The notes below the pieces were generated by a model. It was not told the origin of the DNA. It saw only the letters and a list, made by a program, of their open reading frames with translations, and searched no databases. Shown here piece by piece: positions 1-64,000 of a stretch of 64,000 nt of DNA (the first letter of the stretch is position 1; each line of letters begins with the position of its first letter). Source of the stretch: Acidobacteriota bacterium (GTDB lineage Bacteria; Acidobacteriota; Terriglobia; Terriglobales; SCQP01); the NCBI GenBank assembly GCA_021818955.1, contig JAKASR010000003.1:124001-188000 (forward strand), read 5' to 3'. Made by a program: the position numbers and the translations under genes.

Positions 1-48
1 CAAACCGAGCGTCCCATTTAGAATTACCCGGCGCGAGTAGGACAAAGC

Positions 49-840
49 TTAAAAATCAACCAGGGCGGCGAAAGATTGGGGATCCAGGCTAGCGCCGCCG
101 ACCAGGGCGCCATCAAGCTCCGGCTGAGCCATGAGGCCGCGAATGTTGTCGGGTTTTACGCTGCCGCCGTAGAGGATGCGGCATGCCGCCGCGGCCGAAT
201 CGCCCCACAAGCGCGCCAGGCGCTGGCGGAGATAACGATGGGCGTCGGCGGCCAATTCCGGGGTAGCGGTGCGTCCGGTGCCGATGGCCCAGACCGGCTC
301 GTACGCCAGGATGCAGGGCGGGGCCTGGGTGGCCTTGATACCCAAGAACCCGCGCTCCAGTTGTTCGCGCAGCACGGTTTCGGTCTGGCCGGCTTCACGC
401 TGGGCCAGCGTCTCGCCCACGCAAACGATCGGCCGCAAGCCGGCGTTCAGGGCGGCCAGCAGCTTGCGATTGATGGTGGCGTCGGTTTCGCCAAAATACT
501 GGCGGCGCTCGGAGTGGCCGAGAATGACGTAGCGGCAGCCAACGGCGAGCAGCATGGCGGCCGAGACTTCGCCGGTAAAGGCGCCGTGAGTTTCCCAATG
601 CATGTTTTGTCCGGCGAGTTCGATGCCGGCGCCGCGGGCGGCGGTGGCGGCGGCGGGCAGGCAGGGAAAGGGCGGGGCCACGACAATGTCGCAAACACGA
701 GCGCGTTCCGGCGCCCCCTCCGCCGCAGCTGGAGCCAGCAGCGGGATCAAGCGGGCGAGGAAGTCGGCGGTTTCCGCCGGGGTTTTATGCATTTTCCAGT
801 TGGCGGCCATGAGCGGCCGGCGAGCGCGGGTGGGTGTCAT
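49..840 (-). CDS. tpiA: Triosephosphate isomerase
   Basis: Cytosolic TIM-barrel enzyme interconverting dihydroxyacetone phosphate and glyceraldehyde 3-phosphate in glycolysis. The 263-residue product has the N-terminal substrate lysine in NWKMHK (K16), the catalytic histidine in ILGHSERR (H109), the catalytic glutamate in AYEPVW (E181), the closing loop PVWAIGTG, and the phosphate-binding YGGSV near the C terminus. The frame stays open upstream to 966, but that part lies inside the pgk 3' end and is not TIM-like. The ATG at 840 gives the normal family length. It starts 10 nt after the pgk stop, so it is the third cistron of gap-pgk-tpiA. Nothing is unusual in the protein. Confidence 0.97.
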   Translation of the reverse strand: MTPTRARRPLMAANWKMHKTPAETADFLARLIPLLAPAAAEGAPERARVCDIVVAPPFPCLPAAATAARGAGIELAGQNMHWETHGAFTGEVSAAMLLAVGCRYVILGHSERRQYFGETDATINRKLLAALNAGLRPIVCVGETLAQREAGQTETVLREQLERGFLGIKATQAPPCILAYEPVWAIGTGRTATPELAADAHRYLRQRLARLWGDSAAAACRILYGGSVKPDNIRGLMAQPELDGALVGGASLDPQSFAALVDF

Positions 841-850
841 AGCGGGATTT

Positions 851-2053
851 TTATGCGGCAGTGGAAAGGACGGCCACACCGGGAAGAGTGAGGCCGCTGA
901 GGAATTCCAGCGCGGCGCCGCCGCCGGTAGAGACGTGCGCCATGCGGGACGCCAGGCCGGCGGCATTCACCGCGGCGGCGGAATCGCCCCCGCCCACAAT
1001 GGTGACCGCGGGGGAATCGGCGAGAATGCGGGCCATTTCGTTGGTGCCGCGATTGAAAGGCGGGGTCTCAAAAACGCCCATAGGGCCGTTCCACAGCACC
1101 ATCCTGGCGCGGCGCAGTTCGTCGCGAAAGAGCTGGAGCGTGCGCGGTCCGATATCGAAGGCCTTGGCGCCCGCGGGAATGTCTTCGACCACGCGCGCCG
1201 GGACATTGGCCTCCAGCTTATCGGCGATGACATGGTCGATGGGCAGCAGCAGCCGAAAATCTCCGGCCGCGGCGCGATCCAGCAGGCGGCGCGCGGTATT
1301 GACCTGGTCGGCCTCGAAGAGCGAGGCGCCGATTCCCTGCCCTTGCGCCGCAAGAAAAGTGTAGGCCATGCCGCCGCCGATGAGAAAGGTATCGGCTTTA
1401 GCGGCGAGCTTTTCCAGAATGGGGATTTTGTCGGCGATTTTGGCGCCGCCGAAAACCACGACAAAAGGATGATCGGGCGATTGCAAGGCGCGGCCGAGGT
1501 ATTCCAGCTCGCGCGCCATCAGCAGGCCGGCGATGGCGGGTTTAAGGAAACGCGCAACGCTATCGGTCGAGGCATGGGCGCGATGCGCGCTGCCAAAAGC
1601 GTCGGTGACGTAAATCTCGCCCAGTTCGGCCAATTGCCGGGCAAAGGCCTGGTCATTGGCTTCTTCCTGGGGCTGAAAACGCAGATTTTCGAGCACCAGG
1701 AAGCCGCCAGGGGCGAGCGCACCGGCCATTTCCCGGGCTTGCATACCGACGGTTTCCGGACAAAAGCCGACCTGCACGCCCCTGCCCAGGCGCTCATCCA
1801 GCAGAATGCGCAGGCGCTCGGCGACGGGTTGCAGGCTAAAGCGCAGATCGGGTTTTCCCTTGGGGCGGCCAAGGTGGGAGCAGAGCACCACGGAAGCGTG
1901 ATGACGATACAGATACTCCAGCGTCGGCAAGGTTTCACGGATCCGAGTATCGTCGGCGACGCGGCCGGCGTCGAGCGGCACGTTGAAATCCGCGCGCATC
2001 AGCACCCGCTTGCGCTCAAGCGGCACATCTTTAACGGTCAGGATTCTGGACAT
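851..2053 (-). CDS. pgk: Phosphoglycerate kinase
   Basis: Transfers phosphate from 1,3-bisphosphoglycerate to ADP, the first ATP-yielding step of glycolysis. The product has the N-terminal VLMRADFNVPLD motif, the LCSHLGRPKG segment, the hinge-region GGAKIADKIP, the WNGPMGVFE motif and the C-terminal nucleotide motif GGGDSAA, in family order and length (about 400 residues). The start is ambiguous: an ATG at 2053 gives MSRILTVKD, and a second in-frame ATG at 2068 adds five residues (MSSPV). The two starts lie in a 15-nt tandem duplication. I prefer 2053 because it matches the usual family N terminus. The gene sits between gap and tpiA on the same strand and is very likely cotranscribed. Confidence 0.96.
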   Translation of the reverse strand: MSRILTVKDVPLERKRVLMRADFNVPLDAGRVADDTRIRETLPTLEYLYRHHASVVLCSHLGRPKGKPDLRFSLQPVAERLRILLDERLGRGVQVGFCPETVGMQAREMAGALAPGGFLVLENLRFQPQEEANDQAFARQLAELGEIYVTDAFGSAHRAHASTDSVARFLKPAIAGLLMARELEYLGRALQSPDHPFVVVFGGAKIADKIPILEKLAAKADTFLIGGGMAYTFLAAQGQGIGASLFEADQVNTARRLLDRAAAGDFRLLLPIDHVIADKLEANVPARVVEDIPAGAKAFDIGPRTLQLFRDELRRARMVLWNGPMGVFETPPFNRGTNEMARILADSPAVTIVGGGDSAAAVNAAGLASRMAHVSTGGGAALEFLSGLTLPGVAVLSTAA

Positions 2054-2147
2054 GACAGGACTCGACATGACAGGACTCCGGGAGGAGATGGCACGCGGCG
2101 CCCGAAGCGCGGCGCGGAAGCGCCAGGCTGCGGGCGCGGGTCAGCCA

Positions 2148-3200
2148 TCACGCTCCGACAGGGACGCCGGCGGTTTTAGCCGAGCCGCGGGCTCCGGCTT
2201 CGTGGCGAGCGATAAACATCACCAGATCGCGCACACGGCAGGAATAGCCCCACTCATTGTCGTACCAGGCGATAACCTTGACGCAGTGCTCCTGCACGAC
2301 GCGCGTCAGCTTGGCATCCACAATCGAGCTGCGGCTGTCGCCCTTGAAGTCGGAAGACACCAGCTCCAGTTCTTCGTAGCCCAAAATGCCCTGCATGGGG
2401 CCTTCGGAGGCAGCGCGCAGGGCGGCGTTGACCTTCTCGGCGGTCGCCGGCTTTTCCACCCAGGCGACCAGATCCACCACGGAGACATTGGGCGTGGGCA
2501 CGCGCATGGCAAAGCCGTCGAGACGTCCCTTCAGCTCGGGAATGACCAGGTGCAGGGCCTTGGCGGCGCCGGTGGAAGAGGGGATCATGCTTAAGCCGGC
2601 GGCGCGGGCGCGGCGCAGATCCTTATGCGGCAGATCGAGCAGACGCTGATCGTTAGTGTAGGAGTGAATGGTGGTCATGGTGCCGGCGACAATGCCGAAG
2701 TTGTCGTGCACAACTTTGGCCACCGGCGCCAGGCAGTTGGTGGTGCAACTGGCGTTGGAGATGACGACGTGCCTGGAGGGATCGTAGCGGTCCTGATTCA
2801 CGCCCAGCACGACGGTGAGGTCTTCTCCGGTGGCGGGAGCGGAGATGATGACTTTTTTCACGCTGCCGCGCAAATGCTTGCGGGCGTCTTCGGCCTTGGT
2901 GAAAAGGCCGGTGGACTCGATGACGAGCTCAATGCCGAGCGAAGACCAGTCGAGCGCGGCGGGGTCTTTTTGAGCGAAGACGCGGATCTTGCGGCCATCC
3001 ACCACAATGGAATCCTCGGTGGCGGTGACGTTTTGCTTCAGATTGCCGAGCACGGAATCATACTTGAGCAAATGGGCCAGAGTTTTCGGATCGGTAATAT
3101 CGTTGACGGCGACGATTTCCATGCCGGGCTCGGACAAAGCGGCGCGAAAGACATTGCGGCCAATGCGTCCGAAGCCATTAATCCCAACGCGAACTGCCAT
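2148..3200 (-). CDS. gap: Glyceraldehyde-3-phosphate dehydrogenase, type I
   Basis: NAD-dependent oxidation and phosphorylation of glyceraldehyde 3-phosphate. The 350-residue product starts MAVRVGINGFGRIGRN with the Rossmann GxGxxG. It carries the catalytic SNASCTTNC (Cys152), the HSYTNDQR segment and the C-terminal WYDNEWGYS motif. The start at 3200 is set by a strong AGGAGG five nt upstream; an open extension to 3245 lacks family similarity. It is the first gene of gap-pgk-tpiA. gltB ends 139 nt upstream on the same strand, so the glycolytic genes may also be reached by readthrough from gltB. Confidence 0.97.
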   Translation of the reverse strand: MAVRVGINGFGRIGRNVFRAALSEPGMEIVAVNDITDPKTLAHLLKYDSVLGNLKQNVTATEDSIVVDGRKIRVFAQKDPAALDWSSLGIELVIESTGLFTKAEDARKHLRGSVKKVIISAPATGEDLTVVLGVNQDRYDPSRHVVISNASCTTNCLAPVAKVVHDNFGIVAGTMTTIHSYTNDQRLLDLPHKDLRRARAAGLSMIPSSTGAAKALHLVIPELKGRLDGFAMRVPTPNVSVVDLVAWVEKPATAEKVNAALRAASEGPMQGILGYEELELVSSDFKGDSRSSIVDAKLTRVVQEHCVKVIAWYDNEWGYSCRVRDLVMFIARHEAGARGSAKTAGVPVGA

Positions 3201-3339
3201 TTTTCCTCCTTCAAGCGGGGCCACCGCTTGGATGCGGGCATTCAATAAAATTCAAGGCTCTCTTCCAGTTTAGCGGAGATTGCCGCGGCGAACGGCGGCG
3301 GGTAAAGCGATGCCGGACAATTCCCGCAATAAAATTCGA

Positions 3340-6300
3340 TCACACGGCCAGGGAAACCGCGGAAGCATCGCCGGCGACCAGAAAGGCATCGCCGGCGGCG
3401 GGCTGCCAGGTTTGTTCTATGGCTTGGGGCAGGCGCAGAGGCTGGACGCGCACCAGCGCCAAGCGGCCGGCGGCGGCCAGCAGGCGGGCGGCGCGGGGGC
3501 TGGACGTACGCAGGAAGTGGGCTTCCAGCAGGCGGCGAAGCTGGCGCTCTTCGAAAGCGGTGATATCGGCGACGCGCACATACTCGGCATGCCAGCGGAA
3601 TTCCGGCATCTGGTCGCGCGGGATGTAGGCCAGGCCGCCAGTCATGCCGCTGCCGAAATTGGCGCCGCAAGGGCCGAGAATGGCCACCAGGCCGGCGGTC
3701 ATGTACTCGCACGCATGCAAGCCGACGCCCTCGACCACCGCCCAGGCGCCGCTGTTGCGCACGGCAAAACGTTCGCCGGCGCGCCCGGCGACAAACAGCC
3801 GGCCGGAGGTAGCGCCATAGAGGCAAGTATTGCCGACCAACACATCCCCGCGGCGGGAAGCGGTCTCGCCGGCGGAGACGACCAACTCGCCTCCGCTCAG
3901 GCATTTGCCCACATAATCGTTGGCCTCGCCGCGCAGATGCAGGTACAGGCCGGCGGCCAGGAAAGCACCAAAGCTCTGGCCGGCAACTCCCTGCAAGCGG
4001 AAAGTAGCGGAGCCGGGCGCGCCAGCGCGCAGCCAATGCCGGGTAAGGGCGGCGCCAATGGTGCGATCGCGGTTGGAAATGGCCAGCGGCGGCGGCTCGG
4101 CGGCATCGCCGCGATCCAGGCGGGCGAGCAGCTTCGATTCCAGGCTGGTGGCGCTGGAAGGTTCGGGCGAAATGGCGGGGGCCTCGCCGGAAAGGCTGGC
4201 AGCGGGCAGTTCCGGATGGGCGAGCAAATCGCGCAGCGCATGCGCGGCCAGCTCGCCGCCGGCGCGGGGACGCAGCCGCGAAGCGCAGCCCACGATATCT
4301 TCGAGGCGGGACGCGCCCATGCCGGCGAGAAGGGTGGCCGCTTCCTCGGCCACCGAACGCAGAAAGGCAATCAGCATTTCCGGGGTGCCGACGAAGCGCT
4401 TGCGCAGCTTTTCTTCCTGGGTGGCAATGCCGACCGGGCAGGTATTGAGATGGCACTGGCGCGCCATGACGCAGCCGACGGCAATCAGGGCGGCGGTGCC
4501 GAAGCCGAACTCATCCGCGCCCAACAGGGCGGCCAGCACAATATCGCGTCCGGATTTCAAGCCGCCATCGACGCGCAGGCGAACGCGGGAACGGAAGCCG
4601 CTGCGCAGCAGCATGCTATGCGCATCGCGCAAGCCGATTTCCCAGGGCAGGCCGGTGTTTTTAATGGAAGTCAGCGGCGAAGCGCCGGTGCCGCCGTCAA
4701 AGCCGCTGATGGTGATGACATGCGCTCCGGCCTTGGCGACGCCGGCAGCAATTATGCCCACGCCCGCGCCCGAGACCAGCTTCACGCCAATGCGGGCGGA
4801 GGGGTTGATGGATTTCAGATCGAAAATCAACTGCGCCAGATCTTCGATGGAATAAATATCGTGGTGCGGCGGGGGCGAGATCAGGGCCATGCCCGGAACG
4901 GCATGGCGCAGCCGCGCAATATAGGCGGAAACCTTGGCGGGAGGAAGCTGGCCGCCTTCGCCGGGCTTGGAGCCCTGCGCCATTTTGATTTCCAACTCGT
5001 CGGCCTGCAGCAGATACTCGGCGGTAACGCCGAAGCGCGCCGAGGCTATCTGCTTGATGCGGTTGTTGGCTTCGGGCTGATCGCGGTAGATCTCCGGATC
5101 CTCCCCGCCCTCGCCGGTGTTGCTGCGCGCGCCCAGGCGATTCATGGCGATGGCCAGCACGCGATGGGTTTCGGGCGAGATCGCGCCCAGCGACATGGCC
5201 TGGGTGCTGAAACGGGAGAGCAGATCGGCCACCAGTTGCGGATCGGCCGAGGCGGCGGGCGCGGGCATGCCTTCCAGCCAATGGCGAACACTGACCGGAT
5301 CGCGGCCGGCGACGTAGGCGGCATAGGCGCGCCAGGTATCGGCGCCGGGGGCGCGCACGAAGGCGTGAAAACGGCGAACCAGGTCGGGCGAGCTGGAATG
5401 ATTTTCACCGCCATGGCGGTAGCGGTAGAGTCCGGCGTCGCGCAGGCCGGCGACCCAGGCGGCAAGGTTCGAGGCGGCATGAGCGGGCGCTCCGCCGTGC
5501 TCCGCCTGGGCGGCGCTCACAGGCGGCTCGGGCGAGATGACTTCCGCGGCGGCCGAATCCTTGCCGGCCTCGTTGGCCGGCCGCGCTACGGCGGATGGCG
5601 CCGCATTTGCCGCGGCGGGCCGCACGCGATTGAAGGCCAGCGCATGACGCTCGCAGGCTTCCTCGAGCAGCGCGGCCAGGCTCTTGCCGGCCAGGTGCGC
5701 GGAGGCGGCGGGAAAGAATTCCGCCGCGACTTCGGGGTCCAATCCCACGATCTCGAACAATTGGCTGTTACGATAGCTGGCGGCGGTGGAAATGCCCATC
5801 TTGGCCAGCACTTTACGCAGTCCGCTTTCAATCGCCAGGCGGAAGCGGTGCTCGCCTTCGGGAAAATGGGCGGCCAATTCCCAGGCCAGATAGGGTTCGA
5901 CGGCGCTGGCGCCCACGGCGGCCAGCATGGCAATGTGATGGGTGTCCCAAGCCTGGCCGGTTTCGACCAGCAGCGGCAGGTCGAAGCCATCCGCCTCGGA
6001 TAAGGCCTGAAAGACCAGCGATGCGGCCAGGAGAATGGGCAGCGGAGCGTGTTCCGCGCCCGTAGCGCGATCGGATAGCAGCACGCAACCGGGACGGCGG
6101 GCGACGGCGGCGGCGGCTTCGAGGCGAAGCCCGGCCAGGCGCTCCCGGGCCGCGGCTACACCGCCGGCGGCGGGAAAGGTCGCATCGAGCACCGCGGCCG
6201 GCAACCGGCGACAAAGCTCCCTCCGCTGACCGGCATCCAGCAATGGCGAAGGCAGCTTGCAGGTGGCGCGCGAAAAGTGCAACGCCAGCGACATCACCTG

Positions 6301-8076
6301 GGTCTCGCGCAGCGAATCAATCGGCGGGTTAGTCACCTGCGCGAACCGCTGCTTGCAATAATCCCAGAGCAGCCGCCGATGACTGGAGATGAAGGCCGGC
6401 GGCGCGTCGTCTCCCATGCTGAATACGGATTCGCGTCCGGATTCAAAAATCGGCAGCAACAGCAGCTTGCATTGATCCTGGGACAGGCCAAAGGCGGCGG
6501 CGATTTCCGGCAAAGGCAAGGGCGCCCGCGGCGCGAGCGGGGCGACGGCGTCCGGCGCGGGCGGCAGGGCCGGCGCGGGCGTGGCTGGGGCAGCCAGGGC
6601 CGGCGCGGGATTCTGAACCTGGGCAGGATCGCCGGCTTTGGCGGCGCCATTCACCGCCGAACCATTCCCCGATGCGCCATTCAAGCTGGCGCCATGCACA
6701 TGAGCGGCGTGAAGCGAGCCGAACGAGCCCTGAGGCGCGCCGGCGCCGTTTTGGGCGTCAGCGCCAGACGGCGCGGTATCGGGCGCGGGAGCGGGACTGG
6801 GCTGAGGATGCGCGGGCGCGAGCACCGGCCAGGACACATAGGTCTGGCAATCGCCCGAGAGGCCGAGATAGCGGGGCACATCATAGGGGCGGATCAGTTG
6901 TCCGGCGATAGGATCGGCCAGAATCATCTCGCCGGGGCCGAGGCGGTTGCGTTCGATGACGCGGGCGTCGGGAAAATCGGCGATGCCGGTTTCCGAACCG
7001 ACGACGAGCACGCCATCGGCGCTGAGGGTATAGCGCAAGGGACGAAGCCCATTGCGGTCGAGGCGGGCGCCGATGAGGCGTCCATCGCTAAAAATGATGG
7101 CGGCGGGCCCATCCCAGGGTTCCTGTCCCGCGGCTTCTTCCTGCAGGTAATTGCGCAACTCGCCCGGCAGGGCGGGATCGTTTTCCCAGGCGGGAGGAAT
7201 GAGGCGATAGAGGGCGGCGGCGGCGCTGGAGCCTTGCTCGATGAGCAACTCCAGCGCATTATCCAGGCTAGCGGAATCGCTGGCGCCGGTTTCCAGCGGC
7301 TGAAACCAGTCGCCGGCGGAAAAGCGCTGCCGCAAACGCCACTGCCGGGCGCGCATCCAGCGGCGATTTCCGCCGATAGTGTTGATTTCGCCGTTGTGGC
7401 CGAGGAAGCGGAATGGCTGCGCCAGGCGCCAACTGGGGCTGGTATTGGTGGAATAGCGCTGGTGGAAAACGGCCAGCGGACTGACGAACCGCTCATCGGC
7501 AAGATCGGGATAAAACAGCGCCAACTGCCAGGGAGCCAGCAGGCCTTTATAAACCAGGGTGCGCTCGGACAGCGAACAGGCGTAAGTGCCGGCGGGGGCA
7601 AAGGCTTCGATGCGCTTGCGCGCGAGAAAGAGCCGGCGGCCGAACGCGCCGCTGATGGGCGGAGCAATCCAAGCCTGGCGGATGACGGGCAGCGTAGCGC
7701 GGGCGCGAGGGCCGAGCACGCCCGGTTCGAGCGGCACTTCGCGCCAGCCGAGCACCCGCAGGCCTTCCGCGTCGAGTTGCTGCCCGATGACATGGGCGGC
7801 CTCTTCCGCCAAAGCCGGCGGCAGGAAAAACATGCCCAGGGCGAAGCGCTCGGGCAATTCCAATTGCCGGCGCCGGGCTTCGCGGCGGAAATACTCGCGC
7901 GGCAGGCGCACCAGCAAGCCGGCGCCATCGCCACTCCAGCCATCGGCATCCACGCCGCCACGATGCGAAAGCCGCTCGAGCGCGGTCAGCGCGCGCTCCA
8001 CCACGGCGCGTTGATCGCCCGCGCCGAGTTGGGCGATAAAACCGACTCCACAAGCATCATGGTCCAGAGAAAACAT
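3340..8076 (-). CDS. gltB: Glutamate synthase, large subunit
   Basis: Makes two glutamates from glutamine and 2-oxoglutarate in ammonia assimilation. The 1578-residue order is: N-terminal class II glutamine amidotransferase (nucleophile Cys9 in DHDACGVGF, with the usual short propeptide); central domain; FMN-binding barrel (GEGGEDPEIYR, GGTGASPLTSIKN); 3Fe-4S cysteines C1202, C1208 and C1213 in CVMARQCHLNTCPVG; and the C-terminal beta-helix domain (CLSGGELVV). Two Ala/Pro-rich linkers at about residues 419-522 and 819-870 make it longer than the usual ~1500 residues. No gltD-like small subunit is next to it, so the electron donor partner is encoded elsewhere or the enzyme uses ferredoxin. The SD is weak. 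Confidence 0.96.
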   Translation of the reverse strand: MFSLDHDACGVGFIAQLGAGDQRAVVERALTALERLSHRGGVDADGWSGDGAGLLVRLPREYFRREARRRQLELPERFALGMFFLPPALAEEAAHVIGQQLDAEGLRVLGWREVPLEPGVLGPRARATLPVIRQAWIAPPISGAFGRRLFLARKRIEAFAPAGTYACSLSERTLVYKGLLAPWQLALFYPDLADERFVSPLAVFHQRYSTNTSPSWRLAQPFRFLGHNGEINTIGGNRRWMRARQWRLRQRFSAGDWFQPLETGASDSASLDNALELLIEQGSSAAAALYRLIPPAWENDPALPGELRNYLQEEAAGQEPWDGPAAIIFSDGRLIGARLDRNGLRPLRYTLSADGVLVVGSETGIADFPDARVIERNRLGPGEMILADPIAGQLIRPYDVPRYLGLSGDCQTYVSWPVLAPAHPQPSPAPAPDTAPSGADAQNGAGAPQGSFGSLHAAHVHGASLNGASGNGSAVNGAAKAGDPAQVQNPAPALAAPATPAPALPPAPDAVAPLAPRAPLPLPEIAAAFGLSQDQCKLLLLPIFESGRESVFSMGDDAPPAFISSHRRLLWDYCKQRFAQVTNPPIDSLRETQVMSLALHFSRATCKLPSPLLDAGQRRELCRRLPAAVLDATFPAAGGVAAARERLAGLRLEAAAAVARRPGCVLLSDRATGAEHAPLPILLAASLVFQALSEADGFDLPLLVETGQAWDTHHIAMLAAVGASAVEPYLAWELAAHFPEGEHRFRLAIESGLRKVLAKMGISTAASYRNSQLFEIVGLDPEVAAEFFPAASAHLAGKSLAALLEEACERHALAFNRVRPAAANAAPSAVARPANEAGKDSAAAEVISPEPPVSAAQAEHGGAPAHAASNLAAWVAGLRDAGLYRYRHGGENHSSSPDLVRRFHAFVRAPGADTWRAYAAYVAGRDPVSVRHWLEGMPAPAASADPQLVADLLSRFSTQAMSLGAISPETHRVLAIAMNRLGARSNTGEGGEDPEIYRDQPEANNRIKQIASARFGVTAEYLLQADELEIKMAQGSKPGEGGQLPPAKVSAYIARLRHAVPGMALISPPPHHDIYSIEDLAQLIFDLKSINPSARIGVKLVSGAGVGIIAAGVAKAGAHVITISGFDGGTGASPLTSIKNTGLPWEIGLRDAHSMLLRSGFRSRVRLRVDGGLKSGRDIVLAALLGADEFGFGTAALIAVGCVMARQCHLNTCPVGIATQEEKLRKRFVGTPEMLIAFLRSVAEEAATLLAGMGASRLEDIVGCASRLRPRAGGELAAHALRDLLAHPELPAASLSGEAPAISPEPSSATSLESKLLARLDRGDAAEPPPLAISNRDRTIGAALTRHWLRAGAPGSATFRLQGVAGQSFGAFLAAGLYLHLRGEANDYVGKCLSGGELVVSAGETASRRGDVLVGNTCLYGATSGRLFVAGRAGERFAVRNSGAWAVVEGVGLHACEYMTAGLVAILGPCGANFGSGMTGGLAYIPRDQMPEFRWHAEYVRVADITAFEERQLRRLLEAHFLRTSSPRAARLLAAAGRLALVRVQPLRLPQAIEQTWQPAAGDAFLVAGDASAVSLAV

Positions 8077-8321
8077 TGCCGCGCCAGAGTTATGCCGTCA
8101 AAACGGCGTGAAGATAACCAAGCCGGACGCACGCCGTTGGAGAGGGTGCGACGTGCCGTCCGGCCTGCTTTCGATCACTTAATGGGATAGCAAGACGGCG
8201 CGCGAAAGTACAATCGAACCTTTGAATGCTAGCTATTGAAAAAGCTGACGCTGCGGCGGAAGCGCCAAATGGCGCGAAAAACCCCGGATGCGCGCCCGCG
8301 CGATGCGGAGGTGAACGAATT

Positions 8322-10184
8322 CTATTGCCTGCCGCCGCTCGTTTTTTTTGCCCGCGAGAAAGCGTTCTGTACCGGCACGCCGCGCGGGTAGAGTTCGAGA
8401 TTATGCGCGGTGTTAATCAGCGCCATGTGGGTAAAGGCCTGGGGAAAGTTGCCCAGCATGCGCACCGGCCCATTTTCGACCGGCTGTAGTTCCTCGGAAA
8501 ACAGCCCCAAGGGGCTGCCCAGGGCGAGCATTTGATCGAAGAGGCGGCGCGACTGGCGGCTATGGCCGATCAGGGTAAGACAATCCATCAGCCAGAAGCT
8601 GCAGATGGCGAAAGCGCCTTCGGGGCCGCCGACGCCATCCTGATGCGGATTTTCATAGCGCCAAACCAGCGGTCCGTGCGCGAGGCGATTGAGCACGGCG
8701 GTGATGGTGGAATGCATGCGCGGATCGCGCGGCCGCAGAAAACGGACCAGCGGCAGCAACAATAAACTGGCATCGAGCACGGGATTATCGAAAGATTGAA
8801 TAAACGCGTGGACGGAACGGCGATAGCCGCGGTCCCAGACCTGCTTCCGCAGCGCTTCGGCGGCGGTCTTCCAGGCGGCCACAGGCGCAGGCAGGCGAAA
8901 ACGGCGGGCGAGCTTGAGGCCGCGATCCAGCGCGACCCAGCACATTACCTTGGAATAAACAAAGTGGCGCGGGCCGCCGCGCACTTCCCAAATGCTTTCA
9001 TCTTTTTCGCGCCAATGGGCGGCGGCGTAATCCACCAGCCCGCGCAAGACCGGCCACAGCTTATCATCCAGGCCCTGCCGCCAGTTGGCGTAGGTGTAGG
9101 CGGCATCAAGGATTTCGCCGTAGATATCCAGTTGCGACTGGCAGGCGGCGGCATTGCCGATGCGCACCGGGCGGGAGCCGCCATAGCCGGATAAGCGCGG
9201 CAGTTCGCGTTCCGGCAGCCGGGCATCGCCATCCACGCGATAGCAGACCTGCAAGGGCAGCGGATGGCGCCGGCAGAGATCCGCGATAAAGCGCAGGAAA
9301 CGTCCCGCTTCCTCATGGAAGCCCAGCAGCGAGAGGCCATAGAGGGCGAAGGTCGAATCACGAGGCCAGCAAAAGCGATAATCCCAATTACGCGGCCCGC
9401 CGAGGCTTTCGGGCAGACTGGTGGTGGGCGCGGCGACGATGGCGCCGGTGGGTTCGTAAATCAGCGCTTTGAGCACCAGCGCGCTGCGCAATACCGCCTC
9501 GCGATAATCGCCCTCGTATTGAGCTTGTTTCACCCAGTCGCGCCAGGTGCGAACGCTATCCGCGAGAGATTGACGCAGCAGCTCATGCGACAGATTATCG
9601 GGACGCTTGCCCCAACAGAATGCGAAACCGCGGCTTTCGCCGGCGCGCAGGCGAAAGCCGCCCGCCAAAGCGTTTCCCCGCCGTGTAAGACGAACCGGCG
9701 ATTGCAGCCACAGGCCGGGATTGCTGCGCCAGATGCCGGACTGAGCCTTGCCGCGGCCAGGCATCCACTCCCATTTCGCGGGCTGCTGCCCGTAGTGGGG
9801 CGCGGCGGCACAGCAACACTCGATTTCGGTTTCGCCTTTAAGCACTTCCACCAGGCGGAAGACGGCGCCTTGATCGAGTTGCGGCGGGCTGGGCACGAAA
9901 CGAGGCGGCATCCAGTCGGTCAGACGAACGCGCAAACCCGGACGGCGGAATTCGGTAACGAGGACATTGGTTAGCGGATGGTAGCGCTGCACGCCCAGTT
10001 CGATGCCGGATGGACGGATGGTCCATTGGCCGCCTTTATTCAAATCAAGCAGCGAGGCGAAAACCGAAGGACTGTCAAAGCGAGGCAAGCAGAGCCAGAC
10101 TAAAGCGCCATTTCGGGCGATCAGAGCCGCCGTATGACCATCGGCGATTAATCCCAGGTCGGAGAGAGCGGGCTGAAAGTCCAC
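8322..10184 (-). CDS. GH15-family glucoamylase-like glycoside hydrolase
   Basis: Predicted (alpha/alpha)6-barrel hydrolase of glycoside hydrolase family 15, covering glucoamylases, glucodextranases and bacterial trehalases. The 620-residue protein begins with the small N-terminal beta domain (LSDLGLIADGHTAALI, then WLCLPRFDSPSVFA). It has the barrel motifs NWDYRFCWPRDS and, near residue 390, the ESIWEVRGG segment with the probable catalytic acid, followed by YSKVMCWVALDR. No signal peptide is visible, so it is probably cytoplasmic and could act on trehalose or storage glucan. The exact substrate cannot be read from sequence. It is a lone gene, divergent from the SenB-like gene across a 516-nt AT-richer region holding repeats. 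Confidence 0.9.
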   Translation of the reverse strand: MDFQPALSDLGLIADGHTAALIARNGALVWLCLPRFDSPSVFASLLDLNKGGQWTIRPSGIELGVQRYHPLTNVLVTEFRRPGLRVRLTDWMPPRFVPSPPQLDQGAVFRLVEVLKGETEIECCCAAAPHYGQQPAKWEWMPGRGKAQSGIWRSNPGLWLQSPVRLTRRGNALAGGFRLRAGESRGFAFCWGKRPDNLSHELLRQSLADSVRTWRDWVKQAQYEGDYREAVLRSALVLKALIYEPTGAIVAAPTTSLPESLGGPRNWDYRFCWPRDSTFALYGLSLLGFHEEAGRFLRFIADLCRRHPLPLQVCYRVDGDARLPERELPRLSGYGGSRPVRIGNAAACQSQLDIYGEILDAAYTYANWRQGLDDKLWPVLRGLVDYAAAHWREKDESIWEVRGGPRHFVYSKVMCWVALDRGLKLARRFRLPAPVAAWKTAAEALRKQVWDRGYRRSVHAFIQSFDNPVLDASLLLLPLVRFLRPRDPRMHSTITAVLNRLAHGPLVWRYENPHQDGVGGPEGAFAICSFWLMDCLTLIGHSRQSRRLFDQMLALGSPLGLFSEELQPVENGPVRMLGNFPQAFTHMALINTAHNLELYPRGVPVQNAFSRAKKTSGGRQ

Positions 10185-10221
10185 AATACAAATATTTTTA
10201 CAGCATTACGAGGCAAGGTAA

Positions 10222-10398
10222 AAAAAATGGGCGGATTCTTTTCGCGTTTTTGGGAGTTTAACCCATCAACTTGCGTTGATTGGTACCCCCAAAAAGCTTT
10301 TTGAAATCCGCCCATACCATGAGATAAATGGCGATGAAAAGTGGTTGCATAAAATTATTGAAGAAAAAATAAGCAAAGCTGATGAGGCTCCGCGATGA
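10222..10398 (+). pseudogene. Possible remnant of an AT-rich gene (C-terminal fragment)
   Basis: A 58-codon open stretch with no start codon, ending TGA at 10398. Its translation looks protein-like: it includes LIGTPKKLFEIRPYHE and a charged amphipathic end KWLHKIIEEKISKADE. Base composition is clearly richer in A/T than the neighbours. A second frame across its first half opens with ATG at 10227 (MGGFFSRFW..., 25 codons) after an AAGG. I do not recognise a family. It may be the decayed tail of a transferred gene, or chance coding potential over a palindrome. Low confidence. Confidence 0.25.
10227..10315. repeat. 89-nt imperfect palindrome
   Basis: Perfect 11-nt terminal inverted repeats, ATGGGCGGATT at 10227-10237 and AATCCGCCCAT at 10305-10315. 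Inner arms continue imperfectly (TTTTTGGG against CCCAAAAA). The centre is a small hairpin, ATCAAC-TTGC-GTTGAT (10265-10280). It sits 43 nt upstream of the GH15 start codon. It could be a MITE-like remnant, a regulatory hairpin or a structured RNA; no target-site duplication is evident. Confidence 0.6.
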
Positions 10399-10460
10399 AT
10401 TGACGGCATAGCCAGAGTACCGTCTATGAATTCAGGCAAACTGTATACCGGCAACGCGAA

Positions 10461-10540
10461 AGCGGCTCGGCCGCTTTTACTTTCAGGCGCTGACGCTTTC
10501 GCAAGGGTCCGGCCGAAACCGGACGCATGGCGAATACTCA
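10461..10540 (+). repeat. Dispersed repeat element A, copy 1
   Basis: Member of the intergenic family with the core GCGGC-nCG-GCCGC hairpin, a T-rich stretch TTTTACTTT, AGGCGCTGACGCTTTCGC, the hairpin GTCCGG-CCGAAA-CCGGAC, and the tail GCATGGCGAATACTC. Here the tail (ATGGCGAATACT) is tandemly duplicated. It lies between the divergent GH15 and SenB-like genes. A truncated minus-strand ORF across it is not conserved between copies. Confidence 0.85.
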
Positions 10541-10600
10541 TGGCGAATACTTAAGGATGCCGGGCATTGCCAGGCACAATTCCTGCGGAATTGTTTTATT

Positions 10601-10694
10601 TTGTCGTTAACAGGCGCGGGACCAAGAAAGGCCCGCACTTCGGCCCGCGCTCTCGGACATGAACTACTATCCGACTCGGCCGTTAACGCTTTCT
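10601..10694 (+). repeat. Dispersed repeat element B, copy 1
   Basis: Begins TTGTCGTTaacAGGCGCGGGACC, has a central hairpin with arms GCGCGGG and CCCGCGC, then CTCGGACATGAACTACTATCC and the tail GACTCGGCCGTTAACGCTTTCT. A second copy is at 42347-42442, also a short distance 3' of element A. It ends 7 nt before the start codon of the SenB-like gene, so it is probably its 5' leader. Confidence 0.75.
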
Positions 10695-10700
10695 GGAATT

Positions 10701-11660
10701 ATGCGGATTGGCATAGTGACTCCGGCACCGCCGGGCAGCATACAAGGCAATCGCGTGACGGCGCTGCGCTGGGCGCGCCGGCTGCGCGAACTCGGCCACC
10801 GCGTGAAAGTGGTGCAAGCCTACTCGGGCGAGGGTTTCGATCTGCTGCTGGGTTTGCATCTGCGGCACAGCGCCGAAGCGGCCTGGAAATTCCGCCAAAA
10901 GTATCCGCACCGGCCGTTGCTCATGGCCCTGACCGGCACCGATATTTATGGCATGCAACTCGATCAGGAGGCACGCGCGCTGCTGCGCGCGGCGCAGGGA
11001 TTGATCGCGTTGCAGCCGCTGGCGCTGAAGCGGCTGCCCGGCTGGGCGCGGCGCAAGGCGCATGTCATCTACCAATCGGCGCCGGCGCTTACCCGGCTGC
11101 CGCCCGCGCGCGACCGCTTCGATGCGTGCATGCTCAGCCATCTGCGTAAAGTGAAAGACCCGCTGCTGGCGGCGCGCGCGGTCCGCGAGTTGCCGGCGCC
11201 CTCCCGCATTCGCATCTTGCACGCCGGCGAGGTGCGCGAAGCCGGCATGGAGCAAATGGCAAAAGAAGAAATGAGCCGCAATCCGCGCTATCGCTGGCTG
11301 GGAGCATTGCCTTCGGGACGGGCGCGCCAACTGCTCCGCCGCAGCCGGGCGCTGATTTTACCTTCGCTGGCGGAAGGCGGCGCGAATGCGGTTTCGGAGG
11401 CCATTGGCGCGGGCGTGCCGGTGCTCGCCACGCGGATACCCGGCAACACCGGCCTGCTGGGCCGCGATTATGCCGGCTATTTTCGCGCCGGCGACGCATA
11501 CCAGCTGGGCCGCCTGCTGTGGCAGTTGGAGAGCCGGCCAGAATTTCTCCATCGCCTGGAACGGCAAATCAAGCGTCTGGCGCCGCAATTCAATCCGCGG
11601 CGGGAGCGTGACGCCTGGAGGCGAGTGTTGAGCGAAGTCAACCCCGGGCGGCTGAAATAA
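10701..11660 (+). CDS. SenB-like (TIGR04348-type) GT4 glycosyltransferase, putative selenosugar synthase
   Basis: The 319-residue product opens MRIGIVTPAPPGS...GNRVTALRWARRLRELGH. As I recall, this is the signature N terminus of the TIGR04348 glycosyltransferases that include SenB, which makes the selenosugar intermediate of selenoneine synthesis from UDP-GlcNAc and selenophosphate. LALTGTD-like (MALTGTDIY) and the GT4 donor-site segment (SLAEGGANAVSEAIGAGVPVLA) follow. The ATG at 10701 fits the conserved start; an open extension to 10659 only covers repeat B. SenA- and SenC-like genes are not adjacent, so the role is inferred from family only. It could be another GT4 enzyme. A terminator-like hairpin follows. 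Confidence 0.72.
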   Translation: MRIGIVTPAPPGSIQGNRVTALRWARRLRELGHRVKVVQAYSGEGFDLLLGLHLRHSAEAAWKFRQKYPHRPLLMALTGTDIYGMQLDQEARALLRAAQGLIALQPLALKRLPGWARRKAHVIYQSAPALTRLPPARDRFDACMLSHLRKVKDPLLAARAVRELPAPSRIRILHAGEVREAGMEQMAKEEMSRNPRYRWLGALPSGRARQLLRRSRALILPSLAEGGANAVSEAIGAGVPVLATRIPGNTGLLGRDYAGYFRAGDAYQLGRLLWQLESRPEFLHRLERQIKRLAPQFNPRRERDAWRRVLSEVNPGRLK

Positions 11661-11661
11661 A

Positions 11662-11690
11662 AAGCGGAGCGCTCCGCTCTCCGCATTTTA
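11662..11690. terminator. Hairpin between convergent genes
   Basis: GCGGAG (11664-11669) can pair with CTCCGC (11679-11684), followed by ATTTTA and preceded by AAAA. It can therefore act in either direction between the SenB-like gene and the convergent propeller gene. An overlapping perfect palindrome GCGGAGCGCTCCGC is present. Confidence 0.6.
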
Positions 11691-11715
11691 TAGCGTTGGA
11701 GAGCGAAGCGCGCAA

Positions 11716-14655
11716 TCAGTTCACGGTGGGAATCGTCCAGGCACCCCGGCCGTGGGTGGCGGCGATGATTTCGCGCGCGCCTACCGTAGTCAAATTCAAT
11801 TGCAGCACCGCGGAGGCGGGCAAGCCGATGCCGAGTTGCTGCCATTGCTCGCCCGCGCCCCCGGCGCCGCCATCCTGAGTGACAAATACGCCCACATCGG
11901 TAGCGACATAGATATCTTGCGGATATTGAGGATCCACCAAAATCCAATTTAGCGGGCTGTCCGGCAAGTCCCCGGTGATATCAGTCCAGGTTGTGCCCGC
12001 GTCGGTGCTCATGAAAATATGCTGGCCGCCGCTGCCGGAACCTTGGTTGGGGCCGAAATCCATGACACCCACAAAAATCGTTTGCGCGTTAGCGGGTGAA
12101 ACCGCAATCGAACTCAGCGGCCGGGGGTAGGTAGTGGTCAATAACGGCAGCGGCGTCGTGTGCTGCCAGGTGGGCTTGGCGCCGGTGGCGCAGTTTTTGT
12201 TCTGGATGCAGGTGGCATTGGTGGTATAGGCAATCTGGCCATCGTCGGTGACGGCGTAGAGGGTCGCCGAGTTGCTTGGCGCCTGCGCCAGCGCGGTAAT
12301 GTAGGAGCCGTTTTGGGCGCAGGTGCCGCTGCCGCTGCCGCCGGTGGTCAGATCGTTGCTGATGGCCGACCATCCGGCGCCATCCGAAGTGGGCATGCTG
12401 GGGCCTATCCAGACGCGGCAGGTGCCGAGAATGATCTGGCTGTTGTCGGTGGGCAGAATCTGATAGGGAACGTAGAAATCGGCGCCGTCCTTGATAACGC
12501 TGCTATCCACCACCACGTTGGGGTAGCCGGAAGAGTTATAAAAGCTGCCGGTCTGGCTTTGCACGTCAATCGATCCGCCGGAATCGGAGCGGGCAAGCGA
12601 GACGCCGTTGTTTTCGGTGAAATATTGATCTTCCTGCGTGCCGTTCACCGTGGCGATGGTGGTGGCGGAATAGCCGCCGTCGCCGAAAAAGTCAGCCGTC
12701 CATAGGAGTGGCGAGGAGAGGTTGCCGGACGGTGGATTGGTGCCATTGCCCGAGATGGCCGCGTCGTTATCCTGCGACCCGCCGAAATAGATTCCGGCGG
12801 TAACCGGATCGCTGGTCACGCTATAGAATTGGATCGTTCCCAGGCCGTTATTCATGTCATTCCAGTTGGTGCCCGAATTGGATGTGCTCCAGATGCCGCC
12901 ATCGTTGCCGATGATCCAGGTCGTGGAGTCCACCGCGGCGATCGCATGCTCATCGGCATGGACCGTACCCGTACCGTAGGCCCTTGTAATATCGGACCAC
13001 GATACAGTTGGGCTGGGCGTAGGGGTAGGGTTCGGGTTGGGATTGCTGCTGCTGCCGCCGCCGCCGCAAGCCAGCAATCCCAGACTAATAAAGGAAACGG
13101 CCAGCCACCCCGCCCAACGAACCCGGCTCAACCGTTGCGGCTGGATATAGAGGAAAAGAACAAGCAAGCCAATCGCAAGCCAGGCGATTGGCGAGTATTG
13201 AAACGGAACGCCCCGGCGCAGCCCGAGAGGGGGCGCCAGGCTGGCGCTTCCCAAGGTGGTTTCCCACAGATCGATGCCACCCACGACGAGCGTATTGGAT
13301 TTGGGCGGCGCAAAAATCAACTGATCATAATCGCCCTGATCGCCGCCGCCGGCATTGAATAAGGTGTCGGTCCCGGTGCAGTAGGGTTCATAAGAACCCG
13401 AACTGGTCTGCGGGCAAGTGGGCGCGGCAATCGGGGTCCAGGAGCCGCCATCATTGGTGGATTGCACCAGCCCGGTATCGCAACCGCTGGTCTGCCCATT
13501 AGTACAAGGCAAAGGAGTCGAAAGCTGGCTATTGGAATCGGCAATGATGGCATAGATGACGCCAGAGCGGGCCGCCATGGAAGCGCGATAAAAATTGTCG
13601 AAACCGGAACTGGGGTCGAGGCTGGGCGCGGCGGTGACGAAGGGGCTGGCGCTGAGCGCCGCCCAGGTTGCGCCCTGATTGGTGGATTTAAAAAATCCAG
13701 CACCACGGAAGGCGGCCAGATAAGTTGCAGTGGTGGAATCGTACACCAGGTCGGTGCAGGAATAATTGTTGCCCGAACTATCCGTCACTTCCTTAACTAA
13801 CGACCAGGTATCGCCGCCATCGGTGGAGCGATAAATGCCGCGCACATAAGGCACATTGTAGGCGGTATCGGTGCTGGAGACAGCCGCCAGCAGGATTTGC
13901 GGGTTATTCGGATCGACCAGGATTTTGGAGAATCCGGCGCCCAGGAACTGCTCTTTGCCGTTATCGGCGGAGGTAATCTGCGTCCAAGTACCGCCGCCAT
14001 CATGCGAGACCAGCAGGCCGATGCCGTAATAGCTGTCGCCGGCATTATCCGGCTCGCCGGTACCAACGACGATAGTGGGTTCGCCGGGAATCGCACTGGA
14101 GGTTAAAGCGATGGCGCCGACGGAAAGCGAAGGCTGGCCATCGGTCAGGGGCTTCCAGTTGGGGCTGGAGGAGAGCGCGTTAGTGGAGACCCATACCCCG
14201 CCGTAAGCGGCGCCAAGATAGACGGTATTGCCGGAAGGATCATCGGCCAGATCTACCGCCAGCGCGGTGACACGCCCGGAGACATTGCCATAAAACATGT
14301 CGTATTCGGGGCTGGGGCCAGCTTCAGTCCAACTGCCGGCAGTCGCCGGCAGATTGCTGTTGGCGAGATGGCGGTTCGGGCTGTTCGTGTTCGGCCGCTT
14401 TCGAACGGCGAGGGGAAGACGGCGGGCCTGCCGCCAAGCCAGACGCAGATGCTCGGCCGCGGGCAAGGCCCCCAGGCTTTGGCGGCCGCGCATGAAAAAG
14501 GCTTGCCGCTGCTTTTGGTTATCGCGGTCCGGGCGGGGGCGTTTTAAGGTAGTTTGGGCGCCGAGCCAGGCCGGCAGCAGGAGCAGAAACAAACCGTAAA
14601 ATATGATCGCCAAACTACGGGCATCAGAGGATTTAGGCCAGCCACCACGTTTCAT
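11716..14655 (-). CDS. Secreted BNR/sortilin-type beta-propeller protein with internal TM-lipobox segment
   Basis: 979-residue exported protein. A signal peptide (FYGLFLLLLPAWLGAQ, cleavage near residue 34) is followed by repeated propeller blades with Asp-box-like signatures: SHDGGGTWTQ, STDGGDTWS, STNQGATW, STNDGGSWT, STDAGTTWTD and TQDGG. Near residues 475-540 the propeller is interrupted by two hydrophobic segments (YSPIAWLAIGLLVLFLY and LAVSFISLGLLAC) separated by an Arg-rich loop. They end in a lipobox-like LLACGGGGSSS and a Pro/Thr/Asn linker, after which the blades resume. The SD is AAAGGAAC before ATG 14655. Likely surface or periplasmic; glycan binding or hydrolysis is possible, but no catalytic set is identifiable. 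Confidence 0.8.
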   Translation of the reverse strand: MKRGGWPKSSDARSLAIIFYGLFLLLLPAWLGAQTTLKRPRPDRDNQKQRQAFFMRGRQSLGALPAAEHLRLAWRQARRLPLAVRKRPNTNSPNRHLANSNLPATAGSWTEAGPSPEYDMFYGNVSGRVTALAVDLADDPSGNTVYLGAAYGGVWVSTNALSSSPNWKPLTDGQPSLSVGAIALTSSAIPGEPTIVVGTGEPDNAGDSYYGIGLLVSHDGGGTWTQITSADNGKEQFLGAGFSKILVDPNNPQILLAAVSSTDTAYNVPYVRGIYRSTDGGDTWSLVKEVTDSSGNNYSCTDLVYDSTTATYLAAFRGAGFFKSTNQGATWAALSASPFVTAAPSLDPSSGFDNFYRASMAARSGVIYAIIADSNSQLSTPLPCTNGQTSGCDTGLVQSTNDGGSWTPIAAPTCPQTSSGSYEPYCTGTDTLFNAGGGDQGDYDQLIFAPPKSNTLVVGGIDLWETTLGSASLAPPLGLRRGVPFQYSPIAWLAIGLLVLFLYIQPQRLSRVRWAGWLAVSFISLGLLACGGGGSSSNPNPNPTPTPSPTVSWSDITRAYGTGTVHADEHAIAAVDSTTWIIGNDGGIWSTSNSGTNWNDMNNGLGTIQFYSVTSDPVTAGIYFGGSQDNDAAISGNGTNPPSGNLSSPLLWTADFFGDGGYSATTIATVNGTQEDQYFTENNGVSLARSDSGGSIDVQSQTGSFYNSSGYPNVVVDSSVIKDGADFYVPYQILPTDNSQIILGTCRVWIGPSMPTSDGAGWSAISNDLTTGGSGSGTCAQNGSYITALAQAPSNSATLYAVTDDGQIAYTTNATCIQNKNCATGAKPTWQHTTPLPLLTTTYPRPLSSIAVSPANAQTIFVGVMDFGPNQGSGSGGQHIFMSTDAGTTWTDITGDLPDSPLNWILVDPQYPQDIYVATDVGVFVTQDGGAGGAGEQWQQLGIGLPASAVLQLNLTTVGAREIIAATHGRGAWTIPTVN

Positions 14656-14861
14656 CGAAGTTCCTTTCGATTCCTCGCTGCGAGTCCGCCGGAGAGCGCC
14701 TATTTCCGAGCAGCAACTCTGGATCCTGTTCTACATACGCTAACACTTCTTCTCTCGCCGGTAAAATGTCCATCCGCGCCATTTACCGACCCGGGAGCAG
14801 CATCTAAGGAACGTAGTTGCTGGTTGCAACTATGCTTTTTTTGCGTGTTGCAGGAGGAAAT

Positions 14862-15116
14862 ATGTTCCTGATCTGGTGGATCATTGTGGGATTGATTGCC
14901 GGTTGGGCCACAGGCAAGATCATGCGGGGCACCGGTTATGGCCCGTTAATGGATATCGTGGTGGGCATTATCGGCGCGGTGATCGGCGGCTGGATCATGA
15001 CAGCCTTGGGCGGCCCTACCGCGGGAGGACTGATTTACTCCATTCTGGTGGCCATCCTGGGCGGGATCATACTGGTTGTGATCGTGCGCGCGATCAGCGG
15101 CCGGCGGGCGGTCTGA
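14862..15116 (+). CDS. GlsB/YeaQ/YmgE-family stress-response membrane protein
   Basis: 84-residue hydrophobic protein beginning MFLIWWIIVGLIAGWATGKIM, with glycine-rich helices DIVVGIIGAVIGGW and LVAILGGIILVVIV. This is the usual three-helix pattern of the transglycosylase-associated/GlsB-YeaQ family. Function is not well established; members are often induced by stress. AGGAGG lies six nt before ATG 14862. It is divergent from the propeller gene, and the thioredoxin-TPR gene starts 116 nt downstream on the same strand. Confidence 0.9.
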   Translation: MFLIWWIIVGLIAGWATGKIMRGTGYGPLMDIVVGIIGAVIGGWIMTALGGPTAGGLIYSILVAILGGIILVVIVRAISGRRAV

Positions 15117-15232
15117 GACCGGCATAAAACTTGAAGCGGCTTGGCGGTCTCAAAAACGATAAGTGGCGGGGACTTTGGGCCTTGCCTGGGCTTGGCCCCC
15201 CGGTGCATTGTTAAGACCCCAGGAGGAAAATC

Positions 15233-15844
15233 ATGGCGATAGCCTGGAAAGACTCGCTCGTCGAAGGACAAAAACAAGCCGGGCAAAATCATCGCCCGGT
15301 GCTGCTGGATATCAGCGCCGCGCCGCGTTGAGGCGGCTGTGTACACATGGATACCGTGTCGTATCCACAGCCTAATGTCAGCCGTTTTATCGAAGAACAA
15401 TTCACGCCCGTGCGAGTCAACCTGATCAGCGGCGACGCCAAGCAGGTAGCCAGCTTCCATACGCTCTGGACGCCGGCATTTCTGGTGCTGGAGGGGGAGC
15501 GGGAATACTATCGCAACTATGGCTTTCTGCCACCGGAAGATTTATCCGCGGCGCTGCGCCTCGCTTTAGGCATGCGCGCGCTGGAACGCGGCCGATATGA
15601 CGAGGCCGCGGCCTGGCATCATGAAGCCGCGGAAGGATTTTCCCAAAGCCCGCTGCGTTCCGAAGCGCTGTACTGGGAAGGAGTCGCGCGCTATAAACAG
15701 AGCGGCGATTTCAGCGCCGCGCGCGAGCTATGGGAACGCCTGGCGCACGAAGCGCCGGACAGTTTGTGGGCGCACCGCGCCAGCTTCGCGCTGCGTCCGC
15801 ACGAAGCCGAGAAACGGACGAACACTAACCCGGAAAATCAATGA
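15233..15844 (+). CDS. Predicted selenoprotein: thioredoxin-fold/TPR protein with UGGC active site
   Basis: Translating through one in-frame TGA (15329-15331, codon 33) gives a continuous 203-residue protein. It begins at ATG 15233, preceded by a strong AGGAGG. Residues 21-90 form a thioredoxin fold: PVLLDISA beta strand, active site U33-G-G-C36, then HMDTVSYP and the cis-Pro loop LWTPAFLVL. Residues 100-190 form a TPR-like helical tail (ALERGRYDEAAAWH, ALYWEGVARYKQSGD). The TGA falls exactly at the first Cys of CxxC, and the following RNA folds like a bacterial SECIS. The alternative is a nonsense pseudogene, or a product starting at Met39 without SD. An intact frame of 170 codons after TGA argues against decay. 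The second GlsB-like gene starts 25 nt downstream. Confidence 0.72.
15329..15372 (+). promoter_or_regulatory. Putative bacterial SECIS element with UGA codon
   Basis: Three nt after the TGA, GGCTGTG (15335-15341) pairs perfectly with CACAGCC (15366-15372). An 8-nt bulge follows. Then GATAC (15350-15354) pairs with GTATC (15361-15365), leaving the six-nt apical loop CGTGTC with G at its second position. The loop starts 23 nt after the UGA. From memory, bacterial SECIS elements need a short upper stem, a small apical loop with G in the first two positions, and about 16-37 nt spacing. This fits. Folding and SelB binding are untested. Confidence 0.62.
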
Positions 15845-15869
15845 TCGAAGCACTGAGGAAGTGCCGGCG

Positions 15870-16157
15870 ATGACGCTGGCGGAACTGCTGATCTTGCTGT
15901 TGATTGCCGGCGTTTGCGGCGCGCTCGGCGCCGGCTTGGGCGGGTATTCCCACACCGGCTGTCTGAGCTCGATTCTGTTGGGTTTTATCGGCGCGGTGCT
16001 GGGACGCTGGCTGGCCGTTTCGCTGCGCTTGCCCACAGTGCTGGTAGTCAGGATCGGCGGCTATCCGTTTCCCGTGTTTTGGGCGGTAGTGGGGGCGGCG
16101 CTGTTTGTATTTGTGCTGGGATTGTTGCGTCTGGGCTCGCGCGGACGGAGAGAGTAG
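15870..16157 (+). CDS. GlsB/YeaQ-like small membrane protein
   Basis: 95-residue protein with three hydrophobic helices (LAELLILLLIAGVCGALGAGLG, SSILLGFIGAVLGRWLAV, VFWAVVGAALFVFVLGLL) and a basic tail GSRGRRE. The glycine spacing resembles the GlsB/YeaQ family, but it is longer, with a loop containing LPTVLVVRIGGYPFPV. The start ATG 15870 has GAGGAA about ten nt upstream. It follows the UGA-containing thioredoxin gene by 25 nt and is probably cotranscribed, giving a set of two small membrane proteins around one redox protein. Confidence 0.75.
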   Translation: MTLAELLILLLIAGVCGALGAGLGGYSHTGCLSSILLGFIGAVLGRWLAVSLRLPTVLVVRIGGYPFPVFWAVVGAALFVFVLGLLRLGSRGRRE

Positions 16158-16335
16158 CGTCCGTCCCCGGCCCAAGGTAGTGCGCCGCCGGTTTCCGACG
16201 AAAAGTTCTTACGCGCCGGGCGGTAGCTTCGACATGGACCGGTGTTTTTGAATTCCACCAGAGCTTATAAATTCCACTGCAGAAAAACCAGGCGCGGGAA
16301 CCGTTTGACAATACAGGCAGGAGGGAAGGATTTTA

Positions 16336-16411
16336 TGGTGGAGCTGGCGGGAGTCGAACCCGCGACCTCTTCAATGCCATTGAAGCGCGCTCCCAACTGC
16401 GCCACAGCCCC
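16336..16411 (-). tRNA. tRNA-Ala (anticodon GGC)
   Basis: A 76-nt cloverleaf with encoded CCA. The acceptor stem is GGGGCTG against CAGCTCC and includes the G3:U70 wobble that marks alanine tRNAs. The anticodon stem is CTTCA/TGAAG around loop ATGGCAT, so the anticodon is GGC. The T arm is GCGGGTTCGACTCCCGC. It lies between the GlsB-like gene and pyrG, on the opposite strand. Confidence 0.97.
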
Positions 16412-16511
16412 ACGCGAAGAGACAGCCTATCTATATTGACGGAAAATGCAGCGGCGCGCAATGGCGGAATCAGGCCGCAATCGGCGAAAATTCAGCCGCG
16501 TCAACTCGCCA

Positions 16512-16540
16512 TTTTGTGAGTAAATGGACTTCGGTATAAT
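16512..16540 (+). promoter_or_regulatory. Probable sigma-70 promoter for pyrG-kdsA
   Basis: A perfect -10 TATAAT at 16535-16540 lies in an otherwise GC-rich intergenic region. The -35 is weak: TTTTGT (16512) with a 17-nt spacer, or TTGTGA (16514) with 15 nt. The transcript would have a leader of about 140 nt before pyrG; I see no recognised attenuator in it. Confidence 0.5.
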
Positions 16541-16687
16541 AGGCCGTGCCCTGGAGCCGAGGCTGCCCGATATTCTTCAATCCCGTTTTACACGGGATGC
16601 CGGGCCATCGGTATCGAATCCGCTTCCTGTTCGGCATCCCCATCCATTTCCATCGCGAACGTCCGGCTCCGGCCGGAGGAGGCGCCG

Positions 16688-18355
16688 ATGAGTTGTAAGT
16701 ACATCTTCATCACCGGTGGCGTGGTTTCTTCACTGGGCAAAGGGCTGGCGGCGGCGTCGATCGGGGCGCTGCTTGAAAGCCGCCAACTGAAAGTCTCGCT
16801 GCTCAAGCTCGACCCTTACCTCAATGTGGACCCCGGCACGATGAGCCCGTTCCAGCACGGCGAAGTGTTCGTCACCGACGATGGCGCCGAAACCGATCTC
16901 GACCTGGGACATTACGAGCGCTTCACCCACGCGCAACTGACGCGCGCCAACAATCTCACCGCCGGCCGGGTGTATGAACAGATCCTGGCCAAGGAACGAC
17001 GGGGCGATTACCTGGGCAAGACGGTGCAGGTGATTCCGCACGTCACCAACGAGATCAAAGACGCGATTCGCAAAATATCGCACGATGTGGACGTCGCCAT
17101 CGTGGAAATCGGCGGCACGGTGGGCGACATCGAATCGCTGCCCTTTCTGGAAGCCATCCGGCAACTGCGCCAGGAAGTGGGCCGCGAAAACGCCATCTTT
17201 GTGCATGCCACGCTGGTCCCCTATATCGCGGCGGCGGGCGAATTGAAGACCAAGCCGACGCAGCACTCGGTGCGAGAGCTACGCGAAATCGGCATTCAAG
17301 CCGACATCCTGCTGGCGCGCACCGACCGGGAATTGAGCAGCGAGCTGAAGAGCAAAATTGCGCTTTTCTGCAATGTGGCCGAAGACGCCGTGGTGACCGC
17401 CCGCGACGCCGACAGCATTTATGAAGTGCCGCTGCTGCTGGGACGCCAAGGACTGGACGAACTGATTTTGCGCTACCTGCACTTGCACGCACCGGAGCGC
17501 GACATATCGGCGTGGGAGGATTTGAACTGGCGCGTGCACCATCCCCGCGACGAAGTGACGATAGGCGTGGTGGGCAAATATATCGAATACGAAGATTCCT
17601 ATAAAAGCCTGAAAGAGGCGCTGGTGCATGGCGCGCTGGCGCATTCGCTCCGCCTGCGGCTGGAATGGATCGAAGCGGAGGAATTCGAGCACGCCCCCGC
17701 CGCCGAACGGCTGACGAGCGTAGATGGGGTGCTGGTGCCCGGCGGCTTTGGCAAGCGCGGCATTCAAGGCATGTTGAACGCCATCACTTATGCCCGCACC
17801 CGCGGCGTTCCCTATTTCGGCATCTGCCTGGGCATGCAATGCGCCGTGATCGAATTCGCGCGCAATGCCTGCGGGCTGGCCGAGGCCGACAGCTCGGAAT
17901 TCAATCCCGCCACGCCGCACCGCGTGATCTATAAACTGCGCGAGTTGCGCGGAGTCGAGGAAATGGGCGGCACCATGCGGCTGGGAGCCTGGCCCTGCAA
18001 ACTCACGCCCGGTTCGCTCGCCGCCTTGGCTTACGGCAGCACCGAGATCAGCGAGCGCCATCGCCATCGCTACGAGTACAACCGCGAGTACGAGCCGCTG
18101 TTGACCGGCGCGGGATTGAAAATTACCGGCTCCAGCCCTGACCAGACCTACGTGGAAGTGGTCGAGCTGGCCAACCACCCCTGGTTTTTAGGCTGCCAGT
18201 TTCACCCCGAATTTAAATCGCGCAGCCTGGAACCGCATCCACTTTTCCGCGACTTCGTTGCCGCGGCGCACGCTTGGAAGCGGGGGCATCGCGCGCCGAC
18301 TTCGGCGCCGCGCCAGGAAGCGCCGGCCGCTGTCCTGCTGGCCAAGGAAAGCTGA
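16688..18355 (+). CDS. pyrG: CTP synthase
   Basis: Converts UTP to CTP using glutamine or ammonia and ATP. The 555-residue protein has the N-terminal synthetase domain ([17 protein letters not shown]-loop, [20 protein letters not shown]) up to about residue 270. The class I amidotransferase domain follows, with nucleophile Cys in GICLGMQ and the C-terminal His-Pro-Glu in [15 protein letters not shown] lies just before ATG 16688. kdsA follows after 9 nt, an arrangement linking CTP supply with CMP-Kdo demand in LPS synthesis. The short C-terminal Ala-rich extension is not conserved. Confidence 0.98.
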
Positions 18356-18364
18356 GCGCCTTCT

Positions 18365-19231
18365 ATGCCGACTCCCCCGTTGCCCGCGCCCAGTTTTTCG
18401 ATTGCCGGCCTGCAACTGGGCCGCCCCGCGCCGCTGTTTCTGATTGCCGGGCCTTGCGTGATCGAAAGCGAATCGCACGCCCTCGCGCTAGCGGCCGAGC
18501 TGAGCCGGCAGGCCCGGGTCGCCGGCATTCCCTATATTTTTAAAGCTTCGTACGATAAGGCCAACCGCAGCAGCCCGCGCGGCTTTCGTGGCCCCGGCCT
18601 GGAAACCGGCCTGCGCGCGCTGGCCCGCATCAAGGCGGAACTGGGGCTGCCCATCCTGACCGATATTCACCAGCCGCACGAGGCGCAACCGGTGGCCGAG
18701 GTCGCCGATATCCTGCAAATTCCCGCGTTTCTATGCCGGCAAACCGATCTGCTTGCGGCCGCGGCTCGCACCGGCCGGCCGGTCAATCTGAAAAAGGGCC
18801 AATTTCTCGCGCCCTGGGACATGCGCGGCGCGCTGGAAAAAATTCTGGCCGAGGGCAATGATCGCGTAATCCTGACCGAGCGCGGTTCCAGCTTCGGCTA
18901 TAACAACCTGGTGGTGGACTTCCGCTCGTTCGCGCTGCTGCGCGATTTGGGCGCGCCGGTGGTCTTCGACGTTACCCATAGCCTGCAGTTGCCGGGGGCG
19001 GCCGGCGATCATAGCGGGGGACAGCCGCAATTCATCGAAATGCTGGCTCGCGCCGGGGTCGCCGCCGGAGTGGATGGCTTGTTTCTGGAAGTGCACGAGC
19101 AGCCTGAGCGCGCCCTCTCCGATGGCGCCAATGCCCTGCCGCTGGCACGTTTTTCCGGCCTGCTGCAGGAAATACAAAAGCTGCAGACGGCGCTCCGGCC
19201 AGAGCTCGCCACCACAAATATAAAGCTTTAA
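18365..19231 (+). CDS. kdsA: 3-deoxy-8-phosphooctulonate synthase
   Basis: Condenses phosphoenolpyruvate with arabinose 5-phosphate to give Kdo-8-phosphate for lipopolysaccharide core, showing a Gram-negative envelope. The 288-residue product has IAGPCVIES, the KASYDKANRSS motif, GLPILTDIH, the ILQIPAFLCRQTDL strand, and FDVTHSLQLPG near the C terminus, in DAHP synthase class I barrel order. It begins 9 nt after the pyrG stop in the same operon. The N-terminal 15 residues are a Pro-rich leader and could be trimmed by a later start. Confidence 0.97.
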   Translation: MPTPPLPAPSFSIAGLQLGRPAPLFLIAGPCVIESESHALALAAELSRQARVAGIPYIFKASYDKANRSSPRGFRGPGLETGLRALARIKAELGLPILTDIHQPHEAQPVAEVADILQIPAFLCRQTDLLAAAARTGRPVNLKKGQFLAPWDMRGALEKILAEGNDRVILTERGSSFGYNNLVVDFRSFALLRDLGAPVVFDVTHSLQLPGAAGDHSGGQPQFIEMLARAGVAAGVDGLFLEVHEQPERALSDGANALPLARFSGLLQEIQKLQTALRPELATTNIKL

Positions 19232-19378
19232 ATAACAGCAGCTTAAATATGTACACCCCAGGATTTCCATTCGGAATTTCCGACCACTCGCAGCCCGGCG
19301 GCATCCAATATGTTTATTAGAATACTGAGCGCGTGCCGGCTTTTTTTATGGCACCGCTACCGCACAAGGTGAATATCT

Positions 19379-20959
19379 ATGCGAAAGATGCGATATCTCG
19401 TTTTCGGCATGGCATTGACCATCATCATGGGCGCCAATGCCTGCACGGCGGGCGCCGGCACGGCGCCGAGCGCGCCGAGCGCATCCGCAGCAGCATCGCA
19501 ATCCACTCCAGATGCCAGCCAGATTGGCATGAGCGGGCCGCAGTTGCCCCCGCCCGGCAATCCAGGCATCAGCAAACAGCAGCAGATTCAAGCCGGGTTG
19601 CAGGCGGCTAAACAGGTGTACCAGCAAATGCCGGTGCTGCCCGATTCCAGTCCGCTGACGCAATACGTGCGCCAGCTCGGCGCGCAGCTAGTCCGGCAAA
19701 TTCCTTCGCAGAATTCCTGGCCCTACCAGTTTCATGTGATCGCGGAAAAAGACATCAATGCCTTTGCGCTGCCCGGAGGGCAGATTTTCATCAACCAGGG
19801 AGCGATTGCGGCCGCCGGCAACACTGCCGAACTGGCGGGCGTGATGGCGCACGAAATGTCGCATGTGTACTTGCAGCATTCCGCCAAAATGGCGGTAAAA
19901 CAACAACAGACGCAGGGACTAGCCGCCATCGGCGCCGGAATTCTAGGAGCGATCCTGGGCAACGGGACGGCAGGCGCGATCGCCAATACCGGGGTGAATC
20001 TCGCCGCCGGGCTGTATTCGTTGAAATATTCGCGGCAGGATGAAGCCCAGGCTGACGCCACTGGCGCGATCCTCATGTACAAAGCCGGATACAATCCGCG
20101 CTACTTGGCCCTGTTCTTCCAAAAGCTGGAATCGCAAGGCGGGCCGGGCGCGCCGCAATTTCTCAGCGACCACCCCAACCCCGGTAATCGCGTGGCCAAC
20201 GTGGACCGGGAAATCGCCCACTGGCCAGCGGAAACCTACACCACCAACTACGGGGAATTTGCCTCGATTCACAACGACGCGCAACGCTTGCCGGCCTACA
20301 CCGCGCAACAGATTTCGGCGCAGGCGAAATCGGGTTATTGGGCGCAATGGAACCGGCAGCATGGCGCGAATTTCAACCCCGACCCCGCGATGGCGCAGAA
20401 TACCTCGAGCGCGTCCCAGCCCGCCGGCAATGCCCCGCCGGCGGCCAGCGCGCTGGCGCATGTACGCTTTCGCCAGGTTCGGCCTGGCGGCAGCATGCAA
20501 ACTTTTCAGGGCAGCGTTTTCAGTATTGCCTATCCGTCGAACTGGCAGGCGACGAGCGATCCGAATAGCGGGGGCGCCACAATCGCGCCGGCCCAGGGGG
20601 CTGCGAACGGACAGATCGCGTATGGCGTGGTGATCGGCGGCAGCAACCAGATGAACGGCACGCTGGCGCAAACGACCCAAACGCTGGCGCAAGGGCTGGA
20701 ACAATCCAATGCCGGCCTGAGCATCACCTCGGGAGCGCAGCCGATATCGGTGGCCGGGGTAGCGGGCGAGACGCTGACGCTGCGCGGCCAGTCGCCGGTC
20801 CAGCAAAATGGACAACCGATCGCCGAGCATGACTGGCTGGTCACGCTGCCGCGTCCGCAAGGTGGAATGCTGTATCTGGTTTTCATCGCGCCGCAGCGGG
20901 ATTTTGCCAAACTGCAGCCGGTGTATCAGCAGATGCTGAACAGCTTGCAAGTGCGCTAA
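19379..20959 (+). CDS. M48-family zinc metalloprotease, exported
   Basis: 526-residue protein with an N-terminal hydrophobic export signal (residues 5-20) and a Cys at 22 that only weakly resembles a lipobox. The protease core has HEMSH at residues 158-162 (zinc ligands and catalytic Glu) and the third ligand Glu222 in DEAQAD. SDHPNPGNRVANVDRE follows, typical of BepA/LoiP-like M48 peptidases that process outer-membrane proteins. A Pro/Ala linker leads to a C-terminal domain (FSIAYPSNWQA... LVTLPRPQGGMLYLVFI) resembling lipid- or PsbP-like folds. SD AAGGTG lies before ATG 19379. It is a single gene, convergent with ftsW. Confidence 0.88.
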   Translation: MRKMRYLVFGMALTIIMGANACTAGAGTAPSAPSASAAASQSTPDASQIGMSGPQLPPPGNPGISKQQQIQAGLQAAKQVYQQMPVLPDSSPLTQYVRQLGAQLVRQIPSQNSWPYQFHVIAEKDINAFALPGGQIFINQGAIAAAGNTAELAGVMAHEMSHVYLQHSAKMAVKQQQTQGLAAIGAGILGAILGNGTAGAIANTGVNLAAGLYSLKYSRQDEAQADATGAILMYKAGYNPRYLALFFQKLESQGGPGAPQFLSDHPNPGNRVANVDREIAHWPAETYTTNYGEFASIHNDAQRLPAYTAQQISAQAKSGYWAQWNRQHGANFNPDPAMAQNTSSASQPAGNAPPAASALAHVRFRQVRPGGSMQTFQGSVFSIAYPSNWQATSDPNSGGATIAPAQGAANGQIAYGVVIGGSNQMNGTLAQTTQTLAQGLEQSNAGLSITSGAQPISVAGVAGETLTLRGQSPVQQNGQPIAEHDWLVTLPRPQGGMLYLVFIAPQRDFAKLQPVYQQMLNSLQVR

Positions 20960-20971
20960 AGCGAAGCGGCG

Positions 20972-22078
20972 CTATTCGGCCTGCTGGCTGATGCTGAGCA
21001 GCAGGCCGACTTCCGCCAGCGTGAACCAGAGCGAGGAGCCGCCGTAGCTGATGAACGGCAGCGGGATGCCTTTATTGGGCAGCAGCGAACTGGCGACACT
21101 CATGTTGATGAGCGCCTGAATCAGCACCAGCGAGGTGATGCCGATGGCCAGCAGGCGGCCGAAAGCATCGGGGGCGCGGCGCGCCACCCGCAGGCCGCGA
21201 CATAAAAGGACGACAAACGCGGCCAGCACCAGGCTGGCGCCGAACAACCCGCCTTCTTCGCCGATGATGGAGAAAATGAAATCGGTGTGGGGATCGGGGA
21301 GAAAAAACAATTTCTGGCGCCCGTTCATATAGCCCAAGCCGGTCAAGCCGCCGGTGCCGATGGCAATCAGCGATTGCACGATCTGGAAGCCATAGCTGCG
21401 GGCATGGGCCCAGGGATTCAGGAAAGCCAGGATGCGATCGCGGCGATAGCCGACATGGAAGACGAGCAGATAGAGGCCGGGGAGGCTGGCCAGGAAGGCG
21501 GCGGCGAAATAGCGCAGGCGTAATCCGGCGGCATAGAACATCGCCGCCGTGATCAGAACCAGCGCCACCGGCGTGCCCAAGTCGGGCTCGAACAACACCA
21601 GGCCGATGATCGGGACCAGCACCGCCAGCGGCTGACGCAGGCCGCGCCAGGCGTCCTGGCAACGGCGCAGTTCGTCCAGTTGCGAATGGCGGTCCAGCCA
21701 GAAGGCTAAAAACAGGATCAGCGCCAGCTTGGCCAACTCCGAGGGCTCGAACGAGAACCCATGCCAGTAAATCCAGCGGTGAGTGTGGGCGCGGGCGGGC
21801 AAGGCGTAAACCATGCCCAACAGCAGCAGGGTCACGCCGAGCACAGGGTAAACCACCAGGGGCGAGCGCAGCCGGCGATAATCGAGGCGCAACGCGCCAA
21901 TCAGCGCCAGCAGGCCGGCGGCGGCATAGAAAATCTGGCGCAGCAGGTAATGGTAGGGCGTGGCATAGCGTTCTTGAGAGAGCATGGCCGAGGCGGAAAA
22001 TACCATCAGCAACCCGATAATCAGCAGCACCAGGGTGGCGCCGAACAGCAATCGGTCGTATTGCAGACGTTTAGCCAT
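20972..22078 (-). CDS. ftsW: FtsW/RodA/SpoVE-family peptidoglycan glycosyltransferase
   Basis: 368-residue polytopic inner-membrane protein of the SEDS family that polymerises lipid II. Motifs include FSFEPSELAKLALILFLA, LFEPDLGTPVALVLI, the GYMNGRQKLFFLPDPHTDFIF loop and the end PFISYGGSSLWFTLAEVGLLL. Its place directly downstream of murD and mraY in a division/wall gene run makes FtsW more likely than RodA. It is separated from murD by 18 nt. Topology is about ten helices. Confidence 0.92.
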   Translation of the reverse strand: MAKRLQYDRLLFGATLVLLIIGLLMVFSASAMLSQERYATPYHYLLRQIFYAAAGLLALIGALRLDYRRLRSPLVVYPVLGVTLLLLGMVYALPARAHTHRWIYWHGFSFEPSELAKLALILFLAFWLDRHSQLDELRRCQDAWRGLRQPLAVLVPIIGLVLFEPDLGTPVALVLITAAMFYAAGLRLRYFAAAFLASLPGLYLLVFHVGYRRDRILAFLNPWAHARSYGFQIVQSLIAIGTGGLTGLGYMNGRQKLFFLPDPHTDFIFSIIGEEGGLFGASLVLAAFVVLLCRGLRVARRAPDAFGRLLAIGITSLVLIQALINMSVASSLLPNKGIPLPFISYGGSSLWFTLAEVGLLLSISQQAE

Positions 22079-22096
22079 GGAAGCAGCGGTTCAGTT

Positions 22097-23533
22097 TTAT
22101 TGCGGAGGGGGCGCCAGCTCGGCCGAGGCCGCCAGCCAGCGCGCCACCAGAGCCTTGAATTCGCGGCCGCGGTGCTCGTAATTTTCAAACTGGTCGAAGC
22201 TGGCGCAGGCGGGCGCCAGCAGCACGGTATCGCCGGGACGCGCTTCGGCCGAAGCGATTTCCAGCGCCCGCGCCAGCGTGCCCGCCATACGGGCGGCAAT
22301 GCCCGCCGGGCGAAGGTGGGCGTCAATTTTTTCCGCCGCCGCGCCGATCAGCAGCACGCCACGCGCGCGCCCAGCCAGCAGCGGTGCGAGCGGCGCATAA
22401 TCGCTGTTTTTGTCCTTTCCGCCCAGAATCACCCATAAGCCGCCGGGAAAGGCTTCCAGCGCCTTGATGGTGGCATCCACGTTAGTGGCCTTGGAATCGT
22501 TGTAATAATCCACGCCGCGGATACGGGCGACAAATTCCAGCCGGTGCTCGACGGCTTTGAAGCCGGCCACGCCGGCCGCCAGCGCGGCGCGCCGCTGCGG
22601 CGAGGCCTGTTCCGGCGGGAACAGCGCGCACACCGCCGCCAGGGCGGCCAGCACGTTTTCCAGGTTGTGCCGCCCCTTGAGGCGGATTTCGCCGGCGCGC
22701 ATCAACTCCAGCGGCTCCCCGCCCGCTCGCCGCCAGATGATGGCCTCGCCGCGCATGCCCACGCCGTTTTCCACCTCGCCGCCAGACGCGTCAAACCACA
22801 ACACCCGGCTCGCGACTTGCGCGGCATAACCGCGGCAATATTCATCGCGGGCATTGAGCACCGCCCAATCTTCCCGCGTCTGCCGGAGAAAAATGCGCTG
22901 CTTGGCGGCGACATAATTTTCCATGCTGCCGTGGCGGTCGAGATGATCGGGCGAAAGGTTGAGCATGACCGCAACCTGCGGGTGAAACCCAAAATCGGTG
23001 GTTTCGAGCTGAAAGCTGGAAAGCTCGGCCACCGACAGGGTGTGCGCATCGGAGCGCTCGACCATGTCAATCAGCGGCGCTCCGATATTGCCGCCGACCA
23101 GCACGCGCTCGCCCAGGGCGGCGAGCAGATGGCCGATGAGGCTGGTGGTGGTGGTTTTGCCGTTGGAGCCGGTGACGGCGATCAAGCGCCCGCGCAGATA
23201 GCGGGCCGCCAACTCGATTTCCCCCCAGACCGGAATGCGCTGCGCCCGGGCGTTTTCCAACAAGGGCAGATTGGCGGGCACGCCGGGCGAGACGATGATG
23301 AAATCGGAATCGAGAAAGCTGCGCTTGCGATGGCCGCCGGTTTCGATGGCGGCGCCGGCGGCAAGCAGGCGCTCGATTTCCGGCTTAAGCTGCTGCGCCG
23401 GGCGCAAATCGCTGACGATGACGCGGGCGCCGTGGCGGCGAAGAAACAGGGCCGCGGCCAGTCCGCTGCGCGCCATGCCGACGACCAGCGCCTGTTTTCC
23501 GGCCAGTTCGTCCAGCGGGGAGGTGGTGGTCAT
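22097..23533 (-). CDS. murD: UDP-N-acetylmuramoylalanine--D-glutamate ligase
   Basis: Cytosolic ligase adding D-glutamate to UDP-MurNAc-L-Ala in peptidoglycan precursor synthesis. The 478-residue product has the N-terminal UDP-binding Rossmann fold (ALVVGMARSGLAAALFL), the ATP loop VTGSNGKTTTTSLIGHLL, the central HLDRHGSMENY motif, and the C-terminal domain with DYYNDSKATNVDATIKAL and LSPACAS-like LLAPACASFDQF. It lies 15 nt downstream of mraY and 18 nt upstream of ftsW, so the three are almost certainly one transcript. Confidence 0.96.
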   Translation of the reverse strand: MTTTSPLDELAGKQALVVGMARSGLAAALFLRRHGARVIVSDLRPAQQLKPEIERLLAAGAAIETGGHRKRSFLDSDFIIVSPGVPANLPLLENARAQRIPVWGEIELAARYLRGRLIAVTGSNGKTTTTSLIGHLLAALGERVLVGGNIGAPLIDMVERSDAHTLSVAELSSFQLETTDFGFHPQVAVMLNLSPDHLDRHGSMENYVAAKQRIFLRQTREDWAVLNARDEYCRGYAAQVASRVLWFDASGGEVENGVGMRGEAIIWRRAGGEPLELMRAGEIRLKGRHNLENVLAALAAVCALFPPEQASPQRRAALAAGVAGFKAVEHRLEFVARIRGVDYYNDSKATNVDATIKALEAFPGGLWVILGGKDKNSDYAPLAPLLAGRARGVLLIGAAAEKIDAHLRPAGIAARMAGTLARALEIASAEARPGDTVLLAPACASFDQFENYEHRGREFKALVARWLAASAELAPPPQ

Positions 23534-23548
23534 CGCGAAAGGCGCTCC

Positions 23549-24682
23549 TTAACGCAGCTTGAGCGTAGTCAGCGAGAACAGGGCGAAGACCAGCGCCAAG
23601 ATCCAGAAGCGGGCGATGATTTTCGATTCGCTCCAGCCCAGTTGCTCGAAATGATGGTGCAACGGCGCCATCTTGAAAATACGCCGATGCCGCAGTTTGT
23701 AGCTGCCCACCTGCAAAATCACCGACAGCGCCTCGATGACGAAGATGCCTCCAATAAAGGGCAGCAGCAGTTCCTGCTTGATGATCACCGCGATGGTGGC
23801 AATCGTGCCGCCCAGCGCCAGCGAGCCGACGTCGCCCATGAAAATTTCCGCCGGATGGGCGTTGTACCAGAGGAAGCCGATGCAGGCGCCCACCATGGAG
23901 CCGCAAAAGACGGTCAGCTCGCCCACCAGCGGCATGCGCTGCAATTGCAGGTAGGCGGCAAACACGGCGTGGCCGGAAATGTAGGTCAAGACGGTCAGCG
24001 CGCCGGCGGCAATAATGGTGCAGCCGATGGCCAAGCCATCCAGGCCGTCGGTGAGGTTGACGGCATTGCTGGAACCCACCACCACCAGGATCACGAATGC
24101 CAGGAAAGGCAGGAAGGCCAGCACCATCAGCCCGCGATGGCGGAGCAGGGCGTGGATGCTCAGGTCGGGATGAAACTGTTTCAGGAAGGGCACCACCAAC
24201 CGGGTGGAGTACAGCCCCCAGGCGTGCAGCGCCAGCAGCGCAATCGCGATCAGCAGCGCCACCAGCACCTGCAGCATAAACTTCTGGCCGGAGCGCAAGC
24301 CGAGGTTATGGCGCCGCCGCAGTTTGGTCGTATCGTCGAGCAAACCAATGCCGCCAAAAGCCACCACGGAGAAAATCGCCAGCCAGATGAAGGGGTTGGA
24401 CAGGTCGGCCCAGAGCAAAGTGGGAATCACAATGGCGATGATGATCAGCACGCCGCCCATGGTGGGCGTGCCGGCCTTGGCATGATGCGAGCTCGGCCCT
24501 TCCGCGCGAATGTATTGTCCGATCTGGAACTCGCGCATGCGTTGGATCAGCCAAGGCCCGACCAGCAAGGCGATAGCCAGCGCGGTGAGGCCGGCAAACG
24601 CGGTCCGAAAAGTCAAATAGCGAAAAAGCCGAAGCGTATGGTTATACGGATAAAGTTTTAGATAGAGTAGCCAATACAGCAT
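23549..24682 (-). CDS. mraY: Phospho-N-acetylmuramoyl-pentapeptide transferase
   Basis: Integral membrane enzyme making lipid I from UDP-MurNAc-pentapeptide and undecaprenyl phosphate. The 377-residue product begins MLYWLLYLKLYPYNHTLRLF and shows GPSSHHAKAGTPTMGG, the GLLDDTTKL aspartate motif, NAVNLTDGLDGLA, GFLWYNAHPAEIFMGDVGSL, and the final MAPLHHHFEQLGWSE histidine motif. The frame is open to 24724, but the ATG at 24682 fits the family start. It is first gene of the mraY-murD-ftsW run; other dcw genes such as murF or murG are not in the window. Confidence 0.97.
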   Translation of the reverse strand: MLYWLLYLKLYPYNHTLRLFRYLTFRTAFAGLTALAIALLVGPWLIQRMREFQIGQYIRAEGPSSHHAKAGTPTMGGVLIIIAIVIPTLLWADLSNPFIWLAIFSVVAFGGIGLLDDTTKLRRRHNLGLRSGQKFMLQVLVALLIAIALLALHAWGLYSTRLVVPFLKQFHPDLSIHALLRHRGLMVLAFLPFLAFVILVVVGSSNAVNLTDGLDGLAIGCTIIAAGALTVLTYISGHAVFAAYLQLQRMPLVGELTVFCGSMVGACIGFLWYNAHPAEIFMGDVGSLALGGTIATIAVIIKQELLLPFIGGIFVIEALSVILQVGSYKLRHRRIFKMAPLHHHFEQLGWSESKIIARFWILALVFALFSLTTLKLR

Positions 24683-24797
24683 GCGAGCGCGTTGAGAGCT
24701 TTCGCGTAACCTCCGGAACCCCATGCTGCCGTATTTAGGCGGCGATTACAAGCGGATCGGGATTATGAAAGAGGGTACGCGCGGGCGAGAGCCTAAA

Positions 24798-25397
24798 TCA
24801 GTCTGGGATGGTGGTAGCGGTGGCGGCGTGAACGGCGGCCAGATTGGGTTCGAAGCAGCGGCGACAACGGGCTTCGTACATTCCCTCCGCGCCGACCACG
24901 ATCAGGTCGCTGCTGGCCACCAGGCGCTGGGTGTGCTTGGCGGGATTGCCGCATTGCATGCAGATGGCGAGCGTTTTCATAATTTCGTCCGCCACCGCCA
25001 GCAGTTCAGGCATGGGATGAAACGGGCGGCCCAGGTAATCGGTATCCAAACCGGCAATCAGCACCCGTTTGCCCATATCGGCCAGCCGCGTGGCTACCTC
25101 CACCAGTTCCGGCCCCAGAAACTGGCCTTCATCCACCCCGATGACTTCCGCGCGCACGTCGACGCGCGCCTGCAATTCGGCGGCATTCGAGACGGCTTCG
25201 GAGCGGATGCGCAGATCGCTATGCGAAACGATCTGATCCTGGGCATAACGCCGGTCAATCGCCGGCTTGAAGATCTGCACCCGCTGGCGGGCGATTTCGG
25301 CGCGACGCAGGCGGCGAATCAGTTCCTCGCTTTTGCCGCTGAACATCGGCCCGCAGATCACCTCAATCCAGCCAATCGTGCCTTTGGTGACGTTCAT
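24798..25397 (-). CDS. tdk: Thymidine kinase (TK1 type)
   Basis: Phosphorylates thymidine in the salvage pathway. The 199-residue product starts [26 protein letters not shown] with the P-loop. It has the GVDEGQFLG motif with catalytic Glu, the lasso region, and zinc-binding cysteines in ICMQCGNP and ARCRRC. The start at 25397 overlaps the stop of the previous cistron by ATGA, and GGGAG is a suitable SD. It is third gene of queF / 25394-25888 / tdk. Confidence 0.96.
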
Positions 25398-25888
25398 GAA
25401 GCGCTCCCTTGCGCGCGCGCGGCGCCGACGGGGTAGCGGCGGCGCAGAGTCTCGCACAACGGCGCGAACCCGCTAAAAATTTCCGTGGCGCAGCCCAGAA
25501 TCCAGCCGCTGGTCTGCTCCACCGGCTGACCCAGCACCAGCCAGACCGGCAGCCCCAAGCGGTGCGCCAGCGTCAGCTCCGCCTGGGTTCCCGCTCCGCG
25601 CGCCGCATACGCATCCCAGTAGGCGATCAGATAATCACTGCGGCGCTCAATCCAGTCAAGATCGTAGGCGATGATTTTGCGCATCACCGCTTGAAAGCGG
25701 GCTAAATCGCCGGTTTTCCAAGCGCGAAAATGCCGTTGCTCGTCCGGCGTCAGGTTCTTGCGCTCGTCTTCGGCCGGATCGTACACCTCGTGGCCCAGCG
25801 AGCGCAGAAAGGCCGAAATCGAGCTTCTCCAGGCCCGGCCGTGGTCGGGAGCGTATTCAATCGCCCCCGATAAATAGGCGCGCGGCAT
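25394..25888 (-). CDS. Nucleoside 2-deoxyribosyltransferase-like protein (tentative)
   Basis: 164-residue cytosolic protein starting [20 protein letters not shown]. The N-terminal YLSGAIE strand, the [16 protein letters not shown] segment, the [21 protein letters not shown] strand, and [20 protein letters not shown] resemble the Rossmann-like fold of nucleoside 2-deoxyribosyltransferase and related NADase/TIR-like families: an Asp-rich loop, then a Glu in the GTQAE motif as possible nucleophile. Translation is coupled at both ends: TGATG with queF and ATGA with tdk. The context (a deazaguanine gene and thymidine kinase) supports a nucleoside role. Substrate unknown. Confidence 0.65.
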
Positions 25889-26307
25889 CAGCGTGGGCTC
25901 CGGCGCCGCGCCGGCCGCGGCCAGGAGGCGACGATGCGGCTGCTCAACCCGCCGCGCGGACGAAAATCGCCCTCGACCCGGCACCAGACCGGACGGCAAC
26001 TGCGCACCATGTCTTCGAGGATACGATTGACCGCGTTTTCGTAAAAAATGCCCAGATTACGGTAGGCCAGCAGGTATTCTTTCAACGATTTCAGCTCGAC
26101 ACAGAGGCGGCCGGGGCTATAGGCAATGGCCAGGGTGGCGAAATCGGGCAAGCCGGTTTTAGGACAGACCGAAGTATATTCGGGGATCTCGATGCGGATT
26201 TCGTAGCCGGGAAATTGATTGGGCCAGGTCTCCAGCTCCGGCAAAGGAGCCTTCAAACCGGCTTTCGCATGCTCCTCGCCATAGCCATGGGGAGTGGCTT
26301 TCGACAT
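25888..26307 (-). CDS. queF: NADPH-dependent 7-cyano-7-deazaguanine reductase
   Basis: Reduces preQ0 to preQ1 in queuosine tRNA modification. The 139-residue, short (YkvM-type) protein has the nucleophilic Cys48 and Asp55 in EYTSVCPKTGLPDF. It also has the C-terminal LCVELKSLKEYLLAYRN substrate motif and a conserved FYENAVNRILEDMV helix. It is first gene of a three-gene overlapping unit with the nucleoside-like gene and tdk. Other queuosine genes are not nearby. Confidence 0.96.
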   Translation of the reverse strand: MSKATPHGYGEEHAKAGLKAPLPELETWPNQFPGYEIRIEIPEYTSVCPKTGLPDFATLAIAYSPGRLCVELKSLKEYLLAYRNLGIFYENAVNRILEDMVRSCRPVWCRVEGDFRPRGGLSSRIVASWPRPARRRSPR

Positions 26308-26342
26308 GTTGCCAGAATAGCAGTTGGCCCGCCGGGCTCAAA

Positions 26343-26420
26343 GCGGCGGCTCGGCCGCTTTTACTTTTAGGCGCTGACGCGGGCATGGCTTGAGGCTGCC
26401 CGACTCGGCCGTTCACGCTT
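26343..26420 (+). repeat. Dispersed repeat, hybrid of A left half and B tail
   Basis: GCGGCTCGGCCGCTTTTACT-type left half of element A up to GGCGCTGACGC, joined to the element B tail CTGCCCGACTCGGCCGTTCACGCTT. This looks like deletion between an A and a B copy. It lies between queF (upstream side) and the yihY-like gene. Confidence 0.7.
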
Positions 26421-26464
26421 CATGAAGGCGGCGCGACCGGCTTCTATCCGGCTCCGTTCACGGT

Positions 26465-27346
26465 TCAGGCGGCGCGGGTAGGCGGCGGGAGGATGACGGA
26501 AGCGGGGGCGCGCCGGGACGGCTGCAAGTGAATGCCACGCGCCTTCAACATTTCCGAATGCACTTCGGCGCCGACCAGAATCGCCAGCGAAGAAAAATAA
26601 AACCACAACATCAGGGCGATGACCGCGCCCAGCGAACCGTAAAAAACCGAGTAGTTGCTGAGGCGGTTGATGTAGAACGACAGGATGGCGGAGATGACGA
26701 CCCACAACACCAGGGCGGTGATCGCGCCGGGCAGCAGGCTGACATGGGTGCGGCCCACGTTGGGAGCATACCGGTACACCATGATCACGGCCAGCAACAG
26801 GCAGCCGACAATGAGGCCCCAGTGCACGAGTGGCCAAATCCAGCGCAGCCATAGCGCCGGGCTGACACCGGTGATCAGGATAAGAATTTTGTGACCGAGC
26901 AGCAGCACGGCCAGCGCGACGGCCATGAAGACGCCGGCGCTACAGGTCAGGCCCAGCGCCAACAGCAGGCGTTTCCAGTACGGCCGAGTTTCCTGCACTT
27001 CATAGGCGGTATCCAACGCCCAGGTCAGGCCCGAAAAGCCCTGCGACGCGGAATAAAGCAGTAGCAGGGTACTGACGCTAAGCAGGGTGGAATGATGGGT
27101 TTGCACCAGGGGCCAGAGCTGATTTCCGACCAACTTGGCGGCGGAATGCGGCATCACCTGCCCGAGATAGACCAGCATTGCCTGTACCAGCCCCTGAGCG
27201 TGGAACATGCCCAGCAGTGTAGTCAGCAAGAGGATCAAGGGAAATAACGAGAACAGAAAGTAATAGCTCAGCGCCGCCGCCCAGTCCATCAGATCATCGG
27301 CCATCGCCTCTTTATAGACATTCCTGGTTACCCCCCACCAACCCAT
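26465..27346 (-). CDS. YihY/virulence factor BrkB-family membrane protein
   Basis: 293-residue inner-membrane protein with about six helices. It has the family motifs DWAAALSYYFLFSLFPLILLL near the N terminus, RLLLALGLTCSAGVFMAVALAVLLLG in the middle, and the signature YRYAPNV (here VYRYAPNVGRTH) and YGSLGAVIALMLWFYFSS. Formerly annotated as ribonuclease BN, but that activity belongs to another protein; the function of this family is unresolved. Isolated gene on the minus strand. Confidence 0.93.
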   Translation of the reverse strand: MGWWGVTRNVYKEAMADDLMDWAAALSYYFLFSLFPLILLLTTLLGMFHAQGLVQAMLVYLGQVMPHSAAKLVGNQLWPLVQTHHSTLLSVSTLLLLYSASQGFSGLTWALDTAYEVQETRPYWKRLLLALGLTCSAGVFMAVALAVLLLGHKILILITGVSPALWLRWIWPLVHWGLIVGCLLLAVIMVYRYAPNVGRTHVSLLPGAITALVLWVVISAILSFYINRLSNYSVFYGSLGAVIALMLWFYFSSLAILVGAEVHSEMLKARGIHLQPSRRAPASVILPPPTRAA

Positions 27347-27501
27347 GATGAAAAAGATGAGGCTGATATATACCAGGTTGGGTTAAAGGAACACCGCAAA
27401 CCCGACGTCTGCGAGCGACGCGGCCGTTAACGCCGCAAGTTGTCAAAATTATTTGACTAATTTTTCACAGATTTTTATAGCCAAGCTATTGAAAATAAAG
27501 C

Positions 27502-27628
27502 GTTATTCCACGAAAAGGCCGGTTATTCCAAAAATCAGCCCGTTGTCTCAGGCCTGGAATAACGGGAATGGCCTTTAGGTTCAGACACTTACATCCGTTA
27601 TTCCAAATCCACGCACTTGGAATAACGG
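27502..27628. repeat. Cluster of five GTTATTCCA motifs forming hairpins
   Basis: Within the 378-nt gap between yihY and moaB, GTTATTCCA occurs directly at 27502, 27522 and 27597 and inverted (TGGAATAAC) at 27555 and 27618. The pair CCGTTATTCCAA (27595-27606) and TTGGAATAACGG (27617-27628) is a perfect 12-bp stem with a 10-nt loop. The 27522/27555 pair forms a second, looser hairpin. The rest of the gap is AT-richer, with an element-B-tail-like sequence near 27416-27434. No ORF is convincing. Confidence 0.7.
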
Positions 27629-27657
27629 GACCAAACTGGGTCATTTCACACACATAA

Positions 27658-27694
27658 GCGGCTCGGTCGCTTTTACTTTCAGGCGCAGACGCTC
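27658..27694 (+). repeat. Dispersed repeat element A, truncated copy
   Basis: GCGGCTCGGTCGC hairpin, TTTTACTTTCAGGCGCAGACGCTC; the right half with the GTCCGG hairpin is absent. It lies between the yihY-like start and the moaB stop. Confidence 0.7.
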
Positions 27695-27724
27695 ACCCCG
27701 TGGAAGCGGCGGGACAAAGCGGGT

Positions 27725-28282
27725 TTATCGCCGTGAAGCGCGCCGGTCGGCATGCCGCGTGCGGCCGGCGAGCAACTCAAGGGCATGCGGCAGCAGGGGC
27801 AGTAAAACCTCGAGGCATTCGGCCACCGCGCGCGGGCTACCCGGCAGGTTGATGATGAGGCTTGCTCCGCGGATGCCGGCGATGCCGCGGCTGAGCCAGG
27901 CTCGCGGCGTCCGCCGCGCGGTGGCTTGCCGCATCAGTTCAGCCAGCCCGGGCGCCAGGCGGTCGCAGGCGACGGCGGTAGCCTCGGGCGTAATATCGCG
28001 CGGCCCAAACCCGGTGCCGCCGGTGGTCACCACTAAAGACGCTTTCCTGGACAAACGCACCAGCGCGCCGCGGATACGGGCCTTATCGTCGGGAACCACG
28101 GCTATTTCCACTACGCTAGCCCCCGCCGCTTGCAGCCTGCGAGCCGCTTCCGGACCGGAAAGATCCACCCGGCTGCGCGCCGCCACGCCATCGCTTACCG
28201 TCAGCACCACGGCGGTCGTACCGGGAGGAATAACGGGCGGAGGCGCGAGCCGTCTAGTCACACCGGGGCGGGCGGGCTTCAT
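27725..28282 (-). CDS. moaB: MogA/MoaB-type molybdopterin adenylyltransferase-family protein
   Basis: 185-residue cytosolic protein of molybdenum cofactor synthesis. It has the [12 protein letters not shown] start strand, the [16 protein letters not shown] nucleotide/molybdopterin loop, [18 protein letters not shown] and an acidic-helix end. The ATG at 28282 overlaps the moaC stop by ATGA, which fixes the start over an upstream ATG at 28330. MogA (adenylyl transfer) and MoaB cannot be separated reliably by sequence here. Other moa/moe genes are absent from the window. Confidence 0.9.
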
Positions 28283-28782
28283 GGCGTCTTGCCAGCTTTC
28301 GCGCGCCCCGCGGCATGGCCGCGCCGCCAAAGCCCGCTCTTGCCGCCCCGCTTTTCCATTAACTCAACGCACTCAATCGTCATGCCGGGGGCGGCCGCTT
28401 TCAACATGTCATAAACCGTCAGCGCGGCCATGCTAACCGCCACCAGCGCTTCCATTTCCACGCCGGTCAAGGCGGTAGCGGCGGCGGTCGCCACGATTTC
28501 CAAGCCGCCGCGCCGGCGCCGGAATTCGATTCCGACGTGTTCCAGCGGCAGGACATGGCAGAGCGGCACCAGTTCCGGGGTGCGCTTGGCCGCCTGAATG
28601 CCGGCGATGCGCGCCACTTCCAGCGGGTCGCCCTTGGGATTGCGCGGCAGCAAGCGCCAGACGCGCGGAGAAAAACGCAGGCGCGCGCGCGCTGTAGCCT
28701 CGCGCCGCGCAGGCGTCTTGCCGCCAACATCCACCATGCGCGTTTCGCCGCCGCGAGCGTAATGAGAAAGCGTGGAAGTCAT
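28279..28782 (-). CDS. moaC: Cyclic pyranopterin monophosphate synthase
   Basis: Second step of molybdopterin synthesis, converting the MoaA product to cyclic pyranopterin monophosphate. The 167-residue product has [62 protein letters not shown] and a final EKRGGKSG motif, all family hallmarks including the catalytic Lys/Asp region. It overlaps moaB by four nt. The C-terminal tail is basic. Confidence 0.96.
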
Positions 28783-28824
28783 GGCAAAGGCTCTTGACCG
28801 ACCCCAATTCCCCGGGCGTGAACG

Positions 28825-28902
28825 GCGGCGCGGCCGCTTTCACTTTCAGGCGCTGACGCTTTCGCAATGGTACGACCGAAACCGGACGCATGGCGAGTAC
28901 TC
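28825..28902 (+). repeat. Dispersed repeat element A, copy
   Basis: GCGGCGCGGCCGC hairpin, TTTCACTTTCAGGCGCTGACGC, then GAAACCGGACGCATGGCGAGTACTC with the GTCCGG arm degraded to TACGACCG. It lies between divergent moaC and the CocE-like gene, just upstream of the latter. Confidence 0.85.
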
Positions 28903-28924
28903 TTTATAAACAGATTTGGCATGA

Positions 28925-30874
28925 ATGCCGGAATTATTTACACTTAACGCCATGTCTCGCCACAGCGCTGCCGGAAAATGCCTTCGGACATGGCCGACTT
29001 GGGTTCTTTATGCGCCTATTTTGATGGGGTTATTCACCCTCTCCGCGGGCGCGCAGGCGGCGGCCGCGCCCGCCTGGAAGCCCTGGCATCCGGATTTTCG
29101 CCGATGGTTCCGGCGCGAAACCGTCTATATTCCCATGCGCGATGGGGTTAAGCTCTACACCGAAATTTTTATACCGGTACGGGGCCAAGGGCCGTTTCCC
29201 ATCCTGCTCAACCGCACGCCCTATGGGGTGACCGACGATGCGCAGGGGTATTGCCGGGAACTGCGCTACGATCGCGCCCTGGCGCGCGATGGCTATATTT
29301 TCGTCTTCCAGGATATACGCGGGCGCTTTCGTTCCGGCGGGCATTTTGTGATGAACCGGCCGCCGCGAACCGCCGGCCAGCGCGTGGATGAAAGCACCGA
29401 CGCTTACGACACCATCCAGTGGCTGGTTCGCCACGTCCCCGACAACAACGGCCGGGCCGGCATCTTTGGCGTTTCCTACGGCGGCTGGCTGAGCGCGATG
29501 ACGCTGCTCGATCCACCGCCCGCGCTCAAAGCGGTTTCCGAACAGGCTTCGCCCGGCGACATGTTCCTGGGCGACGATTTTCATCACAACGGCGCGTTCC
29601 GTCTCAGTTATGGCTTCGAATATGCGGCCATGATGGAAACCAATAAAACGAACTTCCATTTTCATTTCAGCCGCTACGACACGTTTGAATGGTATTGGAA
29701 GCTGGGGCCGCTGGCGAACGTCAACCGGCTATATCTGCAGGGCTCGCTGCCGACGTGGAATCATTTCGTCGAGCATCCCAACTACGACGCCTTCTGGAAA
29801 ACCCAGGCGATCTGGCGGTACCTGCAGCGCCTGCGGCGGGTGCCGGTCCCGACGCTGAATGTCGCCGGCTGGTGGGATCAGGAAGATTTCTATGGCCCGC
29901 AGAAAATTTACGCCACCCTGGAGCGCCTGCCCGGGCATCGCCGTAATTTTCTGGTCGTCGGCCCCTGGAATCACGGCGGTTGGTCCGCCGGCACGGGGGA
30001 TCAGCTCGGCCCGATACGCTTTCAGAGCGCAACCGGAGAGTATTTCCGCCGCCACATTGAAGCCCCCTGGTTCGCCTATTGGCTGAAGCGCCAGGGCCGG
30101 CTTCCCTTCCCCAAAGCGATGGCGTTTCAAACCGGCGCTAATCGCTGGCACCTTTACGCGCATTGGCCGCCACGGCGAGTGAGCGCGCGGCGGCTTTATC
30201 TGCGCTCCGGTATGCGGCTGGCTTTCCGCCCGCCGCGCGGCGCCGGGGGCTATGACAGCTATATCAGCAATCCGCACGACCCGGTGCCCTATTATCCGCG
30301 TCCCATACGGCCCACTTACCCCGGACCGAAGTGGCCCATCTGGCTGGTGCGCGATCAGCGATTTGCCAACCTGCGTCCGGACGTACTGAGTTGGGAAACG
30401 CCCGTGCTGCGCCGGCCGCTGGCGATCAGCGGCGAAATCCACGCCCATCTGTTTGCCTCCACCAGCGGCAGCGACAGCGATTGGGTGGTCAAACTCATCG
30501 ATGTCTATCCCCAGAACTATCGCCCGCAACCCAAGCTGGGCGGTTATGAGCTGATGATTGCCGATGAAATTTTCCGGGGGCGGTTTTTGCACAGCTTCCG
30601 CCATCCCCAACCGCTAGTTCCGGGCCATATTTATAACTTCGTGTTCAGCCTGCATGGCAACGATCACGTCTTCCTGCCCGGCCATCGCATCATGGTGCAG
30701 GTGCAGAGCACGTTATTTCCGCTCTACGATCGCAATCCGCAAAAATTCGTCGCGAATATTTTTCTCGCCCGGCCCGGCGATTTCATCAGCGCCCGGCAAA
30801 AAATCTGGCGCGCCCGCAGCCACGCCTCGTATATCGAACTGCCGGTGGTCCCCGCCAAGCCATCGCAGCGGTAA
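28925..30874 (+). CDS. Secreted CocE/NonD-family alpha/beta hydrolase
   Basis: 649-residue exported serine hydrolase related to cocaine esterase, glutaryl-7-ACA acylase and X-Pro dipeptidyl-peptidases. A signal sequence ends near AGAQAAA (residue 47). The hydrolase core has VYIPMRDGVKLYTEIF, RTPYG, GYIFVFQDIRGRFRSGG, nucleophile Ser184 in GVSYGG, and NHGG with the probable catalytic His. The C-terminal jelly-roll domain shows the usual HRIMVQVQSTLFPLYDRNP ending. Start ATG 28925 or 28952 (MSRHSAAG) are both possible. Substrate unknown; likely an acyl or peptide ester. Single gene. Confidence 0.9.
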   Translation: MPELFTLNAMSRHSAAGKCLRTWPTWVLYAPILMGLFTLSAGAQAAAAPAWKPWHPDFRRWFRRETVYIPMRDGVKLYTEIFIPVRGQGPFPILLNRTPYGVTDDAQGYCRELRYDRALARDGYIFVFQDIRGRFRSGGHFVMNRPPRTAGQRVDESTDAYDTIQWLVRHVPDNNGRAGIFGVSYGGWLSAMTLLDPPPALKAVSEQASPGDMFLGDDFHHNGAFRLSYGFEYAAMMETNKTNFHFHFSRYDTFEWYWKLGPLANVNRLYLQGSLPTWNHFVEHPNYDAFWKTQAIWRYLQRLRRVPVPTLNVAGWWDQEDFYGPQKIYATLERLPGHRRNFLVVGPWNHGGWSAGTGDQLGPIRFQSATGEYFRRHIEAPWFAYWLKRQGRLPFPKAMAFQTGANRWHLYAHWPPRRVSARRLYLRSGMRLAFRPPRGAGGYDSYISNPHDPVPYYPRPIRPTYPGPKWPIWLVRDQRFANLRPDVLSWETPVLRRPLAISGEIHAHLFASTSGSDSDWVVKLIDVYPQNYRPQPKLGGYELMIADEIFRGRFLHSFRHPQPLVPGHIYNFVFSLHGNDHVFLPGHRIMVQVQSTLFPLYDRNPQKFVANIFLARPGDFISARQKIWRARSHASYIELPVVPAKPSQR

Positions 30875-30902
30875 GGCGGCACCGCCGCATCGCGCAACCT
30901 AA

Positions 30903-30980
30903 GCGGCACGGCCGCTTTTACTTTTAGGCGCTGACGCTTGCGCCAAGGTCCAGCCGACGCCGGACGCATGGCGAATACTC
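30903..30980 (+). repeat. Dispersed repeat element A, copy
   Basis: Nearly complete: GCGGCACGGCCGCTTTTACT, TTTAGGCGCTGACGCTTGCGCCAAGG, GCATGGCGAATACTC. It lies between convergent genes. The following 140 nt contain GGCGCGGGAC with CCCGCG, resembling a decayed element B arm, and no convincing gene. Confidence 0.85.
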
Positions 30981-31126
30981 TTCGACGCCGCCGTTACCGC
31001 TCCGGGCGCAAGCACGCCGGCCTAAAACAGAACGGCGCGGGACATCCCGCGATGCCCGCGTCGTTCCGCCCTACTGCTTGCCGGCTTTGCGATAGCCAAA
31101 AGCCAATCGCTTGCCGTTACGGACCG

Positions 31127-31957
31127 CTAGTGGCGGATCTGCGTCGAGGTGCTGGAGGTTGCCGAAGCCGAAGCCGGACCGGCGGTCAGCAACATTTGCG
31201 TGCCTGAATTCAGCACCAGGTTGCCATGCGGCGCCACCAGCAGCGAACTCTGCGAACCGCCCGCGGCTTCGATCGGCAAGACACGGAAGCCCGCACCGTT
31301 AGAAGCCCGCAGCAGGCCGCCGCCCATGCCGGCCGCTGGCGCGTCTAAACCGGCGCCGGCATTGCCGGCCATTTGCGCGGTCGAATTCACCGCCCCGCCC
31401 AAGCTGCCGCCGATGCCGCCCATCAATCCGCCGCCGGCGGTCATGGCGCCGCCCGCGCCCGCGGCCATGGGCTGCGGCATTGGCGGGGGATTAAAGCCGG
31501 CCTGCATTTGGGAACTGGCCATCATGACCTGGGTGATGCTGGCATGGATGGGAATCCGCCGACCATGACGCGTCACGGCTTCGGTAAACAGCACGCCGAC
31601 AGAGGAACCGGCCTGGCGGTTGGCCGCTTTTTTAACTTGCGTGACCTGTCCGAACAGGCGCGATCCTTTGGGCAGCACCACACGGCCATGGCTTTTCACC
31701 TGGCTGGTGGTTTGCGCCCGCACCTGGTCGCCCACATGCGCATGCCGGGTGTCGAGCCTGGATTTCAATCGGGCATGAATCCGAGTCTGGCTGGAAAATG
31801 CCCATCCGGCCGCTTGCCGGTTGGCGGGGGTGGAAGAAGCTTTGGAGTGGGGCGCGGCCTGCGGCTGGCGCGGCGAAGGGTGCGAATGGGTGGATTGCGC
31901 CATGCCGAGAAGTGGCAGGCCGAGAAATAAACTGGCGATCATGAGCGAGCGTTTCAT
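31127..31957 (-). CDS. Secreted hypothetical protein with LPKGSRL motif and Gly/Ala-rich tail
   Basis: 276 residues. A clear signal peptide (LMIASLFLGLPLLGMAQ) leads to a His/Ser/Pro-rich spacer, then a small domain at about residues 60-150: ARLKSRLDTRHAHVGDQVRAQTT followed by VVLPKGSRLFGQVTQV and IPIHASITQVM. This resembles the beta-rich cores of TrbI/VirB10-like or DUF-type exported proteins, but I cannot name the family. The C-terminal 110 residues are low-complexity Gly/Ala/Met, ending in SASATSST. SD GAGGAGG lies before ATG 31957. No informative neighbours. Function unknown. Confidence 0.75.
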   Translation of the reverse strand: MKRSLMIASLFLGLPLLGMAQSTHSHPSPRQPQAAPHSKASSTPANRQAAGWAFSSQTRIHARLKSRLDTRHAHVGDQVRAQTTSQVKSHGRVVLPKGSRLFGQVTQVKKAANRQAGSSVGVLFTEAVTRHGRRIPIHASITQVMMASSQMQAGFNPPPMPQPMAAGAGGAMTAGGGLMGGIGGSLGGAVNSTAQMAGNAGAGLDAPAAGMGGGLLRASNGAGFRVLPIEAAGGSQSSLLVAPHGNLVLNSGTQMLLTAGPASASATSSTSTQIRH

Positions 31958-32277
31958 CGTAGTCAGTCCTCCTCGGATGCTAACTGGAATTGATGATGCA
32001 ACTTATCTGCCAAATGCTTTCGACTTTGGATAAATAACTGACGTATATAGACTTAATTAGGTTTCATGCATTCGGGAGGACACTCGCGACTCAGTCAATA
32101 CTATGCTGTGGATTCATCCAAGCCAGAAAATTCAGCCAGGCTTAAGGCGGCCCGGCCGCTTTTTTAGGCGCTGACGCTTTCGCCAAGGTCCGGCCGAAAG
32201 CGGACGCATGGTTAATTGGGGGCGGCCCGGGCAGTCTGGCGGCGCCACCTTGTTACGCCGCGGGTTAGAATTAATTC
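31958..32277. other. Divergent intergenic region (320 nt)
   Basis: Holds the promoters of the flanking divergent genes and an element A copy at 32147-32212. The part at 31985-32080 is AT-rich (e.g. TATATAGACTTAATTAGG). I see no gene and no recognisable RNA. Confidence 0.6.
32147..32212 (+). repeat. Dispersed repeat element A, shortened copy
   Basis: GGCGGCCCGGCCGC hairpin directly joined to TTTTTTAGGCGCTGACGC (part of the T-rich stretch deleted), then the GTCCGG-CCGAAA hairpin and GCGGACGCATGG. The terminal GCGAATACTC is lost. Confidence 0.8.
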
Positions 32278-32904
32278 ATGAGATTTCTTTCCATGCGCTG
32301 GCGCCGCGCCGGCGGTATAGCAGCGATGCTGGCACTGAGCTTGGCGGCAGGGTCGCTGCAGGCGGTGGCGAGCAAGCCGCTTCCGCCCCGTCCCCCGCTG
32401 GGCAATCCCCATGCCCGAGTGAAAGTGTATATTTTCGAAGACCTGCAATGTCCCGATTGCGCCCAGTGGCATAAATATCTGCGCGCGGTGATTCTGCCGC
32501 GCTATGGCAAACGGGTGGCGTTTTATCTGCGCGATTTTCCTTTACCGCAACATACCTGGTCGTTTAATGCGGCGGTGCTGGAGCGGTATTTTGCGGCGCG
32601 CAATGCCGCGCTCTACTTTGCCTGGGTGGATTATTGCTACCAATATCAGGCGCAAATCACGTCGGCGAATCTGATGCGGCGGGCGAGCGAGGTGGCAGCC
32701 CGCTATGGCTTGCACACTTCTTTAGACCGAGTCTTTACCAAAACCCGCTACTTTCAGGCGGTAGAAAAAGACCAAGCGCTGGGAAATCGTATTGGGATTG
32801 ACCACACGCCCACGATCTATCTGGGGCGGCCGGGGGGGGAGCAGGTCAACACGTACGCGCAACTGCAGCATGCGCTGGAGCGGCAGTTGATGGCGCGGCG
32901 GTAG
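32278..32904 (+). CDS. Exported DsbA-like thiol-disulfide protein
   Basis: 208-residue periplasmic thioredoxin-fold protein. A signal peptide (residues 11-31, AMLALSLAAGSLQAVA) precedes the fold. Active site CPDC is at residues 58-61 after the strand KVYIFEDLQ. An inserted helical region (residues 85-150) and the cis-Pro loop HTPTIYLG complete the DsbA/DsbG-like (Thioredoxin_4) pattern. Likely oxidises or reduces envelope protein thiols. It is near, but not operonic with, other genes; the start ATG 32278 lacks a strong SD. Confidence 0.85.
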   Translation: MRFLSMRWRRAGGIAAMLALSLAAGSLQAVASKPLPPRPPLGNPHARVKVYIFEDLQCPDCAQWHKYLRAVILPRYGKRVAFYLRDFPLPQHTWSFNAAVLERYFAARNAALYFAWVDYCYQYQAQITSANLMRRASEVAARYGLHTSLDRVFTKTRYFQAVEKDQALGNRIGIDHTPTIYLGRPGGEQVNTYAQLQHALERQLMARR

Positions 32905-33123
32905 ACGCGGGCGCGGGTCCATTTTGAAACCGTCCGCTTTGGACGGGCACCGTTCTGAACCAAGCCAAGGCAAGAATCCGCCCTCACGGGTGACTGGCAA
33001 GGAATCAGTTCCCTCTAACTCAAAAGCCGGTGCGAGTCGGTACGCGGCCGGGGCGGGGCGAGACCGCCGAGATCGCCGAGATCGCCTGCAGCCGAGGAGG
33101 CAGCGGCGAGGCGAAGGGAAGCT
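32905..33123 (+). other. 219-nt leader upstream of LuxR-type gene
   Basis: Holds a perfect hairpin CCGTCC-GCTTT-GGACGG (32930-32946), an imperfect one around ACTGGCAAGGAATCAGT, and a short tandem repeat of CGAGATCGC near 33065-33085. It does not match a riboswitch class I know. It may include the terminator of the DsbA-like gene and the regulator's 5' leader. Confidence 0.4.
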
Positions 33124-33831
33124 ATGCGGGAAAACTCAAAGTTGCGCAACGCCGTGCTGGATTCCTTATGGAATAATCCCGTCATTGGGCTAGCCATTTA
33201 CGATAGCGAAGTGGCCACACTCAAGGACGCCAACGCGGCCTTTCTCGATCTGCTGGACAGCCGTTTTCGCACCAAAAAGACCTTAGGCATGCCGATGGAG
33301 CAATGCCTGCCGGAACTGGACGTCAGCGGTTTAAAGGAAGTATTCCAGCACACGCTCAGCAGCGGGGTGCCGTTCCATTCCGATCTGATCCGGCTGAACC
33401 GGCCGCAGATGGGGCCCATACAAATCGCGCTGACGGTGCTGGCGCTCGCCAGCGAGGCGGGCAGCACGCGCTTCCTGTTGCTGGTGGCGAATGAACGCAA
33501 GGCCGGCGCCGGGCTGCCCCAGTTCTGGAACGTGCTCGATAATCAGACGCGCCACGCCCTGGCTCGCCATTTCCACCTTAGCGCCCGCGAACTCGATATT
33601 GTGGCCGAATGCCTGCAGGGTAAAAAAAACCGCCAAATCGCCGACGATCTGCATATTGGCATTTCGACGGTCAAGCGTCACCTGGAAAGCGCCTATCGCA
33701 AAATGGGCATTACCAGCTCCCGATCGCTGCCGCTTTCTATTCTCGCGGTGTTGCAGCAGATGACGCCCTCGCCGCAGGAGTTGACCCTGTCGCCTTCCTG
33801 CAGCTCGCAACAGCGTTCGCAGGTCGCCTGA
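33124..33831 (+). CDS. PAS-like/LuxR-type transcriptional regulator
   Basis: 235-residue protein. The N-terminal half (residues 10-125) resembles a PAS sensor domain: NPVIGLAIYDSEVATLKDANAAFLDLL. Residues 150-210 form a LuxR/GerE helix-turn-helix: FHLSARELDIVAECLQGKKNRQIADDLHIGISTVKRHLESAYRKMG. No receiver domain or TM segment is present, so the signal is probably cytoplasmic. GAAGGGAAG is the SD. It is convergent with nnrDE, seven nt apart. Target genes unknown. Confidence 0.88.
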   Translation: MRENSKLRNAVLDSLWNNPVIGLAIYDSEVATLKDANAAFLDLLDSRFRTKKTLGMPMEQCLPELDVSGLKEVFQHTLSSGVPFHSDLIRLNRPQMGPIQIALTVLALASEAGSTRFLLLVANERKAGAGLPQFWNVLDNQTRHALARHFHLSARELDIVAECLQGKKNRQIADDLHIGISTVKRHLESAYRKMGITSSRSLPLSILAVLQQMTPSPQELTLSPSCSSQQRSQVA

Positions 33832-33837
33832 GTGGTT

Positions 33838-35487
33838 TTACGCGCCGATATCCAAGGGCAAGGGTGCGCCGCGGGCTGCCCGCCGCAGCGCCGGCGGCAG
33901 CGCCGCGAATAAATCCGTAGCCAGCAACGCCGGCTCGCCCCAGCGCCGCGCGGCCACATCGCCCGCCAGACCATGCAAATAGACCGCCGCGGCAGCCACA
34001 TCAAAAGCGTCGCGGTTATCAAATTGCGCCCATAAACCTGCAAGTAATCCGGTCAGGACGTCACCCATGCCGCCGGTGGCCATGCCGGGATTGCCGCTGA
34101 TGTTAATCGCCATGCGACCGCCGGGGCTGGCGATCAGGCTACGATGTCCCTTCAATACGACCACGGCATGGGTAGCTTGCGCCAAGCGGCGGGCGCAGCC
34201 GGCGGGGTCGGCCACGACATCCCGCGTGCTCGCGTTCAAAAGCCGCGCCATTTCGCCCGGATGCGGAGTAAGAATGGCGGCACAGCGTCCGCGCCGTTTT
34301 TCAGCGCCCGCGGCTAACGACGCCAGGCTGTCGAGATTGCCGGCAAAGGCGTTCAGGCCATCCGCATCAAGCACCCAGGGGACAGGCGAAGATTTTAAGA
34401 TCTGGCGCAATGCGCCAACCGATTCCGCCGCGAGTCCCAGGCCCGGGCCGGCGGCCAGCAGGTTTATGCCTTTCCACAAATCACCCGATTCAAAATCGCG
34501 CAGCGCCGCCGCCGCCAGGGCACCCGCGGGCGTTTCCGGCAAAGGATGGGTCATCAGCTCCGGGTGATAGGAGGCAACGATGGGTAAAATGCCCGCGGGC
34601 ACCGCCGCCGTCACCAGGCCGGCGCCCATGCGCAAAGCGGCGACCGAAGCCATTGCCGCCGCGCCCGATTTGCCGATAGATCCGGCCAGCACCAATACAT
34701 GGCCGTAGCTGCCCTTGTGCGACTCAGCCGGGCGCGGCGATAAAAACGGCAGCGCGCAGCCGGCATCGCCAAGCCAAACATTGAAATCGGGACGATCCAA
34801 TTCGCTGGCCGGCGTGCCAATCGACTCGACGCGCAGCCGGCCGGTCCGGTGCGCATAGGCGCCGAGCAGATGACCCAGCTTGGGCGCGGTGAAGGTTACG
34901 GTCCAATCGGCGCGGACAATAGGCGGCTCCGCGCTTTCCGGTATATCGCGGGCATAGAAGCCATCGGCGGGAAGGCCGGAAGGAATATCCACCGCGAGCA
35001 GGGGAATTTCCGGCCGCCGCTGGTTCAGCATGGAAATAATTTCCGCCGCCAACCCCTGGGGCGGGCGGTCGAGCCCGGTGCCATAGATGGCATCGACCAG
35101 CAAGACGCTTTGCGAGAAAGCCGCGCGCACCGCGCCGAGGTTGTGAGCGCCGGCAAGGACCGGGGCCGGCTCGGGAGCTTCCGCACGCAGCCGGTTCCAG
35201 GCTGCGAGCGCCTCGCCACGGTAAGCTTCGGGTTCAGCCAGCAACACGACCTGGACGGAACAGCCTTGCAGGCGCAACAGGCGGGCTGCGACCAGGCCAT
35301 CTCCGCCATTGTTGCCTTTGCCGCACACCACGGTCACCGGTCCGCGGGCAAGTTCCGGCCAGGCGTGGCGTGCAAATTGCGCCACCGCCGCGCCGGCATG
35401 CTCCATCAGCGCCGGCCCTGGCACGCCGTGCACGCTGGCGGTGCGCCGGTCCAGCTCGCGCATCTGCGCCGCGGTAAGCACTTTCAT
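33838..35487 (-). CDS. nnrD: Bifunctional NAD(P)H-hydrate epimerase / ADP-dependent dehydratase
   Basis: Repairs hydrated NADH and NADPH. The 549-residue fusion has the epimerase domain first (residues 1-215: MKVLTAAQMRELDRR, VVCGKGNNGGDGLVAARLL, VDAIYGTGL). The dehydratase domain follows (residues 230-535: HKGSYGHVLVLAGSIGKSGAA, AGPGLGL, VLDADGLNAFAG, ILTPHPGEMARLL, and NPGMATGGMGDVLTGLLAGL). All expected motifs for both activities are present. Also called nnrE-nnrD fusion (YjeF-type). Divergent from the heme/cytochrome genes across 119 nt. Confidence 0.95.
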   Translation of the reverse strand: MKVLTAAQMRELDRRTASVHGVPGPALMEHAGAAVAQFARHAWPELARGPVTVVCGKGNNGGDGLVAARLLRLQGCSVQVVLLAEPEAYRGEALAAWNRLRAEAPEPAPVLAGAHNLGAVRAAFSQSVLLVDAIYGTGLDRPPQGLAAEIISMLNQRRPEIPLLAVDIPSGLPADGFYARDIPESAEPPIVRADWTVTFTAPKLGHLLGAYAHRTGRLRVESIGTPASELDRPDFNVWLGDAGCALPFLSPRPAESHKGSYGHVLVLAGSIGKSGAAAMASVAALRMGAGLVTAAVPAGILPIVASYHPELMTHPLPETPAGALAAAALRDFESGDLWKGINLLAAGPGLGLAAESVGALRQILKSSPVPWVLDADGLNAFAGNLDSLASLAAGAEKRRGRCAAILTPHPGEMARLLNASTRDVVADPAGCARRLAQATHAVVVLKGHRSLIASPGGRMAINISGNPGMATGGMGDVLTGLLAGLWAQFDNRDAFDVAAAAVYLHGLAGDVAARRWGEPALLATDLFAALPPALRRAARGAPLPLDIGA

Positions 35488-35606
35488 TGGACGTGTACCC
35501 TAACCTAATTCCATTATTCAAGCTTTCTGACTTCGACTTATTGTCTAATCCCCGGGCAAGGCGGCGCAACCCTGGAAAGCTTCGCGACCGCTATAATTAA
35601 GATTCC

Positions 35607-36446
35607 ATGCCGGGATTAAGCCTATTTTGGGACCGCGTCGCCCTCACCTTTTATACTCTCGGCCTTTTCTTTACGCTGGCGGTGTTGCTCTGGCGCCGGG
35701 AGCATTTTTTCCACTGGGTGCGCCGGGTGATCGGCCTGGGCTTCCTATTTCAGCTGGTGAGCGTGGTCGAAACCGGATATGTCGCCCATCATTTTCCAGT
35801 CACGCAGTTTAGCGAAACCGTCAACCTGCTGGCGCTGCTAATCGCCGGGATTTTTCTGCTGGCCTGGCGGCTATATTCGCCGCGTGGATTGCCGCTGATC
35901 ATTGAACCGTTATTGTTTCTGCTGACCTTCAGCGCGATTTATGGGCCGGCCGGCACCGCGCGCATCGGCCTGCAACCGGCGCCGACGGGCCTGCACAATG
36001 CCTGGATTTATTGGCACGTTGCGCTCAGCCTGCTGGGGCTGGCGGGGCTGGCGCTAGCGGTGGCGGGCGCGCTGCTCTATCTCTGGACCGAACGCCAGCT
36101 CAAACACCGTCCGCTGCGCGCCAGCCTGGCGCGCGCCCTGCCGCCGCTGGAAACCCTGGATCGCATGATTTACCTGGCGCTTTTGTTCGGTTTTCCGCTG
36201 CTGACGCTGGGACTGATCATCGGCTTTTATCGCGCCGGAATCCAATGGGGAGTCGAAGGACTGCAGGATCCGAAAATTCTGATCTCCGTAATCACCTGGG
36301 GGCTGTACCTGATCCTGCTGTTCGTGCGCTGGTCATCGGGCTGGCGGGGACGGCGTTCGGCGCTTATTATCGTGATCTGTTTTCTGACCGCGGTGGCCGG
36401 GTTCATTTCCAACAGCTTTAGCCACCTGCACGATTTCATGCGATGA
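35607..36446 (+). CDS. ccsA: CcsA/HemX-family cytochrome c assembly membrane protein
   Basis: 279-residue membrane protein with about eight helices. The conserved core has HNAWIYWHVALSLLGLAGLALAV and the tryptophan-rich loop GIQWGVEGLQDPKILISVITWGLY, with His residues at helix ends (HFPVTQFSETVNLLALL, NSFSHLHDF), as in CcsA/CcmC and HemX. Its stop overlaps the hemA start by ATGA, the classic hemX-hemA pairing, so it may support heme handling or glutamyl-tRNA reductase level. A dedicated cytochrome c role is not certain. Confidence 0.88.
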   Translation: MPGLSLFWDRVALTFYTLGLFFTLAVLLWRREHFFHWVRRVIGLGFLFQLVSVVETGYVAHHFPVTQFSETVNLLALLIAGIFLLAWRLYSPRGLPLIIEPLLFLLTFSAIYGPAGTARIGLQPAPTGLHNAWIYWHVALSLLGLAGLALAVAGALLYLWTERQLKHRPLRASLARALPPLETLDRMIYLALLFGFPLLTLGLIIGFYRAGIQWGVEGLQDPKILISVITWGLYLILLFVRWSSGWRGRRSALIIVICFLTAVAGFISNSFSHLHDFMR

Positions 36447-37840
36447 CGCTCCGGCTCTACGGTCTCAGCCACCACACCGCTCCGCTCGAGATTCGCGAGC
36501 GGCTGGCGCTGGATATGGAAGCGCTGCCGCAGGCGGTGGAACGGCTGCGGCAGCAAGCCGGCGTCGCGGAAGCGCTGGTGCTTTCCACCTGCAATCGCTT
36601 CGAGATCTGGATGATCGCAGCCGGCGGCGAAGAGCCCGATCCGTTCGCCGCTCTGGAACAAGCCCGCGGGCACGCGTTGCCGCGCGAGCTGGCGGCGCAT
36701 TGCTATGAGCGCCGCGAGCGCGAGGCGCTGCGCCATATTTTTCGCGTCTGCGCCAGTCTCGATTCCATGCTGGTAGGCGAGCCGCAAATCCTGGGCCAAG
36801 TGAAACAGGCTTTCCAGGCGGCGCGGCAGGCCGGCGGGATCGGTCCCCACCTGGAATTAATCCTGGAGCGCGCGTTCGCCTCCGCCAAGCGCGTCCGCTC
36901 CGACACCACGCTGGTGAGCGCTTCCGCCTCGCTCAGCCATGCCACCATCAAGATTGCGCGCGGCATTTTCGGCCAACTCGAAGCGCGCGCCGTACTGCTG
37001 CTGGGCACGGGAAAAATCGGCGCCACCGCGGCACGAGACCTGCGCCGGCATGGCGCCGGACGGATCCTGCTGGCCAACCGCACCGCCGAACGCGCCCTGC
37101 GCCTGGCGCAGGAACTGGAAGCCGAAGCCCTGCCCTGGGAACAATGGCGCGCCGCCGCCCACCAGGCCGATATCGTGGTGAACAGCGTTCCCGGCTCCGA
37201 ACTCCAACTCGAGCGCGCCCAGGTGGAGCATTGGTTGCGCGAACGGCGCCAGCGTCCCGTGCTGCTGCTCGATCTGGCGGTGCCCCGCGCATTCGAGAAC
37301 GGCATCAACCAGCTCGATCAGGCCTTTCTCTACAACCTCGACGATCTGCAAGACGCGGTGGCCGCCAACCAGGCCGAGCGCGGACGCGCCGCCGCCAAAG
37401 CGGAACAATTGATCGAAGCCGAGGTGGAAAAATTCGAGCGGCGCAAGCAAAGCCGTGACATGGCGCCGCTGCTGCGCGCGCTGCAGGCGGAAGCGGAACG
37501 GCTGCGCCAGATAGAATTGGACCGCCTGCGGCATAAATTCGGGCAATTGACCCCGGAACAGATTGCCCTGCTGGATGAGCTGACCCGCGGCCTAATGCGC
37601 AAGTGGCTGCACCGCCCGCTGGTGGAATTGAAAATCGCCGCCAGCGGCATCGAAGGCGAACTGCTAGCCGATTTTGCGCAGCGGCTGTTCGGGCTGTCGC
37701 TGCCGGATGCCGGCGAGGCGGCGACGGAAATCAGCCTGAGCGCGGCCTCGACCGCATCGCCCGGGTTCGAGCCGGATTCCACCGATTCCGATCTTCCCGC
37801 GCCCCCGGCTCCCCCAGCCGGCGCGCGCCTGGTGCGCTGA
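36443..37840 (+). CDS. hemA: Glutamyl-tRNA reductase
   Basis: First committed step of C5-pathway tetrapyrrole synthesis, giving glutamate-1-semialdehyde. The 465-residue product has GLSHHTAPLEIRERLA, the catalytic Cys50 in LSTCNRFEIW, LVGEPQILGQVKQAF, the NADPH loop LLGTGKIGATAARDL, and a C-terminal dimerisation helix. The last ~40 residues (Ser/Pro/Asp-rich) are a non-conserved tail. It is translationally coupled to ccsA. The substrate tRNA-Glu gene is not in the window. Confidence 0.97.
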   Translation: MTLRLYGLSHHTAPLEIRERLALDMEALPQAVERLRQQAGVAEALVLSTCNRFEIWMIAAGGEEPDPFAALEQARGHALPRELAAHCYERREREALRHIFRVCASLDSMLVGEPQILGQVKQAFQAARQAGGIGPHLELILERAFASAKRVRSDTTLVSASASLSHATIKIARGIFGQLEARAVLLLGTGKIGATAARDLRRHGAGRILLANRTAERALRLAQELEAEALPWEQWRAAAHQADIVVNSVPGSELQLERAQVEHWLRERRQRPVLLLDLAVPRAFENGINQLDQAFLYNLDDLQDAVAANQAERGRAAAKAEQLIEAEVEKFERRKQSRDMAPLLRALQAEAERLRQIELDRLRHKFGQLTPEQIALLDELTRGLMRKWLHRPLVELKIAASGIEGELLADFAQRLFGLSLPDAGEAATEISLSAASTASPGFEPDSTDSDLPAPPAPPAGARLVR

Positions 37841-37841
37841 G

Positions 37842-38813
37842 GTGGACGCTACGCCCATTCCAGCCTCCACCCCGTTGCGCATTGGCACGCGCGGCTCCGC
37901 GCTGGCGCTATGGCAGGCCAATTTTGTGCGCGCCGAACTGCAGCAGCGCGGCTGGCCGGCGCAACTTGCAATCATTACCACCAGCGGCGACCGCCATTCC
38001 GCCCGCCTGCGCGCCATGGGAGGCAAGGGGCTGTTCACCAAGGAAATTGAAGAAGCCCTGCTGGAGCACCGCATCGATCTGGCGGTGCATAGCCTCAAGG
38101 ATGTTCCCGCCGAGCTGCCCGCGGGGCTGGTGCTGGGCGCCATTCCTCCGCGCGCCGACCCGAGGGACGTTTTGCTCGCCCACGATGGGCGGACGCTCGC
38201 GCGGCTGCCAAATTGCGCCCGAGTCGGCACCAGCAGCCTTCGCCGCCAGGCGCAATTGCTGCACCGCCGCCCCGATCTCGCAATCGTGCCCCTCAGCGGC
38301 AACATCGATACCCGCTTGCGCAAATGGCGCGACGGCGATGCCGCCGCCATCGTGCTGGCCGCCGCCGGGCTGGATCGGTTGCAGGCGGATGCAGCGATCA
38401 GCGAGCGCTTCGAGCCCGCCGATTTTCTTCCCGCCGCCGGCCAGGGGGCGCTGGCGATTGAATGCCGCGCCGGTGACGCCGCCGTGCTGGCGCGGCTTTC
38501 CGCTTTACACCATGCCGCCAGCGCTTGCGCGGTGGCAGCGGAGCGGCGGGTGCTAGAGGCGCTCGGCGCCGGCTGCCATACCGCTCTGGCCGCGTATGCC
38601 GATTTCCACCAGGGCGATTTGCGCTTGCGGGCGCGCTTATTCTCGCCCGATGGCCGCGATTGCCTGGAAGCCGAAGCCCGCCGGCCGGCTCCGGAACTCG
38701 ATGATGCCGCCGCCCGCAAGCTGGGCGACCGCGTCGCCGAAAGCTTACAACGCCAGGGCGCCGCCCGCCTGCTGGCGCTCGCCATCAATCCTCCGGCGCC
38801 GAGCCTGCCATGA
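37842..38813 (+). CDS. hemC: Hydroxymethylbilane synthase (porphobilinogen deaminase)
   Basis: Polymerises four porphobilinogens. The 323-residue product starts with GTG two nt after the hemA stop. It has LRIGTRGSALALWQA, GGKGLFTKEIEEALL, AVHSLKDVPAELP, VGTSSLRRQAQLL, LSGNIDTRLRKW and the dipyrromethane cofactor Cys245 in LGAGCHTALAAYA. The stop overlaps hemD by ATGA. No oddities. Confidence 0.97.
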   Translation: MDATPIPASTPLRIGTRGSALALWQANFVRAELQQRGWPAQLAIITTSGDRHSARLRAMGGKGLFTKEIEEALLEHRIDLAVHSLKDVPAELPAGLVLGAIPPRADPRDVLLAHDGRTLARLPNCARVGTSSLRRQAQLLHRRPDLAIVPLSGNIDTRLRKWRDGDAAAIVLAAAGLDRLQADAAISERFEPADFLPAAGQGALAIECRAGDAAVLARLSALHHAASACAVAAERRVLEALGAGCHTALAAYADFHQGDLRLRARLFSPDGRDCLEAEARRPAPELDDAAARKLGDRVAESLQRQGAARLLALAINPPAPSLP

Positions 38814-39625
38814 GCGCCGGGATCGAAGCTGAATCCGCCCAGCCGCTGCTCGGACGGCGGATCGTGGTCACGCGCCCACGGCAGCAGGCGGCAAGCCTGT
38901 TGCGCGCACTGGAAGCCTTGGGCGCAGTCGCGCTGGCGTTGCCCACCATCGAAACCGCGCCGCCGGCAGACTGGCGTCCGCTCGACCGGGCGCTGGCTCG
39001 TCTCGATGAGTTCCAGGGCTATATTTTCACCAGCGCCAACGGCGTCGAGGCGTTTTTTACGCGCGCCGCCGCGCTCGGCCTCGCGCCGCGCCCGGCGGCG
39101 GAGAGTTGGATTTGCGCAATTGGGCCGGAAACCGCGCGCCGGCTGGGAAGCTACGGCTGGCGCCCGCATCTGGTTCCCGAACGTTTTGTGGCGGAAGGCA
39201 TACTTGAAACTCTATCCGGCAAGCCGCTCGGCGGAAGTCGTATTCTGATTCCGCGCGCGGCCCAGGCGCGCGATGTGTTGCCGCAAGAGCTAGCCCGCGC
39301 CGGCGCGGACTGCGAAATCATCGCCGTTTACCAGACTCGAATTCCCGCCGAGGCGGCACGCCGCGCGCAATCGCTTTTCCCCGCCCCGCCCGCGCGTCCA
39401 GGCGCCGACGCGGTGCTGTTTACCAGCAGCTCTACCGCGCAACACCTGGCGGCCATTCTGGGCGCCGATTATGCCCGCAGGCTCGCCGGCGCCGCCTTGG
39501 GCGCCATCGGACCCATCACCGCGGCCACGCTCCAAGAACTCGGCTTGCGCGCCGCATTCGTGGCGGAGGAATACACCGCCAAGGGGCTGGTGAAATCGGT
39601 GATTGACTACTTCCGCAAGCTGTAA
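38810..39625 (+). CDS. hemD: Uroporphyrinogen-III synthase
   Basis: Cyclises hydroxymethylbilane with D-ring inversion. The 271-residue product has the two-lobed low-conservation HemD fold: VVTRPRQQAASLLRALEALGAVALALPTIE at the start, YIFTSANGVEAFF, AIGPETARRLGSYG, an ILIPRAAQARDVLPQEL second-lobe strand, VLFTSSSTAQHLAAILG, and AIGPITAATLQELGLRAAFVAEEYTAKGLV at the end. Last gene of ccsA-hemA-hemC-hemD, followed by a terminator hairpin. Confidence 0.94.
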   Translation: MSAGIEAESAQPLLGRRIVVTRPRQQAASLLRALEALGAVALALPTIETAPPADWRPLDRALARLDEFQGYIFTSANGVEAFFTRAAALGLAPRPAAESWICAIGPETARRLGSYGWRPHLVPERFVAEGILETLSGKPLGGSRILIPRAAQARDVLPQELARAGADCEIIAVYQTRIPAEAARRAQSLFPAPPARPGADAVLFTSSSTAQHLAAILGADYARRLAGAALGAIGPITAATLQELGLRAAFVAEEYTAKGLVKSVIDYFRKL

Positions 39626-39632
39626 ATTTTTG

Positions 39633-39651
39633 TGCGGCGGCCGCATTTTAT
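39633..39651 (+). terminator. Rho-independent terminator after hemD
   Basis: TGCGG-CGG-CCGCA stem-loop followed by TTTTATT, eight nt after the hemD stop. The stem is only five pairs, but with high GC. Confidence 0.6.
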
Positions 39652-39672
39652 TGCGGCTAAGTCATTGAAAAT

Positions 39673-39750
39673 GCGGCACGGCCGCTTTTACTTTTCGGCG
39701 CTGACGCTTTCGCCAAGGTCCGGCCGAAACCGAACGCAGGGCGAATACTC
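39673..39750 (+). repeat. Dispersed repeat element A, copy
   Basis: GCGGCACGGCCGCTTTTACT, TTTCGGCGCTGACGCTTTCGCCAAGG, CCGGCCGAAACCGAACGCAGGGCGAATACTC-type right half (one change in the GTCCGG arm partner). Follows the hemD terminator and precedes the SDR gene by 21 nt. Confidence 0.85.
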
Positions 39751-39771
39751 TCGGTTTCCTACAATAGAACA

Positions 39772-40533
39772 ATGCAGATTACCGGCAATACCCTGCTGAT
39801 CACCGGCGGCGCCAGCGGCATTGGACGCGGGCTGGCCGAGGCTTTTCATCGCCTGGGAAACCAGGTCATCATCGCCGGACGCCGCCAGGCGCTGCTGGAC
39901 GAGGTGGCGTTCGCGAATCCCGGCATGGAAGCGATCCCGCTCGACGTTTCCGACCTCGCTTCCCTGCCCGGCTGGGCGGCGAAACTCGTGGCGCGATTCC
40001 CCGCCCTCAATGGACTGATCAACAATGCCGGCATCATGCGCATCGAAAACCTGCTCGACGCCGACCGCGCTTACGCCGAAGCCGAAGTCATCGTCAACAC
40101 TAACCTGCTGGCGCCGATCCGATTGACGACGGCGCTGCTGCCTCAGCTCCAGCGCCAGCCGCGGGCGACGGTGATGAACGTCTCTTCCGGCTTGGCCTTC
40201 GTTCCCATGGCGATTACGCCCACCTACTGCGCCGCCAAGGCGGCGATTCATAGTTGGACCGAGACGCTGCGGCTGCAATTGCGCCGCACCCGGATCGAGG
40301 TGCTGGAGCTGATTCCGCCCTATGTCGCGACCGATCTGCTCGGCCGCCGCGCAGCGCCCGACCCGCGCGCCATGCCGCTCGACGCCTTCCTCGCCGAGGT
40401 AATGGAGATTTTGCGCACACGCCCCGAGGCGCGCGAAATCCGCGTCGGCCGGGTCGAGCCGTTGCGCCTGGCCGAGCGCGAAGGCCGCTATGAAGCGATG
40501 CTGCAGAGGCTGAATCCGCCCGCGCTCAGCTAG
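39772..40533 (+). CDS. SDR-family oxidoreductase (DltE-like)
   Basis: 253-residue NAD(P)-dependent short-chain dehydrogenase. It has cofactor loop TGGASGIG (residues 11-18), NNAG (84-87), catalytic Ser139 in NVSSG, and Tyr152/Lys156 in YCAAK. The N-terminal LLITGGASGIGRGLAEAFHRLGNQVIIAGR and ending LRLQLRRTRIEVLELIPPYVATDL resemble the DltE/YciK-type SDRs acting on unknown substrates. Stand-alone gene, convergent with xylB. Confidence 0.92.
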   Translation: MQITGNTLLITGGASGIGRGLAEAFHRLGNQVIIAGRRQALLDEVAFANPGMEAIPLDVSDLASLPGWAAKLVARFPALNGLINNAGIMRIENLLDADRAYAEAEVIVNTNLLAPIRLTTALLPQLQRQPRATVMNVSSGLAFVPMAITPTYCAAKAAIHSWTETLRLQLRRTRIEVLELIPPYVATDLLGRRAAPDPRAMPLDAFLAEVMEILRTRPEAREIRVGRVEPLRLAEREGRYEAMLQRLNPPALS

Positions 40534-40543
40534 GCGGCGTGGC

Positions 40544-42082
40544 CTACGAGCCGGCGGCGCGGAGGCGGGGAAACCAGCTTTCCAGGCGGGGATACAGATC
40601 GCGATAAAGAGCGTAGCCGGCGTCGTAGGTGGCGGCGGCGGCGGAGTTGGGCTGCAGCCGGCGGGCGATGCGCAGGCAGCGGCCGCAGGCAGCGGCAAGC
40701 GAGGGATAAGCGCCGTTGCCTACCATCGCCAGCAGCGCGGCGCCATAGGCAGCGCCTTCCTGGCTGGCCAGCAGCACGCAGGGAGCGTTATAGATATCGG
40801 TTTGAATGCGCGGCCAGACTTCGCCGCGCGCGCCGCCGCCCGAAAGCCGGATCTCGCGCACCGGAATGCCCAGTTCCCGGAAGATTTCGAGCGAGTCGCG
40901 CAGACTGTAGGCGACGCCTTCGAGCACGGCCCGCACCAGGTGGGCGCGGGTGTGGCTGGCGGTGAGGCCGATCCAGCCGCCGCGGGCATCGGGATCGAGA
41001 TGGGGAGCGCGTTCGCCCATCAGGTAAGGTAAAAAGAACAGGCCGTCGCTGCCCGGCGGCGCGGCTTCGGCGTGGCGGCAGAGAGCGTCGTAGGCATCGC
41101 CTCCGCCGGCGGCTTCGGCCTGGCGTTCGGCCTCGCCCAAATGATCGCGCACCCAGCGCAGCGATAATCCCGCCGCCTGCGTCACTCCCATCACGTGCCA
41201 TTCGCCCGGTACGGCATGGCAGAAAGTGTGAATGCGACCGTGCGGATCCGCCAGCGGCCGGTCGGTGGCGGCAAAGAGCACGCCGGAGGTGCCTAAGGTG
41301 GCGGAAGACAGTCCGGCGGCGACGATGCCGTTGCCTACCGCGCCGGCGGCCTGATCGCCGCCGCCGGCCACCACGGGCGTGCCGGCGCGCAGGCCGGTGG
41401 CGGCGGCCGCGGCGGCGCTGATCTGGCCGGTCACGGCGATGCTTTCGAAGACTTCCGGCACAAATTCCGGCGGGAGTTCCAGCGCCTCCAGCATGGGCGC
41501 GGACCAGCGCCGGGCAAGCACGTCGAAAAATCCGGTGCCGCTCGCGTCGGAAACGTCGCTGGCGTAAACGCCGGTGAGGCGGTAACGCAAATAATCTTTC
41601 GGCAGCAGGAATTTGCGGGCGCGGCGGAATTCTTCGGGACGGTTTTGCCGCACCCACAAAATTTTGGGCGCGGAAAAACCGGTAAGCAGCGGGTTGGCGA
41701 TATGGCGCAGCACCTGCTCGGCGCCCACTTGGGCGGTAAGGGCTTCGACCTGCGGCTGGGTGCGCTGGTCGCACCAGATCAGCGACGGGCCCAGCACCTC
41801 GCCGGCGGCGTCGAGCAACACCACGCCGTGCATCTGGCCGGTTAGCCCGATGGCCTGAACTTCCTCGCCTTTTACCCCCGCCTGACGCAGCGCCGCCGCG
41901 ATGGCGGCCTGCGCCGCCCGCCACCAGTCGCGCGCGTCCTGCTCGGCCCAGAGTGGACGCGGCATGGCAATGGGCGGATGCCCGGCGGCGGCCGAGGCCA
42001 CCACCTCGCCCGCCAGGTTTAAAATCAGGGCGCGTGTCCCGCCCGTGCCTACGTCAATTCCCATCCAAACCGGCATAGGCAA
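40544..42082 (-). CDS. xylB: Xylulokinase (FGGY family)
   Basis: Phosphorylates D-xylulose to xylulose 5-phosphate for entry into the pentose phosphate pathway. The 512-residue product has the N-terminal phosphate loop MGIDVGTGGTRALIL, GLTGQMHGVVLLD, the metal/sugar Asp in VVAGGGDQAAGAVG, TLGTSGVLFAA, the FFLPYLMGERAPHLDPDARG signature and the C-terminal IRLSGGGARG ATP loop. These fit XylB rather than glycerol kinase. No xylose isomerase or transporter is adjacent, so the substrate within FGGY kinases is not fully certain. Confidence 0.92.
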   Translation of the reverse strand: MPMPVWMGIDVGTGGTRALILNLAGEVVASAAAGHPPIAMPRPLWAEQDARDWWRAAQAAIAAALRQAGVKGEEVQAIGLTGQMHGVVLLDAAGEVLGPSLIWCDQRTQPQVEALTAQVGAEQVLRHIANPLLTGFSAPKILWVRQNRPEEFRRARKFLLPKDYLRYRLTGVYASDVSDASGTGFFDVLARRWSAPMLEALELPPEFVPEVFESIAVTGQISAAAAAATGLRAGTPVVAGGGDQAAGAVGNGIVAAGLSSATLGTSGVLFAATDRPLADPHGRIHTFCHAVPGEWHVMGVTQAAGLSLRWVRDHLGEAERQAEAAGGGDAYDALCRHAEAAPPGSDGLFFLPYLMGERAPHLDPDARGGWIGLTASHTRAHLVRAVLEGVAYSLRDSLEIFRELGIPVREIRLSGGGARGEVWPRIQTDIYNAPCVLLASQEGAAYGAALLAMVGNGAYPSLAAACGRCLRIARRLQPNSAAAATYDAGYALYRDLYPRLESWFPRLRAAGS

Positions 42083-42250
42083 TCAGGATACAAAAGACGG
42101 CGGCTGCGCGCTCCATAAAATAGAGGCGAAAACGAAATTCATCCCCCTGCGGCTTTCCGAAACCAGCGGGCGCTCCGGCTTGTTGCTGCCAAAATGGCTG
42201 CGCTTCAAGGCCTTGAATTAGTGCTGCGGGGTTTTGCCGCGAAAGCGCCA

Positions 42251-42329
42251 GCGGCAGGGCCGCTTTTACTTTTAGGCGCTGACGCTTTCGCCAAGGTCCG
42301 GCCGAAACCGGACGCATTGCGAATACTCA
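42251..42329 (+). repeat. Dispersed repeat element A, copy
   Basis: Complete consensus copy: GCGGCAGGGCCGCTTTTACT, TTTAGGCGCTGACGCTTTCGCC, GGTCCGGCCGAAACCGGACG, CATTGCGAATACTC. It is in the 478-nt gap between divergent xylB and the small protein gene at 42561; the first part of that gap (42083-42250) holds nothing I can identify. Confidence 0.85.
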
Positions 42330-42346
42330 TGGCAGCCGAAAGTTTG

Positions 42347-42442
42347 TTGTCGTTCATAGGCGCGGGACCTAATAGGGACCCCGCGCTTCGGCCTAAGATT
42401 TCGGACGAAAACTGCTGCCCGACTCGACCGTTAACGCTTTCT
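42347..42442 (+). repeat. Dispersed repeat element B, copy 2
   Basis: TTGTCGTTcatAGGCGCGGGACC, arms GCGCGGG and CCCGCGC around TAATAGGGA, CTTCGGCC, TTTCGGACGAAAACTGCTGCC, tail GACTCGACCGTTAACGCTTTCT. It is arranged with element A exactly as in the 10461-10694 copy (A then B, same strand), but with a shorter spacer. Confidence 0.75.
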
Positions 42443-42560
42443 GTACCGATTCCGGCTGAAAAAAACTTCCGGCTTTAACCCCGGCCATGAAATTCATGTA
42501 TGATCCGGATTGGTTGAAACGCCTGTCATTGCGGCAACGTCTCAGGCTTTAAGGATTGGT

Positions 42561-42914
42561 GTGAAACAGGCCCTTGATCCCGAACCGCGGCAGTCCAGCC
42601 GATTCGAGCTGGAAAGCAAGCCGCGGCGGCGCGCCGGGCTGCGGAAATTCCTGGCCATTTTGACGACGGGGCTGATTTTGGCCTTGGCCGGGCATGAGGC
42701 CGTGCATGCCACGCTGACCGCGATGGATCATGATGCCGCGCCCTGCGTGTTCTGTCATGCCGGACGTAATTTAACCACCCCGCCGGCGCCGGTCATACAA
42801 CATGTCGCGCACGCGCGGATTGAGCGGTTGTGCGTCATGCGCACTCCCCGGCTCCGTCCGCGTCGGACGCTGGCATTTCCGCTCTTTCATCGCCCGCCTC
42901 CCGCGTTCGCCTGA
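42561..42914 (+). CDS. Small membrane-anchored protein with CxxCH motif, upstream of RND efflux genes
   Basis: 117-residue product starting at GTG 42561, supported by AAGGA seven nt upstream; a TTG at 42510 is an alternative. One hydrophobic segment (FLAILTTGLILALAGHEAVHA) follows a basic N terminus. The middle has HDAAPCVFCHAG, i.e. a CxxCH motif with nearby His residues. The rest is Arg/Pro/His-rich. It resembles the small Cys/His proteins (DUF2946-like) that often precede metal efflux genes, so metal binding is more likely than heme attachment. Inference from position; family not certain. Confidence 0.6.
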   Translation: MKQALDPEPRQSSRFELESKPRRRAGLRKFLAILTTGLILALAGHEAVHATLTAMDHDAAPCVFCHAGRNLTTPPAPVIQHVAHARIERLCVMRTPRLRPRRTLAFPLFHRPPPAFA

Positions 42915-43005
42915 ATTCCAGCTCCATATCATTTCCGGCCGCGATCGCGCCTGATTTCGCGCGCGGCGGCTCGGCTGCCATGCGCGGCGTGGGCGGCCGG
43001 GTGGG

Positions 43006-43052
43006 GGCGCTGTGGCGCTTTCGCGAAGGCCCGGCCGAATTTCCGCTGCGTT
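43006..43052 (+). repeat. Degenerate element-A-like sequence
   Basis: GGCGCTTTCGCGAAGGCCCGGCCGAA-type stretch resembles the middle of element A (GACGCTTTCGCCAAGGTCCGGCCGAA), without the first hairpin. It lies immediately before the TolC-family gene and may be its leader. Weak. Confidence 0.4.
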
Positions 43053-43065
43053 TTGTGAGTGCAAC

Positions 43066-44331
43066 GTGAAGAAACAATGTGAAATCAGTCTGATCCTGCT
43101 GCTGGCCGGGCTGCTGGGGACCGCGGCGGCGGCGCAGCGGCCTTCGCGCATTTCCCTCAAAGACGCCATCCGCCTGGCGCTGCGGCATAATCACGCCCTC
43201 ATCGCCGCGGCCGGCAATATTGGCCAGGCGCAGGCGGAAGAAATCACCGCCAATCTGCGGCCCAACCCGCAGCTCACGGCGGACGCGCTCTACGTGCCCA
43301 TCTTCTCGCCCAGCCATTTCAGCACCAACTATCTCAACAACACCCAGGAATTCGATATTGGAGTGAGCTATCTCTGGGAGCGGGGCAACAAGCGGCAGCA
43401 CCGGCTGGCGGCGGCCAAGACCCAAACGGCGGTGGTGCGGGAAAGCTATCTGGATGCGCGCCGCGGGCTGATTTACGCCGTGGGGCAGCAGTTTGTGGCG
43501 GCGCTGCTGGCGAAATCGTCGTTGCAATTCGCCCGGCGCGACCTGGCCAGCTTCCAGCGCACGCTGCAAATCAGCCAGGCCCGATACCAAGCGGGCGAGA
43601 TCAGCGAAGGCGATTATTTGAAAATCCAGTTGCAACAACTGCAATTTCAGACGGATGTTTCCAATGCCGAGCTGGCCTGGGCGCAGGCGCGCGCCGGGCT
43701 GCGGGCGCTGCTGGGCGAAAACACGCTGGCGCGGCATTTCACCATCGTGGGCCATCTCCGGTACGTTCCCATCACTCTCGGACGCGCCGGCCTGGAAGCG
43801 CTGGCGCTGAAGCAGCGGCCCGACTATCTGGCCGCCCTGGACGGCATCCCCGCTGCGCAGGCGCAATACGGGCTGGCCAAGGCCGACGCCAAGCAGGATG
43901 TCACCGAAGGCATGCAATATACTCACACCGGCGGCGTGAACGAAGCCGGCTTCACCTTCAACATCGGTATCCCCATTTTCGACCGCAACCAGGGCGAAAT
44001 CTTGCGCACCCGTCTGGCGATCGGCCAGGCCCGCCAGGCCGCGGACGCGGTGGGCGACCAGGTGCTGGCCGACGTGCGCACGGCCTGGGCGACGGTGCAC
44101 AGCGCGGCGCAAGTGGTGAAAATTTACCAGACCGGCTATTTGCAGGAAGCGCGCTCCTCGCGCGACATCAGTGCCTATGCTTACCAGCACGGCGCGGTCA
44201 GCCTGCTGAATTTTCTCGACGCGGAACGCAGCTATCGCAATGTGCAACTGTCTTACCGCCAGGCATTGGCGAATGCCCTGCTGGCGCGCGAACAGATGTT
44301 TGACGCGGTGGGCACACGGAAACTTCCATGA
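43066..44331 (+). CDS. czcC: TolC-family outer-membrane efflux channel (CzcC/CusC-like)
   Basis: 421-residue precursor with signal peptide KKQCEISLILLLAGLLGTAAAAQ. Two outer-membrane-efflux repeats follow: LKDAIRLALRHNHALIAAAGNIGQAQAEEITANLRPNP, and the second-half LRTRLAIGQARQAADAVGDQVLADVRTAW. The end AYQHGAVSLLNFLDAERSYRNVQLSYRQAL is typical of the CzcC branch. The GTG at 43066 begins right at the signal peptide; an ATG at 43012 would add 18 unconserved residues overlapping an element-A-like sequence. First of three efflux genes, overlapping czcB by ATGA. Confidence 0.9.
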   Translation: MKKQCEISLILLLAGLLGTAAAAQRPSRISLKDAIRLALRHNHALIAAAGNIGQAQAEEITANLRPNPQLTADALYVPIFSPSHFSTNYLNNTQEFDIGVSYLWERGNKRQHRLAAAKTQTAVVRESYLDARRGLIYAVGQQFVAALLAKSSLQFARRDLASFQRTLQISQARYQAGEISEGDYLKIQLQQLQFQTDVSNAELAWAQARAGLRALLGENTLARHFTIVGHLRYVPITLGRAGLEALALKQRPDYLAALDGIPAAQAQYGLAKADAKQDVTEGMQYTHTGGVNEAGFTFNIGIPIFDRNQGEILRTRLAIGQARQAADAVGDQVLADVRTAWATVHSAAQVVKIYQTGYLQEARSSRDISAYAYQHGAVSLLNFLDAERSYRNVQLSYRQALANALLAREQMFDAVGTRKLP

Positions 44332-45518
44332 AACCAACTTCCCCTATTCATCACGGGCGTGCGGCGGCCCGGCTTCTTGCGGCGCCGGCCGGTTTAGCCG
44401 CGGCGTTGGCGTTGGCCGGCGTCCTGGCCGGATGCGGCCGCAATGCCCGCAAAATGACCTCCTTTGCGGGTCGCGGGCGCGGCCCGCACGCCCACCTGTT
44501 CACCATCCCACCGGCGCAGCGCGGGCACGTGCAGGTGGTCGCGGTCGAGCCGCGGCCGCTGGCGCGCGTGCTGCGCCTGGCCGGCACGGTGACTTATAAC
44601 CAGTTCGCCACCACCCCGGTTATTTCCCAACTCGATGGGCAGGTGCAACAGGTGCTGGCCCAGCCCGGCGAGGAGGTGCGCGCCAGACAGCCGCTGTGCA
44701 TCGTCAACAGCACGAATTACAGCCGCCTGCGCGCCCGCTACATTAAGGATCAGGACTCGGCCGAACTGGCCCGGATCGATTACCGCCGCGCCACCGACCT
44801 TTACGCGCACCACGCCATCGCGCAGCAGCAGTTGCAAAAGACGCAATCGGTCCTGCGCCAGGCGCAGGCCGATCTCGTAGCCACGGCCCAGGCGCTGCGC
44901 ATACTCGGGGTGCGGCATCCGCGGCAGGCGGTGCGGCAGGAAGACGCGCCCTTAATCCCGGTGCTGGCGCCGATTTCCGGCACCGTGGTTTCCCGCTCGG
45001 TTTCGCCCGGCCAGGTGCTGCGGGCGGGCAGTACGCAGACCTTCCTGATCTCGAACATGAGCACCGTCTGGGTCCTGGCCGACGTTTATCAGAACGATAT
45101 GGCCTTCATCCACTCCGGCGAGCCGGTGGCGATCCATACCGATGCCTACCCGCAAGCGTTTCACGGGCGCATTTCCTACATCGCGCCCGCGGTGGATCCG
45201 TCCACGCGCACGCTGCAGGTGCGCATCGTCACCGCCAACCCCCGGCTGAAATTGAAAAAAGACATGTACGTGACCGCCGTGGTTTCCGCCGGCCGGATTC
45301 GGCGGGCGCTGGTGGTGCCGGACGCGGCGGTGCTGCACAACGATGAAAACCAGCCATTCGTCTATCGCGAGCAGGCGCCCGGCCAATTTGGCGAACAACT
45401 GGTCACGGTGGGGGAAAGCCAAAACGGCGTCACCCAGATCGTCGCCGGCTTGCGCGCCGGCGATCATGTCATCGGCAACGGCAGCCTGTTTTTGCAGTTC
45501 AGCGCCCAAAACCGATGA
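44328..45518 (+). CDS. czcB: RND efflux periplasmic adaptor lipoprotein (CzcB/CusB-like)
   Basis: 396-residue membrane-fusion protein with lipobox LAGC (Cys36). It has the lipoyl-like half (LDGQVQQVLAQPGEEVRARQPLCIV), a coiled-coil hairpin (residues 145-195, IDYRRATDLYAHHAIAQQQLQKTQ), the second lipoyl half (ISGTVVSRSVSPGQVLRAG) and a beta-barrel (AIHTDAYPQAFHGRISYIAPAVDPSTRTLQVRI). It links the inner-membrane pump to the outer channel. No extra metal-binding CusF-like domain is visible. Translationally coupled to czcC. Confidence 0.93.
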   Translation: MKPTSPIHHGRAAARLLAAPAGLAAALALAGVLAGCGRNARKMTSFAGRGRGPHAHLFTIPPAQRGHVQVVAVEPRPLARVLRLAGTVTYNQFATTPVISQLDGQVQQVLAQPGEEVRARQPLCIVNSTNYSRLRARYIKDQDSAELARIDYRRATDLYAHHAIAQQQLQKTQSVLRQAQADLVATAQALRILGVRHPRQAVRQEDAPLIPVLAPISGTVVSRSVSPGQVLRAGSTQTFLISNMSTVWVLADVYQNDMAFIHSGEPVAIHTDAYPQAFHGRISYIAPAVDPSTRTLQVRIVTANPRLKLKKDMYVTAVVSAGRIRRALVVPDAAVLHNDENQPFVYREQAPGQFGEQLVTVGESQNGVTQIVAGLRAGDHVIGNGSLFLQFSAQNR

Positions 45519-45570
45519 GCGCGGCACTCCTCGGGCATAACCGCTTCGGGCGGCGCAGATAAGGTCTTCC

Positions 45571-48500
45571 ATGATTAACCGCATCGTACAGTTCGCCTTG
45601 CGCAACCAATTTCTGGTGCTGATGCTTTGCGCCTTTCTGGCGGTGGGCGGAGTGCTGTCCTTCCGGAAAATGCCGATTGACGCCTACCCCGACCTTTCCC
45701 CGCCGATGGTGGAGATCATCACGCAATGGCCCGGCCACGCCGCCGAGGAAGTGGAGCGGCTGGTGACGGTGCCGCTCGAGTTGCAGATGAACGGCATTCC
45801 CCATCTGCGGGCGATGCGCTCCATCTCGCTGTATGGCCTCTCGGACGTGACGCTGACCTTTAGTAACGCGACGGACATCTATTTCGCCCGCGAATTGGCC
45901 GCCCGGCGCATGAGCGAGGCTTCGCTTCCCAACGGCATCACGCCCTCGCTTTCCCCTAACTCCAGTCCCAGCGACCTGGTTTACCGTTATGTGCTGGAAA
46001 GCCCCGATCACACCCCGCAGCAGTTGAAAACGATCGAGGATTGGGTGCTGGAGCGCGGCTTCAAATCGGTGCGCGGGGTGGCGGACGATTCCGGCTTCGG
46101 CGGCACGGTCATGCAATATCAGGTGCTGCTCGATCCGGCCAAGCTTTATAGCTATCACCTGACGGTGCCGCAGGTGATTCAGGCGCTGGCCGCCAACAAC
46201 GCCAATACCGGCGGCGGATTTTACTCCCAAGGCGGACAGTTCTATTACGTCCGCGGGCTGGGACTGCTGCGCAACCGGCGCGACATTGGCGACGTGGTGC
46301 TGGGCAGCTCGCAGGGCGTGCCGGTGCTGGTGAAGAATGTCGCCCAGGTGACGATCGGCCACGCGCCGCGCTTGGGCGAGTTTGGCTACATGCACGACAA
46401 CGACGCGGTCGAGGGCGTGATTTTAATGCGCACCGGGCAGCAGGCGCAGGTGGTGCTCAAGCGTATCGAGGCGGAAACCCGCTATCTCAATCGCCGCGTG
46501 CTGCCGCCGGATGTGCAGATCCATCCCTTCTACGACCGCATGGATTTGATCCATCTCACCACCGCCACCGTGGAAGGCAACCTGCTGCGCGGCATGATCC
46601 TGGTGCTGGTCATCCTCATGCTGTTCCTGGTCAGCGTGCGCGCCGCGGTGATTGTTTCGCTGACCATTCCGCTGGCGCTGCTGTTCGCCTTTATCTGCCT
46701 GCACGCCAAAGACGTGCCCGCCAACCTGCTTTCCATCGGCGCTATCGATTTCGGCATCATCATTGACGGCGCGGTCGTGATGATGGAAAACATCTACCGC
46801 GAACTCGGCCTGCGGCACGGCCAGCCGTATTCGCTGCACGAGGTGATCGTGGCGGCGGCGCGCGACGTGGATCGCCCGATTTTCTATTCCGTCGCGGTGA
46901 TCATTGCCGGTTATCTGCCGATTTATGCGCTGCACGGGCCCTCCGGCAAGCTGTTTCACCCCATGGCCGATACCATGGGCTTCGCACTGATCGGCTCGCT
47001 CCTGCTGACGCTGACGCTGGTGCCGGTGCTGGCGGCGATGTGGTTCAGGCACGGGGTCAAGGAAAAGGTCAACCGGCCCTATGAATGGCTCAAGCGGGTC
47101 TACGCGCGAGGGCTGGATTGGTGCCTGGATTTCCCGAAAACCACGCTGTCGATCGGCGCGCTGCTGTGCGGCGCCAGCCTGCTGCTGGCGCCCTCGATCG
47201 GGGGCGAGTTCATGCCCCACCTGGATGAGGGCGCGCTCTGGGTGCGCGCCACCATGCCCTACACCATTTCCTGGCGGGCGGCGGCGCAGATTGCGCCCCA
47301 GATCCGCTCCATCCTGATGTCGTATCCGCAAGTCACCGTAGTGGGCTCCGAACTGGGGCGTCCCGACGACGGCACCGACTCCACCGGATTTTTCAATTGC
47401 GAGTTCTATGTCGGGCTGCATCCCTATAACGATGCCGTTTGGAAGCGCGGGCCGATTCATACCAAACAGCAGTTGATTCAAGCGCTGAGCCGGCGCTTCC
47501 AACAATACCCCGGCATTATTTTCAACTACACCCAGCCGGCGGAAGACGCAGTGGACGAAGCGCTGACCGGATTGAAAAGCGCGCTGGCAGTAAAAATCTA
47601 CGGGCCCAGCTTGCGCGTGCTACAGACCAAAGCGCTCGCGGTGCGCAACGTGCTGGGCCGGGTGCGCGGCTTCACCGACCTGACCGTGGTGCGCGAGTTG
47701 GGCCAGCCCAGCCTGATCGTGCATGTGGACCGCGCCAAAATCGCGCGCTATGGCATTAACGTGGCCGATGTCGAAGATGTCGTGCAGGCGGCGGTCGGCG
47801 GCCAGGCGGCGACGCAGGTAATCCAGGGCGAAAAGCTCTTCGATTTAGTGGTGCGCATGGAGCCGCAATTCCGGCGCAGCCCGCAGGCGATTGGAGCGCT
47901 GCTGGTGGGCGCTCCCGGCGGGCAGCAGCAGATTCCGCTCAGCCAGCTCGCCCACATTTACGTCGGCAACGGCGCCTCGTTCATTTACCGCCAGAACAAT
48001 GAACGCTATATCGGTGTGCAATATAGCATCGTCGGGCGCGACTTGGCCTCCGCCGTGAACGCCGCCAAGCACGCGGTGGCGAAGACCGTCCGGCTGCCGC
48101 CCGGCTATCATATAACCTGGGGGGGCGAATATGGCGAATACACCGCCGCCCGCCATCAGCTCACCATTGTTGGCCCGCTGACCATCGGCCTGATTTTCCT
48201 GATCCTGTTCGCGCTGTACGGCAATTTCAAATTCCCCTTTGCGGTGGCGCTGGGGGTGGTCATGACCGTGCCGGTAGGCTCGCTGCTGGCGCTGAAATTG
48301 ACCCATACGCCCTTTAGCGTCTCTTCTGTCATTGGCTTGATCGCGCTGACCGGCGTTTCGGTGGAGACCGGCGTGGTGCTGGTGTCTTATATCAATAAGC
48401 TGCGGCTGGAAGGCGTGGAAATCAGGCAAGCGACGCGCGAGGCTTCGGTGCTGCGGTTGCGGCCCATCGCCATGACCGCGCTGGTGGCCTGCCTCGGCCT

Positions 48501-48660
48501 GCTGCCGGCGGCGCTTTCGACCGGCATCGGATCTTCGACGCAGCGCCCGTTCGCAATCGTCATCGTCACCGGCTTGATCTCGCGGCTGCTCATCGGCTTT
48601 TTCATCAACCCGGTGCTTTATCAGGCGGTGGCGCGGCCAGGCGATGTCCTGCAGGTGTAA
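45571..48660 (+). CDS. czcA: Heavy-metal RND efflux pump (CzcA/CusA family)
   Basis: 1029-residue proton-driven transporter of the HME-RND type. It starts INRIVQFALRNQFLVLMLCAFLAVGGVLSF and has PIDAYPDLSPPMVEIITQWPGHAAEEVERLVTVPLE. The TM4 proton-relay helix is GAIDFGIIIDGAVVMMENIYRE, and the family loops FRHGVKEKVNRPYEW and MPHLDEGALWVRATMPYTIS follow. Twelve TM helices are expected. Metal choice (Zn/Co/Cd vs Cu/Ag) is not decidable by eye; the DFGIIIDGAVVMMEN aspartates are compatible with CzcA. Last gene of the efflux operon. Confidence 0.93.
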   Translation: MINRIVQFALRNQFLVLMLCAFLAVGGVLSFRKMPIDAYPDLSPPMVEIITQWPGHAAEEVERLVTVPLELQMNGIPHLRAMRSISLYGLSDVTLTFSNATDIYFARELAARRMSEASLPNGITPSLSPNSSPSDLVYRYVLESPDHTPQQLKTIEDWVLERGFKSVRGVADDSGFGGTVMQYQVLLDPAKLYSYHLTVPQVIQALAANNANTGGGFYSQGGQFYYVRGLGLLRNRRDIGDVVLGSSQGVPVLVKNVAQVTIGHAPRLGEFGYMHDNDAVEGVILMRTGQQAQVVLKRIEAETRYLNRRVLPPDVQIHPFYDRMDLIHLTTATVEGNLLRGMILVLVILMLFLVSVRAAVIVSLTIPLALLFAFICLHAKDVPANLLSIGAIDFGIIIDGAVVMMENIYRELGLRHGQPYSLHEVIVAAARDVDRPIFYSVAVIIAGYLPIYALHGPSGKLFHPMADTMGFALIGSLLLTLTLVPVLAAMWFRHGVKEKVNRPYEWLKRVYARGLDWCLDFPKTTLSIGALLCGASLLLAPSIGGEFMPHLDEGALWVRATMPYTISWRAAAQIAPQIRSILMSYPQVTVVGSELGRPDDGTDSTGFFNCEFYVGLHPYNDAVWKRGPIHTKQQLIQALSRRFQQYPGIIFNYTQPAEDAVDEALTGLKSALAVKIYGPSLRVLQTKALAVRNVLGRVRGFTDLTVVRELGQPSLIVHVDRAKIARYGINVADVEDVVQAAVGGQAATQVIQGEKLFDLVVRMEPQFRRSPQAIGALLVGAPGGQQQIPLSQLAHIYVGNGASFIYRQNNERYIGVQYSIVGRDLASAVNAAKHAVAKTVRLPPGYHITWGGEYGEYTAARHQLTIVGPLTIGLIFLILFALYGNFKFPFAVALGVVMTVPVGSLLALKLTHTPFSVSSVIGLIALTGVSVETGVVLVSYINKLRLEGVEIRQATREASVLRLRPIAMTALVACLGLLPAALSTGIGSSTQRPFAIVIVTGLISRLLIGFFINPVLYQAVARPGDVLQV

Positions 48661-48718
48661 AGCCAGCTCTCGGCAATCCGCTGCCTGAAGAAAAGCCGGA
48701 CTTCCACTCTATGGCACG

Positions 48719-48741
48719 CGCCCCGGCAAAGCGCCGGGGCG
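48719..48741. terminator. Strong hairpin between convergent czcA and rpoD
   Basis: CGCCCCGGC-AAAGC-GCCGGGGCG, nine perfect GC-rich pairs with a five-nt loop, midway between the stops of czcA (48660) and rpoD (48777). There is no long T tract on either side, so it may be a weak or Rho-assisted bidirectional terminator. Confidence 0.55.
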
Positions 48742-48776
48742 TTCAAGCCGGCGGTGGCCGGCCGGCAATTCATCCC

Positions 48777-50429
<1,653 letters not shown>

Positions 50430-50440
50430 GTCAACTCCTT

Positions 50441-50462
50441 ATAGCCTTCCCGGAAAGGCTAT
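50441..50462 (-). promoter_or_regulatory. Hairpin just upstream of the rpoD Shine-Dalgarno
   Basis: On the rpoD strand ATAGCCTT pairs with AAGGCTAT around a six-nt TCCGGG-type loop. The 3' arm ends directly before the AAGGAG that sets translation start. It could modulate ribosome access. Upstream (50470-50560) is a T/A-richer stretch with a possible -10 (TAAAAT on the minus strand) and a weak -35. Confidence 0.4.
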
Positions 50463-50640
50463 GGTTGAGGGAAAAGAGGGTGGAGGAATCGAGGCTAGAG
50501 CCTCAAATCCAAGCATTTTACCGCTATAAGTGGATTTCCCCCAAGCCTTTTTTCCGCTTGCATTTTTTAGATGTAGTCCTCCCCCTCAAAGTTTCTCTTT
50601 TTGGAGCGGACTCAAGTTTTTTATTTCCATAGACTTGGAC

Positions 50641-52095
50641 CTATTTTCTGCGCCAGCGGACCTGGCCATCGCGGGTATCTTCCACTACAATTCCGGCGGT
50701 TTCCAATTGCGTCCTTAACTGATCGGCGAGGGCGTAGTTGCGTTCGAGCCGAGCGGCGGCGCGCCGGGCCAGAAGTTGCTCCACTGCCTCGTCGGCAAGA
50801 GTGGCTTCCACAGGATGAAGCTCGTTGCCATAAGCTTCCATGCGCCGGCGGTCATCGGTTTCGATGATGCCGAAAATGGAATCGAAACGAGCCAGCAGGC
50901 GCTCAATCGCCTCGCGGTGACCGAGACCCATGGCATTTTGATCCAGGGCCTGATTGCCAGCCCGGAGCAGGTCGAAAATCGCCGCCAAAGCGCCGGCGGT
51001 ATTGAGGTTTTCGGCCAAGCTGCCGCGGAAACGCAACCCGGCGGCCTCGATGGCGGCCTGGAGCTCGACATTATCGGCGTTTTCCAGGGTGGCGCGGCGC
51101 AGGCGGTCGCCGAAGGCGCGAAGGCGTTCGACGGCGGCCTCGGCCTGGCGCAAGCCGTCGAGGGTGAAATTCAATTGTCTCCGGTACGGGACCGAGGCCA
51201 ACAGATAACGGATACCGCTGGCATGAAAGCCCTGAGCCGCCAGGTCGCGCAATGTATAGTAGTTGCCCAGCGACTTGGACATTTTTTCACCGTTGACCAG
51301 CAGGAACTCGACATGCAGCCAATGGCGGACAAAAGTGCGGCCTGTCACCGCCTCGGACTGGGCGATTTCATTTTCGTGGTGGGGAAAAATCAAGTCGGCG
51401 CCGCCGGCATGCAGGTCGAAGCTTTCGCCCAGCAGCTTCATGGACATGACGGAGCACTCGATGTGCCAGCCGGGGCGGCCCGGGCCCCAAGGACTGGGCC
51501 AGGCGGGCTCGCCCGGCTTGTGCGCCTTCCACAGAACGAAATCGCGGGCTTGTTCTTTTTCGTACTGATCGCTATCCACGCGGGCGCCCGATTGTAGCTC
51601 TTCGAGCGGTTTGCCCGAAAGGCGTCCATAAGCCGGGAAGCTGGAAACGCGGAAATAGACCGAGCCCTGGCTGGCATAGGCATGGCCGGCAGCGACCAGG
51701 CGCTCGATCCAGGCAATCATGTCGGGAATGAAGTCCGTGGCGCGGACGAGGTGATCGGGACGGCGCAGGCCGAGAAACTCCATGTCCTGGGCGAAGGCGC
51801 GGGCATAGATTTCCGCATGTTCGCGCACGCTGCGCCCGGCGCGCTGCGCCCGGTCTATCATTTTGTCGTCAATATCGGTAAGGTTGAGCACCGTCTCGAG
51901 GTGGTATCCCTCGCTTTCCAGGAAGCGCTGGAGGATATCCACAGCAACGAAAGTACGGTAGTTGCCGATGTGGCCGTAGTCGTAGACGGTCAGCCCGCAG
52001 GTGTACATGCGCAAGCGGGCGTCTTCGGCCGGACGCAGCGGCTCAAGTGCGCGGCTGAGGGTGTTGTAAAGGTGAATTTCGATCGGCAATGGCAT
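50641..52095 (-). CDS. cysS: Cysteinyl-tRNA synthetase
   Basis: Charges tRNA-Cys. The 484-residue class I synthetase has IHLYNTLSRALEPLRP, the zinc Cys in YTCGLTVYD, HIGN in the HIGH position, NLTDIDDKMI, the central GWHIECSVMS and DLIFPHHENEIAQ zinc ligands, and KMSKS (residues EKMSKSLGN). The C-terminal helical DALR-like tRNA domain is followed by RRAAARLERNYALADQLR. The start at ATG 52095 gives the normal N terminus; an in-frame ATG at 52143 adds 16 unlikely residues. Confidence 0.97.
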   Translation of the reverse strand: MPLPIEIHLYNTLSRALEPLRPAEDARLRMYTCGLTVYDYGHIGNYRTFVAVDILQRFLESEGYHLETVLNLTDIDDKMIDRAQRAGRSVREHAEIYARAFAQDMEFLGLRRPDHLVRATDFIPDMIAWIERLVAAGHAYASQGSVYFRVSSFPAYGRLSGKPLEELQSGARVDSDQYEKEQARDFVLWKAHKPGEPAWPSPWGPGRPGWHIECSVMSMKLLGESFDLHAGGADLIFPHHENEIAQSEAVTGRTFVRHWLHVEFLLVNGEKMSKSLGNYYTLRDLAAQGFHASGIRYLLASVPYRRQLNFTLDGLRQAEAAVERLRAFGDRLRRATLENADNVELQAAIEAAGLRFRGSLAENLNTAGALAAIFDLLRAGNQALDQNAMGLGHREAIERLLARFDSIFGIIETDDRRRMEAYGNELHPVEATLADEAVEQLLARRAAARLERNYALADQLRTQLETAGIVVEDTRDGQVRWRRK

Positions 52096-52328
52096 GGTTA
52101 GCGGGCGGTCAGTTTCGCATGGCTTGGGACATGCTCGCTGCAATTCCCCCCGGGCGGGCTTGCATTGCGTCCTTATTCTCCGCGGAGATCTCGTTTCGCC
52201 TTGCCCTGGCCGTTAATCGGAAGGCGAGGGCAAGCTCACGCCCGGCAGGCGTAACGTTCAGTTTTGGCGGCGAAGTTTAATCATAACGGAAAAAACTTTC
52301 CCGTTCCCAGTTTTCAATGGGCTGTCCA

Positions 52329-53345
52329 CTAGGCCGACTTTTGCGGGCTCAAGTCCTGCACGGACTCCATGCGGGCAAGCAACCGGGCAAGGCTTTGGGG
52401 CGCGCGGCCGGGAAGGATATCGGACATTAAATCGCCATAGCGATCGAGGCGTCGGCCCAGGGTCCGCAGGGTAAAGACGGCAGGATCGAGGCGAGGGGTC
52501 AATTCGCGCCAAGCCAATGGGGTGGAGACCGGCGCACCGGCGCGCGGGCGAACGGCATAAGGCGGCGGAAGGGTTTTGCCATAGGCGTTCTGGCGAAAAT
52601 CCAGATAGACGCGGTCGGGAGGGCGGCGGCGCACCGGCCAAATTTCAGTGACCAGGCCCGGGACGCGCTCGGCGGCGCAGCGCATGATCAGGGCGGCGAA
52701 ATCGGCCGATTGGCGGTACGTGTGTCCGGGGCCGAGAGGAATGAGGATGTGCAAGCCGGTGGCGCCGGAAGTCTTCAGGCAGGCGCGAATTTCGAAGCGC
52801 TCAAGCACGGCGCGAATGGCGCGCGCCACCTCGAGCACGCGGGCAAAGCCGGCGCGAGGGCCGGGATCGAGATCGAGCAGCACGAAATCGGGCTGTTGGG
52901 GAGTCGCGGCGCGGCTCATCCAGACATGGTGATCGATGCAGCCCAGGTTCACCAGATAGAGCAGCGTGGCGGCATTGTCGCAAAGCACGAAGCGGATGCG
53001 GCCGCGTTCATTGTCGCTCAAAATCTCGGCGCTGTTTACCCATTCGGGAAGGCGCGCGCCGGCATTTTTCTGAAAAAACGACTGGCCGGCGATGCCGTTG
53101 GGATACCGCAGCATGGAATACGGGCGTCCGCGCAGGTGCGGCACCAGGAAATCGGCGACATCGCGATAAAAATCGAGCAAATCACGCTTGCGATAGCCGG
53201 AATCGGGAAAGTAAATCTTTTCCAGATGGGTCAGCTTGATCGGTTGTCCGTCAATATCGACGACGGCTGCATCCATTCCGGCCGGCACCGGAAGGACGCC
53301 GCGGCGCAGAGGATGGGGAGCGGAAACGCTAGCGACAAATTTCAC
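52329..53345 (-). CDS. LigD polymerase/primase-like domain protein
   Basis: 338-residue stand-alone DNA repair polymerase of the archaeo-eukaryotic primase superfamily used in bacterial non-homologous end joining. It has [47 protein letters not shown], the metal aspartates in [26 protein letters not shown], and [20 protein letters not shown]. The GTG at 53345 overlaps the stop of the preceding ligase gene (GTGA). The domain is normally fused in LigD; here it is a separate cistron. Confidence 0.9.
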
Positions 53346-55168
53346 GAGTTTTCCGCCGGCGAAGATTCGGAACGGGATGTCGGCTCGAGCACCGCCTCGC
53401 GCGGCGACTTATCTTCACGGATACCGAGGAAGACCGGCGCGCGCAGCTTGCGATCGGGCGTCCACTGATGAAAACGGATTTCGGCAACCAGTTCGGGGCG
53501 GGTCCAATGCACGTCATGGAGTCTGGGTAGGCCGGCGATAGCCGCGTCGGGTTTGGGAATGCCATGCAGGCGGGCTTTCAGCCGCGCCAACTCCGAATCG
53601 CTGAAGCCGGCGCCGACGTGGCCGATATAGCGGAAACGCCGGCGGCCGGGGTCGTAGGCGCCTAGCAGCAATGAGCCAAAATGCCGGCGCGAGCCGCGCG
53701 GGTCGGTATAGCCGAGAATTACCGCTTCTTGCGAGCGCACCAGCTTAAATTTCAGCCAATCGCGCGAACGGGCGCCCGGGCGATATTCGGAGGCCAAGCG
53801 TTTAGCAATGATGCCTTCAAGCTGGCGTTGCCGCGCCAGCGCGAACAACCGCTCGCCTTCACCCACTACGGCATCGGAATAGCGAATGAAGGCGGAGGGG
53901 CGCAGGCGCTCGCGCAACAGGCGGCGGCGCTCGCTCAATGGCGCCTGCAGGAGAGAGCGCCCATCCAGGTAAAGCAGGTCGAAAAGGTAAAAAGTCACCG
54001 GGAATTTCAGGCGAGCGGCTTCAATCCCGGCCTCATCGGTGAGATTCATGCGTTGCTGCAAATCGTGAAAGCTGCTGCGGCCTTCGCGATTGAGCGCGAC
54101 GATTTCGCCATCGAGCCAGGCGGTTTTCGCTTCCACGGCTTGCGCCAGTCCGGACAGTTCGGGATAGACGGCGGTAATCTCGCGCCGGTTGCGGGAAAAC
54201 AGCCGCGACTGGCCGGCCTGAACTGCGGCCAGGCAGCGAACGCCGTCCCATTTGATCTCGTATTGCCAATCGGCGGAAGAAAACACGGTTTCGGAAAGCA
54301 CGGCCAGCATGGGCGGCAGTTCGGCGGGCATGGCCACCCGCCGGGCTTCAGGCGGGAAATCGGCATGCCTGGCCGGAGGGAGCGGCACCTCCGGCGGTGG
54401 CGCGGCCTGCGCCGGGGGCGTTTCCGGGGCGTCGGCCAGCGCGGGCGTGGACTTCAAGCCGGCGGTTTGCACACCCTGATCCCCAAATCCTTTGGCGCGC
54501 CGGGGCTTGCGCGAGTTGGGAGACTCGGGGCGGCTTTTCGCCGCAGTCCGCGGCGGCCTCCTGGCGCGGGGGCCGCGCAACACCGAGCCGGGATGCTTCT
54601 CGACCGAGTCGCCGTATACCGCCGCATCATCATGTTTTTTGATCAGCAGCCACTCATTGCCCTGGCTGCCCTCGCGCCGAGAATTCATGTGCGCCAAAGC
54701 AAACTCGCCGCGCAGTTTTTTGCCTCGCAGGCGGAACTTCAACGAGCCGCGCTCCCACTGCTTCACCGGGGGAACCGCGCCGACGCACTCGTATTCGCCC
54801 AAATCCCAGACCAGCACCTCGCCGGCGCCATAATTACCCTCGGGAATAGCGCCTTCGAATTTCAAATATTCCAGGGGATGATCTTCGGTCTGCATCGCCA
54901 GGCGGCGGACGTCGGGATCAAGGGTGGGACCTTTCGGAACGGCCCAGCTTTTCAGCACGCCGTCCATTTCCAGGCGGAAATCGTAATGCAACCGGGAGGC
55001 ATGGTGCTCTTGCACGCAAAAGCGGCGAGGCTGCGGCCGGGCCTGCAATTGCAAGCCGGGGTTGCGCAGTTTCTCCGCGGGCGCGGCCGGTTTGGCGGCA
55101 GGCGCGCCGGCCGGTTCGGGTGTCTGCTGGAAATGCCGGCGGCGGCGATATTCCGTTAACGATCCCAT
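53342..55168 (-). CDS. ligD: LigD phosphoesterase-ligase protein (NHEJ)
   Basis: 608-residue ATP-dependent DNA ligase. The N-terminal phosphoesterase domain has [32 protein letters not shown] (catalytic His/Asp cluster). A Pro/Lys linker (residues 195-255) leads to the nucleotidyltransferase domain with adenylation lysine in [20 protein letters not shown], and the OB-fold part ([24 protein letters not shown]). Together with the downstream polymerase gene it supplies all LigD activities as two polypeptides. No ku gene lies in the window. Confidence 0.93.
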
Positions 55169-55247
55169 CTAACCCGTTTAGATGCGGTCAGGGCCGGGAC
55201 CGGGGATTCAGGGTGAAGTGGATTATCGCGCAGCGGCATTCAGCCGG

Positions 55248-55637
55248 CTACGGGCGCAGACTGAGCGGCCATTGAGTCAGGCCGGCCAGCAACATCAGCA
55301 TGGCGCCGAGCAAGGCCATATTCTTCAGAAAATTGATCATCTCGCCCATGCGCTGCTGCGGGTCGGAGACGGTCCAGAAATCATGCATGGCCGGGGTGAC
55401 GAACACGAGGAAGACCGCGATCAGCAAAGCGCCGATGCGCGGCCACGCGCCGAGAATCAGGCTTAAGCCGCCGAGCACAATCAGCACGCCGCTGCCCACG
55501 ACCGCGACGGCAGGGACGGGGACTTTTTTGGAACCGGCATAGCCGGCCATCATTTGGGCTTTGGTAAAGTGATTCAAGCCACTCATCAGGAAGAAACCGC
55601 CCAGCAGGATACGTCCAATCAGAAACAGTACGTCCAT
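55248..55637 (-). CDS. DoxX-family membrane protein
   Basis: 129-residue protein with four hydrophobic helices (VLFLIGRILLGGFFLMSGLNHF, VAVVGSGVLIVLGGLSLILG, GALLIAVFLVFVTPAMHDFW, NFLKNMALLGAMLMLLAGL). It has the FFLMSGLNHF and MHDFW signatures of the DoxX/SURF4-like family. Function is generally unknown; some members are linked with quinone or thiol redox. The start is ATG 55637 with GGAGG eight nt upstream; the longer open frame to 56018 is not conserved. Last before the sugar kinase on the same strand. Confidence 0.9.
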   Translation of the reverse strand: MDVLFLIGRILLGGFFLMSGLNHFTKAQMMAGYAGSKKVPVPAVAVVGSGVLIVLGGLSLILGAWPRIGALLIAVFLVFVTPAMHDFWTVSDPQQRMGEMINFLKNMALLGAMLMLLAGLTQWPLSLRP

Positions 55638-55749
55638 GGTAGGAGCCTCCTGGCGGAAATCATATGACAAAATTTTTCCATTTTCGAAGATAAAAATCAG
55701 GTTTCCCGAGGAGGGCCTTGTTCTCTGGTTTTTCGGTTGAAGGTGGGAC

Positions 55750-56682
55750 TTACAAATTCTGATCGATCTCGATTTGAGGCAGCAGGCGCTCGACATCGGC
55801 GCGGCGAACCTGGGCGCATTCCTTAGTGAGCACATTCGCGGCGCCGCAGGCGGCGGCGAGACGCAGAGCCTGGGGAAATGCCTCACCGCGGGCCAAGGCC
55901 ACAGCCAGGCCGGCGACAGCGGCATCGCCTGAGCCGACGGAGTTTTCCACCTCCAACTCGGGCGGCTGCGCGTGCCAATAGGCGCCGCCATGGCGAGCAT
56001 AAAGGCCATGCGGGCCATCGGAAATCATGGGGGTGGCGACCACGGCCGATAACTCGTCCAGCGCCTGGCGGAAATCCGCCGGAGCGTCGAGCTCGCGGCC
56101 GAGCAATTGCCGGGCCTCGCGGCGGTTCGGTTTAATCATGTCGGGCGGGCGCGGGCCGCGCAGTCCGGCTTGCAGCCACGGCTGCGAGGTGTCGAGCAAG
56201 GTCAAGGCGGCGGCGGAGCAATCCGACAATAGTTGCGCATAAATGCCGCGCTCGGCGACCGGCGGCACGCTGCCGGAAAGCACCACAACCTTGGCGTCTC
56301 GGGTCACATCGGCCAGATGCGCGCGCAAGCGGCCGAGCTCGGCCGGAGTAAAGGGGGCGCCGGGCTCGACAATTTCCGTTTCACGGCGCTCGCCCCGCTC
56401 CACCACGACGAAGGCGACGCGGGTGGGGTGAGTGATACGGACGGGAATGGCGCGCACACCTTCTTTTTCCAGCTCGGAGAGGAGGAAATCGCCGGTATAG
56501 CCGCCAAAGAAACCGAGTACGGCCACCTCTTCGCCCAATTCGCGGGCCACGCCGGCCACATTGATACCCTTGCCGCCGGCCGAGGTCACGACCTCTTCCA
56601 CCTGCTGGTATTCGCCCAAGCGCAGTTGCGCGAGGCGAAGGTATTTATCCACTGCCGGATTGAGGCTGACAATGACGATCAT
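55750..56682 (-). CDS. PfkB-family hexose kinase (1-phosphofructokinase-like)
   Basis: 310-residue ribokinase-fold enzyme. MIVIVSLNPAVDKYL at the start and SAGGKGINVAGVAREL are typical of FruK/LacC (1-phosphofructokinase or tagatose-6-phosphate kinase). VVLSGSVPP, DMIKPNRREARQLL, and the anion-hole/catalytic motif NSVGSGDAAVAGL (catalytic Asp in GSGD) complete it. The start at 56682 is chosen because the 53 residues upstream are not family-like. No PTS fructose genes are adjacent. Divergent from mrp. Confidence 0.92.
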   Translation of the reverse strand: MIVIVSLNPAVDKYLRLAQLRLGEYQQVEEVVTSAGGKGINVAGVARELGEEVAVLGFFGGYTGDFLLSELEKEGVRAIPVRITHPTRVAFVVVERGERRETEIVEPGAPFTPAELGRLRAHLADVTRDAKVVVLSGSVPPVAERGIYAQLLSDCSAAALTLLDTSQPWLQAGLRGPRPPDMIKPNRREARQLLGRELDAPADFRQALDELSAVVATPMISDGPHGLYARHGGAYWHAQPPELEVENSVGSGDAAVAGLAVALARGEAFPQALRLAAACGAANVLTKECAQVRRADVERLLPQIEIDQNL

Positions 56683-56739
56683 AGCGTGGCATCGAGACGC
56701 GGCGGAGTCCGCCACGCCTGTCTCGTATAATAAAAGCAT

Positions 56740-57828
56740 ATGAGCGACGTACCAGGCACGGAGGCGATCATAGAAGCTTTGCGCGGGGTCCAGGCTCCCG
56801 ATCTCGGACGCGATGTGGTTAGCCTGCATCTGGTGCATGATCTGGCCTATAAAGACGGCATCGTTTACCTAACCTTACGCCCCTCGCCGCCGAGCGAAGC
56901 CGCGCGCCGTTACCTGGAGGCGGAAACCAAGCGGGTGCTGCTGGGGCTGCCGGGCATTAAAGGCGTCGAGTTGAAGCACGATCCCCCGCGCGGCGCCGCC
57001 GCGCCACCGGCCGCACCCGAAAAAATCGGCGTGCCCGGCGTGAAACACATCATCGCTATCGGCAGCGGCAAAGGCGGGGTGGGTAAAACCACCATTTCGG
57101 TCAATCTGGCCATCGCGCTGGCGGAACTGGGCGCATCGGTAGGCTTGATGGACGCCGATGTTTATGGCCCGAATGTCCCGCGCATGATGGGCATCAACCA
57201 GATGCCGCGGGTAGTGGGCGGCAACCGCATCGAGCCGCTGGCGCAGTACGGAGTACGGCTGATTTCGATGGGCTTTCTCAATCCCGGCGATAAGCCGGTA
57301 ATCTGGCGCGGCCCCATGTTGCATAGCGCGGTCCAGCAATTCCTGCGTCAGGTCGCCTGGGGCGAACTCGATTACCTGTTGATCGACCTGCCGCCGGGCA
57401 CCGGCGACGTTTCCTTGACGCTGGCGCAAACCACTTCCTTAAGCGGGGCCGTCGTGATCACCACTCCCTCGGAAGTTTCGCTGGAAGACGGGCGCAAGGC
57501 GCTGAACATGTTTCGCCACCTCAATATTGAAGTGCTGGGGCTGGTGGAGAACATGGGCTCATTCGTGTGTCCGCATTGCCAGCACAGCGTGGATATTTTC
57601 AGCCAGGGCGGCGGCGAGCGCATGGCGGCGGAATTCGAGACGACCTTTTTGGGCAGCCTGCCGCTCGACCCGAGCGTGCGGGCCGGCGGCGACGCGGGAA
57701 GGCCGGCGGCGACGGAAGGGCCGGAATCGATCACCGGCCGCCCATTTTACGAGTTGGCCAAGCGGCTGGCGGCGCGCGTGGCGCAAACCGCGCCGGAGCC
57801 GGAAAACTGGCTGCACGTGCGCGCCTGA
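56740..57828 (+). CDS. mrp: Mrp/NBP35-family iron-sulfur cluster carrier ATPase
   Basis: Assembles or carries Fe-S clusters. The 362-residue product has an N-terminal FSCA/DUF59-like domain (residues 1-85), then a deviant Walker A GKGGVGKTT (about 110-118), MDADVYGPNVPRMMG, DLPPGTGDVSLTLAQ, and the cluster-binding CPHC in ENMGSFVCPHCQHS. ISMGFLNPGDKPVIWRGPML is typical. No separate apbE or isc genes follow; a zinc-ribbon protein gene starts 10 nt downstream and may be cotranscribed. Confidence 0.96.
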   Translation: MSDVPGTEAIIEALRGVQAPDLGRDVVSLHLVHDLAYKDGIVYLTLRPSPPSEAARRYLEAETKRVLLGLPGIKGVELKHDPPRGAAAPPAAPEKIGVPGVKHIIAIGSGKGGVGKTTISVNLAIALAELGASVGLMDADVYGPNVPRMMGINQMPRVVGGNRIEPLAQYGVRLISMGFLNPGDKPVIWRGPMLHSAVQQFLRQVAWGELDYLLIDLPPGTGDVSLTLAQTTSLSGAVVITTPSEVSLEDGRKALNMFRHLNIEVLGLVENMGSFVCPHCQHSVDIFSQGGGERMAAEFETTFLGSLPLDPSVRAGGDAGRPAATEGPESITGRPFYELAKRLAARVAQTAPEPENWLHVRA

Positions 57829-57838
57829 TAGGATTGCC

Positions 57839-58117
57839 ATGAACCTGCAGGAACGGGATTTTTTCGATGAGACGCCCCGGCCCAAGCCGGCGCAACTGGT
57901 GTGTCCACACTGCCGGCAGCCGAACCAATATGCGCTGATGTGGATCGAGCGCCGGAAAAAAACCGCCTTGCCGGCCCGCGCCGATGCCGAAGACCGGGTC
58001 CGCTTTGCCAAGGCGCAATCCTACCTGGTGCGGCGCGACGATAAAGTCAGCTGCTTAAATCCGCGCTGCCGCAAGACGTTCGAAATCAGCGGCCTGCAGA
58101 CGGTGGTGTTCTTGTAA
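57839..58117 (+). CDS. Small zinc-ribbon-like hypothetical protein
   Basis: 92 residues with two Cys pairs, C22-P-H-C25 and C72-x4-C77 (SCLNPRCRKTFE), suggesting one zinc ribbon with a long basic insertion of about 45 residues. AGGA precedes ATG 57839, ten nt after mrp, so the two are probably one unit. Family not recognised; could be an accessory to Fe-S or metal handling. No membrane segment. Confidence 0.7.
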   Translation: MNLQERDFFDETPRPKPAQLVCPHCRQPNQYALMWIERRKKTALPARADAEDRVRFAKAQSYLVRRDDKVSCLNPRCRKTFEISGLQTVVFL

Positions 58118-58130
58118 GCGCCAATCCCAT

Positions 58131-58216
58131 CACCGGGGATGGAGTTCGCCCGGGAAGCGACGTTCGCTTCATAACCGTCCAGCCCGCAATCACCCGGCCG
58201 GACTGATAACTCCTGA
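58131..58216 (+). promoter_or_regulatory. Fluoride riboswitch (crcB motif)
   Basis: GGGGATGGAGTTCGCC at 58135-58150 matches the aptamer 5' half. A 7-bp insert hairpin follows (GAAGCGA-CGT-TCGCTTC, 58154-58170), then ATAACCGTCC and, after a variable loop, GGACTGATAACTCCTGA. GGAGTT and AACTCC can form the long-range helix. The last eight nt, ACTCCTGA (58209-58216), are exactly complementary to TCAGGAGT (58274-58281), which holds the crcB Shine-Dalgarno. Without fluoride that pairing would hide the SD; with fluoride the aptamer takes the strand. The mechanism is inferred. Confidence 0.85.
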
Positions 58217-58287
58217 AATTCATGGGCATGGAAAGGCCGTGTGCCGCCAGGTACGCGGCGCTGTCCCGCCCTTTCAGGAGTGTGGGC

Positions 58288-58677
58288 ATGACGGTCTTTT
58301 ATCTCGCCCTTGCGGGAGCCCTGGGTGCGCTGGTGCGATGGGGTATTTCACGCCTGGCGGTGGATCTCTGGGGCCCGGGGTTTCCGCTGGGCACGCTGAT
58401 CGTAAACCTCTCCGGCTGCTTTTTTCTGGGACTGATCATGGAATTGGGCGAACAGGGGAGCTGGATTTCGCCCGAGCTGCGCATGGTCATCGGCGTTGGT
58501 TTTATTGGCGCGCTCACCACCTTTTCCACGTTCGCGTTCGAAACCCTGCGCCTATCGCGGCGCGGCGGATGGCTGCTCGCCGGAGCGAATATGACGCTCA
58601 ATCTGGTGCTGGGGTTGGCGCTGGTCTGGCTGGGCGCGCGGCTGGGCAGCGCGGCGCTGGCGCTGCGAAAAGGATAA
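58288..58677 (+). CDS. crcB: Fluoride channel Fluc/CrcB
   Basis: 129-residue small membrane protein, exporting fluoride as a dual-topology dimer. It has GALGALVRWGISR, PLGTLIVNLSGCFFLGLIMEL with the conserved Asn, and GFIGALTTFSTFAFE with the phenylalanine-box/Ser-Thr residues, in four helices. Start ATG 58288 with AGGAG seven nt upstream; an open extension to 58222 is riboswitch leader. The fluoride riboswitch upstream strongly supports function. Single-gene (not fused or paired) Fluc. Confidence 0.96.
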   Translation: MTVFYLALAGALGALVRWGISRLAVDLWGPGFPLGTLIVNLSGCFFLGLIMELGEQGSWISPELRMVIGVGFIGALTTFSTFAFETLRLSRRGGWLLAGANMTLNLVLGLALVWLGARLGSAALALRKG

Positions 58678-58686
58678 ACGGCGAAT

Positions 58687-59382
58687 TCAGGCGCCGCGCG
58701 CGCCAAATAAGGCTGTTCCCAAACGGATCAGGCTGGCGCCTTCCTCGATGGCCATCTCGTAATCTGCTGACATGCCCATCGAAAGTTCCCAGGCCGGCGC
58801 CGGAGCGAGTCCCGATTCGCGGCGCAAATTTTCCGCCAGCTCGCGCAGGCGCGCAAAATACGGCCGCGACTCCCCCGCCGTCGCGGCTGCCGGCGGAATG
58901 GCCATCAAGCCGCGCAACTCGAGATTGAGACAGCGGAGGACGGCGCCGGCCAGCGCGGGGGCGGCTTCGGGATGCGCACCAGATTTCTGCGGCTCGCGAG
59001 CGAGATTGATTTCCAGCAATACCGGCAAGCGCCGGCCGCGCGCGCGCGCCAGCCGGTCCAAGCGCTGCGCCAATTCCGGCCGGTCAAGAGATTGAATCGT
59101 ATGGAAAAGAGCCAGGGCGCGGGAGGCCTTGTTGGCTTGCAACGGCCCGATCAGGTGCCATTCGGCCTCACAGCCGGCCAGCAGCGGCAGCTTGGCTTCG
59201 GCTTCCTGCACGCGATTCTCGCCAAACAGACGCAGCCCCAGCTCATACGCTTCGCGGACGCGCGCGGCGGACTGGTTTTTGGTTACCGCCATCAGTCGTA
59301 CCGAGCCGGCCGGACGTCCGGCGCGGGCGCAAGCGGCAGCCATGCGTTCTTTAATCGCGGCTAAGCGGTCGGCCAGATCCAT
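58687..59382 (-). CDS. yggS: YggS/PROSC-family pyridoxal-phosphate homeostasis protein
   Basis: 231-residue single-domain alanine-racemase-like TIM barrel holding PLP through Lys35 in LMAVTKNQSA. It has LFGENRVQEAEAK, WHLIGPLQANKASRAL, the strand LPVLLEINLAREPQKSG, LRGLMAIPP, and ELSMGMSADYEMAIEEGASLIRLGTALFGAR at the end. Family members buffer PLP rather than act as racemases. Convergent with crcB, ten nt apart. Confidence 0.95.
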   Translation of the reverse strand: MDLADRLAAIKERMAAACARAGRPAGSVRLMAVTKNQSAARVREAYELGLRLFGENRVQEAEAKLPLLAGCEAEWHLIGPLQANKASRALALFHTIQSLDRPELAQRLDRLARARGRRLPVLLEINLAREPQKSGAHPEAAPALAGAVLRCLNLELRGLMAIPPAAATAGESRPYFARLRELAENLRRESGLAPAPAWELSMGMSADYEMAIEEGASLIRLGTALFGARGA

Positions 59383-59420
59383 AGCTTTCAGTTTAGGCGG
59401 AAGCAGCGGCTGGCGGCGGC

Positions 59421-60149
59421 ATGGGAACTGGCCCGCGCTCCAGCGAGCAAAGCGAAACTGCTACCATAACAGGCGTGTTGGAATTAGGCCCTTTTATTAC
59501 GATCGAGGGCGTGGACGGCAGCGGCAAAACGACGCAACTCCACTATTTGGCGGAGCGGCTGCGCACCGCGGGCGAGCGGGTTACGGTAACGCGCGAACCG
59601 GGTGGGACGGCGCTGGGCGACGGCTTGAGGCGGCTCCTGCTGGAACCTTCGCCGGAGCCGATCGCTCCGGCCGCAGAGCTGGCCATGATGTTTGCCGCGC
59701 GGGCGCAAAACTGTGCGCGGATCATCGAGCCTGCACGGCAGCGGGGAGAGTGGGTTCTGTGCGACCGTTTCAGCGACGCTTCGCTGGCCTACCAGGGCGC
59801 GGGCCGCGGCATCGATTCCAATACGATCCGGCAATTGCATGAGCTGCTAGTTCCCGGTTGTTATCCGGACTTGACGCTGATTTTAGATGTGGAACTGAGC
59901 ATCAGCCTGAAACGCGCGCGCGCGCGCCTGGTCCGATCCGGATCGCAGGAGGGGCGGTTTGAAGCGGAAGGCGCGGCGTTCTTCGAGCGCGTGCGCGCCG
60001 CGTACCTTGAGCTTGCCCGGCGGGAGCCGGAACGCTGCCGATTGATTGAGTCCGCGGCGCCGGAACAACAAGTGGCTGAACGTATCTGGCACGAGGTCGA
60101 AGCCTTCGCCGCGACGCGCCGCCAGTCCGTGCGAGGCCAGGCACAGTGA
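59421..60149 (+). CDS. tmk: Thymidylate kinase
   Basis: dTMP to dTDP for DNA synthesis. It has P-loop EGVDGSGKTTQ, TREPGGTALG, the DR motif CDRFSDASLAYQGAGRGID and the LID region GSQEGRFEAEGAAFFERVR. The frame starts at ATG 59421 (242 residues); a GTG at 59475 gives the more typical N terminus VLELGPFITIEG, so the true start may be there. Overlaps holB by GTGA. Similar to the common tmk-holB pair in replication gene clusters. Confidence 0.95.
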   Translation: MGTGPRSSEQSETATITGVLELGPFITIEGVDGSGKTTQLHYLAERLRTAGERVTVTREPGGTALGDGLRRLLLEPSPEPIAPAAELAMMFAARAQNCARIIEPARQRGEWVLCDRFSDASLAYQGAGRGIDSNTIRQLHELLVPGCYPDLTLILDVELSISLKRARARLVRSGSQEGRFEAEGAAFFERVRAAYLELARREPERCRLIESAAPEQQVAERIWHEVEAFAATRRQSVRGQAQ

Positions 60150-61225
60150 GCTGGAACGACATCCTGGCGCAAACCGTCACGCGCGAGCAGTTGGCGGGAT
60201 TGGCCGCCGGCAGCGAGCGCAACCGTACCCTGCTGCTCAGCGGACCGCCAGGCGTGGGCAAGACGACCTGCGCGCTCGCACTGGGATTGGCCCTGAACTG
60301 CCGGCAACCACCCTCGCCGGGTGATTTTTGCGGCGAGTGCGTGAGCTGCCGCGAGTTTGCCGGCTGGGATGCCGGGCAGGAACGTTGGGAACAAGCGCTG
60401 AGCTTCCGCCAGGAACAAATAAAAACGCGGGCCAAGGAAAGCGCGCCGCTGATGGTGCGCATGCATCCGCAAATTCTTTACTTTCCCCCCGACGGCGATT
60501 TTCTTTCCATGGCCCAGGCGCGGGAAATCGCGCGCCTGGCCAGCCTGCGCCCCGACCCGGGACGGCATTGGCTGCTGATTGTCCCCGCATTTGACCAGGC
60601 ACGCTGGATGGTGCAGAACGCGCTGCTCAAGCTGCTGGAGGAGCCGCCGCCGGACGCCACGCTGGCGCTGCTGGCGGAGCAGCCGGCGGAATTGTTGTCC
60701 ACGGTGCGTTCACGCTGCCTGGCGGTGCCGCTGGCGCCGATCGCGGATTTGGCCTTGGCCGAATGGCTCAAAACCCGGCGCCCGGAACTGCGTTCTGACG
60801 ACCGTCAGTTGCTACTAAACCTGGCGCAAGGAGCGCCGGGACGGGCGCTGAGCCTGGATCTCGCGGCTTGGCGCGCGCGCCGGCAGACTTTGCTTCAATT
60901 GCTTTCGGCGACTCTGGCGGCGAGTCAGTATGAGCGGTTATTTCCGCTAACCGAGAATCTGCGGCTGAGCAAGGAAGAGATTGAAATGCTGGCGGAAATT
61001 CTATATAGTGTCTTGCAAGATCTTCTGTATCTGAAATCGGGGCGCTCATCCGCGATTCGGAACAGCGATATCCGGGAACGGCTGACTGGCTGGGCTCGGG
61101 AGATGAGTTGGGAGCAACTGGAGCAGGCAGTAGAGCAATTGGATCGACTCCTCCGCGGGCTTCGCCGCAATCAACACCGATCGCTGGCCTGGGATGCGTG
61201 GGCATTGCGAGTACGGATGGCTTGA
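60146..61225 (+). CDS. holB: DNA polymerase III delta' subunit
   Basis: Clamp-loader component. The 359-residue protein starts GTG 60146, overlapping tmk. It has SGPPGVGKTTCALALGLALN (P-loop), a Cys cluster CGECVSC of the zinc module, RPDPGRHWLLIVPAFDQARWMVQNALLKLLEEPP, LLSTVRSRCLAVPLAP and a helical collar. A VRMHPQILYFPPDGDF linker corresponds to the usual AAA insertion. Nothing truncated. It precedes an Hfq-like gene by 51 nt. Confidence 0.92.
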   Translation: MSWNDILAQTVTREQLAGLAAGSERNRTLLLSGPPGVGKTTCALALGLALNCRQPPSPGDFCGECVSCREFAGWDAGQERWEQALSFRQEQIKTRAKESAPLMVRMHPQILYFPPDGDFLSMAQAREIARLASLRPDPGRHWLLIVPAFDQARWMVQNALLKLLEEPPPDATLALLAEQPAELLSTVRSRCLAVPLAPIADLALAEWLKTRRPELRSDDRQLLLNLAQGAPGRALSLDLAAWRARRQTLLQLLSATLAASQYERLFPLTENLRLSKEEIEMLAEILYSVLQDLLYLKSGRSSAIRNSDIRERLTGWAREMSWEQLEQAVEQLDRLLRGLRRNQHRSLAWDAWALRVRMA

Positions 61226-61276
61226 AGTTCGGGAGGACCACACCGGAGTTAAATCTTCTTTCGGCGGGGTAGCAAC

Positions 61277-61684
61277 ATGGCAATCATTGAGACTGGAAAT
61301 CGCCGCAGCCCTGAAAGCGAAGTGCTGGCTAACCGTAAACTTATACGCCCATCCTTGTCGGAAATTCGCGAACAGATGGCGCGTGAACAGACGGCCAAGG
61401 CGCGTCCGGCGATGAGTGCTCCCATGCCGGCCAACGGGCCGGCACCGCGGCCGATGCGCAAGCCGGTGCCACCCGACCAGACCAATGCCGAAAATTTTTA
61501 TTATCTGAAGCAAATGCAGGCCAAAACCCCGATGGTGGTGGTGCTGCGCGATGGCGAGCAGGTTTCCGGAGTGATTGAGTGGTACGACCGGCACTGCATC
61601 AAGCTCAATCGGGAAGGTCAGCCCAATTTGATGATTTATAAATCCCATATCAAGTACCTGCATAAGGCGGATTCGGCGGATTAA
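61277..61684 (+). CDS. hfq: Hfq-like RNA-binding protein with N-terminal extension
   Basis: 135 residues. The C-terminal half (residues 72-132) is an Sm-fold: AENFYYLKQMQAKTPMVVVLRDGEQVSGVIEWYDRHCIKLN, then LMIYKSHIKYL, which matches Hfq Sm1 and Sm2 (YKHAIS in the usual form; here YKSHIKYL). The first 70 residues are a basic, Pro/Ala-rich extension (LIRPSLSEIREQMAREQ). Canonical Hfq is shorter and has no such leader. Riboregulator role by homology; the changed Sm2 could alter RNA specificity. Confidence 0.85.
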   Translation: MAIIETGNRRSPESEVLANRKLIRPSLSEIREQMAREQTAKARPAMSAPMPANGPAPRPMRKPVPPDQTNAENFYYLKQMQAKTPMVVVLRDGEQVSGVIEWYDRHCIKLNREGQPNLMIYKSHIKYLHKADSAD

Positions 61685-61823
61685 GCGCGAGCGCAACCAA
61701 GCCCCATAAAAATTAAGGGACAGGCGTGGGTTATTTCAGCGCCTCTGGCATGATTCCGAGCCGGGGTGAGCCCGTTAGCTCCGCCACTGGAGGGCAGCCG
61801 TAGCGGGCTGATATAATGCGCCA

Positions 61824-62468
61824 GTGATTGCCGATGGATTTTATTATGCTGCCGCGTCATTGTTGGCCGGCGGCGGGCTGGCTTGGTTGTGGGGATGGCC
61901 GGGTTGGATACCGGCAGGGGTTTTGGCCGCTTTCTTCCTCTACTTTTTCCGCGACCCCGAGCGCGTGATTCCCGCTAGCCCGGATATGGTGGTCAGTCCG
62001 GCGGATGGCCGGGTCAGCTCGATCGAGCCAACGCCGGCGGGTACGCGGGTTAGCATCTTTCTTTCCATTTTCGACGTGCATGTCAATCGCGCGCCCATTG
62101 CCGGAAAAGTGACCGGTGTGGACTATCGCCAGGGACGCTTTCTGAATGCTCTCAATCCCCGCTCATCCGTGGAAAACGAGCAAAACCGGGTGCAAGTGGA
62201 AGGCGAACAGGGCGAAGTGGAATTCGTGCAGATTGCCGGACTTCTGGCCCGGCGGATCGTGTTCTGGCCGCAACGCGGCGATTGGCTGGAACGCGGGCAG
62301 CGCGTCGGACTGATTAAATTCGGCTCGCGTGTCGACCTATACTTGCCGAAGCGGGCGGAACTGCTGATCGAGCCCGGAGCGCATGTGCGCGGGGGCAGTT
62401 CCGTGCTGGCGCGGCTGCCGCTGCCGACCGGCGCTCAGGCGCGACCGAGGGACGCGGCGGAGGCCTGA
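61824..62468 (+). CDS. psd: Phosphatidylserine decarboxylase (short, archaetidylserine-type)
   Basis: Makes phosphatidylethanolamine. The 214-residue proenzyme starts GTG 61824 and has an N-terminal hydrophobic anchor (residues 6-42). FFRDPERVIP, SPADGRVSSIE, FLSIFDVHVNRAPIAG, and the self-cleavage site Gly167-Ser168 in KFGSRVDLYLP, which gives the pyruvoyl prosthetic group, complete it. The length and motifs fit the short bacterial/archaeal Psd group. It pairs with pssA five nt downstream. Confidence 0.95.
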   Translation: MIADGFYYAAASLLAGGGLAWLWGWPGWIPAGVLAAFFLYFFRDPERVIPASPDMVVSPADGRVSSIEPTPAGTRVSIFLSIFDVHVNRAPIAGKVTGVDYRQGRFLNALNPRSSVENEQNRVQVEGEQGEVEFVQIAGLLARRIVFWPQRGDWLERGQRVGLIKFGSRVDLYLPKRAELLIEPGAHVRGGSSVLARLPLPTGAQARPRDAAEA

Positions 62469-62472
62469 GCCT

Positions 62473-63354
62473 ATGCAGCAAACGCAACCCGAGCTGAAAC
62501 TCCATCGCCGCCGGCGCCCGTTTCGACGGGGTGTGGCGCTGTTGCCTTCGCTTTTTACCGTCGCCAATCTGGGCATGGGCTGGTACTCGATCCAGCAAGC
62601 CTGTCTGGCGCTGCAATTGCGCGATCCCAGCTTAGGCCGTCAAGCCGGGCATCTGGACGCCGCGGCTAAGGCGATCGGCTGGGCTATCCTGCTGGACGGC
62701 TTCGATGGACGCATCGCGCGCCTTACGAACTCCTCCAGCGCTTTCGGACGGGAGTTCGATTCGCTCGCCGATGTGATTAGCTTTGGCGTCGCCCCGGCGT
62801 TATTAGCCTACATCTGGGGCATACGTTTTCTGCTCTTGCCGGGCTCGCAATATCAGCCGCTCGACCACGCCGGCCAAATCGTTTGTTTTCTCTTCGTTAT
62901 CGCCTGCGCGGCGCGGCTGGCGCGGTTCAATATCATGAGCGGCGACGCCAAGCCTTCGAATCCCGGCCGCGACGAACGAAAATACTTTGTCGGCATGCCC
63001 ACGCCGGCGGCGGCGGGAATGTCCGCCGCCGTGGTGCACTTTTTCGCTTCGCGCAATTTCCAATTCGGGCAGCCCAACACCAATGGCCTGGCGGCAATCG
63101 CCTGGCTGGCGCTGATGCTGTTGCTCTCCTATTTCATGGTCAGCACCTGGAGATTTTTCAGCTTCAAAGACATCAATCTGCGCCGCCGCCGGACCTGGGA
63201 AACGGTGATGCTGATCGCGCTGTTGTTTGGCGCCATCTGGTTTTTTTCCGAGCTTGTACTGCTCGGCGTCGCGGTCACTTACACCGGCTCGGCGATTCTG
63301 TGGCGGCTGACGTATTACTGGCGCCGCAGTCGCCGGCATCCGGAGGCCGCCTGA
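62473..63354 (+). CDS. pssA: CDP-diacylglycerol--serine O-phosphatidyltransferase
   Basis: Makes phosphatidylserine for psd. The 293-residue membrane protein has the complete CDP-alcohol phosphotransferase motif: D78-G-R-I-A-R83, G92, D96, D100 in DGRIARL...FGREFDSLAD. There are about six helices, and a basic tail. The start is ATG 62473; an earlier ATG at 62383 lies in the psd 3' end. The stop overlaps the Asd-like start (TGATG). Confidence 0.95.
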   Translation: MQQTQPELKLHRRRRPFRRGVALLPSLFTVANLGMGWYSIQQACLALQLRDPSLGRQAGHLDAAAKAIGWAILLDGFDGRIARLTNSSSAFGREFDSLADVISFGVAPALLAYIWGIRFLLLPGSQYQPLDHAGQIVCFLFVIACAARLARFNIMSGDAKPSNPGRDERKYFVGMPTPAAAGMSAAVVHFFASRNFQFGQPNTNGLAAIAWLALMLLLSYFMVSTWRFFSFKDINLRRRRTWETVMLIALLFGAIWFFSELVLLGVAVTYTGSAILWRLTYYWRRSRRHPEAA

Positions 63355-64000
63355 TGCCGCGCCTCGAGGTCATCATCGCCGGCGCGGGAAGCTTGCAGGG
63401 CCGCGAACTGGACCAAGTGCTGCGGCAGCATCGCTTTTCCGCGGGGGTACGGCTGCTGGACGATGCCGGCTCTACGCCGGAATCGGCGCTCGAGGAAAGC
63501 GCGGAAGGGCTCGAGCCGATCAGCGAAACGGCGCTGGCGGGCGCCGCGGCGGTATTTTTCGCCGGCCCGACGGCGCAAACGCGGCGCTGGTATGAGGCGG
63601 CCCGTCACGGCGGCGCGCGCATTTTCGATCTCAGCGGCGAGCTGTTGGATGAGCCGGGCGCGGAGTGCCTCACGCCGGAACAATGGAGCAGCCGCCCGCT
63701 GGCCGCCGACACCGGACGGTTGTGGGTCATCCCGCATCCGGTGGCAGCATTGCTGGCCAGCCTGCTGTCCCGCATTGGCGGGCTGACCGCTATCGATGCC
63801 GCGGCGGCCATGCTGTTACAGCCCGCCAGCGAATTTGGACAACCTGGCATGGAGGAGTTGCAGGCGCAAACCCGCAACATCCTGAATTTCCAGCCGCTGC
63901 CGACAGAAGTCTTCGGCGCGCAATCGGCCTTTAATGTTCATGCCGGCCTGCCGGTCGAGATTCAGCCGGGTCTGGCGGAAACGGCGGCCTCAATCGGCCG
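63354..64000 (+). CDS. Asd/USG-1-like semialdehyde dehydrogenase-family protein (partial)
   Basis: N-terminal 215 residues; the gene runs past the window edge. The start MPRLEVIIAGAGSLQGREL has the NADP-loop. AVFFAGPTAQTRRWYEAARHGGARIFDLSGEL and the later SRIGGLTAIDAAAAMLLQPASEFGQPGMEELQAQTRNILN follow the aspartate-semialdehyde dehydrogenase layout (the EFGQPGMEEL region resembles its dimerisation part). The catalytic Cys loop appears replaced by VIPHPVAALLASLLS, without cysteine. It may be a non-catalytic USG-1-type paralogue. Coupled to pssA by TGATG. Confidence 0.7.
   Translation, partial: MPRLEVIIAGAGSLQGRELDQVLRQHRFSAGVRLLDDAGSTPESALEESAEGLEPISETALAGAAAVFFAGPTAQTRRWYEAARHGGARIFDLSGELLDEPGAECLTPEQWSSRPLAADTGRLWVIPHPVAALLASLLSRIGGLTAIDAAAAMLLQPASEFGQPGMEELQAQTRNILNFQPLPTEVFGAQSAFNVHAGLPVEIQPGLAETAASIG

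Follow-up and report, generated by a model that had tools for sequence, protein, structure and literature searches.

A thioredoxin-TPR gene with an in-frame UGA at its active site: a probable selenoprotein family in Acidobacteriota and other phyla

Thioredoxin folds with a UxxC active site are mostly redox enzymes (PMC13188914), and TPR domains are mostly protein binders (PMC6282202). The combination of an N-terminal thioredoxin domain with a C-terminal TPR region in one cytosolic protein is known from the chaperedoxin CnoX/YbbN, whereas the DsbD gamma domain is part of a membrane protein and has a Cys active site. Among selenoproteins, TsoB (NF045694), VPGUxxT (NF041383 and NF041382) and Trx7/PDZ (NF041199) have a thioredoxin-like domain and selenocysteine (Sec, U), as does a PF13098 "thiol:disulfide interchange protein" with UxxC. 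A Sargasso Sea study found bacterial selenoproteins to be rare beside widespread Cys homologues (PMC1088965). Here we describe a gene of an Acidobacteriota bacterium, located in a 64,000-nucleotide stretch of DNA (the window, meaning the whole stretch analysed), in which a UGA codon occupies the first position of a thioredoxin active site and TPR-like helices follow.

The gene runs from an ATG at 15233 to a terminal TGA at 15842-15844 and, with its internal TGA read as U, encodes 203 residues. A Shine-Dalgarno sequence, AGGAGG, lies six bases 5′ of the ATG, and the relatives L003/L051 and L004/L005 have a similar AGGAGG ahead of their ATG. The single internal stop in this frame is the TGA at 15329-15331 (codon 33), which stands in the context ...LLDISAAPR-U-GG-C-VHMD... 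and gives an active site of U-G-G-C, with 170 codons after it. Conventional ORF calling returned only 15347-15844 (165 aa from Met39), without the active site, and standard gene calling probably truncates the gene in this way in every carrier genome. The first-pass annotation had claimed the frame with its strong AGGAGG, the sole interruption at the first active-site residue, the intact remaining codons and the loss of the active site from a product begun at Met39, and all of these were borne out by sequence and translation. The features of the locus are as follows.

14862-15116, plus strand: small membrane protein, Transgly_assoc (PF04226), upstream; probably in the same operon and retained only within the genus.
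15221-15226, plus strand: Shine-Dalgarno AGGAGG, from the sequence and similar in relatives.
15233-15844, plus strand: putative selenoprotein gene of 203 codons and a stop, containing a single UGA in frame (Sec33); from translation and 55 UGA homologues.
15242-15556, plus strand: thioredoxin-like domain, residues 4-108, with cis-Pro81 at 15473-15475; from Pfam, AlphaFold2 and Foldseek.
15329-15331, plus strand: UGA codon, predicted selenocysteine 33, first residue of UGGC; from the alignment column.
15338-15340, plus strand: Cys36, putative resolving cysteine of UxxC, invariant in the family alignment.
15348-15367, plus strand: predicted bacterial SECIS upper hairpin, stem UGGAUAC/GUAUCCA, with the loop CGUGUC starting 23 nt past the UGA; from the bSECIS model, folding and a synonymous-codon test.
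15560-15793, plus strand: C-terminal helical TPR-like domain, residues 110-187; from sub-threshold TPR matches and model helices.
15870-16157, plus strand: downstream small membrane protein with a sub-threshold resemblance to PF04226; retained only within the genus.

Homologue searches were run with Cys substituted for U in the queries and were therefore not biased to UGA. A scan of GTDB species genomes with one peptide pattern gave 27 loci, a family profile applied to a 396-genome sample of the phylum Acidobacteriota gave about two dozen further full-length members, and a sample of 298 Gemmatimonadota genomes contained 11 carriers. When the homologue loci were read one by one at the codon-33 column, UGA was found in 55 genes, Cys in 3 and nothing else. 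Such recurrence of an in-frame UGA at one column greatly exceeds what chance would give. No other internal stop was present in the 55 UGA homologues, the TAG in G005 being the terminal stop of its gene copy, and five same-family relatives with UGA at the same codon showed 77, 65, 63, 35 and 33% identity. Columns that were invariant or nearly so comprised U/C33, C36, W79-T80-P81 and G97 and, in the TPR part, A145 to V151 and W179. By record title the carriers, nearly all of them metagenome-assembled genomes (MAGs), belong to Acidobacteriota (many families), Gemmatimonadota, Verrucomicrobia, Eisenbacteria, Bacillota and Deltaproteobacteria; the plasmid and phage collections searched yielded no relatives. 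Two Gemmatimonadota genomes, G508 and G687, each carry two UGA-containing copies of the gene.

The family is thus widespread and almost wholly in the Sec form, a result beyond what the first-pass annotation covered, and it extends to several soil phyla seldom treated in the selenoprotein literature that we consulted. That the Sec form is the rule (55 to 3) is unusual for bacterial selenoproteins. In the tree, the three Cys genes formed one group amid the Sec genes; two of them lie on long branches, and for this reason we take these sequences only to suggest a single Sec-to-Cys change within the family. The ancestor of most members probably had Sec.

Comparison with a same-genus relative gave a dN/dS of 0.20 before the UGA and 0.09 after it, and comparison with the next genus gave 0.19 and 0.27, although dS was close to saturation. 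On these ratios, the codons on both sides of the UGA are under purifying selection. With the UGA translated as Sec, the thioredoxin-like models PF13098 and PF13899 scored above cut-off, and the C-terminal half matched TPR_16, TPR_6 and TPR_14 below the Pfam gathering score in the window protein and more strongly in other members. An AlphaFold2 model built from a 26-sequence alignment (pLDDT 92.6, pTM 0.87) placed residue 33 just ahead of helix 34-43, at the start of the active-site helix, and the invariant Pro81 at the cis-Pro position, followed by a C-terminal set of helices with high pLDDT. The protein therefore has the marks of a thioredoxin fold: U-x-x-C at the first long helix, a cis-Pro opposite, and conservation of U33, C36 and P81. 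The top Foldseek match in the PDB was E. coli YbbN/CnoX, which aligned loosely over the whole chain (TM-score 0.40, rmsd 11.6), followed by the gamma domain of DsbD (domain-normalised TM 0.68-0.74); thioredoxins were also matched. In a profile search of the PDB, the nearest entries were a putative disulfide isomerase, DsbD gamma/thioredoxin domains and YbgF/CpoB-type TPRs, and YbbN was absent from the matches. No N-terminal signal sequence was apparent by eye.

One explanation for the interrupted frame is that the real protein starts at Met39 (15347, 165 aa), as standard ORF calling gives it, and that the upstream frame is not part of the product. We rejected this reading as very improbable, because the Shine-Dalgarno sequence sits at ATG 15233 and codons 1-32 are under purifying selection and homologous in relatives; the thioredoxin fold also draws its first strand from these codons.

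The bSECIS model describes a hairpin with a loop of 3-9 nt containing an early G[G/U], a stem of at least 4 bp, a spacing of 16-37 nt and a minimum free energy of −7.5 kcal/mol or lower (PMC13188914). The window hairpin, UGGAUAC-CGUGUC-GUAUCCA, fits this model, with a 7-bp stem, a spacing of 23 nt after the UGA, an energy of −7.6 kcal/mol and a loop that has G then U. When the family was scanned with the model and at least 5 perfect pairs were demanded, such a hairpin followed the UGA in 47 of 55 genes, compared with 310 of 7751 other codons of the same genes (4%) and none of the 3 Cys genes, counts that come from related genes and are not independent trials. Two classes of hairpin were found. 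Class A (GGAUGC-CGUGAC-GUAUCC, spacing 23) occurs in the window's clade and others, and class B (CUCGGC-UGGAW-GCCGAG, spacing 16) in most other members. Compensatory changes were weak in class A, where double changes at 2 pairs keep the stem, and absent in class B, which is nearly invariant, and we therefore relied on synonymous-codon tests. In 100 synonymous-codon shuffles, 3.2 ± 1.5 of the 55 genes fit the model, with a maximum of 7. The folding energy of 48 genes relative to such shuffles had a mean z of −1.33 immediately 3′ of the UGA, and offsets away from the UGA region never went past −0.5; a control with Cys-type thioredoxin domains (n = 5 sequences) was too noisy and was left out. We conclude from these codon-level comparisons that the hairpin is kept beyond the demands of the protein sequence.

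The two classes of SECIS-type hairpin, which serve the same UGA in one family, go with MDAVTYP and LEAEVYP variants of the protein, and their occurrence at one site of one family should be helpful for the study of SelB target recognition. The eight UGA genes outside the strict model are L092, L059, L082, L084, L094, L098, L099 and L110; at least L092 has another strong hairpin at the same place, CGGCUC-GAACAA-GAGUCG.

The models for selB and selD also match paralogues in control genomes, and so only matches above cut-off were counted as selenocysteine machinery. The source assembly (3.8 Mb, 47 contigs) contains selB above the curated cut-off, selA at 523.6 bits, selD at 369 bits and a tRNA-Sec with UCA anticodon that was found by both Infernal and ARAGORN. 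The selD gene (L047, C12:164365-165282) likewise contains one UGA in frame (AAG-U-AGKL), and a hairpin of −15.6 kcal/mol comes after it. SelD is thus like the present protein in its in-frame UGA, hairpin and machinery, but belongs to an unrelated, long-known selenoprotein family. Across the Trx-TPR family, selA was above cut-off in 53 of 55 genomes with the UGA form and in 0 of 3 with the Cys form; of the two remaining UGA MAGs, one has a fragment of selA at the end of a contig and the other has none. Within the source order, selA was present in 6 of 6 UGA genomes, and most of 60 genomes were without selA. Because selA is also common in the phylum where the Trx-TPR gene is absent (19 of 26 genomes), we judge the association between gene and selA inside the order and by the genomes with the Cys form.

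The first-pass annotation had proposed that the UGA is read as selenocysteine, and had named the residue at codon 33 in relatives and the presence of selA, selB, selD and tRNA-Sec as checks. Neither refuted the proposal, as no unrelated residue occupies codon 33 and all four components are present in the source genome, and conservation, machinery, hairpin and dN/dS together support it. Judged from sequence, selenocysteine is almost certainly inserted at codon 33. SelB and Sec-tRNA, recruited by the hairpin at 15348-15367, would serve the ribosome at the UGA, and the resulting protein, cytosolic and 203 residues long, would carry a thioredoxin site of the form U-x-x-C, with a TPR-like helical domain at its C-terminus.

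The annotation also carried the caveat that a pseudogene, made recently when TGC or TGT (Cys) mutated to TGA in a single lineage, would look the same; both Cys codons are indeed a single base away from UGA, and there are homologues with Cys. This explanation is extremely improbable and was rejected, because 55 genomes of several phyla share this UGA, none with a further internal stop in the gene, dN/dS is low (0.09-0.27) on both sides and the hairpin is conserved; the genome also has the full Sec machinery. Near-cognate tRNAs read UGA as a general occurrence, but insertion of a non-Sec amino acid here, by such suppression or as Trp through a code change, is scarcely credible and was rejected, since the alternative residue is Cys rather than Trp, the genome has a tRNA-Sec with UCA, the family keeps the bSECIS hairpin and the gene's own terminal stop is UGA.

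A protein containing Sec33 would belong to a family for which NCBIfam 20.0 (June 2026) has no model. The best selenoprotein models scored 19-26 bits on the window protein against cut-offs of 275-805, and the best E-value of any NCBIfam model with any family member was 9.5e-15. Of the 119 prokaryotic selenoprotein families in the May 2026 inventory, none is listed as a Trx-TPR protein; the nearest entry by domain is the PF13098 protein with UxxC, compared by description only. The literature searched contained no description of the family, with the 2004 prokaryotic selenoproteome and Haft and Tolstoy 2025 covered via the family lists of a 2026 review; many families from both have NCBIfam models, and those were scanned. 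We conclude that, as far as these sources go, this is a new selenoprotein family within the known thioredoxin-fold UxxC kind, and within the same bounds the earlier description of the protein as undescribed holds.

We favour, with moderate confidence, a cytosolic selenol/thiol oxidoreductase with a TPR client- or partner-binding module as the most likely role. The Sec33 selenolate would attack a protein disulfide, a sulfenic acid or another oxidised substrate of this sort. Cys36 would then resolve the intermediate by forming a Se-S bond, and the Sec33/Cys36 site would be re-reduced by a thiol reductase system, while the TPR-like domain may hold a client protein or partner as in Trx-TPR chaperedoxins. 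In both genomes of the genus, small Transgly_assoc-type (GlsB/YeaQ-like) membrane proteins flank the gene and share its strand, and a 979-residue Sortilin-Vps10/BNR-repeat protein (11716-14655, minus strand) is retained upstream in the relative of the same genus. No neighbourhood that could hint at function was conserved past close relatives.

Given Sec, there is slightly better than an even chance that the protein is a reductase of thiol or peroxide type, with a TPR domain that docks a single partner and no part in protein folding. The usual redox activity of UxxC thioredoxin folds (PMC13188914) and the usual protein binding of TPRs (PMC6282202) favour such an enzyme, although no adjoining partner gene is conserved across phyla. 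A selenium-containing CnoX/YbbN-type chaperedoxin, a holdase and reductase passing clients to GroEL/DnaK, seems rather unlikely: the order of a thioredoxin domain and then a TPR or TPR-like region is shared and YbbN is the top PDB fold match, but the TPR region is shorter (about 203 residues overall, compared with about 284 in YbbN), the full-length superposition is poor, no sequence match to YbbN was found and the nearest sequences are DsbD gamma/thioredoxin domains and YbgF/CpoB TPRs. Still more doubtful is the combined proposal of an ancient, mostly Sec-only Trx-TPR family, with Sec ancestral and Cys arising once upon loss of the machinery, that acts as a selenium-dependent chaperedoxin. 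We know of no earlier example of such a chaperedoxin; if the proposal were true, it would mean a folding factor with a selenoenzyme as its redox half.

Whichever role the probable oxidoreductase has, its relation to the described systems can be stated. TsoB, VPGUxxT and Trx7/PDZ are weak profile matches (26.2 bits against a curated cut-off of 275, 22.5 against 805 and 19.4 against 300 for the window protein and models of known thioredoxin-fold selenoproteins), but they have other architectures and none is catalogued as Trx-TPR. The PF13098 UxxC protein shares the thioredoxin-like domain and Sec and is set apart by its description only. DsbD gamma and the PF13098/PF13899 domains are among the closest by sequence profile and by single-domain fold; unlike DsbD gamma, the present protein would stand alone, with Sec and a TPR-like tail and with no apparent signal sequence. 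CnoX/YbbN, in contrast, has SxxC or WCxxC where the present family has UxxC, is about 80 residues longer, superposes poorly in its domain arrangement and has no sequence relation detected in the PDB profile search, and we conclude that the resemblance between the two is one of layout only.
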